Source: an uncultured Succiniclasticum sp.
GTDB taxonomy: Bacteria; Bacillota; Negativicutes; Acidaminococcales; Acidaminococcaceae
DNA length: 64,000 nucleotides
Assembly: GCA_905235335.1 (NCBI GenBank)
Contig: CAJOKZ010000002.1
Coordinates: forward strand, 939-64,938
Direction: 5' to 3'
The stretch's first letter is position 1. Each line of letters opens with the position of its first letter. Position numbers and translations under genes: made by a program. This document shows, in pieces, positions 1-64,000 of this stretch. Under the pieces are notes generated by a model, which did no database searches, was not told the origin of the DNA, and saw only the letters and a program-made list of their open reading frames with translations.

Positions 1-1
1 T

Positions 2-280
2 TGCCTTCTTGATGAGGTTGAAGAATGACTTAAAGCTGCGGTCAGCAACTTTCAATGTCTGCTGAGATACGCCAGCCTGCAAAAGCCCGTAGTTCTCATT
101 TTCCTTGCAGACATGGTAATTCTCCTCATATCTCAGAAACTTCTTCTCCCGAAAGTAGTATTGTCTGATGTTGTAGAGAGCCACGTTGTAGAGATTATTG
201 CTGTACTGGCACATTTCTCGTAACATAGCGTATGCTTCTTTGGAAAGACCTCTGATGACATTTGATTGCGTTAGATACAT
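2..280 (-). CDS. tnpB: IS200/IS605-family TnpB (OrfB) RNA-guided endonuclease, N-terminal part, cut by window edge
   Basis: Reverse complement from ATG at 280 reads MYLTQSNVIRGLSKEAYAMLREMCQYSNNLYNVALYNIRQYYFREKKFLRYEENYHVCKENENYGLLQAGVSQQTLKVADRSFKSFFNLIKKA, typical of TnpB N-termini; open to the window edge. Confidence 0.8.
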   Translation of the reverse strand, partial: MYLTQSNVIRGLSKEAYAMLREMCQYSNNLYNVALYNIRQYYFREKKFLRYEENYHVCKENENYGLLQAGVSQQTLKVADRSFKSFFNLIKKA

Positions 281-533
281 CTTGACACCCCTTTTTGCTA
301 TATCATGATTATATAGTAAGGGTTTTAGTTTCGCAAGATGAGTTGCAGAATTTTGTGCTTTTCGCGGACATTGAACCCGCAAAAAGCACCGCCATTCATC
401 TCCCGCCTAATAGGAAGGAGTCTTCTGGCGATGTACGATAAAAAAAACGATCAACCACCCTGCTCCGTCACCTTACGGAACAGGCACACACGGGCTGATC
501 GACCGGCAGCTTGCAAACAGTACCGGATTAAAT

Positions 534-610
534 TGGAGGCGGCGCCTGGATTTGAACACAGGGAATGATAGTCTTGCGGACTATTGCCTTAAACGCTTGG
601 CTACGCCGCC
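534..610 (-). tRNA. tRNA-Cys-like (GCA anticodon), apparently degenerate / possible pseudogene
   Basis: RC GGCGGCGTAGCCAAGCGTTTAAGGCAATAGTCCGCAAGACTATCATTCCCTGTGTTCAAATCCAGGCGCCGCCTCCA; acceptor GGCGGCG/CGCCGCC; loop CCGCAAG gives GCA anticodon but C at position 33; extra base in T stem; D-loop GG is GT. Confidence 0.7.
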
Positions 611-696
611 GCAACGGTACCTGAAATTTTGGGGATTTAATAAACCCCTAATTTCATACCGAAATAGTATAATATATCTTGGAATTTGTCAAGAGG

Positions 697-963
697 CTAT
701 TTTATTTTTATGGTCAGGGCCTCGTTTTCTTTTGCCGCGTCCTGGAACACGGTGAGCATCGTCTTCCCGTATTCGCCCAGATATTCCTTTTTCTGGATCG
801 ACGCCGGCACCACGATGACCGTTTCTTCCCCGATCTCTCCCAGACAATCGTAGAGCGCGTCCAGGTTTTTGCCGTAATAGTCCGGAAGGCGCAGTGCTTT
901 TTTCAGATAGTTGTGCGCTTTCTTTTTTCCTTTAAATTCGTTTATGTCCAGCGTAATTTCCAT
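697..963 (-). CDS. Barstar-family ribonuclease inhibitor
   Basis: 88 aa, MEITLDINEFKGKKKAHNYLKKALRLPDYYGKNLDALYDCLGEI; barstar-type NLDALYDCL motif; directly downstream of barnase-like gene. Confidence 0.85.
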   Translation of the reverse strand: MEITLDINEFKGKKKAHNYLKKALRLPDYYGKNLDALYDCLGEIGEETVIVVPASIQKKEYLGEYGKTMLTVFQDAAKENEALTIKIK

Positions 964-977
964 AGCGTTACCTCCCC

Positions 978-1592
978 TCAGTACATCCTGACAAAATCGC
1001 GGTAGTGGGATCCGGAATAATAAATCAGACCATCATTGGAATAGCAGATACGTTTGGCGTTCCGGTTGCCCCTTATATAGTCGATGTCGCATTCTTTCCA
1101 GGTACGACCCTGTTTGTCCGGAAGCACCTTTTCATAGTTGCCGAACCGGTCGCCGCCGATGCTTTTGCCGGGCGCTACCTTATCCAGCGAGCCGCTTGTC
1201 TTCCATCCCAGTTTCGTGGCCTGGGCCTTGGTGATGTAATTGGGCGGCAGCGTTTTGTAAACGTGGATGTAAGCAGCCACATGGTCCTTGTCGGTATAGG
1301 CCTTTCCTTTCTCCACCTGCACCTTCGCGCCGGACGCGGATGCAGCGGTCTGGGCGCTGCCGGAGGATCCTGTTTTTATATTGGGAGAAACCTGCGGACC
1401 CGACTGTTTCTCCTGCTCTTTGGCCGTTGCCTTTCCGTCATTCAGCGATGCGCTGCTGGATCCCTTCACTGCGGTATCCGCAACTTTCGCCTGCTGCCCG
1501 GCGGCATTCGCCCCTTTCTTTTCATTGCTGCAGCCCAATACAAGGCTCAGCGTCATGACGATGGCCAGTACAATGGCAAAAATCTTTTTCAT
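978..1592 (-). CDS. Barnase-like ribonuclease lipoprotein
   Basis: Signal peptide with lipobox LVLGC; C-terminal domain LPPNYITKAQATKLGW...VAPGKSIGGDRFGN...LPDKQGRTWKECDIDY...GNRNAKRICYSNDGLIYYSGSHY matches the barnase fold motifs. Confidence 0.88.
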   Translation of the reverse strand: MKKIFAIVLAIVMTLSLVLGCSNEKKGANAAGQQAKVADTAVKGSSSASLNDGKATAKEQEKQSGPQVSPNIKTGSSGSAQTAASASGAKVQVEKGKAYTDKDHVAAYIHVYKTLPPNYITKAQATKLGWKTSGSLDKVAPGKSIGGDRFGNYEKVLPDKQGRTWKECDIDYIRGNRNAKRICYSNDGLIYYSGSHYRDFVRMY

Positions 1593-1650
1593 CCCGAATC
1601 ATTCCCCCTTCTGTGTTTTTGTAAAATCTTATGATGCAGGTCGGTTGTTC

Positions 1651-2859
1651 TTATAATTTCAGTTTTCCCACGGTATGTTGGATGACAGGGCGTACCGCCG
1701 TTTCCTGTTCCCCTTTAAATACAAAGCCCAGCTCGATCACATTCCCGTCTTTCACAAAGGTGTAACTTTCGTTCCGGCTTCCGTTGACTTCATACGTTGC
1801 CTTGACGCAGACCGCGCCGTTCACCTCGGTAAAAACGCCCCGGTATCCGGTTGCGGCATCCTTGGTATCCGCAGCCAGTTTCCGGCAAAGCCCTTCCAGC
1901 ACCGCCTCCTTTTCCTGTGCTGTCAGACCCGAAAGGCTTGCCGGCATGAAACCGTACGGTTCCTTCGGGGACGCCACCAGTCCGATCATGATGCTTTCGT
2001 TACCGTAGATCTCCATGGATTTTTCCAGTTCGGTGGGATCCTTCAGATTGATGCAGGAGGCAGGCACCTCTGTTTCAAAGGAAGTGTCGCGGATCCGGAT
2101 CTTCTTCCATACCTGTTCAATCCGCACGCTCTGCATCCATTCCGGGATTTGTCCGTTGTACCGGGGATATGTTTTTTCGTACATCATGTACATGACCACA
2201 AACATTCGGTTCTGTGTCACAAAGACATATTCATCCCGCACCAGCCGCTGCTTTCCGTCAGTCGTAAGCGTAGAGGATACAACGTGGATGGCTTTCTGCC
2301 CGTTGATATCCTCTTCCTTGCAGAGGCTGATCTTTTTGTCGTTGGCGCTATCCTTTACGCTGCTCTTCACCATGCGAATAAAATCGTTGCGAAACTCATC
2401 CACCTGGAAGGGCATCAGCGGGCCATTGTTATCGATCGCCGACGCGTCGATGGCAAGACGCAGCCCTGTTTCTGTGTTCTCGCCCCGCAGCACCGCCACC
2501 GGGTTCACCCCGACAGGATACATCGTCAGCTCGCCGGGCACATAGACACGAAACCCGTCCTTGTCGTCCCGGAACTCCACCACGTCCGGTCTTCCTTCCA
2601 CAGGCACTGTGACAGGATAGGATTTTTCTTCCGACGCAACGGGGCCCGATTTCTCAGTTTCCGGAGAAACGGCTGCTTTCCCCTCTCCCGGGCCGGGCTG
2701 CGCCGGCTCGATTTTTACCAAAGCCGGGCCGGCAGGCCGGGGTACCGCTTCCGCCCAGGCCGGGGTACCGCAAACGGTCATCCCCAGAATTAAAATCGCC
2801 GAGCATAATAAAAAACCGATAAGCTCTTTCTTTTTCAACTTGATACCTGCTTTCCGCAT
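1651..2859 (-). CDS. Secreted protein of unknown function
   Basis: 402 aa ORF with N-terminal hydrophobic signal segment and ...AWA-EAVP cleavage-like site. Confidence 0.6.
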   Translation of the reverse strand: MRKAGIKLKKKELIGFLLCSAILILGMTVCGTPAWAEAVPRPAGPALVKIEPAQPGPGEGKAAVSPETEKSGPVASEEKSYPVTVPVEGRPDVVEFRDDKDGFRVYVPGELTMYPVGVNPVAVLRGENTETGLRLAIDASAIDNNGPLMPFQVDEFRNDFIRMVKSSVKDSANDKKISLCKEEDINGQKAIHVVSSTLTTDGKQRLVRDEYVFVTQNRMFVVMYMMYEKTYPRYNGQIPEWMQSVRIEQVWKKIRIRDTSFETEVPASCINLKDPTELEKSMEIYGNESIMIGLVASPKEPYGFMPASLSGLTAQEKEAVLEGLCRKLAADTKDAATGYRGVFTEVNGAVCVKATYEVNGSRNESYTFVKDGNVIELGFVFKGEQETAVRPVIQHTVGKLKL

Positions 2860-3227
2860 GGGGGTGCCTGAAGCCTTCTCCTGCCGAAAGAAGCCGGCTT
2901 CGCATCCCCGCCTGCCATTGAATCATAATCAAAACCTGTGTCAAAATTATGGTATTTCAGAAAACGCCGGTAACGGAACCATTCTTTCTTCGCGTGCGTG
3001 ACCGTTGATCCGGTTACACAGCATCCCGTTTCCTGAAATCCGCTGTCCAGTTTCCGTTCCGGCAAAAACTTTATTATTATATTGTGGTAACTATGGTAAT
3101 GAAATGATATAATATAAAATACATAGTCAGTATATCACAAATCGCGTATTATCGCTAAGCGATTCATAAGTTTATCCGTAAAATCCGTAAACCGGATTCA
3201 ACAACCCATAAGAAGGAGCGTCAAAAC

Positions 3228-5591
3228 ATGAAGAAACGGCTTTCTTTAGTCAATAGATATCTTGCGACAGCGGCCCTTGCCGTCCTGCTGTCATCCCCGG
3301 TATCGGCGGAAACGGTCAATCCGGAAACCGCCGGCCAGTCCGGCCTATCCCCCAAGGTGGTCACGGCCCCTTCACCGGCAGCAGAAACAACAGCTTCGGA
3401 AACCGGTGCCGGCCAGAAGGCCGTAGCAGCCGATGCATCCTCCCCCGCTTCGCCGTCAGTCAATACGGCAGCCACTTCCGCGCCAGACGGTGGAGATAAC
3501 CCGGATATCAAGGATCATTCCGCTGAGTTCAAACCCATCGTTAACGAATTCCTGAAGGAAGGCGAAGGCATCCCCGGCAGCGAGGTGCCCTATTACAGTG
3601 AACGGGACCTTACCCGAAAGGAATGGAATGCCATCAGCAGTGTTGAAAAAGATATACGGATCCTCCAGCGGGAACGGCAAAAGTTCTTCAAAGACCGTAC
3701 GAAAGAGAAAGGCAATAAAAAAAGTGACTTCGACAAAGCCTTTCGCGGCCGCCAAAAATACAGCATAAAATTTGATCCGGATGATTATACGAAAAAGACT
3801 ATGGACGCCAACGGCGAGCCGGTTGCTTTTCGTGCGTATGAACACCTTGTCTATGTGGAAAAACCTTACGAACCGGAATATCAGATGCTGAGCATCTACA
3901 TTCCCGAAGGGTATTTCAGGGGGGAAACGATCAACGGCTTTACCGCAAAAACTGCCCCCATCTTCATGCCTAACGGCGTAGGCGGGTATATGCCCGGAAA
4001 AATCATCGAACCGATGGAAGAGTCACGGCATGGCGGGGCCAATTCCGTGTTATATGCGCTAAGCAACGGATATGTGGTGGTCTCCCCCGCTATCCGCGGC
4101 CGTTCCCTGCACAGCAACGGCTACGATACCGGCAAAGCCCCGGCTTTGATCACTGACTACAAGGCGGCCGTGCGTTTCGTGCGGCACAACCGGAAGAACG
4201 GCCGGATTCCCGCCGGGGACACGGAAAAGATCATCGCCAGCGGCACCAGCGCAGGCGGCGCTTTGTCAGCCCTGTTAGGCGCCACCGGAAATGCCGCAGA
4301 ATATGTTCCTTTCCTGAAAGAAATAGGGGCAGCCAAAGAACGGGATGATATCTTCGCGGCCATGGCCTACTGCCCCGTCACCAATCTGGAAAATGCGGAC
4401 ATGGCCTACGAATGGATGTTCCATGACGCTGACAGGTATTATAACGCAACACCGGCAAGCGGTGACGGCCCGTCCGCGGACAAACCGGACGCGCCTTCCG
4501 ATACCGCGCGGCAAGGACGACGTGGCAAGGTTCCTGCAGATACGGCAGGCACCCTGATCACCCCGGAACAAAAAGAAATATCCACCGAACTGAGGGAAAA
4601 ATTTTCCGAATACCTGAATAATCTCGGGCTGCACGATTCCATGAGCAACCTTATGAATCTGACTCCGGACGGGGATGGGCTTTTCCGGGAATACGTCGAA
4701 TCCCTGTATCTGGAATCCGCCCAGGATGCCATCGACTCCGGGGAAGACCTGAAAAAGGTTCCCTGGCTCACCATCTCCGAAGGACAGGCCGTACATATGG
4801 ACTTTCCGAAATATATAAACGCCGTAAAACGGCTAAAGGGAGTCCCTGCCTTTGATGCCTTTGACATGTCCACAGGCGAAAACAACGAATTCGGCACGGT
4901 TGATATCCCGAACCGGCATTTTACCCGGTATGCAATGGAACACAGCCGGTTTGTGACAGTCCCCACACTGGAGGAAGAGGCGGAAAAAAAGAAGGAAAAA
5001 GATACAGCCAACCGCCTCGCCGATCCGCTTATGAAACGGTGGCTGCAAAAAGCAAATCTGGAAGAACAGATGGAAAAGGATAAACTGGACTGGTCCCAGT
5101 ATATGGCGGACTGGCAGACCGTCCGGATGATGAATCCCATGCGTTTTATCGGTCTTGAAAATGTGAAAACGGCCCCCAACTGGCGCATCCGCCACGGCTC
5201 CCTGGACAGGGATACGGCAGTAGCGATTCCGGCCATGCTGGCGCTGCGGCTGAAAAATACCGGGAAGACCGTTGACTTTAAGGTTCCCTGGGGATATGGC
5301 CATGACGGGGATTACGATTTGCCGGATTTATTCGCTTGGACCGACCGTGTCGCAAAACTGAAAGACAAGACAGATGAAATGATAAAAGCGGGAATACTCC
5401 TGCCGGATGGAACAAAGCCGGAACCTGCCGTCCGGGATCAAGTCCCGGAAACGGAGACGAATGCCGATCCTGTTATGCAGCCAAAATCCGAATCCAATGA
5501 GTTAACAACGGAAACGAATGCACAGCCGGATGTCGCCTCTCCGGAAGTAATCGGCGATGTTAAAACATCTGATGACGAAAAGCCGTATTAA
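3228..5591 (+). CDS. Secreted alpha/beta hydrolase, tannase-like (subtype B)
   Basis: 787 aa; signal peptide; nucleophile elbow GTSAGGALSALLGATGNA; C-terminal GYGHDGDYDLPDLFAWTD; RBS aaggagcg upstream. Confidence 0.65.
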   Translation: MKKRLSLVNRYLATAALAVLLSSPVSAETVNPETAGQSGLSPKVVTAPSPAAETTASETGAGQKAVAADASSPASPSVNTAATSAPDGGDNPDIKDHSAEFKPIVNEFLKEGEGIPGSEVPYYSERDLTRKEWNAISSVEKDIRILQRERQKFFKDRTKEKGNKKSDFDKAFRGRQKYSIKFDPDDYTKKTMDANGEPVAFRAYEHLVYVEKPYEPEYQMLSIYIPEGYFRGETINGFTAKTAPIFMPNGVGGYMPGKIIEPMEESRHGGANSVLYALSNGYVVVSPAIRGRSLHSNGYDTGKAPALITDYKAAVRFVRHNRKNGRIPAGDTEKIIASGTSAGGALSALLGATGNAAEYVPFLKEIGAAKERDDIFAAMAYCPVTNLENADMAYEWMFHDADRYYNATPASGDGPSADKPDAPSDTARQGRRGKVPADTAGTLITPEQKEISTELREKFSEYLNNLGLHDSMSNLMNLTPDGDGLFREYVESLYLESAQDAIDSGEDLKKVPWLTISEGQAVHMDFPKYINAVKRLKGVPAFDAFDMSTGENNEFGTVDIPNRHFTRYAMEHSRFVTVPTLEEEAEKKKEKDTANRLADPLMKRWLQKANLEEQMEKDKLDWSQYMADWQTVRMMNPMRFIGLENVKTAPNWRIRHGSLDRDTAVAIPAMLALRLKNTGKTVDFKVPWGYGHDGDYDLPDLFAWTDRVAKLKDKTDEMIKAGILLPDGTKPEPAVRDQVPETETNADPVMQPKSESNELTTETNAQPDVASPEVIGDVKTSDDEKPY

Positions 5592-5700
5592 ATCAGAACC
5601 CCGAACAGGTTTCGGACTCCCGAAACAGAAATTAATAGGCTTATCCCCTTCTTTCAGGTTCTTTTTTATCTGACAAAACTTTCCACACTGCACACATTAA

Positions 5701-5739
5701 AACAGCAGCAGATTACAGATTCCGTAGTCTGCTGCTGTT
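5701..5739. terminator. Strong hairpin between convergent genes
   Basis: aacagcagcaga-N-tctgctgctgtt inverted repeat between a + gene and a - gene. Confidence 0.75.
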
Positions 5740-5772
5740 TGTTATTGTATTCCTTTTTTAATTTTCCCGACT

Positions 5773-7194
5773 TTACTTAACGCTCCCCGCCTCTTTCTTC
5801 AGCTCCGGAGGCGTGATCGGCTCATTGTCGATAACGCGAACCACAAGCAGGGTAATGGTGCAGATGATCCATTCAAAATAAATGGGATGCGGCAGTACCC
5901 GGATCGACGGGAACATCTGCCAGGCCAGAAGGCCAATCATGCCGACCAGCGTGGTATAGAACGCCGTATTGCGGCGGCACAGGCCTGGCGCGAACATCGT
6001 AGCCAAAAATACCAGCGTAAAGGCGGTAGTCAGGCTCAGTCCCGTCATCATCATCTTCACGATACCCACCGCGTTAAAGGCCATCCACAGGGTTACCAGG
6101 CCCACGGCAAAGATGATCATGCGGCTGGCTTTCATATATTTCTCCGGCGTGATATCCGGATTGAAGAAACGTTTGTAAATATCCTGGGAGATCAATGTCC
6201 CTGCCCCAAGCAGGATGGTACAGGCCGTAGATACGTCCGCCGCCCAGAGGGCTGCCAGCGTGATACCGGAAGAAAACGGATCCAGGCTCATGATGATCTT
6301 CGGCAGGGCCAGGGTCGGATTGATATCCGGATACTGGGCTTTCGCCGCCATGCCCAACACGGCGGAAAGGAAGCCGATGGGGAAAATGATCAGGCCGCCG
6401 AGGACGAACCCGTTCCGCGCGGCGCTCTCGGATTTTGCGCTGGTAGCGATCTGCACCGGTGCACCAGTGACGGTCTGCGTCATCATAACGATGATCCATC
6501 CGATCAGCATGGCCATGGTCAGGCCGCCGAAGGGATCCGCCCAGTCAAAGGGCATCGGGGGCAGCTTCGCGACGATGCCGGCCATGCCGCCGTCACGGAG
6601 CAGCACCTTCACCATACAGAAGATGATGCCGAAGTAGATGATAAAGACACTCAACACACTGGAAAGGCCTGACGACCACATGCCACCAATGACCGTAATG
6701 CCGATAAACACGACCGCGCTGGTGATCATGCCGGTACGCATGGTGAAGATATCCGGCATCAGCGTGGACAGGATGGAACCGCCTGCCACATACTGCAGGG
6801 ACGTGATGCACGACAGGACGATGGCCAGCGCGATAACGCTGATGATGCGCGCTTTTTTGTCGTAACACCGTTCAAAGAGCTCAGGCACCGTGGTGCATTC
6901 CAGCTTACGGTACCGGCCCGCGGCCACAAGGCCCATAAAGATAGCGCCGATAGACCAGGCGCCGTTATACCAACCGGCCGACAAGCCGATTCGGGTCGCG
7001 CTTTCCGCCACACCTACCGTGGACGCCGCGCCTACTGCCATACCGGTAACGCTGATCCCGATCAATACCGCGCTGAACTTGCGCCCGGCGAACTGGTATT
7101 CCGTAGCGCTTGTTTCCGCCCGGTGCTTCACATAAAACGAGATAGCGAACAACAACGCCACATACAAAACTACGATAACCAACTGAACTGACAT
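5773..7194 (-). CDS. Sodium:solute symporter (SSS family)
   Basis: Multi-TM protein; start chosen at MSVQLVIVVLYVALLFAISF preceded by RBS ggagaggttgtgtaag; SSS motifs (FAGRKFSAVLIGISVTGMAVGAAS, GMWSSGLSSVLS). Confidence 0.85.
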   Translation of the reverse strand: MSVQLVIVVLYVALLFAISFYVKHRAETSATEYQFAGRKFSAVLIGISVTGMAVGAASTVGVAESATRIGLSAGWYNGAWSIGAIFMGLVAAGRYRKLECTTVPELFERCYDKKARIISVIALAIVLSCITSLQYVAGGSILSTLMPDIFTMRTGMITSAVVFIGITVIGGMWSSGLSSVLSVFIIYFGIIFCMVKVLLRDGGMAGIVAKLPPMPFDWADPFGGLTMAMLIGWIIVMMTQTVTGAPVQIATSAKSESAARNGFVLGGLIIFPIGFLSAVLGMAAKAQYPDINPTLALPKIIMSLDPFSSGITLAALWAADVSTACTILLGAGTLISQDIYKRFFNPDITPEKYMKASRMIIFAVGLVTLWMAFNAVGIVKMMMTGLSLTTAFTLVFLATMFAPGLCRRNTAFYTTLVGMIGLLAWQMFPSIRVLPHPIYFEWIICTITLLVVRVIDNEPITPPELKKEAGSVK

Positions 7195-7549
7195 CTTACA
7201 CAACCTCTCCTGTTTTCCGCGGGACCTTTGCAAACCCGTTCCGGAAACATTTATTTTGCCCATATACTATAATGAACAAACGTCCTTTGCAAAAAGACAT
7301 ATTATTGCAATGAAACATTTCATCATTCAGTATATGGTGCTATTTTATCACAAGATTTAAAAGAAGTAAAATAAATAAATTAAAATCATACGGATTTTTT
7401 TATATTCCCCTGTAACCACTATGCAGTTTCCGCGCATTAACGCGGAAGTTTCAGAAAAACACCTTGTAACATCCGCCGCATTTATGCTAAAATTTAATAT
7501 AAGTTTTTATATTGTGCAGCCGTCCTGCACCAAAGAAAGGGAGATAAAC

Positions 7550-8416
7550 ATGAAAGAATACAAGCCTTTTAAATCCGGCAAAGTCCGCGAATTATACGAT
7601 CTGGGCGACAGTCTGGTCATGGTATGCACCGACCGCATCTCCGCCTTTGATGTGATCCTGAAGGACCCCGTTCCCGAAAAGGGCGCAATCCTGAACAAGA
7701 TGTCCCGGTTCTGGTTTGATTTCACCCGGGATATCGTTCCGAACCATATGATCTCCATCGACACCAAAGATATGCCTGAATTTTTCCAGACCCCGGAATT
7801 CGAGGGCCGCAGCATGAAGACGCAAAAACTGGAGATGCTTCCGGTAGAGTGTATCGTTCGCGGTTACATCACCGGCAGCGGCTGGGAAAGCTATAAAAAA
7901 GAGGGGAATATCTGCGGCATCCAGCTGCCGGAAGGCCTGCAGGAATGCCAGAAGCTGCCCGAACCTTTATTCACCCCCTCTACCAAAGCGCCCATCGGCG
8001 AACACGATATGAACATCTCCATGGAAGAAGGAGCCGTATGGGTTGACAAATTCTTCCCCGGCAAGGGCAAGGAATACATGGAAAAGATGCGCGACCTGAC
8101 CCTGGCACTGTACAAAAAGTGTGCCGATTACGCACTGGAACGGGGCATCATCATCGCCGACACCAAGTTCGAATTCGGCCTGGATAAAGAAGGCAACGTG
8201 GTGCTGGGCGACGAAATGCTGACCCCGGACAACAGTCGGTTCTGGCCGCTGGAAGGCTATGAAGCGGGAAAATCCCAACCTTCTTATGACAAGCAATTCG
8301 TCCGCGACTATCTGAAAGCCAACAACGCGGAAAGCCTTTCGCCGGAAGTGCTGGAAAAAACCGTGGAAAAATATAAGGAAGCTTATGAACTGCTTACCGG
8401 CAAAAAGTTCGCATAA
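7550..8416 (+). CDS. purC: Phosphoribosylaminoimidazole-succinocarboxamide synthase
   Basis: MKEYKPFKSGKVRELYDLGDSLVMVCTDRISAFDV; SAICAR synthetase motifs; RBS gaaagggagataaac. Confidence 0.95.
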   Translation: MKEYKPFKSGKVRELYDLGDSLVMVCTDRISAFDVILKDPVPEKGAILNKMSRFWFDFTRDIVPNHMISIDTKDMPEFFQTPEFEGRSMKTQKLEMLPVECIVRGYITGSGWESYKKEGNICGIQLPEGLQECQKLPEPLFTPSTKAPIGEHDMNISMEEGAVWVDKFFPGKGKEYMEKMRDLTLALYKKCADYALERGIIIADTKFEFGLDKEGNVVLGDEMLTPDNSRFWPLEGYEAGKSQPSYDKQFVRDYLKANNAESLSPEVLEKTVEKYKEAYELLTGKKFA

Positions 8417-8465
8417 GCTGTACTGCAATGTAAGTTATACTGTAACAACAGAATCCTGAAAAGCT

Positions 8466-8495
8466 AAAAGCGGCGCATGCGCGCCGCTTTTTTTA
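8466..8495 (+). terminator. Rho-independent terminator of purC
   Basis: aaagcggcgcatgcgcgccgctttttttt hairpin plus T tract. Confidence 0.85.
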
Positions 8496-8551
8496 CTGTT
8501 TATATTTAAGAAAATAAGACAAACTTTTTTAGAAAACAAGACAACCCTTTT

Positions 8552-11500
8552 TTACTTGATCAACGCATGCCATTCCTGCAGGGACAGCACTTCACTGTTG
8601 CCGTGTTTATTCATCTGGCTGATGCCTTCCGCCGCCGCTTTGGCTGCCACCATGGTGGTGATATAGGTTACGCGGTGCTTGATGGCCCCTTTGCGCAGAT
8701 AGCTATCGTCATGGGCCGCCGTTTTGCCTGCCGGCGTGTTGACGATGAGCTGGATCTTGCCGTTGATGATCAAGTCCTCAATGTTGGGCTGGCCTTCGTA
8801 GATCTTATTGACTCTTTCCACCGGAATGCCTGCCTCTTCAATCAGTTTCGCCGTTCCTTCGGTGGCGATGACCTTGAAGCCGTCTTCGTGGAACGCTTTC
8901 GCCACAGCCACCGCCTCGGCCTTGTCGGCGTCGCTGATGGACAGCAGCACCGTCCCTTTTAGCGGCAGTTCGGCCTTTGCGCCTTCCTGCGCCTTGAAGT
9001 AGGCCTCGCCTACCGTCTCGGCCAGACCCAGCACCTCGCCGGTGGAACGCATCTCCGGCCCCAAAATCGGATCCACTTCCGGGAACATGTTAAAGGGGAA
9101 CACCGCTTCTTTTACGCCGTAGTACGGGATGTGCTGCTCTTTCAGTGCCGGCACAGGAGACGGACGGCCCGTCAGTTTCCCCGTAATGATATCGGTGGCC
9201 AGAGGCACCATACGGATACCGCAGACCTTGGATACCAGCGGGACGGTGCGGGATGCCCTGGGATTGGCTTCCAGTACAAACACTTTGCCGTCTTCGATGG
9301 CATACTGCATATTCATGAGACCCACCACGTTCATCTCCACCGCGATCCTGCGGGTGTATTCCTTGATGGTCTTCAGGTTTTCTTCCGTAATCTGGCGGCT
9401 GGGCAGGATACAGGCGCTGTCGCCGGAATGGATGCCCGCCAGCTCGATATGTTCCATGACCGCGGGTACAAAGGCGTCCCTGCCGTCAGAGATGGCGTCT
9501 GCCTCGCACTCCAGCGCATTGTGCAGGAAACGGTCGATGAGGATCGGCCGGTCCGGCGTCACACCGATGGCCGCCGCCATGTAGTCTTTCATCTGTTCGT
9601 CGTCGTGGACGACCTCCATACCGCGCCCACCCAACACAAAGGATGGCCGCACCATAACAGGATAGCCGATCTTATGAGCCAGGTCCAGCGCTTCTTCCAC
9701 CGTGCTGGCCATGCCGGACTCAGCCATGGGGATGCCCAACTTTTCCATGACCATGCGGAACTGGTCCCGGTCTTCCGCCAGGTCTATGACCTCCGGCGTG
9801 GTGCCCAGAATGTTCACGCCTTCTTCTTTCAGTTTGGCCGCCAGGTTCAGCGGGGTCTGCCCGCCGAACTGGGCAATGACGCCCACCGGTTTTTCTTTGT
9901 AATAGATGCTCAGCACATCTTCCAGAGTCAGCGGCTCAAAATACAGCTTGTCGGACGTATCGTAGTCAGTGGACACGGTTTCCGGGTTGCAATTGACGAT
10001 GATCGTCTCAAAGCCCAGCTTTTTCAGGGATATGGCCGCGTGGACACAGCAGTAGTCAAACTCGATGCCCTGCCCGATCCGGTTCGGACCCCCGCCCAGG
10101 ATCATGATCTTCTTTTTATCAGAAACCGGGTTCGCGTCCGGCGCGTTGTAAGTGGAATAGAAGTAGGCGCTGTCCGGCGTGCCGCTGACGTGCACACCGT
10201 GCCATGTCTCTACTACGCCCAGCTTTTCCCGGGCATGGCGGATATCGTCCTCGGATACATCCAAAATCTCACTGAGATATTTATCAGAGAAGCCGTCCTT
10301 CTTAGCCTGTACCAGCGCTTCCGGAGCCGGGACACTACCCTTGTATTTCAGCAGAGCCTCCTCTTCTTCCACCAGTTCTTTCATCTGCTGTATGAAGTAT
10401 TCCTTGACCGAAGTGATTTCGTAGATCTCCTCCACTGTCGCACCCTTGCGCAATGCTTCGTACATCTGGAAGTGGCGCTCGGAGGACGGGGTACGCAGCA
10501 GCGTCAGCAGTTCCTCTTTGGAAAGCTGGTCGAAATTCTTTACATGGCCCAGGCCGTACCGCCCTTTTTCCAGGGAACGGATGGCCTTCTGCAAGGCTTC
10601 CTTATAATTTTTCCCGATGCTCATGACTTCGCCCACGGCACGCATCTGAGTGCCCAGCTTGTCATCCACGCCCCTGAATTTCTCAAAGGCCCAGCGGGAG
10701 AATTTCACAACGATATAATCCCCGTCCGGGACGTATTTGTCAAGTGTACCGTACTTGCCGCAGGGCAGATCCTTCAGCGTCAGGCCGCTGGCCAGTTTTG
10801 CGGAGACCAGGGCAATGGGGAAACCCGTTGCCTTGGATGCCAGCGCGGAAGAACGGGATGTGCGGGGATTGATCTCAATGACGATCACCCGCCCGTCTTT
10901 CGGGTTGCGGGCAAACTGCACATTGGTACCGCCGATGACGCCGATATGTTCCACGATCCGGTACGCCTGACGCTGCAGCTCCTGCTGCACATCCTCGGGG
11001 ATGGTCAGCATGGGGGCGGTACAGAAGGAATCGCCCGTATGCACGCCCACCGGATCCACGTTTTCAATAAAGCAGACCGTGATCATGTTGTTGTCTTTAT
11101 CCCGGACCACTTCCAGTTCCAGCTCTTCCCAACCTAAAATAGATTCCTCCACCAGCACCTGATGGATGATACTGGCCTGCAGGCCCCGGGCGCAGACGGT
11201 CTTCAGTTCTTCTTTATTATATACCAGGCCGCCGCCGGCGCCGCCCATGGTATAGGCCGGACGCAATACCACCGGGTAACCTAACCTGTCCGCAATGGCC
11301 AGCGCCTCTTCCACGCTGTAAGATACCTCGCTGCGGGCCATGCCGATGCCCAGCTTGTTCATGGTCTCCTTGAACTCAATGCGGTCTTCGCCCCGCTCGA
11401 TGGCGTCCACCTGCACGCCGATTACCTTTACGTTATATTTATCCAGTACGCCGGCCTTGTACAGCTCCGCGCAAAGATTCAGGCCTGACTGCCCGCCCAG

Positions 11501-11767
11501 GTTCGGCAGCAGGGCGTCCGGACGCTCTTTCGCGATAATCTGCTCCACCCGGTCCACGTTCAGCGGCTCGATATAGGTTTTATCCGCCATCTCCGGGTCT
11601 GTCATGATCGTCGCCGGATTGGAATTCACCAGCACGATCTCATATCCCAGGCTCCGCAGCGCCTTACAGGCCTGGGTGCCGGAGTAGTCAAATTCACAGG
11701 CCTGCCCGATGACGATGGGGCCGGACCCGATGATCATTACTTTATGGATGTCTGTTCTCTGTGCCAT
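8552..11767 (-). CDS. carB: Carbamoyl-phosphate synthase large subunit
   Basis: 1071 aa; duplicated ATP-grasp halves; MAQRTDIHKVMIIGSGPIVIGQACEFDYSGTQACKAL. Confidence 0.97.
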   Translation of the reverse strand: MAQRTDIHKVMIIGSGPIVIGQACEFDYSGTQACKALRSLGYEIVLVNSNPATIMTDPEMADKTYIEPLNVDRVEQIIAKERPDALLPNLGGQSGLNLCAELYKAGVLDKYNVKVIGVQVDAIERGEDRIEFKETMNKLGIGMARSEVSYSVEEALAIADRLGYPVVLRPAYTMGGAGGGLVYNKEELKTVCARGLQASIIHQVLVEESILGWEELELEVVRDKDNNMITVCFIENVDPVGVHTGDSFCTAPMLTIPEDVQQELQRQAYRIVEHIGVIGGTNVQFARNPKDGRVIVIEINPRTSRSSALASKATGFPIALVSAKLASGLTLKDLPCGKYGTLDKYVPDGDYIVVKFSRWAFEKFRGVDDKLGTQMRAVGEVMSIGKNYKEALQKAIRSLEKGRYGLGHVKNFDQLSKEELLTLLRTPSSERHFQMYEALRKGATVEEIYEITSVKEYFIQQMKELVEEEEALLKYKGSVPAPEALVQAKKDGFSDKYLSEILDVSEDDIRHAREKLGVVETWHGVHVSGTPDSAYFYSTYNAPDANPVSDKKKIMILGGGPNRIGQGIEFDYCCVHAAISLKKLGFETIIVNCNPETVSTDYDTSDKLYFEPLTLEDVLSIYYKEKPVGVIAQFGGQTPLNLAAKLKEEGVNILGTTPEVIDLAEDRDQFRMVMEKLGIPMAESGMASTVEEALDLAHKIGYPVMVRPSFVLGGRGMEVVHDDEQMKDYMAAAIGVTPDRPILIDRFLHNALECEADAISDGRDAFVPAVMEHIELAGIHSGDSACILPSRQITEENLKTIKEYTRRIAVEMNVVGLMNMQYAIEDGKVFVLEANPRASRTVPLVSKVCGIRMVPLATDIITGKLTGRPSPVPALKEQHIPYYGVKEAVFPFNMFPEVDPILGPEMRSTGEVLGLAETVGEAYFKAQEGAKAELPLKGTVLLSISDADKAEAVAVAKAFHEDGFKVIATEGTAKLIEEAGIPVERVNKIYEGQPNIEDLIINGKIQLIVNTPAGKTAAHDDSYLRKGAIKHRVTYITTMVAAKAAAEGISQMNKHGNSEVLSLQEWHALIK

Positions 11768-12019
11768 AGTGCTTCTCCCCTAACCAAAATTCAGGAAACC
11801 CTGATCAGAAACGCTTGTGTGATTGCCGAAAGAATCCGGCGAATGGCGGAAAACCAATGTGAATACAGCGCCGCGCCGCATCAGAAACCATGGACGAAGC
11901 CATTCGCAAAAATCCCGGCATAGGTGAAAACGGGCCGATCAGCGGTTCCTTACAACACTCTATCGTATATTTTACCACACTTCACCCGGAAAATCACAAC
12001 TTAAATTGAATTTTTTGCA

Positions 12020-12052
12020 AAGAAAAAGCGCGGTATATACAGCCGCGCTTTT
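12020..12052 (-). terminator. Hairpin terminator downstream of ilvN
   Basis: aaaaagcgcggtatatacagccgcgctttt; hairpin plus T tract on - strand. Confidence 0.7.
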
Positions 12053-12071
12053 GTCCTCTAACCAGAGTGCC

Positions 12072-12554
12072 TTATCCTTCTTTACATTTTGTCAGGGCCA
12101 CCGTCCCGGACCGGGTGATCTCTACGATCTTGATGTGTCTGAGGTTCTCCAGGAAGATCTGGGCGCGCTCAGGCGTATCGCAGATCTGAATCGTCATCAT
12201 GTTGTTGGCCATATCAATGATGGTCGCATTCATGACGGAGCAGTTGTCGATGATGTCCCGGCGGTTCTCCCGGCTGTACTTGACTTTGATCAGCATCAGT
12301 TCGCGGCATACCGCTTCCTGTTCGTCAAAGGTCTTGACCTTGATCACGTCGATCTTTTTATTAAGTTGTTTTTCGATCTGCTCCTGCGTATGGTCATCCC
12401 CCGTGCTGACGATGGTCATGTTGGAGATGGCATTGTCTTCCGTCTCGCCTACCGCCAGGGAATCAATGTTGAAGCAGCGCCGCCAGAACAGGCCGGATAC
12501 CTTACAGAGCACGCCGGACTGGTTTTTTACCAATACATTATAAATTCGTTTCAT
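12072..12554 (-). CDS. ilvN: Acetolactate synthase small subunit (ACT domain)
   Basis: MKRIYNVLVKNQSGVLCKVSGLFWRRCFNIDSLAVGETED; immediately downstream of ilvB. Confidence 0.93.
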   Translation of the reverse strand: MKRIYNVLVKNQSGVLCKVSGLFWRRCFNIDSLAVGETEDNAISNMTIVSTGDDHTQEQIEKQLNKKIDVIKVKTFDEQEAVCRELMLIKVKYSRENRRDIIDNCSVMNATIIDMANNMMTIQICDTPERAQIFLENLRHIKIVEITRSGTVALTKCKEG

Positions 12555-12555
12555 C

Positions 12556-14187
12556 TTATGCCACCTCGTTCGGATCTACATCACACTGGAGCAGGACGGA
12601 TTCATTCCCCGCGAGAAACTCCCCAATGGTCTCTTTCATCTTTGCTTCGTCGTTCAGGCGGAGGAATTTCATGCCGTAGGCCGCCGCAATGGACTCCAGT
12701 TCCGGGCTGCCGGTCAGATCAATGACAGAGAATCTGTCCTTGTAGGTAAAGTGCTGGTACTGGCGCACCAGGCCAAGCACATTGTTCCGAAGCACCACGA
12801 TCTTCACGGGAATGTTGTACTGCCGCATAGTTCCCAGTTCCATCATGCACATCTGGAACCCCCCGTCGCCGCACACCGCGATTACCTGCCTGCCGGGATC
12901 AGCCACTTTGGCCCCCATCGCCGCAGGGACGGAATATCCCATGCAACCCATGCCGCCGGTGGTGAAGAACCGGCCTTCACGGATGATGCAGTTGGCGCAG
13001 GACCAAAGCTGGTTCTGCCCTACGTCCGCAACATACACCGCGTCCTTTTGCATCGCATCGGAAAGCGCGCGGATAAAATGGGTCGGGTCTACGGTGCCCG
13101 GCGTCATCACCAGATCGGCTTTGGCCTTCTTAGCCGCTTCCCCTTCTTCACGATAGCCGGCGAGGCAATCAAGCCACTCCTGGGTGGCCGGATGGATCTC
13201 TTCTTTATTCAAGGCTGTAAATACATGCTTCAGGTCGCCTACCAGCGGTATGGTCGGGCCGGCATTCTTGCCAATCTCTGCCGGGTCTACGTCGATGTGC
13301 ACCAGGATCTTGTTGAGGCTGATCTCATCCGGACGGGTAATGGAACGGTCCGCCACACGGGCGCCCGCCATCAGGATCATATCCGCCTGGTTCATAGCCC
13401 GGTTTCCGTAGGCCTGCCCATTGTTGCCCACCATGCCAAAGAACAGGGGATGCTCCGTAGGCATGGTGCCCAGTCCCATCATGGTGGATACCACCGGGAT
13501 GCGGTGGTTTTCCGCGAAGGCGCGGATCGTTTCCGCCGCGCCGCTGAGGTGCGCGCCGCCGCCGGTGCAGATCAGGGGGCGTTTCGCCCTTTTCAGTTCC
13601 TGCACGACCTTTTCGATCTGCTTTGCGTTCCCCTTTACCGTAGGTTTATAGGACGGCATGGAAACGGTTTCCGGATATTCCAGCTTTGCTATTTTCTGGT
13701 TTTGTATATCAATCGGGAAATCGATCAGCACCGGTCCTTTACGCCCTGTGTTGGCAATAAAGAAGGCCTCCTTGACGATCTGGGGTACATCCTCCGCCCT
13801 GCGCACGATATAACTGTACTTCACAAACGATTCCACCGCGCCGGATATATCCGCTTCCTGGAACACATCGCTTCCCATCAGGCGGCTGTCTACCTGTCCG
13901 GTAATGACCACCAGCGGGATGCTGTCCGCATAGGCGGTGGCAATTCCCGTGATTACGTTGGTAGCGCCGGGACCGCTGGTAACAGCCACCACGCCCACTT
14001 TTCCGGTCAGCCGCGCATAGCCGCTGGCCGCATGGGCCGCATGCTGCTCGTGACGCACCAGTATCGTTTTGATGCCCGTGTTCAGGATGCTGTCATAAAA
14101 AGGACAGATGGCTACCCCCGGATATCCGAATACATACTCCACTTTCTCCATTTCCAGACACTTTACAATTGCGTCCGCTCCGTTCAT
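12556..14187 (-). CDS. ilvB: Acetolactate synthase large subunit (ThDP-dependent)
   Basis: MNGADAIVKCLEMEKVEYVFGYPGVAICPFYD...GDGGFQMCMMELGT; start with RBS gggagagacagaac. Confidence 0.94.
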   Translation of the reverse strand: MNGADAIVKCLEMEKVEYVFGYPGVAICPFYDSILNTGIKTILVRHEQHAAHAASGYARLTGKVGVVAVTSGPGATNVITGIATAYADSIPLVVITGQVDSRLMGSDVFQEADISGAVESFVKYSYIVRRAEDVPQIVKEAFFIANTGRKGPVLIDFPIDIQNQKIAKLEYPETVSMPSYKPTVKGNAKQIEKVVQELKRAKRPLICTGGGAHLSGAAETIRAFAENHRIPVVSTMMGLGTMPTEHPLFFGMVGNNGQAYGNRAMNQADMILMAGARVADRSITRPDEISLNKILVHIDVDPAEIGKNAGPTIPLVGDLKHVFTALNKEEIHPATQEWLDCLAGYREEGEAAKKAKADLVMTPGTVDPTHFIRALSDAMQKDAVYVADVGQNQLWSCANCIIREGRFFTTGGMGCMGYSVPAAMGAKVADPGRQVIAVCGDGGFQMCMMELGTMRQYNIPVKIVVLRNNVLGLVRQYQHFTYKDRFSVIDLTGSPELESIAAAYGMKFLRLNDEAKMKETIGEFLAGNESVLLQCDVDPNEVA

Positions 14188-14535
14188 GTTCTGTCTCTCC
14201 CTCATTTCAACTCTGATTTGTCAGCTGCCCGTAAAAACGCGCGACCCTTCCCGGTAACCGGAAAAACGGTTTCAAAAAACTTCCCGCACAAAGCGCAGCA
14301 TATTAAAAATATAATATCATAAAACAGCATTTTTTACACGAAAATTAATATATTTTGAAAATTTCACAAAATTTTTCCCGATTTTTGTAACACATTTAAT
14401 AGTTTTTATGATTTTTTCCTGCAAAAATCTCAAAGAAGCGCTGATACAACTCGCTGTGAAACGAGATGAATCAGCGCTTCTATACGAATCGGACAGGCCT
14501 TCTCCCCGTATTCAGAAGAAACCGGAAATTCCATT

Positions 14536-15762
14536 TCACTCAAGTGTCTGCCGCACGATCCGTTTCATATTTTCCCCTGTCAGCGCTCCCTGCACCCGGC
14601 CGAACAAATATCCGTCGCGGTCGATCATATAGGTGGTCGGAATCGCCCGGATTCCGTAAGCACTGAACAACTCCCCACGCGTATCCATCAGCACCGGGTA
14701 GGTATAGCCGTTTTTCTCCATGAAGTCACGGATTCCGTCTTCATCCTTCTCGTTCCCCAGTCCCGGTGAGGCAACGCCTAATACGATGACGGCGTCCTTC
14801 CCTTCCGTCGGCGAATCTTCGTATAGCTTCTGGATATCAGGCATCTCGGCCCGGCAGGGCGGGCACCAGGTGGCCCAGAAATTCAGGAAGATGACTTTCC
14901 CCTTATAAGCAGAAAGTGTATGCGTCTTACCATATTGATCCTTCAGTTCAAAAGGGATGGCAGCGACACGGTCTTCGGCTCCCTTCTGTCCGGGGGCCGT
15001 CCCCTTCCCGGCGGGATTCGCGATCCCTGCTTTCCCGGATGCTGCGACACCCTGCTGCCCTGCCGCTTCGATGCCGGACTGCAGCTGCCCGCTCCCGAGC
15101 AGGATGCCCATAAGTATCATCAGGACACCGCCTGCTTTTACCGTATAGTTCATGATTTTTTTATGCTGCTTCAGCAGACGCAGCGCCGTTCCGGAAAAAA
15201 GCCCCAGCAGGATAAATGGTACTACAAAGCCCAAGGTGTAAAACAAAATCATCACCATTCCTTTCTGCGGTTCAGCCGCCGTCAGGATCAGTACGCTGGC
15301 AAGCGCCGGCCCCACACAGGGGGTCCAGGCAAAACTGAACACAAAACCCAGCAGCAGGGCGGTCATGGGGGAAGCAGCCAGGGATTCCGGTGCAAAGGGA
15401 AGCCGTCTTTCCTTCGCCAAAAATCCCGATGCTCCCAACAAGCCCAGCTGGTAAAGGCCGAACAGGATCATGACGACGGCACCCCCGCGCATAATCACCG
15501 TCTGCCGGGAAACCAGAGCGCTGCCCGCCGCGGACGCACCTGCCCCCAACAGGAAAAATGCCCCGCTGATCCCGAGGACAAAACACAGTGTATTCAATAA
15601 AATCCTGCCGCGGTTAAAACCCAGGGTACCGTCAGCCAGCCGTTCCCCGGTCCCGCCGGAGAGATAGCCCAGATAGACGGGCAGAAGCGGCAGCACACAG
15701 GGCGAAAAGAAACTAAGTATCCCCTGCAGGAACACAGCGGCAAAAGAAAGATCCGGATTCAT
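14536..15762 (-). CDS. Fusion of CcdA-type membrane domain and TlpA-like thioredoxin domain
   Basis: N-term FLQGILSFFSPCVLPLLPVYLGYLSGG; C-term FLNFWATWCPPCRAEMPDIQKLY with CPPC. Confidence 0.92.
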   Translation of the reverse strand: MNPDLSFAAVFLQGILSFFSPCVLPLLPVYLGYLSGGTGERLADGTLGFNRGRILLNTLCFVLGISGAFFLLGAGASAAGSALVSRQTVIMRGGAVVMILFGLYQLGLLGASGFLAKERRLPFAPESLAASPMTALLLGFVFSFAWTPCVGPALASVLILTAAEPQKGMVMILFYTLGFVVPFILLGLFSGTALRLLKQHKKIMNYTVKAGGVLMILMGILLGSGQLQSGIEAAGQQGVAASGKAGIANPAGKGTAPGQKGAEDRVAAIPFELKDQYGKTHTLSAYKGKVIFLNFWATWCPPCRAEMPDIQKLYEDSPTEGKDAVIVLGVASPGLGNEKDEDGIRDFMEKNGYTYPVLMDTRGELFSAYGIRAIPTTYMIDRDGYLFGRVQGALTGENMKRIVRQTLE

Positions 15763-15798
15763 AGACGCCCCTTAAATACTGAAACGAATTTATATGAG

Positions 15799-16203
15799 TT
15801 AAAGCAAATCAAACAGAAATAAAAATGCAAGTCCCGCCAGAAAGCTGACTGCATTGGTGAACACAAGGGTCCTGAAAAGCTTTTTCCTGTCCCCTTTTAT
15901 AAAGTAACAGCACAGACAGAATTCCAGCAGCACAACGGCAACTTCCCCGATCGCCATGGCCAGATTGTAATCATCGCCCACCGTTTCCAAAAAACCGTTC
16001 AGCATCAGGTTGCTCACAAGATTCACACCGGCAAAATACAGCAACTGCTTTTTTTCCCGGTAGCCACACAGGAAAAACAAAGGCACTTCGATCACAATGG
16101 TCCAGAAGGCCAACAGCAGCATGCCACTGTCTGTCCCAACCAAATCACCCAATATTTCCTGCCCCGGTAAAACAGGGGAAATAATTGCCACGTCAAAAAG
16201 CAT
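15799..16203 (-). CDS. Small integral membrane protein of unknown function
   Basis: MLFDVAIISPVLPGQEILGDLVGTDSGMLLLAFWTIVIEVPLFFLCGY; several hydrophobic segments. Confidence 0.55.
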   Translation of the reverse strand: MLFDVAIISPVLPGQEILGDLVGTDSGMLLLAFWTIVIEVPLFFLCGYREKKQLLYFAGVNLVSNLMLNGFLETVGDDYNLAMAIGEVAVVLLEFCLCCYFIKGDRKKLFRTLVFTNAVSFLAGLAFLFLFDLL

Positions 16204-16308
16204 GATGGTCTCCAATCTTTCGAAAACATTACCATCCAGAACCGTCGGGCTGCAGATTCCCATGATCCGCGAATATCAGTTTTTGAATGTAACGCCGCCA
16301 AGATACCG

Positions 16309-17382
16309 TTACGCCGGTTTCCCCACCTGTTTTTGCAACAGGTATCCGGCTGCCGCCAGGCACAGGAACTGCAGCACGGCCATGGCCTGGGGCGCAATAA
16401 AAAAGCCGTGGAAATACACTCCCGGCAACAAACAGCCTGCCGCAAGGCCGAACATAAGCCCAGGATATTTCGGGTTGCACCAGTGGGCCAGCCGCAGGGT
16501 CAAAGGCATGGTCATGTTAAAGGCCAGCACCAGCAGTACAGAGGCCGCCAGGCCGGATCGCTGCAACGCCACAAAACATAGTAAAAAAATAATCAGGATT
16601 GTGCTTTTATATCCCGCCCTGTCGCAAAGAATCCCCCCCAACGCCTTGCCTGCCGCAAAAACACAGGGAAAAAGCATAACATACGGACTGTAGGCAGTTC
16701 CGCTGCCCAGGCCGCGTAATACCACGCATCCCAGTAACAAGACAAGGCTGGCCGCAACAGCGCCTGTAGTCCCGCGTCCTTCCACACCGTTCTCCGCGGT
16801 TCCCTTGCCTGAAATACCAGCAGGGCGGTTGCTTCCGGCTGATGCGTCATCCGCCCGGAACAGCCGCCACGTCGCTGCCAGCGACAGCGCGGTGCAGGCA
16901 GCCGCAAAGGGATATACGCCAACCATACAGTTCAGCCCCAAAGCCAGGCCGATCGCCCCGCTAGAAACGAAAATGCCTAGTTCTTTGTAGGTTTCATAAC
17001 GGCGAAGCACATAACCTCCCGCCGCCGCATGGAACACGCTGTTCCCTATTCCCAGCAGCACAGCCTGCACCCCGATGCCAAAGTCCGAAACCGTTCCCGC
17101 CGCCAGTGCGGCAGCAGCAAAGAGGAAACTGCTGCGAAGCAGGTTGGGCCTGCGGTCAAACAGACTGCCCGTAAGCCACTGCGTTCCGAAAGCAAACGCA
17201 TTGTACAACCCGAAATAATACAGGATCGGTTCCATGAAAGGCTGGTTTACAGCATATTCGGCAAGCGCTGCCCCGCATATACCGTCCACCATAAAATGAA
17301 GCAGCGTCAAAAGTGTTAACACGTCCGTTCCCCGCTTTGAACACGCCGGTCCGCAAAAAACCGACACTTCTTTTTTACGCAC
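16309..17382 (-). CDS. MFS-like membrane protein
   Basis: 357 aa, about 10-11 hydrophobic segments; LLHFMVDGICGAALAEYAVN, LTGSLFDRRPNLLRSS. Confidence 0.6.
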   Translation of the reverse strand: MRKKEVSVFCGPACSKRGTDVLTLLTLLHFMVDGICGAALAEYAVNQPFMEPILYYFGLYNAFAFGTQWLTGSLFDRRPNLLRSSFLFAAAALAAGTVSDFGIGVQAVLLGIGNSVFHAAAGGYVLRRYETYKELGIFVSSGAIGLALGLNCMVGVYPFAAACTALSLAATWRLFRADDASAGSNRPAGISGKGTAENGVEGRGTTGAVAASLVLLLGCVVLRGLGSGTAYSPYVMLFPCVFAAGKALGGILCDRAGYKSTILIIFLLCFVALQRSGLAASVLLVLAFNMTMPLTLRLAHWCNPKYPGLMFGLAAGCLLPGVYFHGFFIAPQAMAVLQFLCLAAAGYLLQKQVGKPA

Positions 17383-17398
17383 AGCGGCTCCTTTACAT

Positions 17399-17896
17399 TT
17401 ATTTCAGCACATAACCGCCGTCCGTTTTTTCCAACCGATAAGCATGGAATACCACTTTCGTTTTTCCCTGTCTGTTGTACAGCTTGGGGCCAAATATGGT
17501 TTCCGTATAGGCATACAGACTGAATTGCACATTAATCAGCAGCTTCGTTTCTTCCCCGCTTTCCCGCAGGTCCAGGAAAAATTCCTTTTCCTCTGTTTCC
17601 TTCTCAAAATCCGTATTGCAGAATATATCGGAAACGAACCGTTCCTTCGTTTTGCTATTTTCGACCGTATAATGCCAGTCGCAGGGACCCGGCAGCGTTA
17701 CCTTCAGCAGGAATGAATTTTCCCCCGCCCCTTTCTCCAAGGCAAATCCGGGCTCCCTTTTTTCATATACCCGAATTACCTGTCTGTCAGGCCGGGGCCG
17801 GGGTCCGCCGTAGGGGTTCGGCACATCCGCGTACGCTGTGGATACAAAGGCCAGCAAGGTCAGCAAAAGACTAAGATACGTGATTAACTTTTTCAT
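17399..17896 (-). CDS. Secreted protein of unknown function
   Basis: Signal peptide MKKLITYLSLLLTLLAFVSTAYA; 16 bp from the next gene. Confidence 0.6.
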   Translation of the reverse strand: MKKLITYLSLLLTLLAFVSTAYADVPNPYGGPRPRPDRQVIRVYEKREPGFALEKGAGENSFLLKVTLPGPCDWHYTVENSKTKERFVSDIFCNTDFEKETEEKEFFLDLRESGEETKLLINVQFSLYAYTETIFGPKLYNRQGKTKVVFHAYRLEKTDGGYVLK

Positions 17897-17973
17897 ACTC
17901 CCTCCTTTAGCCGCTGCTCTGCAGTCGCCCAGTCACGGGAATTGCCGGAGCCGCGGTCCCATTGCCCGACTTG

Positions 17974-19203
17974 TTACTGCGCTTCCCGCCTTAAAATCTC
18001 CGCCAGCACTTCGATACCGGCACAGATATCTTCATTCTCCGCAAATTCCGCCGGGTTATGGCTGATGCCTCCTTTACAGGGAACGAACAGCATCGTTGTC
18101 GGGCAGATGGCGGTCATATGCATGGCGTCGTGTCCTGCGCCGCTGTTCATATGCAGGAAGGATTTCTTCTGCTCCCGGCAGATCTCTTCCGACTGGGCGG
18201 CCAGCCGTGCATCCAGCGCCACCGGTGTATCCGAGGTCAGCATCTCCTCCTCTATCGTTACACCATCCGCCCGCGCCGTACCCTGTGCAGCCTGGCGGAT
18301 TTCCGTCAGTGTCCTCCGGATGCTGTCCGGTTCCACGCCACGGACGTCGACCCAGAGGGTAACCTTCCCCGGAACAACATTGATGGAACCGGGATCCACA
18401 TCCACAATGCCAACCGTTCCCACCGTTCCATGCTCCTTTTCCCGGATGGCCGCCGTCTCCACGGCCAGTATCATCTTAGCGGCTGTCACCAGCGCATCCC
18501 TGCGGAACCCCATGGGGGTGGCACCGGAATGATCCGCCATGCCTTTGATGTGCAGCTTGAACCGTGTCGGCGCGGCGATATTATGCACGATACCGATCTG
18601 GTGCTTCGTTTCCTCCAGGACCTTTCCCTGCTCAATATGCATCTCCGCAAAACATTTATACGAGCCGGGCTGCAAAACGGCCTCCCTGTATTCCTCCAGA
18701 TTGCCGCCCCATTCCATGACCGCCTCTTTAAAGGTAATATCGTCCGGGCGGGCGGCATCCGCGAATTTTTCCGGTGCTGCCTTCCCCGTGATCAGCTTGC
18801 TGCCAATGGTGGCAAAGCCGAACCGGCTGGATTCTTCCGCCCGAAACACGATGACCTCGATGCCCCTGCGAAGGGTCTCCCCTTCCAGCATATGGACGAC
18901 TTCCAGCGCACCAACCACGCCGCACATGCCGTCATAGGCCCCGCCGTGAATAACCGTATCCAAATGGGACCCGCAGGCCACCGGCGGCAGCGTGGGGTCA
19001 AGCCCCGCCCTGCGGAGGAACAGGTTGCCCAGCACATCCTCCCGCACTTCCAAATTCAAATACTCAATCTGTTTCAGCAGCCACATCTGGGCAGCCTTAT
19101 CCGTGCTGGTGTAAGCCAGCCGCGTAATCCCCAATTCCCCTTTTCCGAATTTTGCCAGGCCACCAATCAGTTCCGCGACCCGTTCTTTATTTACCGGTAC
19201 CAT
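17974..19203 (-). CDS. Zn-dependent M20-family hydrolase (N-carbamoyl-L-amino acid / allantoate amidohydrolase type)
   Basis: ACGSHLDTVIHGGAYDGMCGVVGALEV; FRAEESSRFGFATIGSKLITGK; AEMHIEQGKVLE. Confidence 0.9.
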   Translation of the reverse strand: MVPVNKERVAELIGGLAKFGKGELGITRLAYTSTDKAAQMWLLKQIEYLNLEVREDVLGNLFLRRAGLDPTLPPVACGSHLDTVIHGGAYDGMCGVVGALEVVHMLEGETLRRGIEVIVFRAEESSRFGFATIGSKLITGKAAPEKFADAARPDDITFKEAVMEWGGNLEEYREAVLQPGSYKCFAEMHIEQGKVLEETKHQIGIVHNIAAPTRFKLHIKGMADHSGATPMGFRRDALVTAAKMILAVETAAIREKEHGTVGTVGIVDVDPGSINVVPGKVTLWVDVRGVEPDSIRRTLTEIRQAAQGTARADGVTIEEEMLTSDTPVALDARLAAQSEEICREQKKSFLHMNSGAGHDAMHMTAICPTTMLFVPCKGGISHNPAEFAENEDICAGIEVLAEILRREAQ

Positions 19204-19404
19204 AGCGCCCTCCTTTTTCAGTTTCGTATTTACTGTTCGGCTCCGTTTATCTTTTTTATTATATCACAAGATGATGCTGACAGGCGCTGGATCCTCCCAA
19301 ATTATAAATGCAATACTCTTCTTTCGTTTGGATGCCGCTACTAAAAAAGGCTGTAACTGTAAGCTTCCTTATAAGGAAATTTCTTACATTTACAGCCGGA
19401 TTGG

Positions 19405-20703
19405 TTACGCAGAATATCTGACAGCCAGTTCCGTCAAAGTCGCCGCGGTTTTCCAAAGCACTTCCTCGTCAAAATCAAAATGACTGTTATGATGCCCTGC
19501 CGCGATGGGCGTACCGTACATCATATAGGCGGCTTTACCGCCCCGCCTCTGGACACGGTCCATAAAATACGTGCAGTCTTCGCTGCCGCCCATATCCACC
19601 CAGGTCAGCACATTGGAATATCCGCATTTTTCTTTCACAAGGGCAGCAATCTCTTCCGCCAGATCTTTGTCATACACGCTGGCCGGAGCACCCCCTGCCA
19701 GGGATATCTCCACCTTCACATCATACAGGTCCGCAGCGGCCTGGATCATCCGGCGGGCCTCCCGCACCATGAATTCATTGATCTCCGTATTGCCCCCGCG
19801 GGTCTCAATTTTTATGGTGGCGATATCCGGTACGACATTCCGGCCGGTCCCCGCATTTAGAACCCCCACGTTGATACGGCTGGATCCCTGGCTGTGGCGG
19901 GAAATCGTGCTCAAGCTGATAGCGGCCTGGGCTGCTGCCAGCAGCGCATTCTTTCCTTCTTCCGGTGCCGCGCCCGCATGGGCCGAAACCCCGTGGAACA
20001 CCGCGTCCATCTTTGTCGTGGCAAGAAATCCGTCGGTCATGGTGACCAGCGTATCCGGTTTCGTGCATTTAAAACCGATATGGCCGCCGAACAGATAATC
20101 CACATCATCCACTACGCCGGCATCCGCCATGGCAAGCGCCCCGCGTACCCCTTCCTCCGCCGGCTGGAAGATCAGCTTGATCCTCCCGTGGAGAGAATCG
20201 ATATTTTCTTTCAGCAGTTTGGCGGTGGCAAGGCCGATGGTCACATGCCCGTCATGGCCGCAGGCATGCATGGCCTTTCCGTGGGTGGAACGGAATCCTT
20301 CCGCGGCCGGCCGGTGTCCTTCGCCTGAATCTTCTTCCACGTCGTTGCAATCCATATCAAAGCGGAACGCTACTGTCCGGCCCGGCTTTCCGGTGTCCAA
20401 AATTCCTACGACGCCGGTTTTGCCGCCAGCCATCGCAGCCACCAGCGCGGGATCCGCGCCTTCCGAAACCGCGCGTTCTGCATAGACTTCCAACTCCGCA
20501 GCAGAGGGACGCCCCATCATGGACTCCTCTTTCACCACTTCCGCCCCATAATGAACTTCATATCCTAACGCCTGCAGTTCTTTGATGATGAGGGACGCGG
20601 TACGGAACTCCGTCCATCCTGTTTCCGGATGGGCATGCAGGTTCCGCCGTCTTGCGACAAGTTCTTCTTTTAAGGCTTCCGCCTGTTTCCAGATAGTTTC
20701 CAT
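19405..20703 (-). CDS. M20 peptidase/amidohydrolase (aminobenzoyl-glutamate hydrolase-like)
   Basis: ARRRNLHAHPETGWTEFRTASLI; MHACGHDGHVTIGLATAKLL; FQPAEEGVRGALAM. Confidence 0.88.
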   Translation of the reverse strand: METIWKQAEALKEELVARRRNLHAHPETGWTEFRTASLIIKELQALGYEVHYGAEVVKEESMMGRPSAAELEVYAERAVSEGADPALVAAMAGGKTGVVGILDTGKPGRTVAFRFDMDCNDVEEDSGEGHRPAAEGFRSTHGKAMHACGHDGHVTIGLATAKLLKENIDSLHGRIKLIFQPAEEGVRGALAMADAGVVDDVDYLFGGHIGFKCTKPDTLVTMTDGFLATTKMDAVFHGVSAHAGAAPEEGKNALLAAAQAAISLSTISRHSQGSSRINVGVLNAGTGRNVVPDIATIKIETRGGNTEINEFMVREARRMIQAAADLYDVKVEISLAGGAPASVYDKDLAEEIAALVKEKCGYSNVLTWVDMGGSEDCTYFMDRVQRRGGKAAYMMYGTPIAAGHHNSHFDFDEEVLWKTAATLTELAVRYSA

Positions 20704-20745
20704 ATTATTTACTCTTTTCTCAAATATTTTAATTTCACTGGATTT

Positions 20746-20780
20746 TAAGGAACCGCTGCATACCTGCAGCGGTTCTCTTT
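20746..20780 (-). terminator. Hairpin between dcuC-like gene and M20 gene (terminator/attenuator)
   Basis: aaccgctgcatacctgcagcggtt inverted repeat. Confidence 0.5.
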
Positions 20781-20878
20781 ACTGTGTCCGGTCAAACCAG
20801 AAATTTTACAATATAAGACTTTCCTTGCAACAGCAGCCTTCTACTGCACACCGAAAACCGGCCTTTATCCCGCACAGA

Positions 20879-22126
20879 TCAGAATGCCAGGAACATCATG
20901 CCGACGATCATGGCGGCGATCATCGGGATCGCATTGCGGCGGGTAACTTCCATGGGGTTGATGCCTGCGATACCGGCTACGATGATGGTCGCGCCGGCAA
21001 TCGGGGACATGGTACGGCCCAGGGTGCCACCCAATGTCGCCATGGAACCCATTTGCACGATGGACATGCCGAAGTCTGCCGCATGGGGTGTAACCGCCTC
21101 GTTGAACGCAAAGGTCGCCGCGTCGCCGGAACCGGTAATCAGGCCCAGCACAAAAGGACCGACGGAAGCGCAGATCTTAACAATGGACGGATTGTTGATC
21201 ATGGCAGCGATAAATGCTTTTACCAGACCCATCGCGTTCATGCCTGCAACGAACACACCCGCTGCCAGGATGATACCGATGATATCGCCATAGGCTTTGC
21301 CCATGCCGTCAAAGAAGGATTTCGTCAAAGCAGCCGGATTCGTCCGGGTCACGATGCAGGTCAGGATAGCGCCGATGACCATAGCCTGGGCCACGCCCAT
21401 CTTGAAGATAGGAACCAGGCCGGTAGCGCCTAAGATCAGGATCGCGATCGGAACAACCGGCATCAGGGCAAACAGCGGATTTACTTTAAAACCGGTATCC
21501 AGTTCCAGGCCTTCCGCCACATGGCCCCGGTTTTCCTTCAGAACGTAGGCAATAACCGTCAGGACCACAGCGCCTACCAGCAGAGATGCGATATTGGCCT
21601 TGTAATGGAACGCGATGACATCCATTACGTTAACGCCTGCGATCTTCGCCACAAAGGGGTTGTGGGCCAGGCCCGGGTTCAGCATGGAACCGTAGGTACC
21701 GCATTTTACCGCAGCGGCGGCCATAGCCGGATGCACGCCGGCGCCCATCAGGATCGGGATGAAGATAGCGCCTGCCGCTGCAGCTGTGCCGGCCGCACTG
21801 GGTAGCGCAATATTTACTGCATAGGTTCCGAAAATGACGCCCGGAATCAGCAGCCAGTTAACCTTTAACAGCAATTTGGCCAGCGCGTTGATCAGGTGTT
21901 TGTCACAACCCGTAAAACGCATCGCCAGCGCAAAACCCATGCTGGAGCAGGCAGATGAAATCATGCCGCTGCCCATGCCTTTGGCAAAGGCGTTCAACGC
22001 ATTCATCGGATTCCCCGCGCAAAGACACATCAAGATGCCGGCGCCTACCAGCACCATCCTGGCTTCAAAGCGCTTGACCAGAAGCACCAGCGCCGCCAGT
22101 ACGATAATACAGCCCAAAATCAACAT
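20879..22126 (-). CDS. C4-dicarboxylate anaerobic carrier, DcuC family
   Basis: MLILGCIIVLAALVLLVKRFEARMVLVGAGILMCLCAGNPMNALNAFAKGM; DcuC-type long hydrophobic protein; internal start chosen. Confidence 0.85.
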   Translation of the reverse strand: MLILGCIIVLAALVLLVKRFEARMVLVGAGILMCLCAGNPMNALNAFAKGMGSGMISSACSSMGFALAMRFTGCDKHLINALAKLLLKVNWLLIPGVIFGTYAVNIALPSAAGTAAAAGAIFIPILMGAGVHPAMAAAAVKCGTYGSMLNPGLAHNPFVAKIAGVNVMDVIAFHYKANIASLLVGAVVLTVIAYVLKENRGHVAEGLELDTGFKVNPLFALMPVVPIAILILGATGLVPIFKMGVAQAMVIGAILTCIVTRTNPAALTKSFFDGMGKAYGDIIGIILAAGVFVAGMNAMGLVKAFIAAMINNPSIVKICASVGPFVLGLITGSGDAATFAFNEAVTPHAADFGMSIVQMGSMATLGGTLGRTMSPIAGATIIVAGIAGINPMEVTRRNAIPMIAAMIVGMMFLAF

Positions 22127-22330
22127 AAAATTCCCTCCCTCTGTCCGGATCCCGCCGTCATGAAACGCCCCGGACCGTTTGCAAAAAGATTCAATAACCA
22201 GATAACGGCATCCAATTATTATACTCATTAGTATAGCACTTCAAATATTGCTTCACAATATTTGCAAGCGTGAAAATACTGTATACATAACAACTGTTTC
22301 AGGAAATACATATACCTGTGATAATCCGAC

Positions 22331-23650
22331 CTATCCAATCACGATCCTGCCTTTTCCGCCGGCAATCTCAATGGATGTGCCGAACTCCTCGGAAAGACCG
22401 GCGATATCCGCCAGAATTTGCTCGCCGTATTCCGCTTCCGCCAGTTCCGGACGGCCCCGCAGGCTCCTGCCGTTTTTAAATCCAAGGCTCAGGGGCTGCA
22501 GGTTCACCTCCCGGATTGCTCCCTCTGTTACAGTGAACGATGCCAGCGCGGACTCAAAGACAAAATGATCTACCGCAAGCCCGCGGGTTCCGTTGGCGCT
22601 GCGTGCATCCAGTCCGTCCGCCACCGTGTTGTCCGGGCCCAGGTTATATAAATCGTAAAACTCCGTCGGCTGGCGTTCCACAGAATCATTCTGGAAGATA
22701 AAATCCCCCAGGCTGTAGAATATGGGCTTATCCTTGTAAATTTCAATGCCGCGCCAGATATGCGGTCCGTGCCCGATATATGCGGACGCGCCCACGTCGA
22801 TGCACATCTTTGCAAAATCCCGGCAGAAATCCGCGGGGCGGTTCTTCGCCATCCCTTTGCGTTCGTGGCTGTGGTGACTAACAAAAACAAAGTCCGCCTG
22901 CCGTTTCGCTTCTTCGATGGAACGGATGATCCGGTCCGCATCCTTTTGGTTCATCGTGGTAACAGTGCCGGGTTGTTCGCCGCGGGCCGTCGCTTCAAAG
23001 CGGATCTTTCCGATCAGATAACCGCCGGTCAGGGGCTTGTTGAATCCTTCTTTTTCCAGCAGCATACGGTCGGCATTTACTTCAGTCTGGTCAATGATTT
23101 TGCGCAGGGTTTCCAGTTCCTTCGGTTTTACCTTGTGAACCGTCTGATACCGCAGCACGTTGGCACCGGGCCGCCCCAGTACGTCCCGGCGCGGGTTGGA
23201 CGCCATCCCCCACTCGTTCATGGTGGAAGTGACGCCGATAATGGCCACCCTGCCCTGAGGCAAGTCCAGGTAACGGGGCTGGGCCGCTTCTTCCAAGTTG
23301 ATGCCGCAGCCGGCATGGACAACGCCCGCCGCATCCAGATGCTTTTTGGTGGTGAGGATGCCGCCCAGGTTCCAGTCGATGGTATGGTTATTGGCCCAGG
23401 TGTAGAGATTGAAGCCCAGGTACTGCAGATCCTGCAGCACGGCAGGACGGGCACAGGCCCAGGTGCCTCCGCTGACCGGCGCAGGATAGACTTCGAAATC
23501 ATGGAGCAGGATTTCAAAATTCGTAAAACGAACGTCAAATCCGGCAAGATACTCCCTCAGCGCAGCCAGTCTGGCGTCCCTCGGCAGGCGCTGGGTGATA
23601 AAGGAATCGCCTGCCAGTACCACGGATACTGATTTCTCAACTTTTTGCAT
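22331..23650 (-). CDS. CapA-family (poly-gamma-glutamate biosynthesis/metallophosphatase-like) protein
   Basis: VVLAGDSFITQRLP; NNHTIDWNLGGILTT; VSHHSHERKGMAKNRPADFCRDFAKMCIDVGASAYIGHGPHIWRGIEIY. Confidence 0.85.
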   Translation of the reverse strand: MQKVEKSVSVVLAGDSFITQRLPRDARLAALREYLAGFDVRFTNFEILLHDFEVYPAPVSGGTWACARPAVLQDLQYLGFNLYTWANNHTIDWNLGGILTTKKHLDAAGVVHAGCGINLEEAAQPRYLDLPQGRVAIIGVTSTMNEWGMASNPRRDVLGRPGANVLRYQTVHKVKPKELETLRKIIDQTEVNADRMLLEKEGFNKPLTGGYLIGKIRFEATARGEQPGTVTTMNQKDADRIIRSIEEAKRQADFVFVSHHSHERKGMAKNRPADFCRDFAKMCIDVGASAYIGHGPHIWRGIEIYKDKPIFYSLGDFIFQNDSVERQPTEFYDLYNLGPDNTVADGLDARSANGTRGLAVDHFVFESALASFTVTEGAIREVNLQPLSLGFKNGRSLRGRPELAEAEYGEQILADIAGLSEEFGTSIEIAGGKGRIVIG

Positions 23651-23704
23651 GATGCTCCCTCCTTAAAAATATTACATCGCCGTACACGGTTTCTGTCAGT
23701 TTTT

Positions 23705-24109
23705 TCATTGCCCCATCTGCATCCCGATCGTTTCTATGACCGATATGTCCGCCGGAAGCCACCGGACGCTGTACAGGGTCTCTTTTGTCAGCCATTTCGC
23801 GGCTTCTGCCTCCAGAAGCCTGAGATCGCCTTCCACCACCTCGCACCAGAAACAGTCCATAGATAAATGGAATGCGGGATAGTCATATTCCACCGAACCG
23901 ATCAGGTCCCCCACCCGGACAGTCGTTTCCAGTTCTTCCCGTATCTCCCGGACCAGGGCCTGCTGTGATGTCTCCCCGGGCTCCACCTTTCCGCCGGGAA
24001 ACTCCCACATTCCCTTAAATTCCCCATATCCTCTGGCTGTGACAAATATCTGCTTTTTTTCCTTCATGGAATCGCAGATGACAGCTGCCGCCACTTTTAT
24101 CGTTTTCAT
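23705..24109 (-). CDS. NUDIX (MutT-like) hydrolase
   Basis: GMWEFPGGKVEPGETSQQALVREIREELE Nudix box. Confidence 0.92.
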   Translation of the reverse strand: MKTIKVAAAVICDSMKEKKQIFVTARGYGEFKGMWEFPGGKVEPGETSQQALVREIREELETTVRVGDLIGSVEYDYPAFHLSMDCFWCEVVEGDLRLLEAEAAKWLTKETLYSVRWLPADISVIETIGMQMGQ

Positions 24110-24127
24110 AATATCTTTTTGCGGTGG

Positions 24128-24520
24128 AAACCCAGTCTTCTTGAAGGGTGGGAGGAACCGCTTCTCCTTTCTAAATAATCAAATTTGCGTTATAATATTC
24201 CTATAGAGAAAACCGTTGGGTGGTTTATCCACTGAAGGCACTCTTTGCACTTTGACAAGTTAAGATATAAGGTTTTTCCAACTAATCACTTGGAATGTAA
24301 AATCTTAAGTGTTGCAATAACCAGTTTAACTGCAAGTATGGGAAATATAGTACCTTTGCAGTTGCATAGGAGCATATCTTCTTTGCAAAGGGCGTTGTCA
24401 ACCGTCCTATGATGCAACCCCACTATCTGAATTATCAGATAAGCTAAAGGTAGGAGCCGTAAGACGTTTGCACTACCGGGGAGTTACAAGCCACGTTCCT
24501 TTAGGTGCGTGGTAGTTGAC
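24128..24520 (+). mobile_element. Solitary IS200/IS605-derived element with structured omega-RNA-like sequence and no ORF
   Basis: Left-end hairpin-like acccagtcttcttgaagggtgggagg; right-end hairpin gccacgttcctttaggtgcgtggtagttgac of the IS200/IS605 type; nested inverted repeats; contains atctgaattatcagataagcta; no coding ORF. Confidence 0.5.
24203..24520 (+). ncRNA. Candidate omega-RNA (TnpB omega-RNA / HEARO-like)
   Basis: TATAAT at 24191-24196; hairpins ttaagat/atcttaa with nested ttcca/tggaa; actgcaa/ttgcagt; gttgcat-agga/tcct-atgcaac; atctga-atta-tcagat; ccacg/cgtgg; possible long-range ctaaagg/cctttag. Confidence 0.5.
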
Positions 24521-24910
24521 GCGCGCCTCGTTTATACCATCACCCGGTCAAAACAAATTTCCTTCAGGTGGTAATTTCCTTAAAACTTTCCAAAATTTTT
24601 CTTTCATAAATTATACAAAAAAACTCCCTGGAATTGCAAACGGTTTATCGTCGCCGGCTGTATTTTCCCGGACCCGGTTTTGTATTCCGCGCTTATCCCG
24701 ATCCCCGAACAGTCCGTCGCCCCATTGCAGTTCCCGTTCTGCCGGGACAGGCGCAAAATCAAATCGACGAATCCCTGTCAGCCGTCAGCACCGGACTGGC
24801 AGGACAGACGAACGCAGAAAGCGGCTGCCTGCTTTCACAGACAGCCGCCGCGTATCGTTTTTTATTTTTATAAAACAGTTTTGAAGGATATCCCATCCCT
24901 CTTCGTTCGT

Positions 24911-25681
24911 TTACAGGAACGCCCCGTTGCACACCTGGATTACCTGTCCCTTTACATGCCGTCCCATATCGGATGCCAGGAAAAGACACGCATTAGCCTG
25001 ATCCATGGGGTCGCACTCCGGCCCCGGGAAATAAACAAAATGCTTGCTGTACTCCAGCATCTTTGCGCCCCCGGGCTGTTCCCCCGCCTTGTTCGCAAGA
25101 TGCGCCGGGGTGACCGTGGAACCGGGTGCAACGGCATTGATGCGGATGTTGGTGTCGATGAGGCGCATGGCTACATTTTTCGTAAGGGTGTTGATGGCGC
25201 CTTTGGATGACGTATAGGACGCGCCGCAGAAAGGCCTCTCCCCGTTCACCGAAGAAATGTTGATAATGCACCCCTCGTTTTTCGGAAGGAACACCTTCAG
25301 CGCTTCCCGTATGAACCGGAACGGCCCGAAAACATTTGTCTGGTACACGTGTTCCAGCCATTCATCATCGGTCTCATCGATCATCTTCTGTTCCCCGATG
25401 GCCGCATTATTGATGACGATATCCAGATCCCCGTAGGTATCAAGCGCCGTCCGGATGACCTTCTTTACATCGTCAAGATTTTTATTGTCCGCCACGACAC
25501 CCGTAACCTCATAGCCTTTGTCTCGTATCTCCTTCACCGCGGCGTCAAGCTTTTCCTTCCCTCTTGCGGTCATCACCACCCGGGCGCCTTCCCTCGCAAA
25601 AAGTTCCGCCATACTGAATCCCATGCCGTAGCTTGCGCCGGAAACGATGGCCACCTTGCCTTCCAGCATTTTTTCTTTCAT
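24911..25681 (-). CDS. Short-chain dehydrogenase/reductase (SDR)
   Basis: KVAIVSGASYGMGFSMAELFAREGARVVMTARG; NNAAIG; SSVNGERPFCGASYTSSKGAI. Confidence 0.9.
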   Translation of the reverse strand: MKEKMLEGKVAIVSGASYGMGFSMAELFAREGARVVMTARGKEKLDAAVKEIRDKGYEVTGVVADNKNLDDVKKVIRTALDTYGDLDIVINNAAIGEQKMIDETDDEWLEHVYQTNVFGPFRFIREALKVFLPKNEGCIINISSVNGERPFCGASYTSSKGAINTLTKNVAMRLIDTNIRINAVAPGSTVTPAHLANKAGEQPGGAKMLEYSKHFVYFPGPECDPMDQANACLFLASDMGRHVKGQVIQVCNGAFL

Positions 25682-25703
25682 ACTCCTGAACCTCCTGTCC
25701 CGA

Positions 25704-26252
25704 TTATTTTAAATCCTTGCCGAACTGATATGCTTCTTTCTGCTCCAGAGTCTTCCCCGCCGCTTCACCAGCGCCGGTTATGCCACCGCAAAACAGCGAT
25801 CCGGCGAAGGCAGCCTTGTCAAAGCAGTCGATCCAGCCCTGAAGCCCGCTTTTCGCCTTTTGCGGAACCGATTCCCCATCTTCCGCCGCAACAGAAAGCA
25901 TATATACCCTGCGGAACTTATAATCCGAAGGAAAAAGAGGATTCAAACGGTCCAGCAGCGTTTTCATCTGGCCGCTCATCCCGTAGTAATAAATCGGCGT
26001 AACAAAAACAAGCGTATCGGCATTTTTTACCTTTTCCGCAATCTCCGCCGCATCGTCCTTCAAAACACACCGCTGCGTCTTCTGACAGGCAAGGCAGCCC
26101 GTACAGAAACCGATACGCTTCCCCTTCAGGCTGACAACCTCTACCTGATGCCCGGCATCCCTGGCCCCTTCGGCCAGCTTTTCCGCCAGCAAATCCGAAT
26201 TGCTCTTCACGCGAAGGCTTGTGGAAATCAAAAGCACGTTACTCACAACCAT
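25704..26252 (-). CDS. Flavodoxin-family / NADPH-dependent FMN reductase
   Basis: MVVSNVLLISTSLRVKSNSDLLAEKLAEGARDAGHQVEVVSL; CTGCLACQKTQRC; FVTPIYYYGMSGQMKTLLDR. Confidence 0.88.
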   Translation of the reverse strand: MVVSNVLLISTSLRVKSNSDLLAEKLAEGARDAGHQVEVVSLKGKRIGFCTGCLACQKTQRCVLKDDAAEIAEKVKNADTLVFVTPIYYYGMSGQMKTLLDRLNPLFPSDYKFRRVYMLSVAAEDGESVPQKAKSGLQGWIDCFDKAAFAGSLFCGGITGAGEAAGKTLEQKEAYQFGKDLK

Positions 26253-26446
26253 ACACCTCGTTTCATAATTTCCTGCCTTCAAGCCGGAAAATCGGGGCGA
26301 TCCGCTACGTTCCGGCATCGGCAGAATTTGCTCCGTCTGTTTCTATCATACTTTGTTGCGTTGAATCCCGCTAATGGTTATAATGAATATCATGATATTC
26401 CATTCCGGAATATTGTGCCCCACTATTCAAAGGAGGCCGCCAGCCT

Positions 26447-27325
26447 ATGGAAATTCGCACGCTTCGGTATTTCCTTGCCGTTGCAAGGGAAGAAAACATG
26501 ACAAAAGCTGCCGAAATATTGCATGTAACGCAGCCCACCCTGTCCAAGCAGCTGAAATCCTTGGAAGGGGAACTGGGGAAAAAACTTTTTACCCGGCACA
26601 GCTTCAGCATCCGGCTGACAGAAGAAGGCGTCCTGCTTCGGAAACGTGCCGAAGACCTGGTCGGTATGGCCGATAAAATTGAGCAGGAATTTGTTTCCCT
26701 TGACGATATTACCAGCGGCGAGCTCTACCTCGGTCTCGCGGAATCCCGTCAGATACGGTATCTCGCCAAAGAGATCCGTTCGTTTAAGCGGGATTATCCA
26801 AGCCTGCGATATCATATTACCAGTGGAGATACAGAACAAATCGCCGGCAAACTTGACAAAGGCCTGCTCGATTTCCTGGTCCTTGCCGAACTGCCGGACA
26901 GCCGCAAATATGAATATATCCAATTCCCGGAAAGCGATATATGGGGCTTATGCTTTCCCAAGTCCGACCCCCTGTCCCGCAAGAAAAAAATCATTGCGGA
27001 TGACCTGTCCGGGCTTCCGCTCTTTTGCTCAGAACAGGCATGGGGCAATGAAATCAAGGCATGGGCCGGTCCTGCATTTTCAAAAATGAAGCTGGAAGGA
27101 TCCTTCCGCCTGTCCTACAACGGGGCGATTTTTGCCGAAGAAGGGCTGGGATACCTGCTTACCTTCGACCGCCTGGTTGACACCTCCAACGATAGCGGCC
27201 TTACCTTTCGGCCCCTTTTTCCCAGACTTGAAACAAAACTATATCTGACATGGAACCGATATCAGACCTTCACCCCCATCGCCGAACGATTTTTAAAACA
27301 GCTTAAGTCCAGTTTCTCAAAATAA
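26447..27325 (+). CDS. LysR-family transcriptional regulator
   Basis: MEIRTLRYFLAVAREENMTKAAEILHVTQPTLSKQLKSLEGELGKKLFTR HTH; divergent from flavodoxin/SDR genes. Confidence 0.95.
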   Translation: MEIRTLRYFLAVAREENMTKAAEILHVTQPTLSKQLKSLEGELGKKLFTRHSFSIRLTEEGVLLRKRAEDLVGMADKIEQEFVSLDDITSGELYLGLAESRQIRYLAKEIRSFKRDYPSLRYHITSGDTEQIAGKLDKGLLDFLVLAELPDSRKYEYIQFPESDIWGLCFPKSDPLSRKKKIIADDLSGLPLFCSEQAWGNEIKAWAGPAFSKMKLEGSFRLSYNGAIFAEEGLGYLLTFDRLVDTSNDSGLTFRPLFPRLETKLYLTWNRYQTFTPIAERFLKQLKSSFSK

Positions 27326-27516
27326 ACATACCTGAAACAATTCGGCCATAAAAACGATGCGCAACGCGGACATTTATTTCTTCCGGCACTTCCGTATATA
27401 ATCTTCGGCAGGCCCGGAAAGAAAAAACATTGCTAAACACAGGGTGAAAAATCATTTTCCTCCACGGGCCTTCTAACGATTGTAACGATTTGTATTTAAT
27501 ATAATAGTAATACCTA

Positions 27517-27546
27517 AAAAGCCCCTCTGGCGTCAGAGGGGCTTCG
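27517..27546. terminator. Intrinsic terminator hairpin (convergent genes)
   Basis: aaagcccctctggcgtcagaggggcttcg. Confidence 0.75.
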
Positions 27547-27638
27547 TGCGCTATACTCGATTTTTAAGATTTGCATTTTCGCTTATTTAGCGAGCCGCGG
27601 CTAAATTATCTGATAACTTTAAAACGCCTCTCTTCTTC

Positions 27639-28295
27639 CTAAATGTCCTGAATGCTTTCCTTAACATCTCTTTCAATCTCCGAATACAGCTTATTCACAT
27701 CGCTTTCTGTGTATTCCGGTTCTTTATAGCTTTCAGAAAAAACAACTTTAATACTCGCAAGCTTTCCTGCAAGAATCCTTTCCCGGCGAAGGTCACGCCC
27801 GGTCAGAAAGATGTAGTCACAGAGGTTATCACCCATAAACCAAAATAATATGAAAAACAGCTCCGGTATATCGTCAATCAAGGCCTTTACCAGCCAAAGC
27901 AACACACCTGAAATGAGCAGCCCAAAAAACATACCGTAAAAAATCCGTCTACGTCTTTTCTCTTCTTCTTCCACAACACCGAGGTTATAGGCAGAATCGT
28001 CTTTTATAGCATTCTCAATAGTTTCTTTTTCCTCCTGTGTCAAGCAGTCCCCGACGATATTTAAAACGAGTGGATACTCTGGCGGAGCAATTTCCGCAGC
28101 AGATAGGATATACTCTACAAACGCCGGGTTCAGAGACTCACACCCCTCCACACTATATACGCTGATTACATCCCTATATCCGGAAATACGACAGGGAATC
28201 GTCGCTATACCATTCCGTATATAATCCCGCTTTACGCGATAATCAAGATTTCCTTTTCTTAATTTAAATAATTTGACAATATTACGGTTGCTCAT
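27639..28295 (-). CDS. Hypothetical membrane protein
   Basis: MSNRNIVKLFKLRKGNLDYRVKRDYIRNG...; two hydrophobic segments (FYGMFFGLLISGVLLWLVKALI; ELFFILFWFMGD). Confidence 0.5.
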   Translation of the reverse strand: MSNRNIVKLFKLRKGNLDYRVKRDYIRNGIATIPCRISGYRDVISVYSVEGCESLNPAFVEYILSAAEIAPPEYPLVLNIVGDCLTQEEKETIENAIKDDSAYNLGVVEEEEKRRRRIFYGMFFGLLISGVLLWLVKALIDDIPELFFILFWFMGDNLCDYIFLTGRDLRRERILAGKLASIKVVFSESYKEPEYTESDVNKLYSEIERDVKESIQDI

Positions 28296-28355
28296 ATTGT
28301 TTTCCCCCCAGTCAAAAGGGCAACCCGCACTCGGCAGGCTGCCCAAGAAGCATCA

Positions 28356-30032
28356 TCAGTTCACTTTCTTTCCGCAGATATATACATCGGCTGGCTTGTT
28401 ATGGCTGAAGCCCTCGTGCTCCGCGGTCATCAGGTCGTTGTCGAACACCAGAAAATCCGCCTCCTTGCCGGTTGTAATGGAGCCTTTGAAGGCTTCCACG
28501 CCAAGCTGCTTCGCACCGTTGATCGTATATCCCAAGATCATTTCTTCAATGCTCATTTTTTCGCTGGCAGGTTCAAGCGGTTTCTTGGTACTCTGCCCTT
28601 CGGGCGACTTTGTCTTTTCATTGATCCAGCGCGTCATGCCGACCTCCATTCCATAGTATGGATTCCATGATGAAAAATCACCAAAGCTGACATCATCGCT
28701 CGACCAGGTCACAAGCGCGCCAGTGTCCCAGACCGTCTTACTGCGGAACATCTTTGCGGCGCGTTTTTCGCCGATCAGACTTGGCCAGAACTCTGAAGGC
28801 TCGCAGCCCAGACCCATGTTCCCGTTGTGCCATGCCGGTGTGTAATTGGCAATCACTCCGAGCTTTGCGAAACGGGAAAGATCCGCGTCATCCTGAACCC
28901 ACAGATGCGTACAGGTGACCTTCACCTTGAAGCTGTCCCCCAACTCCTTTTTGGCCAGCTCCACACCATCCAGCACGACGCGGGACGAGCGCTCGCCAAC
29001 ACAATGCGCATGAAAATCCAATCCGGCCCTGTTGAGTTCTTTCAGGATTTCAGCGATTTCTTCAGCGTTGAAGGTTGTGGCTCCCACCGCGCCGGTGTCT
29101 ACATAGGGCGTGACCATTGCCGCCGTTTCGATCTTTAAGGTTCCATCCATTAAAATCTTCAGCGTATGAACCTTCAGGTGCCCGGTCGTGAACTCACGGT
29201 TAAAACGCTTCGTTTCTTCCAAGGCTTCTTTCACCTTCATCGGGTTCGTGAGAATATAGCATCCGTCAATATAAACCGGCAGCTTCCCCTGCCTGTCTAA
29301 ATCACGCAATTTCGAATAAATTCTCTCATGGATATCATTGTGCTCCGGGAAGCCGGCATCAAAAACGGCACTCACGCCATATTCTTCACAGAAACTAATC
29401 CAGCGGGAAACTGCCGCGCCAATCTGGTCATCCGTCAAATCCTTTCTTAACTGATCGAAAAGGAAGGGCCAGCTCGTAGATTCAAACGCGTTTCCGGTAA
29501 TATGTCCGTCTTTCCTCACAAAATAAGCAAGCCCCGGCACAGGATCCGGTGTATCATCTGTTATGCCGTGGGTTTCGAGCATCTTGGAGTTCACCCAGAC
29601 ACTATGGCATTCTCCCTCCAAAATCACAAGCCCACTATCCGGACAGAAGGCATCGAGGTCCTCCTTCGAGAGATCTTCTCCGTTCAGAGACGCGCGTGGC
29701 AGCATGAACCGGTAGGGCTCCAATCCAGGATTCTTACTGACGTATTCCGACATGAAGTCCAGAATCTCCTTCTTGCCGGTGCACAAAATATACTCGCCCA
29801 AATCGGCATACTCGAATGCGACGCCTGTCGTGATGTGCACATGGGTGTCAATGAGACCGGGCATGATGAATTTCCCGCCCAGATCCGTGACTTCTCCCTC
29901 ATAAGCGGAAAGGCCCGCTTCATCGCCCACATAGACGAACTTGCCATCCTTCACCGCCAGCGCAGTCGCCTGAGGCTTATCCTGATCCGCCGTGAATATT
30001 TTCGCGTTTTTAATGATCTTGTCTGCCTTCAT
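28356..30032 (-). CDS. Amidohydrolase family protein (YtcJ-like)
   Basis: MKADKIIKNAKIFTADQDKPQATALAVKDGKFVYVGDEA...GLIDTHVHI. Confidence 0.9.
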   Translation of the reverse strand: MKADKIIKNAKIFTADQDKPQATALAVKDGKFVYVGDEAGLSAYEGEVTDLGGKFIMPGLIDTHVHITTGVAFEYADLGEYILCTGKKEILDFMSEYVSKNPGLEPYRFMLPRASLNGEDLSKEDLDAFCPDSGLVILEGECHSVWVNSKMLETHGITDDTPDPVPGLAYFVRKDGHITGNAFESTSWPFLFDQLRKDLTDDQIGAAVSRWISFCEEYGVSAVFDAGFPEHNDIHERIYSKLRDLDRQGKLPVYIDGCYILTNPMKVKEALEETKRFNREFTTGHLKVHTLKILMDGTLKIETAAMVTPYVDTGAVGATTFNAEEIAEILKELNRAGLDFHAHCVGERSSRVVLDGVELAKKELGDSFKVKVTCTHLWVQDDADLSRFAKLGVIANYTPAWHNGNMGLGCEPSEFWPSLIGEKRAAKMFRSKTVWDTGALVTWSSDDVSFGDFSSWNPYYGMEVGMTRWINEKTKSPEGQSTKKPLEPASEKMSIEEMILGYTINGAKQLGVEAFKGSITTGKEADFLVFDNDLMTAEHEGFSHNKPADVYICGKKVN

Positions 30033-30628
30033 CGCCGGTCACCTGTCTTTTTACTCTTAGGATTCAGCTTTTTGTCTCTGAAATAGTTGGTTCCTTTCAG
30101 GGAAAGTTCTGCTGCAAGGCCTTTTGTTGTCATCTGATAGACGAAGATACCGGGCGCCGCCTGGACCGCACCCTCAAAGGAACCGCCGTTGACGCCGTCA
30201 TCTGCTGTTACATCTGCCTGTCCGCCAAACGACCATTTCGAAGATGTAAATTTATCCCATGCTGTTTTGTCAATAAAGCCAAAAATCAATGCATATTCTT
30301 TGGCGCCAATACCCAGACCGGCCTGGTATTCTTCCATACGCATGAAGATTTCTTCCCCGGTTTTATTATTGTGCGCAAGCCCGCGGCCATGAGATGAGCC
30401 TATGATTCCCAGTTTTATACCGGAACTGGCAAACACAGCATACCCTTCTGCATTTTTCAGCGCCGTCCGGGCAGACGGTTTCCGTTCATACAGTTTATTC
30501 AAGGTTTCCGCAACCTTGTGGCGGGTTTCCTGACGCTGTTCCTCCACTGTTGCGGCAAACGCTGTCGCAGTTGTCGCCAAAAGCATGATCCCAACGAGCA
30601 ATACCATAAAAATTTTTGACCGTTTCAT
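30029..30628 (-). CDS. SYLF/YSC84-domain lipid-binding protein, exported
   Basis: Signal peptide MKRSKIFMVLLVGIMLLATTATAFA; ALKNAEGYAVFASSGIKLGIIGSSHGRGLAHNNKTGEEIFMRMEEYQAGLGIGAKEY. Confidence 0.85.
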   Translation of the reverse strand: MKRSKIFMVLLVGIMLLATTATAFAATVEEQRQETRHKVAETLNKLYERKPSARTALKNAEGYAVFASSGIKLGIIGSSHGRGLAHNNKTGEEIFMRMEEYQAGLGIGAKEYALIFGFIDKTAWDKFTSSKWSFGGQADVTADDGVNGGSFEGAVQAAPGIFVYQMTTKGLAAELSLKGTNYFRDKKLNPKSKKTGDRR

Positions 30629-30845
30629 AGTTTCCTCCTGTTGTTGATTATTTCGCAAATCGGGAGTAAAAGAAGCCCAATTTTACTTTCCATATTTTAC
30701 ATTAGGCTTCCTGCGCTCCGACCGGTTACGGAAAGTCCATGATACCACTGTTTTCTTTAATTACTTAACAAAAGCAGGCAAAAATATTCTATCGAATAGT
30801 AACGTCTTTTCTTTTTTTAATTTTAGGGGATTTTCCTATTTTGAT

Positions 30846-31664
30846 TTATTTTTTCTGCGCCGACGGCTGCTTGTCCTGTTCGGCCTGGCGTATCTCTTCC
30901 TTCATGTCCTTTGCCAGGTTCAAAGTCTGGAAAGGCTTGTCGTCCGGCAGCAACATGGCAAATTTATCGGTCTTGTCCATCAGCACATCGCCGCTCTGGA
31001 AGGAAAGTTCCAGTACGTGGCCGCCATGCTTTTTGTCATCCGAGATAAAATGGAAGTGCCAGCCGGGCGTGTTCAGGCCGCCCATATAATTGGGGCAATA
31101 CAGACCTACCACGGTACCGGTAATATTTTTATGGGTAAATTCGGTCTGCTTTTCCTTTAATGCGCCTACCAACGTCGGATACGGTTCTTCGCTTCCGTAT
31201 TCGCTGCGGAACAGGATACTGGGGAAGGTCGTATGCAGCTTGATCATGTAAAAGCTGTTTTCCCCTTTATCTTTTACTACCTGGTTCAGTTGTTTTTCCA
31301 GTGCTTCTTTGTCTGCAATACCGCTCAGCGGCAGGGTGATATCCTTGTCAAAGAAGGTTACGTTGGAGAAGGGTACGGTCTCTTTATCGTCGGCAACGAC
31401 AACTTCACCGCTGCCCAGAGCCTGATAGACCTTGCCATCCAATACGATCATTTCGCCGTTCAGCCCTTTGAAGGTCCCTATGCCGATGTCGCCGGATTTA
31501 CGCAGCTGTTTCACGGTCACGGTACCGCCGAAATATCCCTGGGCCAGGGACTGCAACAGCGCTACCTGCTGAATCGTTTCCCTGTCAGCCGGTGCTGCAA
31601 AAACGGTACTGCACGCCAGTAATCCTGCCAGTAATGCGGCAGCGCATTTCTTTTGTAATTTCAT
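30846..31664 (-). CDS. Alpha-acetolactate decarboxylase with signal peptide
   Basis: Signal peptide ...LLACSTVFAAPA; ALDC motifs GTFKGLNGEMIVLDGKVYQ and NTPGWHFHFISDDKKHGGHVLEL. Confidence 0.9.
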   Translation of the reverse strand: MKLQKKCAAALLAGLLACSTVFAAPADRETIQQVALLQSLAQGYFGGTVTVKQLRKSGDIGIGTFKGLNGEMIVLDGKVYQALGSGEVVVADDKETVPFSNVTFFDKDITLPLSGIADKEALEKQLNQVVKDKGENSFYMIKLHTTFPSILFRSEYGSEEPYPTLVGALKEKQTEFTHKNITGTVVGLYCPNYMGGLNTPGWHFHFISDDKKHGGHVLELSFQSGDVLMDKTDKFAMLLPDDKPFQTLNLAKDMKEEIRQAEQDKQPSAQKK

Positions 31665-31868
31665 TGTTCTTCCCCCTTATCGTTTCATCCTTCCGGATAT
31701 CCTTTGATGAGCTGCTTCACCACATCTATTGCAAATTATATAACAAGCAATGCTATATAGCAATATAACAAAAGCGTATGACTGGTAATTTGTTCAGGCT
31801 CTTTCACACAGGAGTCCGGAAATCCGATACGGGCTCCTGCCTGCGTTTACGAAGAGCAGATACTGTTT

Positions 31869-33878
31869 TTAATTCTTTCCAATAAACCGCAATAACCTCT
31901 CAGCCTCTGTCATCTGCTCTTCAACCCTCCCACACCGGATCTTGTCATCGGAAACCACGAGAGCCTGGGGAAACGCCTTCCAGTCAAACGCGCCGACACC
32001 TTTGATTTCGTTATTGTAAAACCGCATCGCATCCCCAGTCAGAAATTTAAATAAAAAGCGCTTGAGCAGTTCGGATATATCCGAATTCAATACATTGCCG
32101 TACATTTGCGCCCCTTCGCTGTTGCCCAAAAAGGCCACCGCCACGTCCACCGTGCCCGATCCCAGGTTCTCGATCAGCGGTTTTTCATCCCAGTAAAGGA
32201 GATATACCGTGTTCCCGCCTTCTGCCAGCCGTTTTCCGCAGAGAAACATGCTCAAAGCGTACCCAATCTCATACAGCTGCGATTTTACTTCAAGTTCAGG
32301 CCTTGTCGCCGCCTGTTCCTTAATATAGGCCGTCAGTGTTTTGGCGTCGGGGACATAGGAAGCATCAAAATCGTGCAAAAGGCCGGTAATCTTCTGGGAC
32401 ATGATATCCCAGTAATCCTTCAAGGCCTCCCCGAATTTTTTATCGCCGACAAACGACTTGAAAACCTGTGTTTCATTGCTGGGAATACCGATGATGAATT
32501 CGATACCGGAAGCGGCTCCTTTTTGAAAGGCCGCAAACACATCAGCCGGAATCAGCGTTCCATCGCAGGTCGGTGCCGACATTTCCTTCCACAGCTTCTG
32601 CGACGCTTCTTTCAACTGCTCCGTGGAAAGCTGCCGCAGTTCTTCCATGTTCGTTGCCGACGTCTCCTGTAAGAGCCTCTTTGCCAGGAATCTGGAGGTG
32701 TCCGCCGTCTCATACGCAGCTTTGGGACTGCCGAAAAACACAAACGCCTTCCGGAACAGGCCCTTCGCCTGTTCACAGGCCGCCAGCAGGCTGATGGAGA
32801 CAGCCCCGGACTCAAAGCCCATCACGGTAATTTGGTCGGGGTCGCCTCCGAAGGCGGCTATGTTTTCCCTGATCCATTTCAATGCAGCAATCTGATCCAG
32901 CAGGCCAAGGTTTAAGGCATCGGGATATGCCTCCCCGCCGGGAATATCCGAAAAATCAATGAAACCGAAGATGCCAAGGCGGTAATTGAAGCTGACGCCC
33001 ACAACATCCGGATAGGTGCGGATAAACCCGGTACCGTACATCAGGGGATCGGCAGACCCGCCGTAGGTAAAATCACCGTGGTGGAACAACACGATGACCG
33101 GCTTTTTCCGCTTCGTCTTGTTACTGCCCGTACAAATATTCAACGTCAGGCAGTCCTCGCTTTGCCTGTGATGCTTTAAAATCGAACCTTCGTGTTCCAC
33201 CTGGATCGCAGAGGCGCCCAGGTAGTTTGCCTCGAATACGGCCTCCGATTCCGGCAGGGGTTCGGGCGCTTTCCACCTGCGTTCCCCGACAGGAGGCTTT
33301 GCATAAGGGATTCCCGAAAAATAAATGACATTCTTCTCTTTGACGCCAACATAGATACCGGTTTTTGTCTTTACCGCGCAGTCGGTATCATACGCGCCCA
33401 GGATTGGCCGGTTCTGCCGGTTCACTTCATCCAGATCAGCATTCTTCAGCGCTTCGTCAAACACAAAACCCCGGCTCCCGTCCCCATATGCTCTGCGGAC
33501 TTTTCGGATACGACGCCAGCGGACGATCATCGTGAACGCAAATCCCAAAATCGGAGCAACGATAACATATGCGTACTGCTCCAGCAGTGCTTCCAGCATG
33601 GATAAGCCCAGCCATGACATGGCGGCATACTGGGCCGCCAGGACGATGCAGATGAGTACGGCAAAAGCCAGGTACCGGTATGCAGGTTTTTTCTGTATGG
33701 CCCTGCTGAATATGACAGTGTCCCCCAGCAGCTGTAGCACGTTCCCGGCAACAAAGCAAATTACTATGCACTGCCAGTCCGGCCAGCCCAGCAGCTTGGG
33801 AACCCCATAGCCTAAACCATACCCAAGCGCCGCGATGCCGGCAATCATCAAGTCGTCAACTGTAAATAATTTTTTCAT
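31869..33878 (-). CDS. Membrane-fused type-B carboxylesterase homolog
   Basis: MKKLFTVDDLMIAGIAALGYGLGYG... with several TM helices, then GIPYAKPPVGERRWKAPEPLP, SEDCLTLNIC and NYRLGIFGF carboxylesterase motifs; start chosen after RBS. Confidence 0.85.
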   Translation of the reverse strand: MKKLFTVDDLMIAGIAALGYGLGYGVPKLLGWPDWQCIVICFVAGNVLQLLGDTVIFSRAIQKKPAYRYLAFAVLICIVLAAQYAAMSWLGLSMLEALLEQYAYVIVAPILGFAFTMIVRWRRIRKVRRAYGDGSRGFVFDEALKNADLDEVNRQNRPILGAYDTDCAVKTKTGIYVGVKEKNVIYFSGIPYAKPPVGERRWKAPEPLPESEAVFEANYLGASAIQVEHEGSILKHHRQSEDCLTLNICTGSNKTKRKKPVIVLFHHGDFTYGGSADPLMYGTGFIRTYPDVVGVSFNYRLGIFGFIDFSDIPGGEAYPDALNLGLLDQIAALKWIRENIAAFGGDPDQITVMGFESGAVSISLLAACEQAKGLFRKAFVFFGSPKAAYETADTSRFLAKRLLQETSATNMEELRQLSTEQLKEASQKLWKEMSAPTCDGTLIPADVFAAFQKGAASGIEFIIGIPSNETQVFKSFVGDKKFGEALKDYWDIMSQKITGLLHDFDASYVPDAKTLTAYIKEQAATRPELEVKSQLYEIGYALSMFLCGKRLAEGGNTVYLLYWDEKPLIENLGSGTVDVAVAFLGNSEGAQMYGNVLNSDISELLKRFLFKFLTGDAMRFYNNEIKGVGAFDWKAFPQALVVSDDKIRCGRVEEQMTEAERLLRFIGKN

Positions 33879-33882
33879 GTTG

Positions 33883-34116
33883 TCACCTTTTCCGCAATGG
33901 CCTTCGCAAGCGCACCATTGAAAGAGCCGAATTTTGGCAAGGAATGACGTTCTCACCATAATCCAGTACCTGCGCGTCGGCATCGGCGAGCTTTTTCGCT
34001 TCCTCCGCGCTGCCAATATAGGAAAATACGGCGTTCTTAACCAATGCGACCTTGGCAAAGGGCCTTTTTTCATCCATAGTGATGATGTTGCCGAGAATCA
34101 CCGCTTGTTTCCTCAC
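33883..34116 (-). pseudogene. Truncated amidohydrolase (N-terminal relic)
   Basis: MRKQAVILGNIITMDEKRPFAKVALVKNAVFSYIGSAEEAKKLADADAQVLDYGENVIP matches the N-terminus of YtcJ-like amidohydrolases (compare 28356-30032), then homology stops abruptly. Confidence 0.65.
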
Positions 34117-34626
34117 TTAACTCCCCTCTTTTATTTTTGATTTGTTCAGATTCTTACAAACTTGCCTTTGAAAGTAACGCTGACAGCTGTTTTCTTGTCA
34201 TCATTGTAATGCAATGCACATATATTTTCAACACATTATTATAATAATAAAGTTTTAGACAGTCAGTGAAAACAGTTACCCTGTATAAAACAAAAAGAGC
34301 TGCAAGATAATGCAGCACATATTACAGAATAAATTTGGTTTTATCATATAAAGATAATACGGCAAGGCAAAGGCATGGGCAAACCATCGGAAACGATTGC
34401 GTCATTCCATGAGATGAAATGCACCGTCGCAGCGAGGCTGTCTGAGAGGCGTAAGCCCCGAGTTCCGACGCACAGACACATGAGTCCGCGGAATCGCAAT
34501 CGGTGACGGGATTGCATAGTCTTTACACTTGCCGCACAAGCAAAAATCGGTAAACCTGAAACTCTTCACCGGTTTTTAAGAAGTCCTGTTGCAATGAGTA
34601 TCCAAATCAAACTGCTATCCCCTCTC

Positions 34627-35748
34627 CTACCTCGCTATCCACCAGTACACGATACTCCCGATGCCGATCAGCCCGGCAAAGTTATAGAGCAGGAACATGC
34701 GCAGGTAGTTTATCGCCAGGTGGGGATAGGAAGCGGTGTAGAGCTTGTAGCTGATCACGCTGGCCATAGAAGCAATCAGGGTGCCCAGGCCCCCTACGTC
34801 CACACCCAGCAGCAGTTCCCCGGCATTGCGGGTGAAGCCGGCCAGCAGCATAGCGGCGGGCACGTTGCTGATAAACTGGCTGGCCACGATACCGGCCACG
34901 TATACGACGCCCCGGGCGTGGTGCAGGTAGTGATGCATCTGGCGTATGGCATCCCAGTGGGACAGATTACCGATAAAGATGAAAAAGCCGATAAAGGTTA
35001 ACAGCAGACTGTAATCTGCCTGTTTCAGCAGCTTATGGTCTGCCACGGCGACCGTGGCCACGACGGCAGCCGTGCATACCAGTGGACTTACCACGTGCAG
35101 CACAGATAAAAAGCACAGTAGCAGCAACGCGGTAAAGAGAACGATCCGCGGCCGCGGGCCGGTTTCCGTTAGCCGGTGTTCCATCTGCAGCGGACCGTCC
35201 GGCAGCCCATGTACCAGCAACACCAGCCACACGGCGCTCAGTACAGACAACGGCCCCAGTACGGAAAAGAAGTAGCCCGTGCTCAGCTGGTAGTGGTAAT
35301 AGATGAACAGGTTCTGTGGGTTCCCCATAGGCGTGCAGGCGCTGCCCAGGTTAGCGGCCAGGGTCTGGAAGATGACGATGCGCCCCACATCTAGCCGGAT
35401 CTGCCTGCCGATAATCAGGGTCAGGGGCACAAAGATCAGCAACGCCACGTCATTGGTCACCAGCATGGACATAAAAAAAGTGAGTCCGATCAGCACTGCC
35501 GCCACGTGACGCGTGGTGCGGCAGCGCGAGAACAAGACTCCTGCCGCTTTCTCCAGCACGCGCAGCTGCCGGAAACCGGCCACCACCAGCATAAAGGACA
35601 GCAGCATGCCCAAAACGGAAAAATCAATATAGGAAATACGGGGCCTGAAAAATAAAGAAGAAACCATCGCCAACACGATGGATATGTTCAGCACCATATC
35701 CCGTTTCAGGATGCTTCTGATTTCCTGCTTCAACTTCACTGTATGCAT
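34627..35748 (-). CDS. SLC13/ArsB-like anion permease
   Basis: Multi-TM protein; TFFMSMLVTNDVALLIFVPLTLII; TLAANLGSACTPMGNPQNLFIYYHY. Confidence 0.85.
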   Translation of the reverse strand: MHTVKLKQEIRSILKRDMVLNISIVLAMVSSLFFRPRISYIDFSVLGMLLSFMLVVAGFRQLRVLEKAAGVLFSRCRTTRHVAAVLIGLTFFMSMLVTNDVALLIFVPLTLIIGRQIRLDVGRIVIFQTLAANLGSACTPMGNPQNLFIYYHYQLSTGYFFSVLGPLSVLSAVWLVLLVHGLPDGPLQMEHRLTETGPRPRIVLFTALLLLCFLSVLHVVSPLVCTAAVVATVAVADHKLLKQADYSLLLTFIGFFIFIGNLSHWDAIRQMHHYLHHARGVVYVAGIVASQFISNVPAAMLLAGFTRNAGELLLGVDVGGLGTLIASMASVISYKLYTASYPHLAINYLRMFLLYNFAGLIGIGSIVYWWIAR

Positions 35749-35832
35749 CGGTTACGATCCCTGTCTATATATTATTTCCTGAAGTTAACGTTACAGTATT
35801 TACGTTATTACTTTTTCCCAATCAACCCATTA

Positions 35833-37485
35833 CTATTTTCTTGTCAGCAATACTACCGTCTCCACATGATGCGTGCGGCTGAACATGTCTACAGGCTGCA
35901 CTTTATCCACGGAAAACCCTTGTTCATGCAGGTAGGCCAGGTCCCGGGCCAGAGTGGCCGGGTTGCAGGAAACGTATACCACCCGTTCCGGCTTTACCTT
36001 TGCAATGGCGGCCAGCACCCGTTCCTCACAGCCGGCCCGGGGCGGATCCAGGATCACCACATCCGGGCGCAGGCCGTCCGCCGCCAGTTTCGGCATTTCC
36101 ACCGCCGCGTCGCCCAGGAGGAAATCAGCGTTTTTTATATGGTTGGCCATCGCGTTCTTTTTCGCGTCGCGGACGGCCGAAGGAACGATTTCTATCCCCA
36201 GGGCCTGCTTTGCCTTCCGGGCCATGAACAGGGTGATGGTCCCCGTACCGCAATACAGGTCGATCACCGTCTCCTTCCCCTGCAGGCCTGCAAACTCCAG
36301 GGCCGTGTTGTACAGTTTTTCCGCCTGTTCGCTGTTGACCTGGAAAAACGATTGGGCGGAGATGTTAAACTGCAGCGGTCCGATTTTATCTTTAATGGCG
36401 GGGCTCCCTGCCACCAGTTTTGTTTTTTCCCCCAAGATCACATTCGTGCTGCGGGGATTTACATTCTGGACAACGCTTTTGATCCCGGGTATGGCAGCCT
36501 TCAGCATTTTCACCAGTTCCTTCAGGCGCGGTACGGTATCCCGGGCCGTGACCAGGCAGACCATGGTCTCGCCCGTTTGGACGCCGACCCGTCCCATAAT
36601 ATGCCGGACGATGCCGGTCCTCCTGTCTTCGTCATAGGGCGCAATTTTAAACTGCCTCATCCAGTTTCGGACCACCGCGGCAATTTCATTGTTCTTCTGC
36701 TTCTGAATGCAGCAATCCTGTACGTCGATCACGTTATGGGTGTTCAGCGCGAAACAGCCGATCTGCAGTTTTCCCCCGGCGCCGCTTACGGGGACCTGCA
36801 TCTTGTTCCGGTAATACAGGGGCGATTCAGAACCGATAATCGGCATTACTTTGATGTCGTTAAGATGCCCGATCCGTTTCAGCGACTCCTCCACCTGCTT
36901 CTGCTTTTCTCTCAGCTCCGCTTCGTAAGAAAGATGCTGGAGCTGGCAGCCGCCGCATTCCCGGTAGACCGGACAGATTGGCGCCACCCGGTCGGATGAC
37001 TTTTTCAAAATTTCTTTCAGGGATGCGTTCACAAAATTTTTCTTTACAAACTCCGCCCTCGCCCGGACTGTCTCGCCGGGCAGGGCTCCCGGCACGAACA
37101 CGGCGATTTCCCGATAGCGGCCCACGCCTTCCCCACCGCTCCCCAGACCGGTGATCTCCAGTTCCATCTCCTGGCCCTTTTGCACCGGGAAATCCGAAAC
37201 CGTTTTTGCAAAACCGGCATGGCCGGGCTGTGTTCCATGACCGGCAGATTTCGTGCCACTGCTTTTCATGGCCTGCCCTCTTTTTTCACAGCAAGCTTTT
37301 GCAGTTTTTTCATGACTGCACTTTTCTGTTTTTTTACGACGTTCTTTTTCTGTTTTCACCGCATTCCCGCCGCGATCTTTTCCGTATCCCAAACGCTCTT
37401 TCCTTACGAAACCCACGATCTTCTCCCCAAACCCCGGTCTTACCGCTGCTGCCGGTGTTATTTTCTTCATAATGTTACAATCCAA
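35833..37485 (-). CDS. rlmD: 23S rRNA (uracil-5-)-methyltransferase RlmD/RumA-type, with unusual N-terminal extension
   Basis: CPVYRECGGCQLQHLSYEAELREKQKQVEESLKRIG; VIDLYCGTGTITLFMARKA; VILDPPRAGCEERVL; VSCNPATLARDLAYL. Confidence 0.92.
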   Translation of the reverse strand: MDCNIMKKITPAAAVRPGFGEKIVGFVRKERLGYGKDRGGNAVKTEKERRKKTEKCSHEKTAKACCEKRGQAMKSSGTKSAGHGTQPGHAGFAKTVSDFPVQKGQEMELEITGLGSGGEGVGRYREIAVFVPGALPGETVRARAEFVKKNFVNASLKEILKKSSDRVAPICPVYRECGGCQLQHLSYEAELREKQKQVEESLKRIGHLNDIKVMPIIGSESPLYYRNKMQVPVSGAGGKLQIGCFALNTHNVIDVQDCCIQKQKNNEIAAVVRNWMRQFKIAPYDEDRRTGIVRHIMGRVGVQTGETMVCLVTARDTVPRLKELVKMLKAAIPGIKSVVQNVNPRSTNVILGEKTKLVAGSPAIKDKIGPLQFNISAQSFFQVNSEQAEKLYNTALEFAGLQGKETVIDLYCGTGTITLFMARKAKQALGIEIVPSAVRDAKKNAMANHIKNADFLLGDAAVEMPKLAADGLRPDVVILDPPRAGCEERVLAAIAKVKPERVVYVSCNPATLARDLAYLHEQGFSVDKVQPVDMFSRTHHVETVVLLTRK

Positions 37486-37599
37486 AAACCGTTCCTATAG
37501 AAAAAGTTGCGGACACCTGTCCGCAACTTAATCTTATCCTGTTCCTATTAATTTGTAAACAGCGCCGGAAACAAAATCACAAACCCAAGGGATCCGCAA

Positions 37600-38064
37600 T
37601 CACAGCTTGGCGGTAACCTTGTCCGGCTTCCTTCCTTCCGCCTTGGCCATCTCCACTTCCCGCTTCTTGGCTTCCAGTTCTTCAATCTGGCATTCCGGGC
37701 ATACCCCTTGGAAAACGATGTTGTGGTTTTCCATACGGAATCCCGTCATCTGGGCGATTTTGTCATCCAAATCCTGGAAATAGTCCAGGTCATCCACATT
37801 CATAAACTTATGGCATTTACTGCACTGCACATGGTAATGCTTTGTCAGCATATGATCATAGCGGTCTGCAGAACTGGGCACAGACACGCGATGCAACAGC
37901 CCACTGTCCACCAGCGAGTTCAGGTTCCGGTAAACCGTCCCTTTGCTGATATCAGGATAATCAAGGACGATCCGGTTATACACTTCCTCCGCCGTAGGAT
38001 GGTTGCTTAAGGAACGGACCGCCGAAATGACCAACTGACGCTGAATTGTATTCCTCTTTTGCAA
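37600..38064 (-). CDS. Fur-family regulator (PerR-like)
   Basis: MQKRNTIQRQLVISAVRSLSNHPTAEEVYNRIVLDYPDISKGTVYRNLNSLVDSGLLHRV; HVQCSKCHKFMNV; CPECQIEE. Confidence 0.92.
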   Translation of the reverse strand: MQKRNTIQRQLVISAVRSLSNHPTAEEVYNRIVLDYPDISKGTVYRNLNSLVDSGLLHRVSVPSSADRYDHMLTKHYHVQCSKCHKFMNVDDLDYFQDLDDKIAQMTGFRMENHNIVFQGVCPECQIEELEAKKREVEMAKAEGRKPDKVTAKL

Positions 38065-38243
38065 TTCCAGCCCTCCTATCGATAAATTGTACTAAAAAGA
38101 TATTCCCTTTTCATGTTTTGAAATTTTTCTTTTCCAATTACGTGATCTTTATTTTCCTACTTTAAGTTTAACATATTTTTTGACTTTGTAAAGGTCTATT
38201 CTTAAATCAAAGAAAAAAATTATTAGTAACTTTTATTATTTTA

Positions 38244-38330
38244 AGGAATCACTGATAAAAAAAGGGATCGCCGATTCAACGGGGTTGCGCGAACCCAGCG
38301 CAACCGGATAAATCAGCGATCCTTACTTTT
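38244..38330 (-). terminator. Large hairpin terminator, REP-like
   Basis: ggatcgccgattcaacggggttgcgcgaacccagcgcaaccggataaatcagcgatcc; T tract on - strand. Confidence 0.7.
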
Positions 38331-39539
38331 TTACATGGACCAAAAGATGCGGACAGGAAGATTGGACGCGCCGGGAGGAGACCAGATGAACTCCGCGTCC
38401 TTTCGTTTATGATTGGGGGAGACGACGAAAATGTCATCAATCTCATCCCCCGCCCCAAAATGTTTATCCTTGCCGGGAATCCTGCTGACTTCCGCCCCGT
38501 CCTCCGAAATCTGCAGACAGGCGCCATAAAAATCCCCGCCCCAGGGGTTGATCCCCAGTTTGACAGGCTTCTCCCCGGCCACGCTGTACCGGATGTGATA
38601 CACAACGCCATAGTTCCCGTAATTTTCCGTCTGCGTCCCGGAAATCCCGTCGATTCCCTTTAAAAACTCTGTGTCATCCGATCCCGCCAGGCACAGGGCT
38701 TTTGACTGGAACCATTTCATCTGTATCGGCTCTTTGATGATGTACGTCAGGTCCGCGTTCCGGTACGTGCCCCGCAGAGGATGTTCATCCATAGGCAGGA
38801 GGGCTGCCGACCGCGAAAAGGAATCAATGTCCTCCCCGGGATCGCACATCATGATAGTGATCTCTACCGGGCGGGCCGCGTAAAAATCAAACATCCCTGT
38901 CAGCAGCTGTTTCGGCTTCAGACGTGTCCCTGCGTGCCCCATGTTCCGCTGCCGGGAAAGGATCTCCAGGTACTCCCCTTTAGAAAGTGTCGTCAAAGGA
39001 AGATCCGGGACACTTCCGTAAAAACTGTGATCCGGCGCCTCCTTCGCGGCCACGCGCTTCCCGGACGCAGTTTTCTTCTTTGTTTTCAACGAATGTTTCC
39101 GAGCCTTTTCCCAATATTCCTTATATTCGTCAAAATACCGCTGCTGCCCTTTGATGGCGGAAGCATAGTAGGACCGGTCCGGATCCCCGATACCCCTGCA
39201 ACCCCAGGTGACCGTGGTAATCCCGTCAAGGGGACGCATGAGCACTGCCAGCTTTTTATAATTTTTAGACCCGTTCACATGATGGAAAAAAACACGCCCT
39301 TCCCCTTCAACCGTGTCCTTATAGAGTATCCCATCCTCATATACAACCTCCGGACTGTCGGAAAACAGGAGGACCGGACCGCCGCGCAGCACGTTGGCAT
39401 CCGCGTCCTGGTACGAATCGGGGACCTGGCGGTAGGCCGCCTCCGCATGGGAAGGGGAAAACACGCCGCCCAAAAGGCCGATCCCCGCTAGAAAACCGGC
39501 TACACGGGAGGGTAATTTCAATAAAGAAAGTACATTCAT
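38331..39539 (-). CDS. Secreted protein of unknown function
   Basis: Signal peptide MNVLSLLKLPSRVAGFLAGIGLLGGVFSPSHAEA. Confidence 0.6.
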   Translation of the reverse strand: MNVLSLLKLPSRVAGFLAGIGLLGGVFSPSHAEAAYRQVPDSYQDADANVLRGGPVLLFSDSPEVVYEDGILYKDTVEGEGRVFFHHVNGSKNYKKLAVLMRPLDGITTVTWGCRGIGDPDRSYYASAIKGQQRYFDEYKEYWEKARKHSLKTKKKTASGKRVAAKEAPDHSFYGSVPDLPLTTLSKGEYLEILSRQRNMGHAGTRLKPKQLLTGMFDFYAARPVEITIMMCDPGEDIDSFSRSAALLPMDEHPLRGTYRNADLTYIIKEPIQMKWFQSKALCLAGSDDTEFLKGIDGISGTQTENYGNYGVVYHIRYSVAGEKPVKLGINPWGGDFYGACLQISEDGAEVSRIPGKDKHFGAGDEIDDIFVVSPNHKRKDAEFIWSPPGASNLPVRIFWSM

Positions 39540-39554
39540 TCCAGTCGTGGACCT

Positions 39555-40202
39555 CTATTTTTTCAGGCTGTTCCGATAATCTTCCATAAATTTCGCAAGA
39601 CCCTTGTCCGTCAGCTCATGCCGGATCAGGCCGCGAAGGACGTTGGTAGGGATCGTGGCGATATCCGCACCGGCCAGCATGACCCTGTCCACATGGGCTA
39701 TGTTGCGGACACTGGCCGCGATGATCTCCACCGGCAGGTCATAAAGACGGAACACCTTTACCATGTCTTCCACCAGTTTCGCACCATCTTCCCCGATATC
39801 ATCCAGCCTTCCGATGAAGGGGCTGACATAGGACGCTCCGGCCCGGGCCGCCAGCAGTGCCTGCCCCAGGCTGAACACCAGCGTCACATTGGTGCGGATG
39901 CCTTCCTGTGAAAGGATTTTGACCGCTTTCAGTCCCTCTGCGATGCAGGGAATCTTGACCACTACATTATCTGCGATCTTTACCAGTTCCCTTGCCTCAC
40001 GGACCATGCCCTCACAGTCCTGGCTGATTACCTCCGCACTGACAGGCCCGGGGATCAGCGCGCAGATCTCCGGAATGACCTCGGCCTGGGTACGGCCCGA
40101 TTTGGCAATCAACGACGGGTTCGTCGTCACCCCGTACACGATCCCCATATCCGCGAACTCCCTGATTTCTTCCACATTGGCGGTATCCATAAAAATCTTC
40201 AT
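39555..40202 (-). CDS. Fructose-6-phosphate aldolase / transaldolase-like
   Basis: [91 protein letters not shown]. Confidence 0.95.
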
Positions 40203-40305
40203 TTCCCTGCACCTCTTTCATAAAATTCAAAAACTTTCACGCCGCCCGCGCTTTGCTGCCTGAATGCAGGCTTCGCTGCCCTGTAAAAACCAGCGCTCCT
40301 GCCGC

Positions 40306-40527
40306 CTAAAACAATGTCAGCTGGTCATCGTCCACCGGAAGCAACAGGTCCTGTTCCGGTTTTCTTCGGTTCTTCCCGGACACCCAGCATCCGCATTTCG
40401 GACACTTGATCTGTGTTTCCGGCAACGCCCAGGCCAGTCGGTACCCGCAACGGGGACAGATAAACTCCACCCGCATTCCCGGAGGGATTGCATCTTCTTT
40501 CGCTTTTCCCTTCATTTTCAAGGTCAT
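40306..40527 (-). CDS. Small zinc-ribbon protein
   Basis: CPRCGYRLAWALPETQIKCPKCGCW. Confidence 0.55.
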   Translation of the reverse strand: MTLKMKGKAKEDAIPPGMRVEFICPRCGYRLAWALPETQIKCPKCGCWVSGKNRRKPEQDLLLPVDDDQLTLF

Positions 40528-40712
40528 GCCTCCTGAATTTTGTGAGCAAACCCATTTTGTGTTTAAATTCATTATACAACAGTTTGAATTCATGGTAAAA
40601 TATTTTTGCTGATAAATTAAGAAATCGCCGGTCCAACGGAGCCGTGCGATTGCCGGACAAATATCTGCAATGATTGAAACGTTACGCCGGAAACCAGAAA
40701 GGGGTATTGATT

Positions 40713-41048
40713 ATGTTAGACCTGTCCAAGGAATTTACGGTACTTGGCTTTGCCGAGGAAACAGATGAAACCGGTATGACATATTATGTGATGGACTTCC
40801 CGGATGACCGGTACGTCATCGTAAGCGACGATAACGGAAGGGCCCCGGTCCGGGCCAAGCAGAACCTGGTGCTGGCCTGTTACGACGGGGACGGCCGTTA
40901 TGAATGGGGCAGCGAATGCAAGACCTTCATGGAACTGCAAACGCTCTGCGCCGGAAAACCACCCGGATCCCCGGAACTGCTGCAGGTCCTGAAGGATGCC
41001 TCCGGCACCTTAAAGGACAGGGAATGGTCCGCGCCGGCCCACCCATAA
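40713..41048 (+). CDS. Conserved small hypothetical protein
   Basis: MLDLSKEFTVLGFAEETDETGMTYYVMDFPDDRYVIVSDD; RBS agaaaggggtattgatt. Confidence 0.55.
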   Translation: MLDLSKEFTVLGFAEETDETGMTYYVMDFPDDRYVIVSDDNGRAPVRAKQNLVLACYDGDGRYEWGSECKTFMELQTLCAGKPPGSPELLQVLKDASGTLKDREWSAPAHP

Positions 41049-41090
41049 AAAAATCCGCCGAATCCGCAGGGACCGGCGGCTTTCTTATGT
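41046..41090 (-). terminator. Terminator of the nucleobase permease gene
   Basis: aaaaaaatccgccgaatccgcagggaccggcgg; hairpin plus T tract on - strand. Confidence 0.65.
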
Positions 41091-41110
41091 TTTCCCACAG
41101 GGGACCGGGA

Positions 41111-42358
41111 CTATTCTTCTATCAGTCCCAGATACTCAAACAGATGGAACAGCAGGCTCAGCAAAATGGCAACCAGCGTCGCCAGCACCATGCCCTGTAC
41201 CGTGACGGTGCCAAAGGTCAGCTTGGCGCCGGACAGGCCGACGATCATGATGATAGCTGTCATGATCAGGTTGCGGGACTTGCTGTAATCCACCTTCTGC
41301 TCCACCAGCAGTCGAAGGCCGGACGCCGCAATCACACCGAACAGCAGCATGCAGACGCCGCCCATGACCGGCCCGGGGATCCCGTGGATCAGCTGGCTCA
41401 GTTTTCCGATGAAGGACAGTAGGATCGCGAACACCGCCGCGCCCCCGATGACCCAGACACTGTACACCTTGGTGATAGCCATGACGCCGATATTTTCACC
41501 GTAGGTCGTATTCGGCGTGGCCCCGAAGAAGCCGGACAGTATGTTGGAACACCCGTCCGCGAACAGCGAACGGCCCAGCCCGGGCTCTTTCATCAGGTCG
41601 CGGCCCACGATGTTCCCGGTCACCATCAGGTGACCGATGTGTTCCGTCAGCACGACCAGTGCCGCCGGCGCGATGACCGCGATGGCATCCATACTGAAGG
41701 TAGGGGCAGAAAATTGCGGCGCAGCAAACCAGGGAGCATTGATGACCGGGGCCATGTCCACCATACCCAGCATAAAGGCAAAAATATAACCGCAGACCAC
41801 GCCGAACAGGATGGGAATAATGGCCATGAAGCCTTTGAAAGCAACAGAGCCGATGACGGTAACCGCAAGGGTAAACAGGGATACCACGACATTATTCATC
41901 TCAATCTTGTCCCCTACCAGACCGGCCATGGAAGCGGCCGTGGGGGCCAGTTCCAGACCGATGATGGCGATGATGGCGCCCATAGCGGCAGGCGGGAAGA
42001 TAAAGCCGATCCAATCTGTACCCAGCATCTTTACGATAAATGAGAACAAGATGAACAGCAGACCGAACACGACAAACCCGGACTGGGCATCCGAATAGGG
42101 ATGAGACGCCATGATCAGCAAAACCGGCGAAATGAAAGCAAAACTGGAGCCTAAATACGAAGGAATCTTCCCTTTAGTGAGAAAGATGTACAGCAGCGTG
42201 CCTACCCCGTTCATGAACAGGCAGATATTGGGATTTAACTTGAAGAGGAACGGTACCAGCACCGTCGCGCCGAACATAGCAAACAGATGCTGCAGGCTCA
42301 GCGGGATATTCATCAGCAAGGGCACCCGTTCTTCAACCTGGATAACTCGATGTGACAT
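41111..42358 (-). CDS. Uracil/xanthine permease (NCS2 family)
   Basis: MSHRVIQVEERVPLLMNIPLSLQHLFAMFGATVLVPFLF; TPNTTYGENIGVMAITKVYS. Confidence 0.93.
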   Translation of the reverse strand: MSHRVIQVEERVPLLMNIPLSLQHLFAMFGATVLVPFLFKLNPNICLFMNGVGTLLYIFLTKGKIPSYLGSSFAFISPVLLIMASHPYSDAQSGFVVFGLLFILFSFIVKMLGTDWIGFIFPPAAMGAIIAIIGLELAPTAASMAGLVGDKIEMNNVVVSLFTLAVTVIGSVAFKGFMAIIPILFGVVCGYIFAFMLGMVDMAPVINAPWFAAPQFSAPTFSMDAIAVIAPAALVVLTEHIGHLMVTGNIVGRDLMKEPGLGRSLFADGCSNILSGFFGATPNTTYGENIGVMAITKVYSVWVIGGAAVFAILLSFIGKLSQLIHGIPGPVMGGVCMLLFGVIAASGLRLLVEQKVDYSKSRNLIMTAIIMIVGLSGAKLTFGTVTVQGMVLATLVAILLSLLFHLFEYLGLIEE

Positions 42359-42584
42359 AACGCATCCTCCTACTTTGAGCTGGGAAACAACCGGCAACAG
42401 ATACTTCGTTTTTCCATTTCCACATTGTATTATTTTAATCTTTTTTATGGTGATATGCAACTAAAAAGGCCAATTTATGGTAAAATTAAATAAAGTTCGT
42501 CCATTTAAAAAAGTACCGATGCGATCTATTTGAACCGGCGCTGCCCGGGCCGCATATCAATTTCTGATCGACAAGGAGGCTGCC

Positions 42585-43292
42585 ATGAAACAAAGAATCA
42601 TCACATTGCTGCTCGTCATAACCATGTCCTTTTCATTCTTCAGTTGCGGGGCCCTGGCTGCGGAACAGGACAGCATCTCCGTCAACGGGCAGGCCGAAGC
42701 GGAGGTGGCGCCGGATATGGCGACCCTGTTCGGAGGACTGGAAAAGCATGCCGCCACTGCCGGGGAGGCTCGGGAAGCTCTCGCGAAAGACATGGCTTCC
42801 TTCAAGCGGTTCATGCTGCTGCAGGCGGTATCGGATCAGGACATCCTGACCACCCGCTATTCACTGCAGCCGGAATACATCATTGAGAAAAACAAACGCA
42901 GGCTGGCGGGCTACAAGGCCCGGACAGACTACAAGATCAGGATCCGGGACCTGGAAAAACTGGGCACGATCATCGACCGTTCCATCGGAAGCAACCTTAT
43001 GATCGAACGGATCGAATTCGGTCTGGCCAACCGTTCCCTTTTCGAGAACCGCCTGCTGGATGAGGCTGTGGAAAATGCGAAAAGCAAGGCTGCCGTTGTG
43101 GCCCGTGCAGGAGGGCGCACCCTGGGACACCTGATCCGGGCAAACCTGGGCACTGTCACCGGGGCGGTCCGTCCCATGAACCGCAATATGCTGATGGCCA
43201 AGCTGGAAGACGGGGATTCTGCACCCACCGAACTGAGTCCGGGCGTCTTAACGGTAGAGGCATCGGTCAGTTTGGAATTTGCGCTTAACTGA
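42585..43292 (+). CDS. SIMPL (DUF541) domain periplasmic protein
   Basis: Signal peptide; ISVNGQAEAEVAPDMATLFGGLEKHAATAGEAREAL; SLQPEYIIEKNKRRLAGYKARTDYKIRIRDLEKLG. Confidence 0.85.
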   Translation: MKQRIITLLLVITMSFSFFSCGALAAEQDSISVNGQAEAEVAPDMATLFGGLEKHAATAGEAREALAKDMASFKRFMLLQAVSDQDILTTRYSLQPEYIIEKNKRRLAGYKARTDYKIRIRDLEKLGTIIDRSIGSNLMIERIEFGLANRSLFENRLLDEAVENAKSKAAVVARAGGRTLGHLIRANLGTVTGAVRPMNRNMLMAKLEDGDSAPTELSPGVLTVEASVSLEFALN

Positions 43293-43459
43293 CGCATTCC
43301 CTTGAGCGGCAGGGAAAAGACCTCGGCCAGCCTGGGAATCGCACCGGGCCGACGTCCCCGCCATCCGGAAGGCAGACCCCGTAAAGGAGCGCCACCCATA
43401 CTGCGGGTGCAGCACAGCCGGTATCCTGCGGCGGATCTGCCACCACTTACGTTACAACA

Positions 43460-43494
43460 GCAAAAAACCGGCATCCGTTCCGGATGCCGGTCTG
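43460..43494 (-). terminator. Intrinsic terminator downstream of sepF-like gene
   Basis: aaaaaaccggcatccgttccggatgccggt. Confidence 0.75.
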
Positions 43495-43583
43495 CCGGGC
43501 TGCTTGATTGCAGCCTTTATTTTTTTGTCTTGTTACACGCCCGCAAATACAGCATTGGGCCGATGGGGGAAAGCTGCCAGCCC

Positions 43584-43937
43584 TTATCTTCCCAACCAGG
43601 AAGTCTTCTTCGGGGCATGCTTGTCCACATCCACATGGGACGGGGCATACAGCAGGATCGATTCACTGACCTTGGAGATGCTGGCATCGACGATATAGCT
43701 GACGCCGCACATGTAATCAAAGATCCGGAGCCGGGTCTCCCTGTCGACCTCTTCAAAGCTCACCATGACCGCACAGCCTTCCATGAGCTTATCCGCATAA
43801 GCGACCGCATCCTCGTAGGAATGGGGAGTGCGTACCAACATATCCAGATGCCCGGGACGGACAACATACGGACCGTTGTAGCTATCGACAGGTTCTTCAT
43901 TGCTGAACATTTTCAGCGCGGAATTTTTAAGATCCAT
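43584..43937 (-). CDS. SepF-like cell division protein
   Basis: YVVRPGHLDMLVRTPHSYEDAVAYADKLMEGCAVMVSFEEVDRETRLRIFDYMCGVSYIVDASISKVSESILLYAPSHVDV. Confidence 0.75.
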   Translation of the reverse strand: MDLKNSALKMFSNEEPVDSYNGPYVVRPGHLDMLVRTPHSYEDAVAYADKLMEGCAVMVSFEEVDRETRLRIFDYMCGVSYIVDASISKVSESILLYAPSHVDVDKHAPKKTSWLGR

Positions 43938-44267
43938 AACGTAAAAGCCTCCAACCCCATAATGTTAACGTATCGTATCCGCTGCACTATTACAGACAGT
44001 AAACTAAGCATTTTTACGGCATTTCGACATAATTCGAAAAATTCCTCTTTCTATTTTATCAGATTCCCAAAAAAACACAACTGTTTTATCAGAAAAACTG
44101 TTAAAATTTTCTGTTTTTTTGTCAAAATTTTCCGGTATCTTTCCATCTTTTCCGATCTTCTACCGGAAACACCGCCGCCATCCACTGCCTGTGACTTTTT
44201 ATTTTCCCGCGCCCAATACACAGATTGTATTATTCGCAAGACCGAAAATATCAACGACCTGCATCTT

Positions 44268-46100
44268 TTATTTTTCCGCCGCCGCATTCTTGGCACGTCC
44301 GCGCATGCGGCCCCGTTCCACACGGTCCAGCACACGCTTACGCATACGGATATTCTTCGGTGTGACCTCCACCAGCTCATCGTCGTTGATGTGTTCCAGC
44401 GCCTGCTCCAGCGAGAAGAACACCGGCGGAATCAGGCGGATGGCATCATCGCTTCCGGATGCGCGCATGTTGGACACATGTTTCTTCTTACAGGGATTGA
44501 CATCCATATCGTCCTCGCGGGCGTTTTCGCCTATGATCTCGCCCTGATATACATTCTGCCCCGGGACAATATACATTATGCCGCGCTCCTGGCAGTTTCC
44601 GATGCCGTAAGCGCAGGTCTCCCCGTTTTCAAAGGCCACCAGGCTGCCCCGGGTACGTCCCGGGATCGGTCCCTTGTAATAATCGTATCCCGCATAGACA
44701 TGGTTCATGACGCCGTTGCCCTTCGTATCCGTCAGGAACTGGTTGCGGAAACCGATCAGGCCCCGGGCCGGAATCTTGAACTCCAGGCGCATATAGCCTG
44801 CCATCTCGTGCATGTTTACCAGTTCTGCCTTTCGGGTACCCAAATCTTCCATAACCACGCCCATAAAATCCTGCGGCACGTCGATGGTCAGCGCTTCCAT
44901 GGGTTCCATGGTATGCCCGTCCGCATCTTTACGGAGGATGACCTTGGGCTTGCCCACCTGCAGTTCAAAGCCTTCCCGGCGCATGGTCTCGATCAAGATC
45001 GACAGGTGCAGTTCCCCGCGTCCCTTCACTACAAAGGTGTCCGTGTTTTCGGTCTCTTCCACCCGCAGCGCCACGTTGGTCTGGATCTCTTTCATCAGAC
45101 GGTCCCGCAGGTGACGGCTGGTCACATACTCCCCTTCCTTACCGGCAAAGGGACTGTCATTTACAAGGAACTCCATCGACAGGGTCGGCTCGTCTATCTT
45201 GATACCCGCCAGCGCTTCCGGCTGCTCGGGATCCGCGATGGTATCGCCGATCTCCACCTGGCTCAGCCCGATCAGCGCCACGATATCGCCGGCCTGCACT
45301 TCCTGTATTTCCGTGCGTTTCAGTCCCTGATAGGTATAAAGGCGGCCAATCTTTTCCACGGCGACCCTGTCTTCGTGCATCAAGGCAACCTGCTGCCCGT
45401 TCCGGATCGTACCGCGCACCACGCGGCCTACCACGATGCGGCCCACATAGGAATCATAGTCCAGGGTGTTGGCCAGCATCTGCAGCGGCTTGTCCGTCTC
45501 CACGTCCGGTGCGGGGATCGTATCCAAAATCACCTGGAACAAAGGTTCCAAGTCGCTACTTTCGTCATCCATGGACAGCTTGGCAAAGCCGGAACGGGCC
45601 GAAGCGTACACCACGGGGAATTCCAGCTGCTCATCGTCTGCTTCCAGTTCAATGAACAGGTCCAGCACTTCGTCCACCACTTCCGTGGCGCGCTGGTCCG
45701 GACGGTCGATCTTGTTGATGACCACAATGGGCTTCAGGTGTTTTTCCAGCGCCTTGCGCAGCACGTACTTCGTCTGGGGCATGGGCCCTTCATAAGCGTC
45801 GACCAGCAGCAGCACGCCGTCCACCATGGTCAGGACCCGTTCCACCTCCCCGCCGAAATCCGCATGGCCGGGGGTGTCCAGAATATTGATCTTCGTCCCG
45901 TTATGCATCACTGACGTATTTTTGGATAAGATGGTAATACCGCGCTCCCGCTCCAAATCGTTGGAGTCCATCACGCGTTCCGCCACCTTTTCATTTTCGC
46001 GGAAGATATGGCTCTGCTTCAGCATGGCGTCCACCAGCGTGGTTTTGCCATGGTCGACATGGGCAATGATCGCAATGTTCCGGATATCGTTTCTGATCAT
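44268..46100 (-). CDS. typA: Ribosome-associated GTPase TypA/BipA
   Basis: [57 protein letters not shown]. Confidence 0.97.
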
Positions 46101-46186
46101 TCTACTGATTCCTCTCCTGATTCCTTAAAGAACCGCTGCCTGAACCGGCGCAACGCTTTTCAGCGATTCCTTACACGCTAAAATTC

Positions 46187-46222
46187 CGAAAAAACGAGGA
46201 TGCCTATCAGAGCATCCTCGAC
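46187..46222 (-). terminator. Terminator of the TRAP operon
   Basis: aaaaaacgaggatgcctatcagagcatcctcg. Confidence 0.75.
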
Positions 46223-46345
46223 TGTGACTTACTTATTATATTCTTTTTGTTTTTCACTGTCAACACAAAACCCTAGCGGCCCGGCAGGTTTTTTCTTTCA
46301 GGCCGGGGTTTCCCGCAACTCCGGAGGCCGATGGGTTCCCACGTC

Positions 46346-47623
46346 TTATTTTACAATGCTGGGAAGCCATGTCGCCAGTTCCGGCACGAGACAAAGAATC
46401 AGCATCTCAAACGCCATGACGGCCGCATAAGGCATTACACCCTTTACGATCTGCGTCATCTTGCTGTCAGGGCTGACGCCCTGGATGACGAACAGGTTCA
46501 TGCCGACCGGCGGTGTGATCAGCGCCATTTCCATGTTGATCTGGAGGATGACGTTGAACCAGATGGGATCAAAGCCCAGCTGCAGGATGATGGGGTACAG
46601 GATCGGTACCGTGATGAAGATGATGGATACCGTTTCCAGGATACAGCCCAGGAACAGCAGCAGGCAGTTGATCATGATGAAGAATATCCACCGGCTCATC
46701 TGCATTTCCGTAACCATCATCGTCAGCGCCTGAGGCACCTGCAGGATCGTCAGCACGAAGCCGAACAGGGTGGCACCGATCATGATGGCAAAGATCATGG
46801 AAGATGTCTTGACCGTTCCCAGCAGGATACCGGGGATATGTTTCAGTGTAAGTGTTTTATAAATAAAGAAGGTGATGAACAGGGAGAACACCGTTCCGAC
46901 AGCCGCCGCTTCCGTAGGGGTAAAGGCACCGGTATAGATGCCGCCTACGACGATCACCGGCAGCATGAGGCCCCAGATAGAGCTTTTCAGCGCCGTGATC
47001 CTCTCGTCCCAGGAGGCTTTTGGCTCCAGCGGCAGATTGCGCGATTTGAAGATGACCACAAGAATGAAGAAGACCGTCAGCATAAATCCGGGAACCACAC
47101 CGGACATGAACAGCTGGCCGATGGATTCCCCGGTGATGGCGCCGTACAGGATCATGGGAATGGACGGCGGGATCAGGATGCCCAGGGTACCGCCCGCGGC
47201 AACCGCGCCGAGCACGACGGTCCGTTCATAATTACGCTTCAGCATTTCCGGGATCGCAATAGCGCCGATGGTGACGGCGCAGGCCGCGGAAGAACCGGTG
47301 ATGGCGGCGAAGATGCCGCAGGCTACGATGGTCGCGGCTCCCAGCCCGCCGGGCAGATGGCGCAGCCACTTGTTGCCCAGTTCGAACAGGTCATCGCCGA
47401 CCTTGCCTTCCAGCAGGATCTGGCTCATCAGAACATACAGCGGCACGGCGCAGAGCACAAAGTCATCCAGCGATTTGTAGGCCAGCAGCGGAATCTGGTT
47501 CAGCGTGCCTTCGCCTCCCATAAACAGAAGCATGCCCACAAGGCCGCCGGTCCCCAGCGCGAAGCCGACCGGAAGGCCGATAGCCAGCAGCACCAGTAGC
47601 ATAACGGTAAACAAAATAATCAT
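46346..47623 (-). CDS. dctM: TRAP transporter large permease
   Basis: MIILFTVMLLVLLAIGLPVGFALGTGGLVGMLLF; IMGLVLTII-type multi-TM protein, PPSIPMILYGAITGESIGQLFMSGVVPG. Confidence 0.93.
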   Translation of the reverse strand: MIILFTVMLLVLLAIGLPVGFALGTGGLVGMLLFMGGEGTLNQIPLLAYKSLDDFVLCAVPLYVLMSQILLEGKVGDDLFELGNKWLRHLPGGLGAATIVACGIFAAITGSSAACAVTIGAIAIPEMLKRNYERTVVLGAVAAGGTLGILIPPSIPMILYGAITGESIGQLFMSGVVPGFMLTVFFILVVIFKSRNLPLEPKASWDERITALKSSIWGLMLPVIVVGGIYTGAFTPTEAAAVGTVFSLFITFFIYKTLTLKHIPGILLGTVKTSSMIFAIMIGATLFGFVLTILQVPQALTMMVTEMQMSRWIFFIMINCLLLFLGCILETVSIIFITVPILYPIILQLGFDPIWFNVILQINMEMALITPPVGMNLFVIQGVSPDSKMTQIVKGVMPYAAVMAFEMLILCLVPELATWLPSIVK

Positions 47624-48162
47624 TTTGCCACCTCCCCTGCCGCCGCAGCCGGGTCATACGAAGGATCGCCCAGTTTGATAACATTTTCCAAAAAGGCCCG
47701 GATAAAATGAAGGAACATCAACCCGAAGCCCACAGGCAGGGACGTCTGCGGGATCCACAACGGGGTGCGCAGCGTCGTAGGCGCGATCATCCCCAGTTCA
47801 AAGGTCATGGCAACCATGTCAATGGCATAGACGGTGACCACACCGCAGAATATCATGCCGATAAAGGACGTAATGACATTCAGTATCTCATTTGTCCGTT
47901 CACTTAAATGGGAAAGCAGGATATCCACCCGGATATGTTTGTTTGCCACAAATGTCACGGACATACCGAGGAAACCGGCAATCGTCACGCAGTACGTGGA
48001 AATTTCCACAACCCATTCCGTCGGGCTGTTGAAAAGGCCCCTCATAATGACCTCATATACAATGGAAAAGGCGGGAATAAAAAGCAGTAACCCTGCAATC
48101 ACCCCCACCACACGGGTGAGGCCCACCAAAAATCTTCTGTAAACCGCTAAAAAACCTTTCAC
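47620..48162 (-). CDS. dctQ: TRAP transporter small permease
   Basis: YEVIMRGLFNSPTEWVVEISTYCVTIAGFLGMSVTFVANKHIRVDIL; overlaps dctM by 4 nt. Confidence 0.9.
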   Translation of the reverse strand: MKGFLAVYRRFLVGLTRVVGVIAGLLLFIPAFSIVYEVIMRGLFNSPTEWVVEISTYCVTIAGFLGMSVTFVANKHIRVDILLSHLSERTNEILNVITSFIGMIFCGVVTVYAIDMVAMTFELGMIAPTTLRTPLWIPQTSLPVGFGLMFLHFIRAFLENVIKLGDPSYDPAAAAGEVAK

Positions 48163-48221
48163 GTTGTTCTCCTACCCAGGAAAGCATATATCACGTTATG
48201 CCCCTGCTTCCGGTCATATTT

Positions 48222-49253
48222 TTATTTTGTGCACAGTTCCAGAATCTTTTTGCCCTGTTCGCCGGCATGTTTGGTGAAGATATCCCAAACCGGTTTAGTA
48301 GCTGCCTGCCAATTTTTGATTTCACTTTCAGGTACTACGTACACTTCCATGCCTTTGGCTTTCAGGTCTTCCAGGCCTTTCAGGTCTTCCGCCTTGGCAT
48401 TTTTGCGCAGGGTGTCGCGGACTTCTTTAGCTGCTTCCATGAATGCTTTCTGCTGCGGTTCGCTCATCTTGGCAAAGGACTTGTCATTCATGGCTACGAT
48501 GAATTCCGGAGACGCATGGTTGGTGATGGTCAGGTATTTGGTAACTTCATACATCTTGCGGTCACGCATAGCGGAGGTGCCGGAAGACTGACCGTCGATG
48601 GTGCCGCGCTGCAGAGCCATGTAAACTTCACCGGCGCCCATGGTGACCGGGGAAGCGCCCAGAGCTTTAATGGTTTCGGAAGCCAGTTCGCTGTAACCGC
48701 GGATCTTCAGGCCTTTGAAATCTTCCGGTTTTTTGATGGGTCTCTTGTTGTTGGCATACTGAACAAAGCCGTAGTCGGCCCAGTATACAACCTTAACGTG
48801 TTTTTTGGCCAGTTCTTCTTCCAGGATCTTGCCCATGCCGCCATCGATGGCGCTGTCTACTTTTTCATAGCCGGGGAATACGAAAGGAACGTCAAACACT
48901 TCCAGGGCCGGAATGATGGTAGCCCAGCGGCCAACAGTGTTCAGGCCCATGTCAACGCCGCCGGTCATGATGGCATCGTTCATGGTCTTGTCATTGTACA
49001 GCTGCCCTGCCGGGAAAGCAGTGATCACAACTTCACCCTTGGTCTTGTCCTTGACCTTGGCGATAAAGCTTTCTACACCCTTCGCCAGCGGATGGTTGGC
49101 CGGTAATGCGTACGCTAACTTATATTCCACTTTTTTACCTGCCGCCGGAGCCGCCGCTTTCTTGTCGCCACCACCGCCGCAGCCTGCCATACAGATCGTT
49201 GCCATAGCCAGTGCGGCTACTGCCATCGCTTTGAACCATTTTCCTGTTTTCAT
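48222..49253 (-). CDS. dctP: TRAP transporter substrate-binding lipoprotein (DctP family)
   Basis: MKTGKWFKAMAVAALAMATICMAGCGGG; NHPLAKGVESFIAKVKDKTKGEVVITAFPAGQLYNDKTMNDAIMTGGVDMGLN. Confidence 0.93.
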   Translation of the reverse strand: MKTGKWFKAMAVAALAMATICMAGCGGGGDKKAAAPAAGKKVEYKLAYALPANHPLAKGVESFIAKVKDKTKGEVVITAFPAGQLYNDKTMNDAIMTGGVDMGLNTVGRWATIIPALEVFDVPFVFPGYEKVDSAIDGGMGKILEEELAKKHVKVVYWADYGFVQYANNKRPIKKPEDFKGLKIRGYSELASETIKALGASPVTMGAGEVYMALQRGTIDGQSSGTSAMRDRKMYEVTKYLTITNHASPEFIVAMNDKSFAKMSEPQQKAFMEAAKEVRDTLRKNAKAEDLKGLEDLKAKGMEVYVVPESEIKNWQAATKPVWDIFTKHAGEQGKKILELCTK

Positions 49254-49361
49254 TCTTTCTCCTCCACTTTTCATTTAATAAAAAATTATACGGACAGAGT
49301 AAACGGGCCGCGAAAACCCATTGCCGAAAGGCTATGCCGGCAGCAGAACGCCACCATACAT

Positions 49362-49592
49362 AAAAAATCCCCTGTCGGAATATTCCGGCAGGGGCGTCAT
49401 TCACGCGGTACCACCCTACATTATACTCTCCGGCCCGATAACGCCGCCACAGCGCTTTACCCTAAAAGGCGCAACCCGTTCAGATAAAGAACTCCCAGGC
49501 GAGAAGTCCTATCGCTTCCACCGGCTCGCACCGCCCGCCGGTTCTCTGTTGTCCGCGCATAAAACCAATCCTGATCACAGTTTTTATTTGAA
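49362..49592 (-). promoter_or_regulatory. T-box riboswitch leader upstream of dctPQM
   Basis: RC contains AGAGAACCGGCGGGCGGTGCGAGCCGG (stem I distal), GGGAGTTCTTTATCTGAA, T-box AGGGTGGTACCGCG (49404-49417) and terminator CCCCTGCCGGAATATTCCGACAGGGGATTTTTT (49362-49396). Confidence 0.93.
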
Positions 49593-49601
49593 ATTAAATT
49601 C

Positions 49602-49630
49602 AGTATAGCAAGGCGGTATTAAAATGTCAA
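49602..49630 (-). promoter_or_regulatory. Sigma-A promoter of the T-box/TRAP operon
   Basis: TTGACA-17 nt-TATACT on - strand just upstream of the T-box leader. Confidence 0.85.
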
Positions 49631-49709
49631 TTGGTTTTTTCACATTTTATTTACAAATAATAATAGAAATCGCAAAGTTTTTCACATGTGCAGCAAACAC
49701 GGGCAGTCT

Positions 49710-51317
49710 TCAGATAGTCCCCAGCATATCGTCCATGTAGCGCCGCACCTTCTCCAGCTTGCGGCGCATCTGTTCCGCTTTGGCGCTGTCCCGAAGGGCG
49801 ATCTGTTCGATCTTGTTCTTGTACTGCAGGTAGTTCCGTTCAACAGCCGCGAGGGAATCCTGCAGTTCGGCAACCTCAGGCTGCGTCTCTGTTTCCGGCG
49901 CCTCTTCGATGACAAAATCGGAGCCCGTGATCTGCACGCTGTCGCCGTATTTGGGAACATAGGCCGCCGTTCCGATCCGCATCTGCAAGTCCTTGGCAAG
50001 GACGCTGGAAGAATCGAATTCCCCGTGGGTCACAAAAAAAATTTTTGGCTTTTGCGGCATCTTTTTATACCACTCCAGCAGCTGCTCCTTGTCCGCATGG
50101 GCGGAAAACCCGGTCATGTTCACGATCTCCGCGGCCACCTGGATGGTCTCGCCCATGATCTTCACTTTTTTCACACCATCGACCAGGTTGCGTCCCAAGG
50201 TCCCCTCTGCCTGATACCCCGCAAAGACCACGGTGCATTCCGGACGCCACAGGTTGTGCTTCAGATGGTGCAGGATGCGCCCGGCATCCGCCATCCCGCT
50301 GGCTGAAAGGATGATCTTGGATCCCTCGATCCCGTTGATCATCTTCGATTCAGCCGCCGTCGGGGTAAAGTGCAGATTTTTCACGGAACTGAGATGGTTG
50401 ACAAAAAAATCGAGCAGTTCCCGCGTTTCCGTATCGTACTCTTCCCTGCTTGCCAGGGTGATCTCTGTGGCTTTGGTCGCCAGCGGGCTGTCGATGTAAA
50501 TTGGTATCGAAGGGATCTTCCCTTCCTTGATCAGCTTCTCAAAATAATAGATCAGCACCTGGGTGCGCCCTACCGCAAAGGCCGGAATGATCACATTACC
50601 GCCCCGTGCGACCGTATCGTTGACGACCCTTGCCAGCTCCGCCTCTTTGTCATATACCTTATGGATGCGGTTCCCGTATGTGGATTCCGTTGTCACAAAG
50701 TCCGCGCCGTCCAATATCGTCGGGTCCTTCACGATAGGCTGATTGGGCTGGCCCACATCCCCGGAAAAGATCATGGTGGTCTTCTTTCCGTTTTCCTCCA
50801 CTTCCAGACGGACCACCGCGCTTCCCAGGATATGCCCGGCCACCCGCAGTTTTGCGATGACCCCCGGGATCACCCCGAAAGTCTCTTCATATTCGTGCTC
50901 ATCAAACAGCTTCAGCGCGGCATAGGCATCATTTACGGTAAACAGGGGAATGACTTCGCTCTTCCCCGCACGCAGCCCCTTCCGGTTGGCGTATTCCGCC
51001 TCGGACTCCTGAATGTTCGCACTGTCCGGGAGCAGGATGCTGCACAGTTCCCGGGTGGATTTCGTACAATGGACGGGACCCTTGAACCCTTCCTTCACCA
51101 GCCGCGGGATCAGGCCGCTGTGATCCACGTGGGCATGGGTCAGGACCATGGCGTCGATCTCTGCCGGATTGAAGGCAAACGGTTTTTCATTCAGGGCCTT
51201 GATCGATCTGGAACCCTGGAACATGCCGCAGTCAACCAGCATCTTCTTCCCGTTCACCTCAAGCAGGTAACAGGAACCCGTCACGATCCGGGCTGCTCCT
51301 AAAAATGTCAGCTTCAT
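49710..51317 (-). CDS. MBL-fold metallo-hydrolase with RNA-specificity (beta-CASP/RMMBL) domain
   Basis: MKLTFLGAARIVTGSCYLLEVNGKKMLVDCGMFQG; LTHAHVDHSGLIPRLVKEGFKGPVHCT; ILSASGMADAGRILHHLKHN; FSAHADKEQLLEWY. Confidence 0.93.
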   Translation of the reverse strand: MKLTFLGAARIVTGSCYLLEVNGKKMLVDCGMFQGSRSIKALNEKPFAFNPAEIDAMVLTHAHVDHSGLIPRLVKEGFKGPVHCTKSTRELCSILLPDSANIQESEAEYANRKGLRAGKSEVIPLFTVNDAYAALKLFDEHEYEETFGVIPGVIAKLRVAGHILGSAVVRLEVEENGKKTTMIFSGDVGQPNQPIVKDPTILDGADFVTTESTYGNRIHKVYDKEAELARVVNDTVARGGNVIIPAFAVGRTQVLIYYFEKLIKEGKIPSIPIYIDSPLATKATEITLASREEYDTETRELLDFFVNHLSSVKNLHFTPTAAESKMINGIEGSKIILSASGMADAGRILHHLKHNLWRPECTVVFAGYQAEGTLGRNLVDGVKKVKIMGETIQVAAEIVNMTGFSAHADKEQLLEWYKKMPQKPKIFFVTHGEFDSSSVLAKDLQMRIGTAAYVPKYGDSVQITGSDFVIEEAPETETQPEVAELQDSLAAVERNYLQYKNKIEQIALRDSAKAEQMRRKLEKVRRYMDDMLGTI

Positions 51318-51517
51318 ATAATCCCTCCTGAATTCCACTGCGGGACGCCGTTCCGCCTGTGTGCGCCTGGGGCACTGCGCCGGCCGGAAGCAGCGCGGCG
51401 TTTCTTCCGATCCCCGCCGTTTTCTCCCCGCATCTGATTTTATTTCAACTGTTTTTGAATTCTCTGTTCCCTGTTTGTAATATTCTCTGTCGCAGCAATT
51501 ATTCCTGCCATACTGAA

Positions 51518-52741
51518 TTATCCGTTCCGCAAAAAATTTATGAACCGGCGCCACCGGTTCCTGCCGCTGCATCCGCTGCAGTTTCCGCATTCCCCGGTCC
51601 GGTCCTCCCCGAAATAACGCAGGATATAGCTGCGAAGGCATCCTTCCTGCCGGCAGTATTCCCACATCTCCGCCAGCAGCCTTTCCGCCCGTTCCGGCTT
51701 CTCCTGCCGCCGTGCCAGCGCCTTGCCGGTCGCCAGATCCTCGTTGCAGTAAAACAGGACGCAGCGCGCTTCGTCCCCGTTCCGTCCGGCCCGGCCCGCC
51801 TCCTGGTAATATTCTTCCAGACTCAGGGGCATATTGTAATGGATGACAAAGGACACATTCCCTTTGTCTACGCCCATCCCGAAGGCCGAGGTAGCCGCCA
51901 TGACCCGCACCCTGTCCCGGATGAACGCATCCTGCGCGGCAGACCGCTCCCCCGCTGTCAGTCCCCCGTGGTACCGGGCAGCGTCATACCCGTGGCGCCG
52001 GAGCAGCCGGAAACAATGTTCCGTATCACGGCGGGTGGAGCAATACACGATTCCGCTTTTCCCTCTTTGCGTTTCCATCTCGCCAAGCAGCGCCCGGTCC
52101 TTGTCGGCCGGCGACTGTTTCGCAAAGAACAGGTTGGGCCTGTCAAAGCCGCGGACGATCACCAAAGGGTCATCCATTCCCAACCCGGTTATGATATCCT
52201 GCCGTACCGCCGGCGTAGCCGTTGCCGTAAAGGCCGCATACAGCGGCCGTTGCGGCAGCGCCTCCACGAAATTCCGGATGCGGAGATAGGACGGCCGGAA
52301 ATCATGCCCCCACTGGGATACGCAGTGGGCCTCGTCCACTGCCACAAAGGACGGCGGGTTCTTTTGGGCAAAACGGATAAATCCCTCATTCTGCAGCCGT
52401 TCGGGCGAAACATACAGCAATTTGTACGCCCCTCGCGAAGCTTCATACAATGTCCGGTTATAGGTGCGCCGGCTCATACTGCTGTCAAGGCAGAGCGCCG
52501 GGATACACCGCTGCCGCAGATGGGCCGTCTGGTCCTCCATCAGGGAGATCAGCGGCGAGATGACAAAAGTCATTTTCTCCTGCATCAGGGCAGGAACCTG
52601 AAAGCAGAGGGATTTTCCGGCCCCGGTAGGAAGCACGGCCAGGCAGTCCCTGCCCCCGGATATCGCTTCTATGGCCTCCTTCTGTCCGGGCCGGAAACTT
52701 CCATACCCGAACCGTTCCTGCAAAACTTTTTCAGTTTCCAA
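51518..52741 (-). CDS. recQ: RecQ-family ATP-dependent DNA helicase
   Basis: FRPGQKEAIEAISGGRDCLAVLPTGAGKSLCFQVPA; VDEAHCVSQWGHDFRPSYLRI; TTG start after aggagg proposed. Confidence 0.92.
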   Translation of the reverse strand: METEKVLQERFGYGSFRPGQKEAIEAISGGRDCLAVLPTGAGKSLCFQVPALMQEKMTFVISPLISLMEDQTAHLRQRCIPALCLDSSMSRRTYNRTLYEASRGAYKLLYVSPERLQNEGFIRFAQKNPPSFVAVDEAHCVSQWGHDFRPSYLRIRNFVEALPQRPLYAAFTATATPAVRQDIITGLGMDDPLVIVRGFDRPNLFFAKQSPADKDRALLGEMETQRGKSGIVYCSTRRDTEHCFRLLRRHGYDAARYHGGLTAGERSAAQDAFIRDRVRVMAATSAFGMGVDKGNVSFVIHYNMPLSLEEYYQEAGRAGRNGDEARCVLFYCNEDLATGKALARRQEKPERAERLLAEMWEYCRQEGCLRSYILRYFGEDRTGECGNCSGCSGRNRWRRFINFLRNG

Positions 52742-52937
52742 TGACACCTCCTGTAAAAAAGACCGGGCACAAACCTCCGGAATGCCGCCGTCAAACCGGC
52801 CGCTTCCCGTAACGGGAACAGTACGGCCCCTTGTCACCGGCATTTCCTGGTGATCGTGTCCGGTCCTGAATATGCTGTCCGCGTGACAGCGGATCCTGTT
52901 TCAGTCTGACAATGGTAAAATGAAAATTGATATGTTG

Positions 52938-53453
52938 TTACAGGTATCTCACGATTTCATCCAGCTTTTTGGATGCCGTATGCAGCGGGCCCGGCTCCAC
53001 CCCTTCCGCACGGTATCCGATGGGCATGAACAGGACAGCCCGTTCCTCTTCAGGCAGATTGAACATGACCTCCAGCTGCGTGTTGGCAAAGCGGTTGCAC
53101 CAGATGGTATCCACCCCCAGGGACGCCGCAGCCAACATCATATGGGTCGCCACGATGCTGACATCCTCTACACCGGAATGGACCTCCGCTTCCTGGGCGT
53201 TCTTCCACTCCTCCTGTTCGTTATAAGTGAACACCAGCACAGTTTTTGCCCCGTATACACAGGGGGACAGCGCGTTCATTTTCTTCAGCGCTTCGTCGCT
53301 CTGAAGCACATAGATGCGCTGGGGCTGGAAATTCTTTGCCGTAGGCGCAAGACGGCCCGCTTCCAAAATGAGGTCCAGCTTTTCCTTTTCCAACGGCTTG
53401 TCGGAAAATTTACGAACAGAAAAACGCTTCCTTGCAAGTTCCAGAAAATCCAT
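52938..53453 (-). CDS. Nitroreductase family protein
   Basis: MDFLELARKRFSVRKFSDKPLEKEKLDLILEAGRLAPTAKNFQPQRIYV. Confidence 0.92.
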   Translation of the reverse strand: MDFLELARKRFSVRKFSDKPLEKEKLDLILEAGRLAPTAKNFQPQRIYVLQSDEALKKMNALSPCVYGAKTVLVFTYNEQEEWKNAQEAEVHSGVEDVSIVATHMMLAAASLGVDTIWCNRFANTQLEVMFNLPEEERAVLFMPIGYRAEGVEPGPLHTASKKLDEIVRYL

Positions 53454-53538
53454 GAAAAACCCTCCTTACTTAAATAATATCTGACTCCGGCCAAATGCCG
53501 GCTTTGCCCAAACCGCTTTTACAGGACAGGGCCGGTTG

Positions 53539-54180
53539 TCAGTCCTTTGCGACATTCTTCTCTTTAAAGGGGCACATGGCGACGCACACGCATTCGCCGC
53601 ACAGGGGTTTGCGCGCCTTACAGGTCAGCCTCCCGTGCCAGATGAACCAGTGATGCGCGTCCGCCCATTTGTGTTTCGGGATCAGCTTCTGCAGATCCAG
53701 CTCCGTGGCCTCCGGCGTCTTCGCGGCGGACAGTCCCAGCCGGTGGGAAGTGCGAAACACATGGGTATCCACGGCGATGGCAGGCACTTTATAAACCACG
53801 CTGGCAATGACATCCGCCGTCTTGCGCCCTACCCCGGGCAGCTTCATCATCGTAGGGATATCCCGGGGAATGACGCCGCCGAACTCTTCTGTCAGCATAT
53901 GGCACATGCCCAGCAGGTTTTTCGCTTTGGCCCGGTACAGGCCGCAGTCCCGGATCTCTTCCTCCAGCTGCTCCTGTGTCAGGGCCCCCATCTTTTCCGG
54001 CGTGTTCAGCCTCGGGAAGATCCGCCTGGTGATCTTGTTAACGCGCTCATCGGTACACTGGGCCGACATGATGACGGCGCACAGCAGTTCAAAAGGCGAA
54101 TTGTAATGCAGCGCGGTGCCGATTCCCCTGTACCGTTCTTCCAGCGCGGCGATAATTTCCTGTTTGTCTTTTTTGCGCAT
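53539..54180 (-). CDS. nth: Endonuclease III
   Basis: LPGVGRKTADVIASVVYKVPAIAVDTHVFR; C-terminal CKARKPLCGECVCVAMC Fe-S motif. Confidence 0.95.
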   Translation of the reverse strand: MRKKDKQEIIAALEERYRGIGTALHYNSPFELLCAVIMSAQCTDERVNKITRRIFPRLNTPEKMGALTQEQLEEEIRDCGLYRAKAKNLLGMCHMLTEEFGGVIPRDIPTMMKLPGVGRKTADVIASVVYKVPAIAVDTHVFRTSHRLGLSAAKTPEATELDLQKLIPKHKWADAHHWFIWHGRLTCKARKPLCGECVCVAMCPFKEKNVAKD

Positions 54181-54218
54181 GATTTCCGCATCCCCTTACC
54201 ATGCAAATATACACTCTG

Positions 54219-55583
54219 TCAGTTCGTCAGGCTCCGCACCGGTGCCGGGATCCGCCCGCCCCGGGCGATGAAGGTGTCCGCGCTGAATTTGCTGACCGCC
54301 ATGATGGGAGCGTGTCCCAGCAGGCCGCCGAATTCCACAGCCTCACCCACCCCTTTGCCGGGAACCGGGATAACGCGCACCGCCGTGGTCTTGTTGTTGA
54401 TCATACCGATAGCGGATTCGTCCGCTATGATGGCCGCGATGGTCTCCGCCGAAGTATCGCCGGGAATCGCGATCATATCCAGCCCCACTGAGCAGACACA
54501 GGTCATGGCCTCCAGCTTTTCAAGACTCAGGCTTCCCCGTTCCACAGCGGCAATCATACCCGCGTCCTCGCTGACAGGGATAAACGCGCCGGACAGGCCG
54601 CCTACATAGCTGGATGCCATCAGGCCGCCCTTTTTTACGGCATCGTTCAGCATGGCAAGGGTTGCCGTCGTGCCGGGACCGCCGCAGCTTTCCAGCCCGA
54701 TCTCTTCCAGGATATGCGCCACGGAATCACCTACGGCAGGCGTCGGCGCCAACGACAAATCGATGATGCCGAAGCGGGTGTCCAGCCGTTTGGCCGCTTC
54801 CTGCGCCACCAGCTGCCCCACCCGGGTGATCTTGAATGCCGTGCGCTTGATGACCTCCGCCACAGTGCCGATATCCTGCCCGCGGACCGCCTCCAGTGCA
54901 TGCTTCACCACACCGGGGCCGCTGACGCCTACACTGACCACGGACTCCGGCTCGGTCACACCGTGGAACGCCCCTGCCATAAAGGGATTGTCGTTGACCG
55001 CATTGCAGAACACTACCAGTTTTGCGCATCCGATGGCATCGTTGGCCGCCGTTTTCTCCGCCGTTTCCTTTACCACCCGTCCCATTTCGGCAACGGCATC
55101 CATATTGATGCCGGCCTTGGTCGAACCGACGTTGACCGAGGAACATACCACGTCCGTCACCGCCAGGGCTTCCGGGATTGAGGCGATCAGGTTGTGGTCC
55201 CCTTTGGTATAACCCTTGTCCACCAGCGCGCTGAAGCCGCCAATAAAGTTCACGCCCACTTCATGGGCCGCTTTATCCAGCGCCCTTGCCAGGGGCACAT
55301 AATCCGCCGTAACACAGCTCTCCCCTACAATGGATATTGGCGTAACGGAAATCCGCTTGTTGATGATGGGCACGCCCAGGTCGGACTCAATGTCCTCCCC
55401 GGTCTGCACCAGTTTCTCCGCCTTTTTGGTAATCTTGTCGTAAATTTTTCCGGCACAAACGCTGATATCCGGATGGCTGCAGTCCCGCAGGCTAATGCCC
55501 ATAGTGATGGTGCGCACGTCCAGATTGTTCCGGGTGATCATCCGTGTCGTTTCCAGTACATCGCTGATCGATAACACTGACAT
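54219..55583 (-). CDS. PFL (DUF711/UPF0210) family protein
   Basis: 454 aa; [25 protein letters not shown]; downstream of ACT-domain gene, a common pairing. Confidence 0.88.
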
Positions 55584-55597
55584 GATGGCCCTCCCGT

Positions 55598-55867
55598 TTA
55601 AATCTGGTGCATGGCAGTGAAGATATCTTCACTCTGCACGCGGATCTCCAGACCGATCTCTTCTGCCAGGGCCGCAAAATGTTCCTTCAGCGTCTTCAGG
55701 TTCATTTTGGAATCCGCCATATCAGCGATCAGGACCATGTTAAAAAATCCTTCCATGATATTCTGGTTGATGTTCAGCACGTTGACCTGGTTATTGGCCA
55801 GGATATTCGTCACTTTGGCGATAATGCCGACCTTATCCTTTCCCACTACGGTTATTACAATACGCAT
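55598..55867 (-). CDS. ACT-domain protein (UPF0237)
   Basis: [50 protein letters not shown]. Confidence 0.93.
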
Positions 55868-55933
55868 GTTTCTTCTCCTCCAGCTTTTTATATATTTTAA
55901 CTTAAAAAATACCTGTCCGTTATATATTGGCTG

Positions 55934-56410
55934 CTACCGGATTTCAACCGCATCCTCCAGCGCTTTCACGCTGCCGCCCTTAAGCAGGAACACCTCCTGC
56001 CCCTCCTGCAGGTCGGTAAATACGCAAAGGCAGGCGTCCGAAGGAGCGTTGGTTTTCACATAGGCCGTATCAAAAGTCATCAGCGTATCGCCCTTTTTCA
56101 CGTCCTGCCCGTCTTGAACATATACAGTGAACCCGCTGCCGTTCAGCTTCACTGTATCGATGCCGATATGAAGCAGGTACTCCAACCCCTCTTTCGTGGT
56201 AAGGCCCATGGCGTGCTTTGTTTCAACCACAACATTCACGGTGCTGTCCGCCGGGGCCAGCACGCGCCCATCAGAGGGTCTGACCATAAACCCGTCGCCA
56301 TTCATCTTTTCCGCGAACGCCTCATCCGGCGTTTCCGTAATCGGGCAAAGCTGTCCGGAAAACGGGCTTGCGAATCTGTTTTTCTTCCTGCCGAACAATG
56401 CATCAAACAT
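55934..56410 (-). CDS. PTS glucose-type EIIA component
   Basis: MFDALFGRKKNRFASPFSGQLCPITETPDEAFAEKMNGDGFMVRPSDG; TKEGLEYLLHIGIDTVKLNGSGF. Confidence 0.93.
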   Translation of the reverse strand: MFDALFGRKKNRFASPFSGQLCPITETPDEAFAEKMNGDGFMVRPSDGRVLAPADSTVNVVVETKHAMGLTTKEGLEYLLHIGIDTVKLNGSGFTVYVQDGQDVKKGDTLMTFDTAYVKTNAPSDACLCVFTDLQEGQEVFLLKGGSVKALEDAVEIR

Positions 56411-56534
56411 ATGTCTGTTCCACCTCGCAATATGTATTTGCAAAAGCGCCAGTCCATGCATCCGGGATATTCCCCCGCATCGGCGCAACTGTAAGATTGC
56501 ATTATGCTATATCACACAGAAGACAGCACCCCCG

Positions 56535-56747
56535 TCAGCGGAACAGATGGGCCAGTACGCTCAGTATCACACTGATCACAATACAGCTTACCCAGGGAAA
56601 ATAAAAACTGCCGTGCTCCCCCTCTATGCGGATATCCCCGGGCAGGTTCCCGAAAGGAAGGGTCCGTCCCCCGAAATGGATGACCGCGCCCACCACCACC
56701 AGAAGGATTCCCAGCTGGATCAGCATTTTTCCTATACCGCCAGACAT
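56535..56747 (-). CDS. DUF2905-like small membrane protein
   Basis: MSGGIGKMLIQLGILLVVVGAVIHFGGRTLPFGNLPGDIRIEGEHGSFYFPW. Confidence 0.85.
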   Translation of the reverse strand: MSGGIGKMLIQLGILLVVVGAVIHFGGRTLPFGNLPGDIRIEGEHGSFYFPWVSCIVISVILSVLAHLFR

Positions 56748-56936
56748 ATTACATCCCCTTTTTTCCAAGATGCGCTTCCTGCGTTTGCGCTTTTTATGTA
56801 AATTTTTTAAAATTTTAGTAGCTATTCCTGCCAGTTTATTATAAAATATATTGTATAAAATGCCAATGGTTTTTCATTCCATCGACACTAATTTTCACAA
56901 TAGTCATATTTTAAAAGGTTGAAAGGAGTCTGTACC

Positions 56937-57422
56937 ATGCCTTATGTAAACATCAAAATCACCAAAGAAGGTAACGTAACCCCTGAACAAAAACGGAAGC
57001 TGATCGAAGGCGCCACCAAACTGCTGGCTGACGTTCTGCACAAAAACACGAAAACCCTTGTGGTGACCATCGACGAAGTGGACACGGATAACTGGGGCAT
57101 CGGGGGCATCCCGGTAACGGATCTCCGCAAGATCGCCAAAGCAAAAGCCGCTGCCGACGCCGAGCTGAAAGCAATCGCCACCAAGGAAGAGCCCCGGCCC
57201 AAGAAGAAAGAAGGAAAAGGACTGGCAAAAGTCGCCAAAGAGCTGGAAAAGGCACAAAAGGCCGCGGAAAAAGCGGCGGCCAAAGAAGAAGCAAAAGCGA
57301 AAAAGGCAGCCAAGGAAGAAGCGAAGGCACAAAAGGCTGCGCAAAAAGAAGCTTCCAACGCGGAAAAGGAAGCTGCAAAATCTTCAAAAAAGGCAGCTAA
57401 ATCAAAGAAAAAGGAAAATTAA
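56937..57422 (+). CDS. 4-oxalocrotonate tautomerase-like protein with Lys/Ala-rich C-terminal tail
   Basis: MPYVNIKITKEGNVTPEQKRKLIEGATKLLADVLHKNTKTLVVTIDEVDTDNWGIGG then ~100 aa of K/A/E repeats. Confidence 0.9.
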   Translation: MPYVNIKITKEGNVTPEQKRKLIEGATKLLADVLHKNTKTLVVTIDEVDTDNWGIGGIPVTDLRKIAKAKAAADAELKAIATKEEPRPKKKEGKGLAKVAKELEKAQKAAEKAAAKEEAKAKKAAKEEAKAQKAAQKEASNAEKEAAKSSKKAAKSKKKEN

Positions 57423-57432
57423 GACTGCAGCG

Positions 57433-57476
57433 AAGGCCCCCGGCAGCAAAACTGCCGGGGGCCGGTTGTTTTTTCC
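57433..57476 (+). terminator. Intrinsic terminator of tautomerase gene
   Basis: ggcccccggcagcaaaactgccgggggccggttgtttttt. Confidence 0.85.
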
Positions 57477-57488
57477 GTCTGCCGGTTT

Positions 57489-58154
57489 TCAACGCGTAAC
57501 AGCAGCTTTCCCTTTCGGCATGAACAGCCTGTCCGTATCCGCCTTCTCATGCCGCAGCAGATTCCATTTCATATCCAGCCCGCCCGCGTAGCCGGTCAGG
57601 CTGCCGCTGCTGCCGACCACCCGATGGCAGGGGATGATGACCGGGATGGGATTATGCCCTACCGCCCCGCCCACCGCCTGGGCGGACATTTTTTCTTTAT
57701 GAAGCCGTTTTGCGACGATCCGGCCAATCTCGCCATAGGTTGTTGTTTTCCCGTAAGGTATCTTCAGCAGTTCCTGCCAGACCATCTGACGGAACCGGCT
57801 GCCCTGCGGCGCCAGCGGCAGCCGGCACGGATCGGGCTTCTCCCCTGCGAAGTACCGGTCAAGCCAGGTCGCCGCCTGCTCCAAAACAGGCGGCTCCCCA
57901 TCACGGTCCGCTGTTTTTCCTCTCCCTGCCTTTCCTGTGCCAGAAAGCGCCGATGCTGCTTCCCCGTTGACAGCTTTACTCAGGCGGCCGTCAGGCCATG
58001 CTACGCCGCACTTATTGTTCCCCGCCCGCACCGCATCCGGTTTTTCCTGCACCGTGCGCTCCTGTGTTTCCGGCACAAGCTCCAGCAGGCGGGTTTCATC
58101 ACAGACGATCGTCAGCCTGCCGAATGGCGACTGATACATTTTATAATAAAACAT
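57489..58154 (-). CDS. ogt: Methylated-DNA--[protein]-cysteine S-methyltransferase
   Basis: LLKIPYGKTTTYGEIGRIVA; AVGGAVGHNPIPVIIPCHRVVGSSGSLTGYAGG. Confidence 0.94.
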   Translation of the reverse strand: MFYYKMYQSPFGRLTIVCDETRLLELVPETQERTVQEKPDAVRAGNNKCGVAWPDGRLSKAVNGEAASALSGTGKAGRGKTADRDGEPPVLEQAATWLDRYFAGEKPDPCRLPLAPQGSRFRQMVWQELLKIPYGKTTTYGEIGRIVAKRLHKEKMSAQAVGGAVGHNPIPVIIPCHRVVGSSGSLTGYAGGLDMKWNLLRHEKADTDRLFMPKGKAAVTR

Positions 58155-58399
58155 GCTGCGTCCTCCCTCCAAACGCGGGAAGTATATATGATCCAACCTT
58201 CCGCCAGCGCCATTTTATCATATTATCCCAATATTTCCTATTCTGTGTTATAATAAAACAAGAATGAATAAAGATTGATTCTTAATAAACGGCATGGTTG
58301 ACGGATCTGCCGTCAACAGCCGCACACCCCAAAGAAACGCAAGGCAGCGCCGATTCAACGCGTTTCCTTGAAAATCTTGAACACCTCACACATCCTCAT

Positions 58400-59743
58400 A
58401 TGACAAACAACGACAACCGACAGGAACACAACAGCAAATTAGCCACCAAATGGCTGTTCACCAAGAACCGGTCCTGCAGCTGCACCATGCCGGGCATCTG
58501 GCGGGCTGTCAGCTTCTGCGACGGCTGCGCGGTCATCTTCCACGGCCCGTCCGGCTGCGCCCATGTGGCCACCCTGATGGATCTGGGCGCCCAATACCGC
58601 ATCATCGGGAACCGCATAAGCGAACAAGTCGACGCCGTCCCCCTTATCGCCTCGGACCTGCAGGACAAGGACTGTATCTTCGGCGGAACGGACCGTCTGC
58701 GGGGCTGCATCGCTTATGTGATGGAAACCTGGCATCCGAAATGCTTGGTCATCGCATCATCCTGCGTGGCCGGTGTCATCGGCGATGACGTGGAACAGGA
58801 AGCGGAAGATGCGGAAGCGATGTACCGGATCCCGGTTCTCTGCGTACCCTACGGCGGCTTTCTGGGAGGAGAGTATTCTGACGGGTATTTCCAGACGGCC
58901 AGGCTGATCATGGACCGCTTCCTCACGCCCCAGCCCAAAGCGCCCGGCACAGTACTGCTGCTGGGAGACCAGATGGGACCCTGGGGCCAGTACGCACGGG
59001 AAGTGAAACGCCTGCTGGCCGGATTCGGGCTGCAGGTAAAGTGGCAGTTCCCCGGCTATGTCCCTTTCGACCGGTGGCGGGAAATGACATCCGCCTCCCT
59101 GCTGATTCCCCTGAACTACGCGGGACAGACCCAGGGCGGGCTGGAAAAAACGGCGGCGGACTGGCAGGAACGGTTCGGAACCCCGTCTGTCCGCAACATA
59201 TATCCGGTAGGCTGGCAGAACACCTGCGACTGGCTGCGCAGCATCGGGCGGCTGCTGCAGGAGGAAGCCCGGGGTGAAGCCATCATCCGTCGGGAAGAAA
59301 AGCGGCTGGATGATTTTATCGCATCCATCCTGCCCGTCACAAAACAAAAAAAGGCCGTCCTCGGCATCGGCCGGGGACCCCGCTGGTACAACCCGGCCGA
59401 AACGCTGAATACCATGCGGCGGATGCAGATGGATATCACCGCCGTCATACTGTTCGACAAATTAGCAGCCGATGAAAAGGAAACAGTAACCGCCACGGTA
59501 CAGACCTGGCTGGCCGACAGGAACCTGCAAACCGTCCCCCTCATCGGCAATGGGGATTTTAATGCCATCCTGCAGGACGCCGATGTGCTTCTGACCACCG
59601 ATGAAATCCTGGACAACCCTGTCAGGCAGTTCTTCATCCCCATGGTGCCCCTGGCCGGAACAGACGGGGAGATCCTTCTGATGCGCACCATATACCGCTT
59701 GCTTTGCCGTTATGGAAACAAGGGAGGGATCGCCTATGCGTAA
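58400..59743 (+). CDS. Nitrogenase component 1-like protein (paralog A)
   Basis: CDGCAVIFHGPSGCAHVATL; DCIFGGTDRLRGCIAYV; CLVIASSCVAGVIGDDVEQEAEDAE; GGFLGGEYSDGY; start uncertain. Confidence 0.82.
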   Translation: MTNNDNRQEHNSKLATKWLFTKNRSCSCTMPGIWRAVSFCDGCAVIFHGPSGCAHVATLMDLGAQYRIIGNRISEQVDAVPLIASDLQDKDCIFGGTDRLRGCIAYVMETWHPKCLVIASSCVAGVIGDDVEQEAEDAEAMYRIPVLCVPYGGFLGGEYSDGYFQTARLIMDRFLTPQPKAPGTVLLLGDQMGPWGQYAREVKRLLAGFGLQVKWQFPGYVPFDRWREMTSASLLIPLNYAGQTQGGLEKTAADWQERFGTPSVRNIYPVGWQNTCDWLRSIGRLLQEEARGEAIIRREEKRLDDFIASILPVTKQKKAVLGIGRGPRWYNPAETLNTMRRMQMDITAVILFDKLAADEKETVTATVQTWLADRNLQTVPLIGNGDFNAILQDADVLLTTDEILDNPVRQFFIPMVPLAGTDGEILLMRTIYRLLCRYGNKGGIAYA

Positions 59744-59808
59744 CGAAACACAAGCCACGTTCCGCCGCTCCGGTTTCGCCGCAGCGGCAAACAAAGGAGG
59801 GAACCGTT

Positions 59809-61221
59809 ATGCCTGACCCGAACTGGAAGACGTCCTGCCACCACATGTCGGTCTGCGCCCTCACCGGCGCCTCCGCTTTTTTTGCGTCCATCTCCGGCAG
59901 CTTTATCCTGATCAACGGTCCTCTCTGGTGCTATTTCTATGCCATGAAATATGTGGAAGACTACGACGCCTCCGCCCTGCGCCGTTTCCATTGCACACAA
60001 CCGGAAGGCAACGCGCTGGTATACGGGACGGAAAAAGACCTGCTGGCGGGATTGGATTTTATCAAAAACAACTTTACGCCGGAACGGGTCTTCATCGTCA
60101 ACAACTGCAGCGTCAGCCTGGTCGGCGACGATATTGCGGCCATTGCGGCCAAAGCAGCGCTGCCCTGCCCAGTTTACACCGTGGACAGCGGCGGCATCTC
60201 CGGGGATTTTCCGGAGGGATATGAGATCGCGCTGCTGCGGGTCATAAAGGAAGTAAAAAAGAACGCAAAAACGAAAACGGATTTACCTTTTGAAAACCCA
60301 AATTTGCAAGACGGCAATACCGTTTCAACGAATGTTTCCAAGCCGGAAAACGCTTCCGAAGCCGACGAAAGCGCCGCGAACGGTTCCGGTATTCCTTCCG
60401 CCAGGCCTTCCGTCAATCTTCTGGGCCTGACCCCCACTTACTTCCGGGGCGAAGAAGACATAAAAGAAGTCCGCCGCATTCTGGAAAAAGCGGGCTATCG
60501 TATCAATGCCGTCCCCGGCGGTGGCTCCACCTGGGACGAAATCATGCGGCTTCCCAACGCGGATTTAAATCTTGTACTGCGGGACGAACTGGCGCTGAAA
60601 GCCGCCAAAGCGCTGGAATCAGAATTCGGCACGCCGTTTATATCCGCAGGCATGCCCTACGGTATCCAGGGTACGCTCCGGTGGCTGGCCACGATCGATG
60701 CCGCACTGCCTGCCAAAAATCCGGAAGCCGTCAGACTGGAAGCGGAAACCGTCAACGCCCGGCTCCGGTTCCGCAGCAGCAACATGCAGTCCCTGTGGGG
60801 CCCCTTGTGGTTCGACAATATCCTGATCGCCGCGCCGCCTTCGGAAGCCGCCGGTCTCGCGGAAGCGGTCCGGGGCGAATGGGCCGACACCGGAAATCTG
60901 GTCATCCACTTCTCTCAGGACACGCCCCTGCGTCCGGCATCGGCAGATAAGATCTGCATTGCGGGAAAAGACGACGCCGCCATGAAAGAAACCTTTGAAA
61001 AATGGAACGACGGCCTTGTCCTGGGATCTTCCCTCGAAGCAAGCCGTCTTGTGCGTTTGAACAAACCCTTCGTAAACTGCAACATCGTGCTGCCGTCCTA
61101 TCACGAGATCATCGCGTCCGACGCGCCCCTGTGCGGCATCCGCGGCGCCGCTTACCTGTTCGAACGGATCTGGAACGCAAAATTAAACGGCTGCATGGAC
61201 GAGGTCAGGCAAACAAAATAA
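59809..61221 (+). CDS. Nitrogenase component 1-like protein (paralog B)
   Basis: MPDPNWKTSCHHMSVCALTGASAFFASISGSFILINGPLWCYFYA; VYGTEKDLLAGLDFI; VFIVNNCSVSLVGDDIAAIA; GLTPTYFRGEEDIKEVRRILEKAGYRINAVPGGGSTWDEI. Confidence 0.8.
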   Translation: MPDPNWKTSCHHMSVCALTGASAFFASISGSFILINGPLWCYFYAMKYVEDYDASALRRFHCTQPEGNALVYGTEKDLLAGLDFIKNNFTPERVFIVNNCSVSLVGDDIAAIAAKAALPCPVYTVDSGGISGDFPEGYEIALLRVIKEVKKNAKTKTDLPFENPNLQDGNTVSTNVSKPENASEADESAANGSGIPSARPSVNLLGLTPTYFRGEEDIKEVRRILEKAGYRINAVPGGGSTWDEIMRLPNADLNLVLRDELALKAAKALESEFGTPFISAGMPYGIQGTLRWLATIDAALPAKNPEAVRLEAETVNARLRFRSSNMQSLWGPLWFDNILIAAPPSEAAGLAEAVRGEWADTGNLVIHFSQDTPLRPASADKICIAGKDDAAMKETFEKWNDGLVLGSSLEASRLVRLNKPFVNCNIVLPSYHEIIASDAPLCGIRGAAYLFERIWNAKLNGCMDEVRQTK

Positions 61222-61238
61222 AAAGAACAGGCAACGTT

Positions 61239-61898
61239 TTATGTATTACCGGGAAACAACAGCTCCGCTACATGCACCGCCCGTTTTCCTTCCGGCAGTC
61301 CCTGCGCCAGCCCGGTAAGGCAGGAGTTGCAGTAACAGGCCGTCCGACCTGTTGTAAATCGCTGACAATACGTTTTAAGATATGCGTCGATCTCTTCCGG
61401 AGATTTCGGCTGCATATCTTTTTTGATTTCCGCAAACCGCAATGGCGCCAGCGTAAAATTGTCGGGACGCATGGGACCAAGCAAAAAGCTGCCGTCAAAA
61501 TTGATTTCTTTTTCTGTTCCGGGAAGCTCCACGATTTCCACATTCATTTTGCGAAGCACGCTGCGTACCGCCGCCTTTTCCGCCTCTCTTGCTTTGGCGC
61601 GGTAGCAGTCCTGCAGGGTGATGCGCTCCCCTTTATAATCTGGGAACGGGAAATCCGGCAGGCTGTCGATGAACTCATACAGGCTGATCACCTTTGCGGC
61701 CGGCCGGTTCTCTCCGATAATAATACTGCATGTCTCACAAACGGTAATCACGATATCGTTCCAGCCCGACAGGGCTTTATGCCCCGGACGGCAGCAGCCG
61801 GCCACACGGACACCTTCCGAAGTCATGAAGCGTTTCACTTTTTCAGAAGTTTCCGGACGCAGTTTTGTAAAATTACAGCTGGGAAAATAATATTTCAT
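61239..61898 (-). CDS. Cys-rich CCG/HdrB-like (Fe-S binding) protein
   Basis: YFPSCNFTKLRPE...GCCRPGHKALSGWNDIVITVCETCSIIIGE; ACYCNSCLTGL. Confidence 0.55.
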   Translation of the reverse strand: MKYYFPSCNFTKLRPETSEKVKRFMTSEGVRVAGCCRPGHKALSGWNDIVITVCETCSIIIGENRPAAKVISLYEFIDSLPDFPFPDYKGERITLQDCYRAKAREAEKAAVRSVLRKMNVEIVELPGTEKEINFDGSFLLGPMRPDNFTLAPLRFAEIKKDMQPKSPEEIDAYLKTYCQRFTTGRTACYCNSCLTGLAQGLPEGKRAVHVAELLFPGNT

Positions 61899-62043
61899 AA
61901 CCGCCCTCTCCTCATGTCATCAGAACACAATGGTAAACTCAGACTATTGTTTCAAATATTATTTTTTAATGCAGGATTCGTCATCATATAAATCTCTTTG
62001 CCATATGCGCACGCTTCGCAAAAAGTGTATCACAGTTTTACAA

Positions 62044-62078
62044 CGAAAAAAAGCCCTGCAAACCAATTTGCAGGGTCA
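62044..62078 (-). terminator. Terminator downstream of tRNA-Arg
   Basis: RC ccctgcaaattggtttgcagggctttttttcg. Confidence 0.85.
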
Positions 62079-62085
62079 TTATCTC

Positions 62086-62160
62086 TGGTGCGCCTGAGAC
62101 GAATCGAACGTCCGCACCCGGTTCCGGAGACCGGCGCTCTATCCACTGAGCTACAGGCGC
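62086..62160 (-). tRNA. tRNA-Arg (anticodon CCG)
   Basis: RC GCGCCTGTAGCTCAGTGGATAGAGCGCCGGTCTCCGGAACCGGGTGCGGACGTTCGATTCGTCTCAGGCGCACCA; anticodon loop CTCCGGA. Confidence 0.95.
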
Positions 62161-62315
62161 TTATTAAATTGTACGTGAAGTATTATAGCACAGTTTGCCA
62201 CGCATGGCAAATTATTTTAAAGAGAATCCCTTTCCTTCCTTTTCCCTCTCCCATTTTACCAACCCTCTCGGGATATCCCGGTCCACAACGCGAAGACGCG
62301 CCGGTTGCCAGCTCG

Positions 62316-64000
62316 TTATTTGATTACCGGCCTTCCCCCTTTGTCCCTGAATATCGTTTTGCACTGAGGGCAGGACCAGAACAGTCCGTATCGCCCCTTC
62401 TTCTTTTCCAGAATGGCATGATCGGCGGGACACTGTTCGATGACCGGGTTCCCTTCTTTATCCGCGGCGTAATACACCGTTTTCTTCGTTATGGGGGAAA
62501 CGCACTTTTTATCATCGCAGACATAAAAATACTGTTTCGTCTTCGGGGAATAGTGCCGGTTCAGCGTCTCTTTCCCGCATACCGGGCAGACATATGTCCG
62601 GGCCGCTGCTTCCGGCTGTACGGGCGCAACGGGCTTCCCGTCCGTTCCCACATCGTAATAAACAGGCTTCCCCGTCACAGGGGATACGCAGTCCTGATTG
62701 TCGCAGACAAAAAACGCCTTTTTCGTCTTCCGGGAATAATGTTTCATCAGACGGCCGGTATGGCAGAGAGGACAGGGTTCCGCCGTATATCCCGGGAACA
62801 CGTGCTGCTGCGCGTAGCTGATGTTCCGGTCAACGGTGTCATAAACGGACTGCATGAACTCTTCCACCGAGCCTTCCCCACGGGCAATTTCCGCCAGGGC
62901 GAATTCCATCTCTGCCGTGGTGTCCGGCTTCGTCAGAGTGACATCTACGTTTCCAATGAGCTGGAAGCCAAGCTCCGTCGGCACCAGCTCTTTTTTCACC
63001 TTCTCCATAAACGGCATCTGGGTCTGCCGGTTCCCCCGGATCCCCTGGAGTTCCGAGATGATGGTATCCCGGGTGGCGGGGGTGCCGATGCCCTTCACTT
63101 CCTTCAGCTTGTCACGGTTGGGGTTCTTCGGGTCCATGAACCGGTAGATGTTGGCCATGGCCGACAGCAACGTGCCTTCGGTGAACCGCTTGGGCGGCTT
63201 GGTCTCTTTTTCCATCAGGTCCACCTTATCCGGCCTGCCCAGATTCTCGTCTTTTACAAGGTCGGGCAGCACACGGTTCAAGCTTTCGCCCCCGTCCGCC
63301 GCATCGCTGCTTCCCACCCCCGCGGTCTGGCCGCCGAACACGGCCCGGAAACCCGGCTTCAGAATCAGCCGGCCGCTGCCCTTGAACCGTTCATCCGCAA
63401 GCAGTATCTCAAAGGTGACCGTCTCAAATTCGCAGGGCGGATAGAACTGCATCACATACCGTTCCGCAATCATGGTATATATCTTCTCTTCCGTCCCGCT
63501 CAGCTGGCCGGGCCGTTCGCCGGTAGGGATGATGGCATGATGGGCCGTTACCTTTTTGTCGTTCCAGGCCCGGGAGAACAGGGAGACATCGGCCCCTGCC
63601 GCGCCCCGCACCGAGCGCCCCGCTAGACTGTCCAGTATCCGCGGCGCATCCCTGTGCTGCGCCCTTGGGATATAGTTACAGTCGGAACGGGGATAGGATA
63701 CAAACTTTTTCTCATATAAGGACTGCACGGTGGACAGAGCCAGCTTCGGGGAGATGCCGAAACGGGCGTTGGCCTCAACCTGCAGGGTGTCCAGCGAATA
63801 TGGCAGCGGCGGCGCTTCCGTCCCCTTTTTGCGGGTGACCTTTGTTACCGTGCCGTCAGCAGCGGAAACTTTCTCCCGGACCATTTCCGCCACACGCCTG
63901 TCCAGCAGCCTCCCCTCTTCGTCAAAGAGGAGTCCTTCCCGATTTGCGGGTGTCCCGCCGTCCGTTGGCGCAGTAATGGCGAAAAGGGCCTGCCCTTCGC
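62316..64000 (-). CDS. topB: DNA topoisomerase III with C-terminal zinc-ribbon domains, N-terminus beyond window
   Basis: ARFGISPKLALSTVQSLYEKKFVSYPRSDCNYIP; repeated CPLCHTGRLMKHYSRKTKKAFFVC / CPVCGKETLNRHYSPKTKQYFYVC; frame stays open to the window end. Confidence 0.92.
   Translation of the reverse strand, partial: EGQALFAITAPTDGGTPANREGLLFDEEGRLLDRRVAEMVREKVSAADGTVTKVTRKKGTEAPPLPYSLDTLQVEANARFGISPKLALSTVQSLYEKKFVSYPRSDCNYIPRAQHRDAPRILDSLAGRSVRGAAGADVSLFSRAWNDKKVTAHHAIIPTGERPGQLSGTEEKIYTMIAERYVMQFYPPCEFETVTFEILLADERFKGSGRLILKPGFRAVFGGQTAGVGSSDAADGGESLNRVLPDLVKDENLGRPDKVDLMEKETKPPKRFTEGTLLSAMANIYRFMDPKNPNRDKLKEVKGIGTPATRDTIISELQGIRGNRQTQMPFMEKVKKELVPTELGFQLIGNVDVTLTKPDTTAEMEFALAEIARGEGSVEEFMQSVYDTVDRNISYAQQHVFPGYTAEPCPLCHTGRLMKHYSRKTKKAFFVCDNQDCVSPVTGKPVYYDVGTDGKPVAPVQPEAAARTYVCPVCGKETLNRHYSPKTKQYFYVCDDKKCVSPITKKTVYYAADKEGNPVIEQCPADHAILEKKKGRYGLFWSCPQCKTIFRDKGGRPVIK

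Follow-up and report, generated by a model that had tools for sequence, protein, structure and literature searches.

The dctPQM operon and its leader

The stretch of DNA analysed here (the window, 64,000 nucleotides) comes from a Succiniclasticum-like genome of the Acidaminococcaceae and carries on its minus strand a three-gene operon, dctP-dctQ-dctM, in which a binding protein, a small permease and a large permease of the proper TRAP families (Pfam, NCBIfam) follow one another. A T-box leader (49587-49387) lies directly upstream. The coordinates are collected in Table 1. Flanking the operon are genes that we have named from their translations, for a metallo-beta-lactamase-fold protein upstream and a TypA/BipA-like GTPase downstream; they are conserved as neighbours in several relatives and are not obviously members of the operon. 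Elsewhere in the window (58298-61221, plus strand) there are two adjacent nitrogenase-component-1-like proteins, their best models being NifE and BchB, with scores far below the curated cut-offs; the pair sits in a fermenting rumen bacterium.

Table 1. Positions, strand and supporting evidence for the promoter, leader elements and genes of the dctPQM locus
Feature	Position	Strand	Evidence
Promoter TTGACA-17-TATACT, sigma-70-type, TG before -10 (extended -10)	49602-49630	-	11/12 matches in promoter scan; direct reading
T-box leader, stem I to antiterminator	49387-49587	-	RF00230, 82.4 bits, E 2.4e-18, model 1-219 of 219
Specifier codon CUC (Leu)	49501-49503	-	Infernal column alignment; conservation in relatives
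T-box sequence AGGGTGGTACCGCG / AGGGUGGUACCGCG	49404-49417	-	Direct reading
Intrinsic terminator CCCCUGCCGGAAUAUUCCGACAGGGG + U6 (stem 49394-49369, T tract 49367-49362)	49362-49394	-	Direct reading; folds as hairpin
dctP, TRAP solute-binding protein, 343 aa	48222-49253	-	PF03480 E 5.8e-79; TIGR00787 and NF037995 over cut-off
dctQ, TRAP small permease subunit	47620-48162	-	PF04290 E 8.9e-29
dctM, TRAP large permease subunit	46346-47623	-	TIGR00786 and PF06808 over cut-off

The initial annotation had described a complete T-box leader, with promoter and terminator, directly before dctP, and the alignment to RF00230 bears this out over the full length of the model, with CUC in the specifier column (E 2.0e-18 when the whole genome is searched). 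At the Rfam gathering score of 93 no T-box is called in the window, the score of the dctP leader being lower (Table 1). This value is also missed by ten of the genome's 14 T-boxes, among them the leaders of ileS, pheS and valS, and the dctP T-box was accepted through the E-value mode of the search together with its conservation, the T-box motif being found at the same place in all 13 Acidaminococcaceae-type orthologues retrieved by protein search. Against shuffled sequences the leader's fold energy does not stand out (z -1.45); the call comes from the covariance model and the conservation, not from unaided fold energy.

The specifier is followed by a conserved purine, G49500, and then by the lower stem CCUG (49499-49496), which pairs with CAGG (49573-49570), and the T-box sequence contains UGGU (49413-49410), complementary to the ACCA 3' end of a tRNA. 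The terminator hairpin with its U6 overlaps the 3' strand of the antiterminator, so that, by sequence reading and fold, the two are predicted to be mutually exclusive and their choice to depend on tRNA. A generic terminator scan did not flag this terminator, whose stem carries an internal mismatch. The ATG of dctP (49253) is located ca. 108 nt past the T tract.

Leucine specificity, regulon and distribution

We compared 45 distinct leaders of the dctPQM operon in relatives, of which 41 carry CUC, three CUG, and one was unreadable by the parser (CUC by eye). The base after the specifier is a purine in every parsed leader except one (L081). The CUC position varies only to the synonymous CUG or, in a single genus (g92 of the Negativicutes family f32), to GUC (Val), while the three bases of the overlapping UUC, proposed in the initial annotation as an alternative Phe specifier, are not conserved across the set. 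The synonymous change of the third base and the lack of conservation of the UUC frame exclude phenylalanine and indicate a leucine-specific switch, as the CUC reading first put forward had it, with 44 of the 45 leaders showing CUC or CUG. The pairs of the lower stem vary together (CAGG/CCTG, CGGG/CCCG, TGGG/CCCA, CGGA/TCCG), a covariation that is supportive and not independent, as the specifier parser demanded lower-stem pairing. The genome also encodes a tRNA-Leu(GAG) with A73 and a 3' end GC-A-CCA, which fits both the pairing of the anticodon with CUC and the suggested pairing of UGGU (TGGT in the DNA) with a tRNA ending in ACCA. Altogether, the dctPQM operon is almost certainly under leucine-specific T-box control. 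By the standard T-box mechanism, which we read here from the sequence, uncharged tRNA-Leu(GAG) would pair through its anticodon with the CUC of stem I and through its ACCA end with the UGGU of the T-box, the bound tRNA would allow the antiterminator to form and dctPQM to be transcribed, and with charged tRNA-Leu the terminator would form.

The rest of the genome offers a built-in check on the chosen reading frame. With specifiers taken from the alignments and controlled genes named from downstream translations, the 14 T-boxes precede ilvN-ilvC (Ile), ileS (Ile), leuA (Leu, CUG), leuC (Leu, CUC), dctP (Leu, CUC), trpB (Trp), trpD (Trp), a Cys-type ABC binding protein (Cys), serA (Ser), valS (Val), thrS (Thr), metA (Met), pheS (Phe) and glyQ (Gly), and the specifier matches the controlled gene in every case that can be judged. 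By its specifier, dctPQM is one of three Leu-controlled units, with leuA and leuC, and thus a member of the leucine-biosynthesis regulon, in keeping with the early proposal of a transporter under amino-acid control. AGUA is missing from the specifier loop in both the dctP leader (49387-49587) and the leuC leader (L007), and given this common absence the former may derive from a copy of the latter.

DctP is 91-97% identical in the named relatives, which are Succiniclasticum and other Acidaminococcaceae of rumen and gut, and an orthologue is present in 78 of the 383 Negativicutes genomes searched. Two layouts were found. One is that of the source lineage and Acidaminococcus, with the T-box directly before dctP. 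The other, seen in 19 distinct relatives, has the T-box ca. 960-1020 nt upstream of dctP (777 in a truncated case), ahead of a lyase gene that stops shortly before dctP and that is absent from the operon in the source lineage. This T-box-lyase-dctP arrangement is also found in a Peptococcaceae bin (L027), with a T-box of 125.6 bits. In the tree, the deepest split within the DctP clade has T-box-bearing members on either side, so the control is probably old and its losses mainly confined to family f20, many members of which lack a T-box (none was detected by Infernal at loci L090, L102 and L106). In one f1 genome (G011; loci L129 and L056) there is a lyase-dctPQM operon, at which (L129) Infernal finds no T-box although close relatives have one. 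In genome G318, a single Leu T-box (CUC) is followed by leuA-leuC-leuD-leuB-lyase-dctP-dctQ-dctM, all on a single strand with short gaps; its lyase (L079) has no T-box beside it because lyase-dctPQM end a T-box-led leu operon.

Binding protein, lyase and cargo

The AlphaFold model of DctP (pLDDT 88) has the canonical TRAP binding-protein fold, with 4p47 as best PDB match (TM 0.81). We discarded the fold comparison as a guide to the ligand: the best-scoring structures are generic TRAP proteins, which allow no ligand transfer. In all 73 aligned orthologues the residue after 'GF' is V or I, while Arg or Lys stands there in four of the five solved proteins nearest to DctP (the exception, 4nn3, reads GRK instead of GF-R/K); the same 73 have S/T-SG where all five solved relatives have EN-P, and E250 is conserved in the subfamily. 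We take the residue following 'GF' and the EN-P motif to sit close to the carboxylate of the ligand in TRAP binding proteins. Neither of these marks of C4-dicarboxylate binding, the basic residue and EN-P, was found in the 73 orthologues, and by them DctP would not be a canonical C4-dicarboxylate binder, so that a dicarboxylate pocket cannot be assumed.

This bears on another reading of the locus, in which the system takes up C4-dicarboxylates in general (e.g., succinate), has only been brought under amino-acid control and serves as the main fuel importer in a succinate-fermenting genus. The genome (2.08 Mb) holds only one full-length DctP, the named relatives are Succiniclasticum, and C4-dicarboxylate binders are among the closest solved relatives of the protein. 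However, V or I replaces the basic residue throughout, it is hard to see why charged tRNA-Leu should shut down a fuel importer, and the T-box control is conserved from family to family and goes along with leu genes and the lyase, all of which makes such a role very improbable.

The operon lyase, a member of the isocitrate lyase/PEP mutase superfamily, has the KRCGH motif. It falls below every NCBIfam cut-off, and its nearest solved relative is the petal death protein (1ZLP, 288 bits, vs. 176 bits for methylisocitrate lyase 1MUM). 2-Alkylmalates and oxaloacetate are the substrates that the petal death protein cleaves. The source genome has a petal-death-protein-like paralogue elsewhere (L134, 1492-2388 of contig C7 of G000), without a T-box. 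The paralogues form a separate, well-supported clade, in which L134 groups with the lyases of f32-g92 that have Val T-boxes.

Family f32 serves as a natural experiment. It comprises seven genomes, one of them a single contig at 99% completeness. No LeuA was found by PF08502 in the six tested, and PF00682 matched only pyruvate-carboxylase-sized ORFs (7/7); IlvC was absent from all seven, with a query that finds it in 29 of 33 other genomes. Yet leuB and leuD are kept, and in each of the five genomes read a Leu (CUC) T-box controls leuC-leuD-leuB. LeuCDB without LeuA would be useful only if isopropylmalate is imported or made by another synthase, and the retention of LeuCD points to entry at 2-isopropylmalate and not at 3-isopropylmalate, 2-oxoisocaproate or leucine. 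In genus g93 of this family, lyase and dctPQM form one cassette behind a CUC T-box; the position of the g93 DctP within the Acidaminococcaceae branch suggests that this cassette was transferred. Genus g92 has dctPQM and a lyase paralogue at separate places, each with its own Val-specifier (GUC) T-box, and this valine control would suit a compound from which 2-oxoisovalerate can be obtained as well. In f1, genomes G025 (g9) and G017 (g6) have LeuA and LeuB and no IlvC match.

The usual logic of T-box transporters (Wels et al., 2008; PMC2494555) would have the TRAP system import leucine or the branched-chain amino acids themselves, and the conserved E250 together with D160, both putative pocket residues, could bind an amino group. 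But the LeuA/IlvC-less f32 genomes already own branched-chain amino-acid importers on separate T-boxes beside their TRAP genes, namely LivJ-type (with Leu, Ile and Val specifiers), LivH (behind a Leu and an Ile T-box in tandem) and BrnQ, and import of the amino acid leaves the lyase, the leuACDB-lyase-dctPQM operon and the retained leuCDB unexplained; we regard it as improbable. Genomes G322 and G327 have 33 and 36 T-box matches, respectively, and in G322 a tandem pair, Leu (CUC) and Ile (AUC), precedes a LivH permease gene (C1:1486269-1486622; L190, L282).

The context of the lyase, the leuACDB-lyase-dctPQM operon of G318 and the leuCDB kept in genomes lacking LeuA and IlvC argue instead for a pathway intermediate as cargo. 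Taking isopropylmalate and the 2-oxo acids together, we consider it likely that the system imports an intermediate of the leucine pathway. The best candidate for a compound feeding LeuCDB would be 2-isopropylmalate, and the full reading, a Leu T-box on a TRAP importer of this compound, we put at a little less than an even chance. In the distant relatives that would co-produce the TRAP system and the lyase, alkylmalates might be cleaved to 2-oxo acids, or off-pathway alkylmalates cleared. The initial annotation had expected an amino acid or its 2-oxo or 2-hydroxy acid rather than a classic C4-dicarboxylate, a contrast that 2-isopropylmalate would blur, being itself a substituted C4-dicarboxylate. 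Two other candidates were set aside. One is 2-acetolactate, a known TRAP ligand (PMC5812351), which would be unusable in the IlvC-less f32; the other is a lyase making 3-isopropylmalate from isovalerate and glyoxylate, which would leave LeuCD without a role in that family.

Several observations count against 2-isopropylmalate. LeuA is present in 44 of 50 genomes tested, that of the source included, so there its import would be only scavenging, and a lyase cleaving it would oppose leucine synthesis in these LeuA-positive genomes. The Val specifiers of f32-g92 would suit 2-oxoisovalerate equally, the V/I and S/T-SG positions of DctP speak against taking a dicarboxylate pocket for granted, and there are the many f20 members without a T-box. 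The same leucine T-box could thus govern a TRAP system for a branched-chain 2-oxo acid, 2-oxoisovalerate or 2-oxoisocaproate, with the lyase condensing 2-oxoisovalerate and acetate to 2-isopropylmalate in acetate-rich guts and so replacing the lost LeuA. In Rhodobacter capsulatus, monocarboxylic 2-oxo acids that belong to amino-acid biosynthesis enter the cell through a TRAP system (PMC5812351). 2-Oxoisovalerate would fit Leu and Val specifiers alike and account for LeuA without IlvC in G025, and the loss of the second basic pocket residue in DctP would fit a monocarboxylate. Nevertheless, an aldol-type condensation using acetate is disfavoured when concentrations are low, a Val and not a Leu specifier on the f32-g92 lyase is odd for an isopropylmalate-forming enzyme, and import of 2-oxoisocaproate would leave the retained leuCDB pointless. 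We find this somewhat unlikely and keep 2-isopropylmalate as the preferred cargo. We give somewhat less than even odds to the further reading that a tRNA-Leu-controlled 2-isopropylmalate importer lets bacteria lacking LeuA and IlvC make leucine from an intermediate shed by their neighbours and, via the lyase, perhaps valine.

Significance and relation to known systems

TRAP transporters usually receive the annotation 'C4-dicarboxylate' by default, and for a whole subfamily the tRNA-sensing switch hints directly at what is carried. The preferred reading predicts partial auxotrophs of the leucine pathway, without LeuA and IlvC and with leuCDB kept, living on a shed intermediate. If true, this would be cross-feeding by a pathway intermediate instead of an amino acid, which auxotrophy models built on gene presence would miss. 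The bacterial petal-death-protein-like lyases would also gain a functional context.

The seven families of T-box-controlled transporters given by Wels et al. (2008; PMC2494555) are MFS, APC, NSS, DAACS, LIVCS, NhaC and ABC, with no TRAP among them; no TRAP system is mentioned in the searched passages of Sun et al. (2013) and of the TBDB paper, and the word riboswitch is absent from the review PMC5812351. A full-text literature search combining T-box with TRAP terms found no account of the pairing, although an earlier mention in the larger surveys (Vitreschak, 2008; Gutierrez-Preciado, 2009) is possible. A T-box on a TRAP transporter is therefore new only relative to the literature covered.

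Compared with the leucine class of RF00230, represented by the leuA and leuC leaders of the same genome, the dctP leader has in common stem I, the Leu specifier with its purine, the T-box sequence and the competing terminator. It differs in controlling a TRAP transporter, and its specifier loop is without AGUA, as in the leuC leader. Among DctP-family TRAP systems (PF03480/PF04290/PF06808) all three subunits score above the family cut-offs and the binding-protein fold is canonical, while V/I after 'GF', S/T-SG for EN-P and the conserved E250 mark a subfamily of its own. With the TakP-type 2-oxo-acid TRAP system of Rhodobacter (PMC5812351), to which we liken it by description only, it shares the tie to precursors of amino-acid biosynthesis. 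The itaconate system IctPQM of Pseudomonas aeruginosa (PMC12599236) is likewise a specialist, its substrate being a branched C5 dicarboxylate, and is associated with the genes for using that compound; it is, however, catabolic and near canonical DctP, and between its binding protein PA0884 (9ht3) and the DctP described here the identity is only 24%. As for the operon lyase, the best solved relative is the petal death protein 1ZLP, and the KRCGH motif is shared with the petal death protein/methylisocitrate lyase family.
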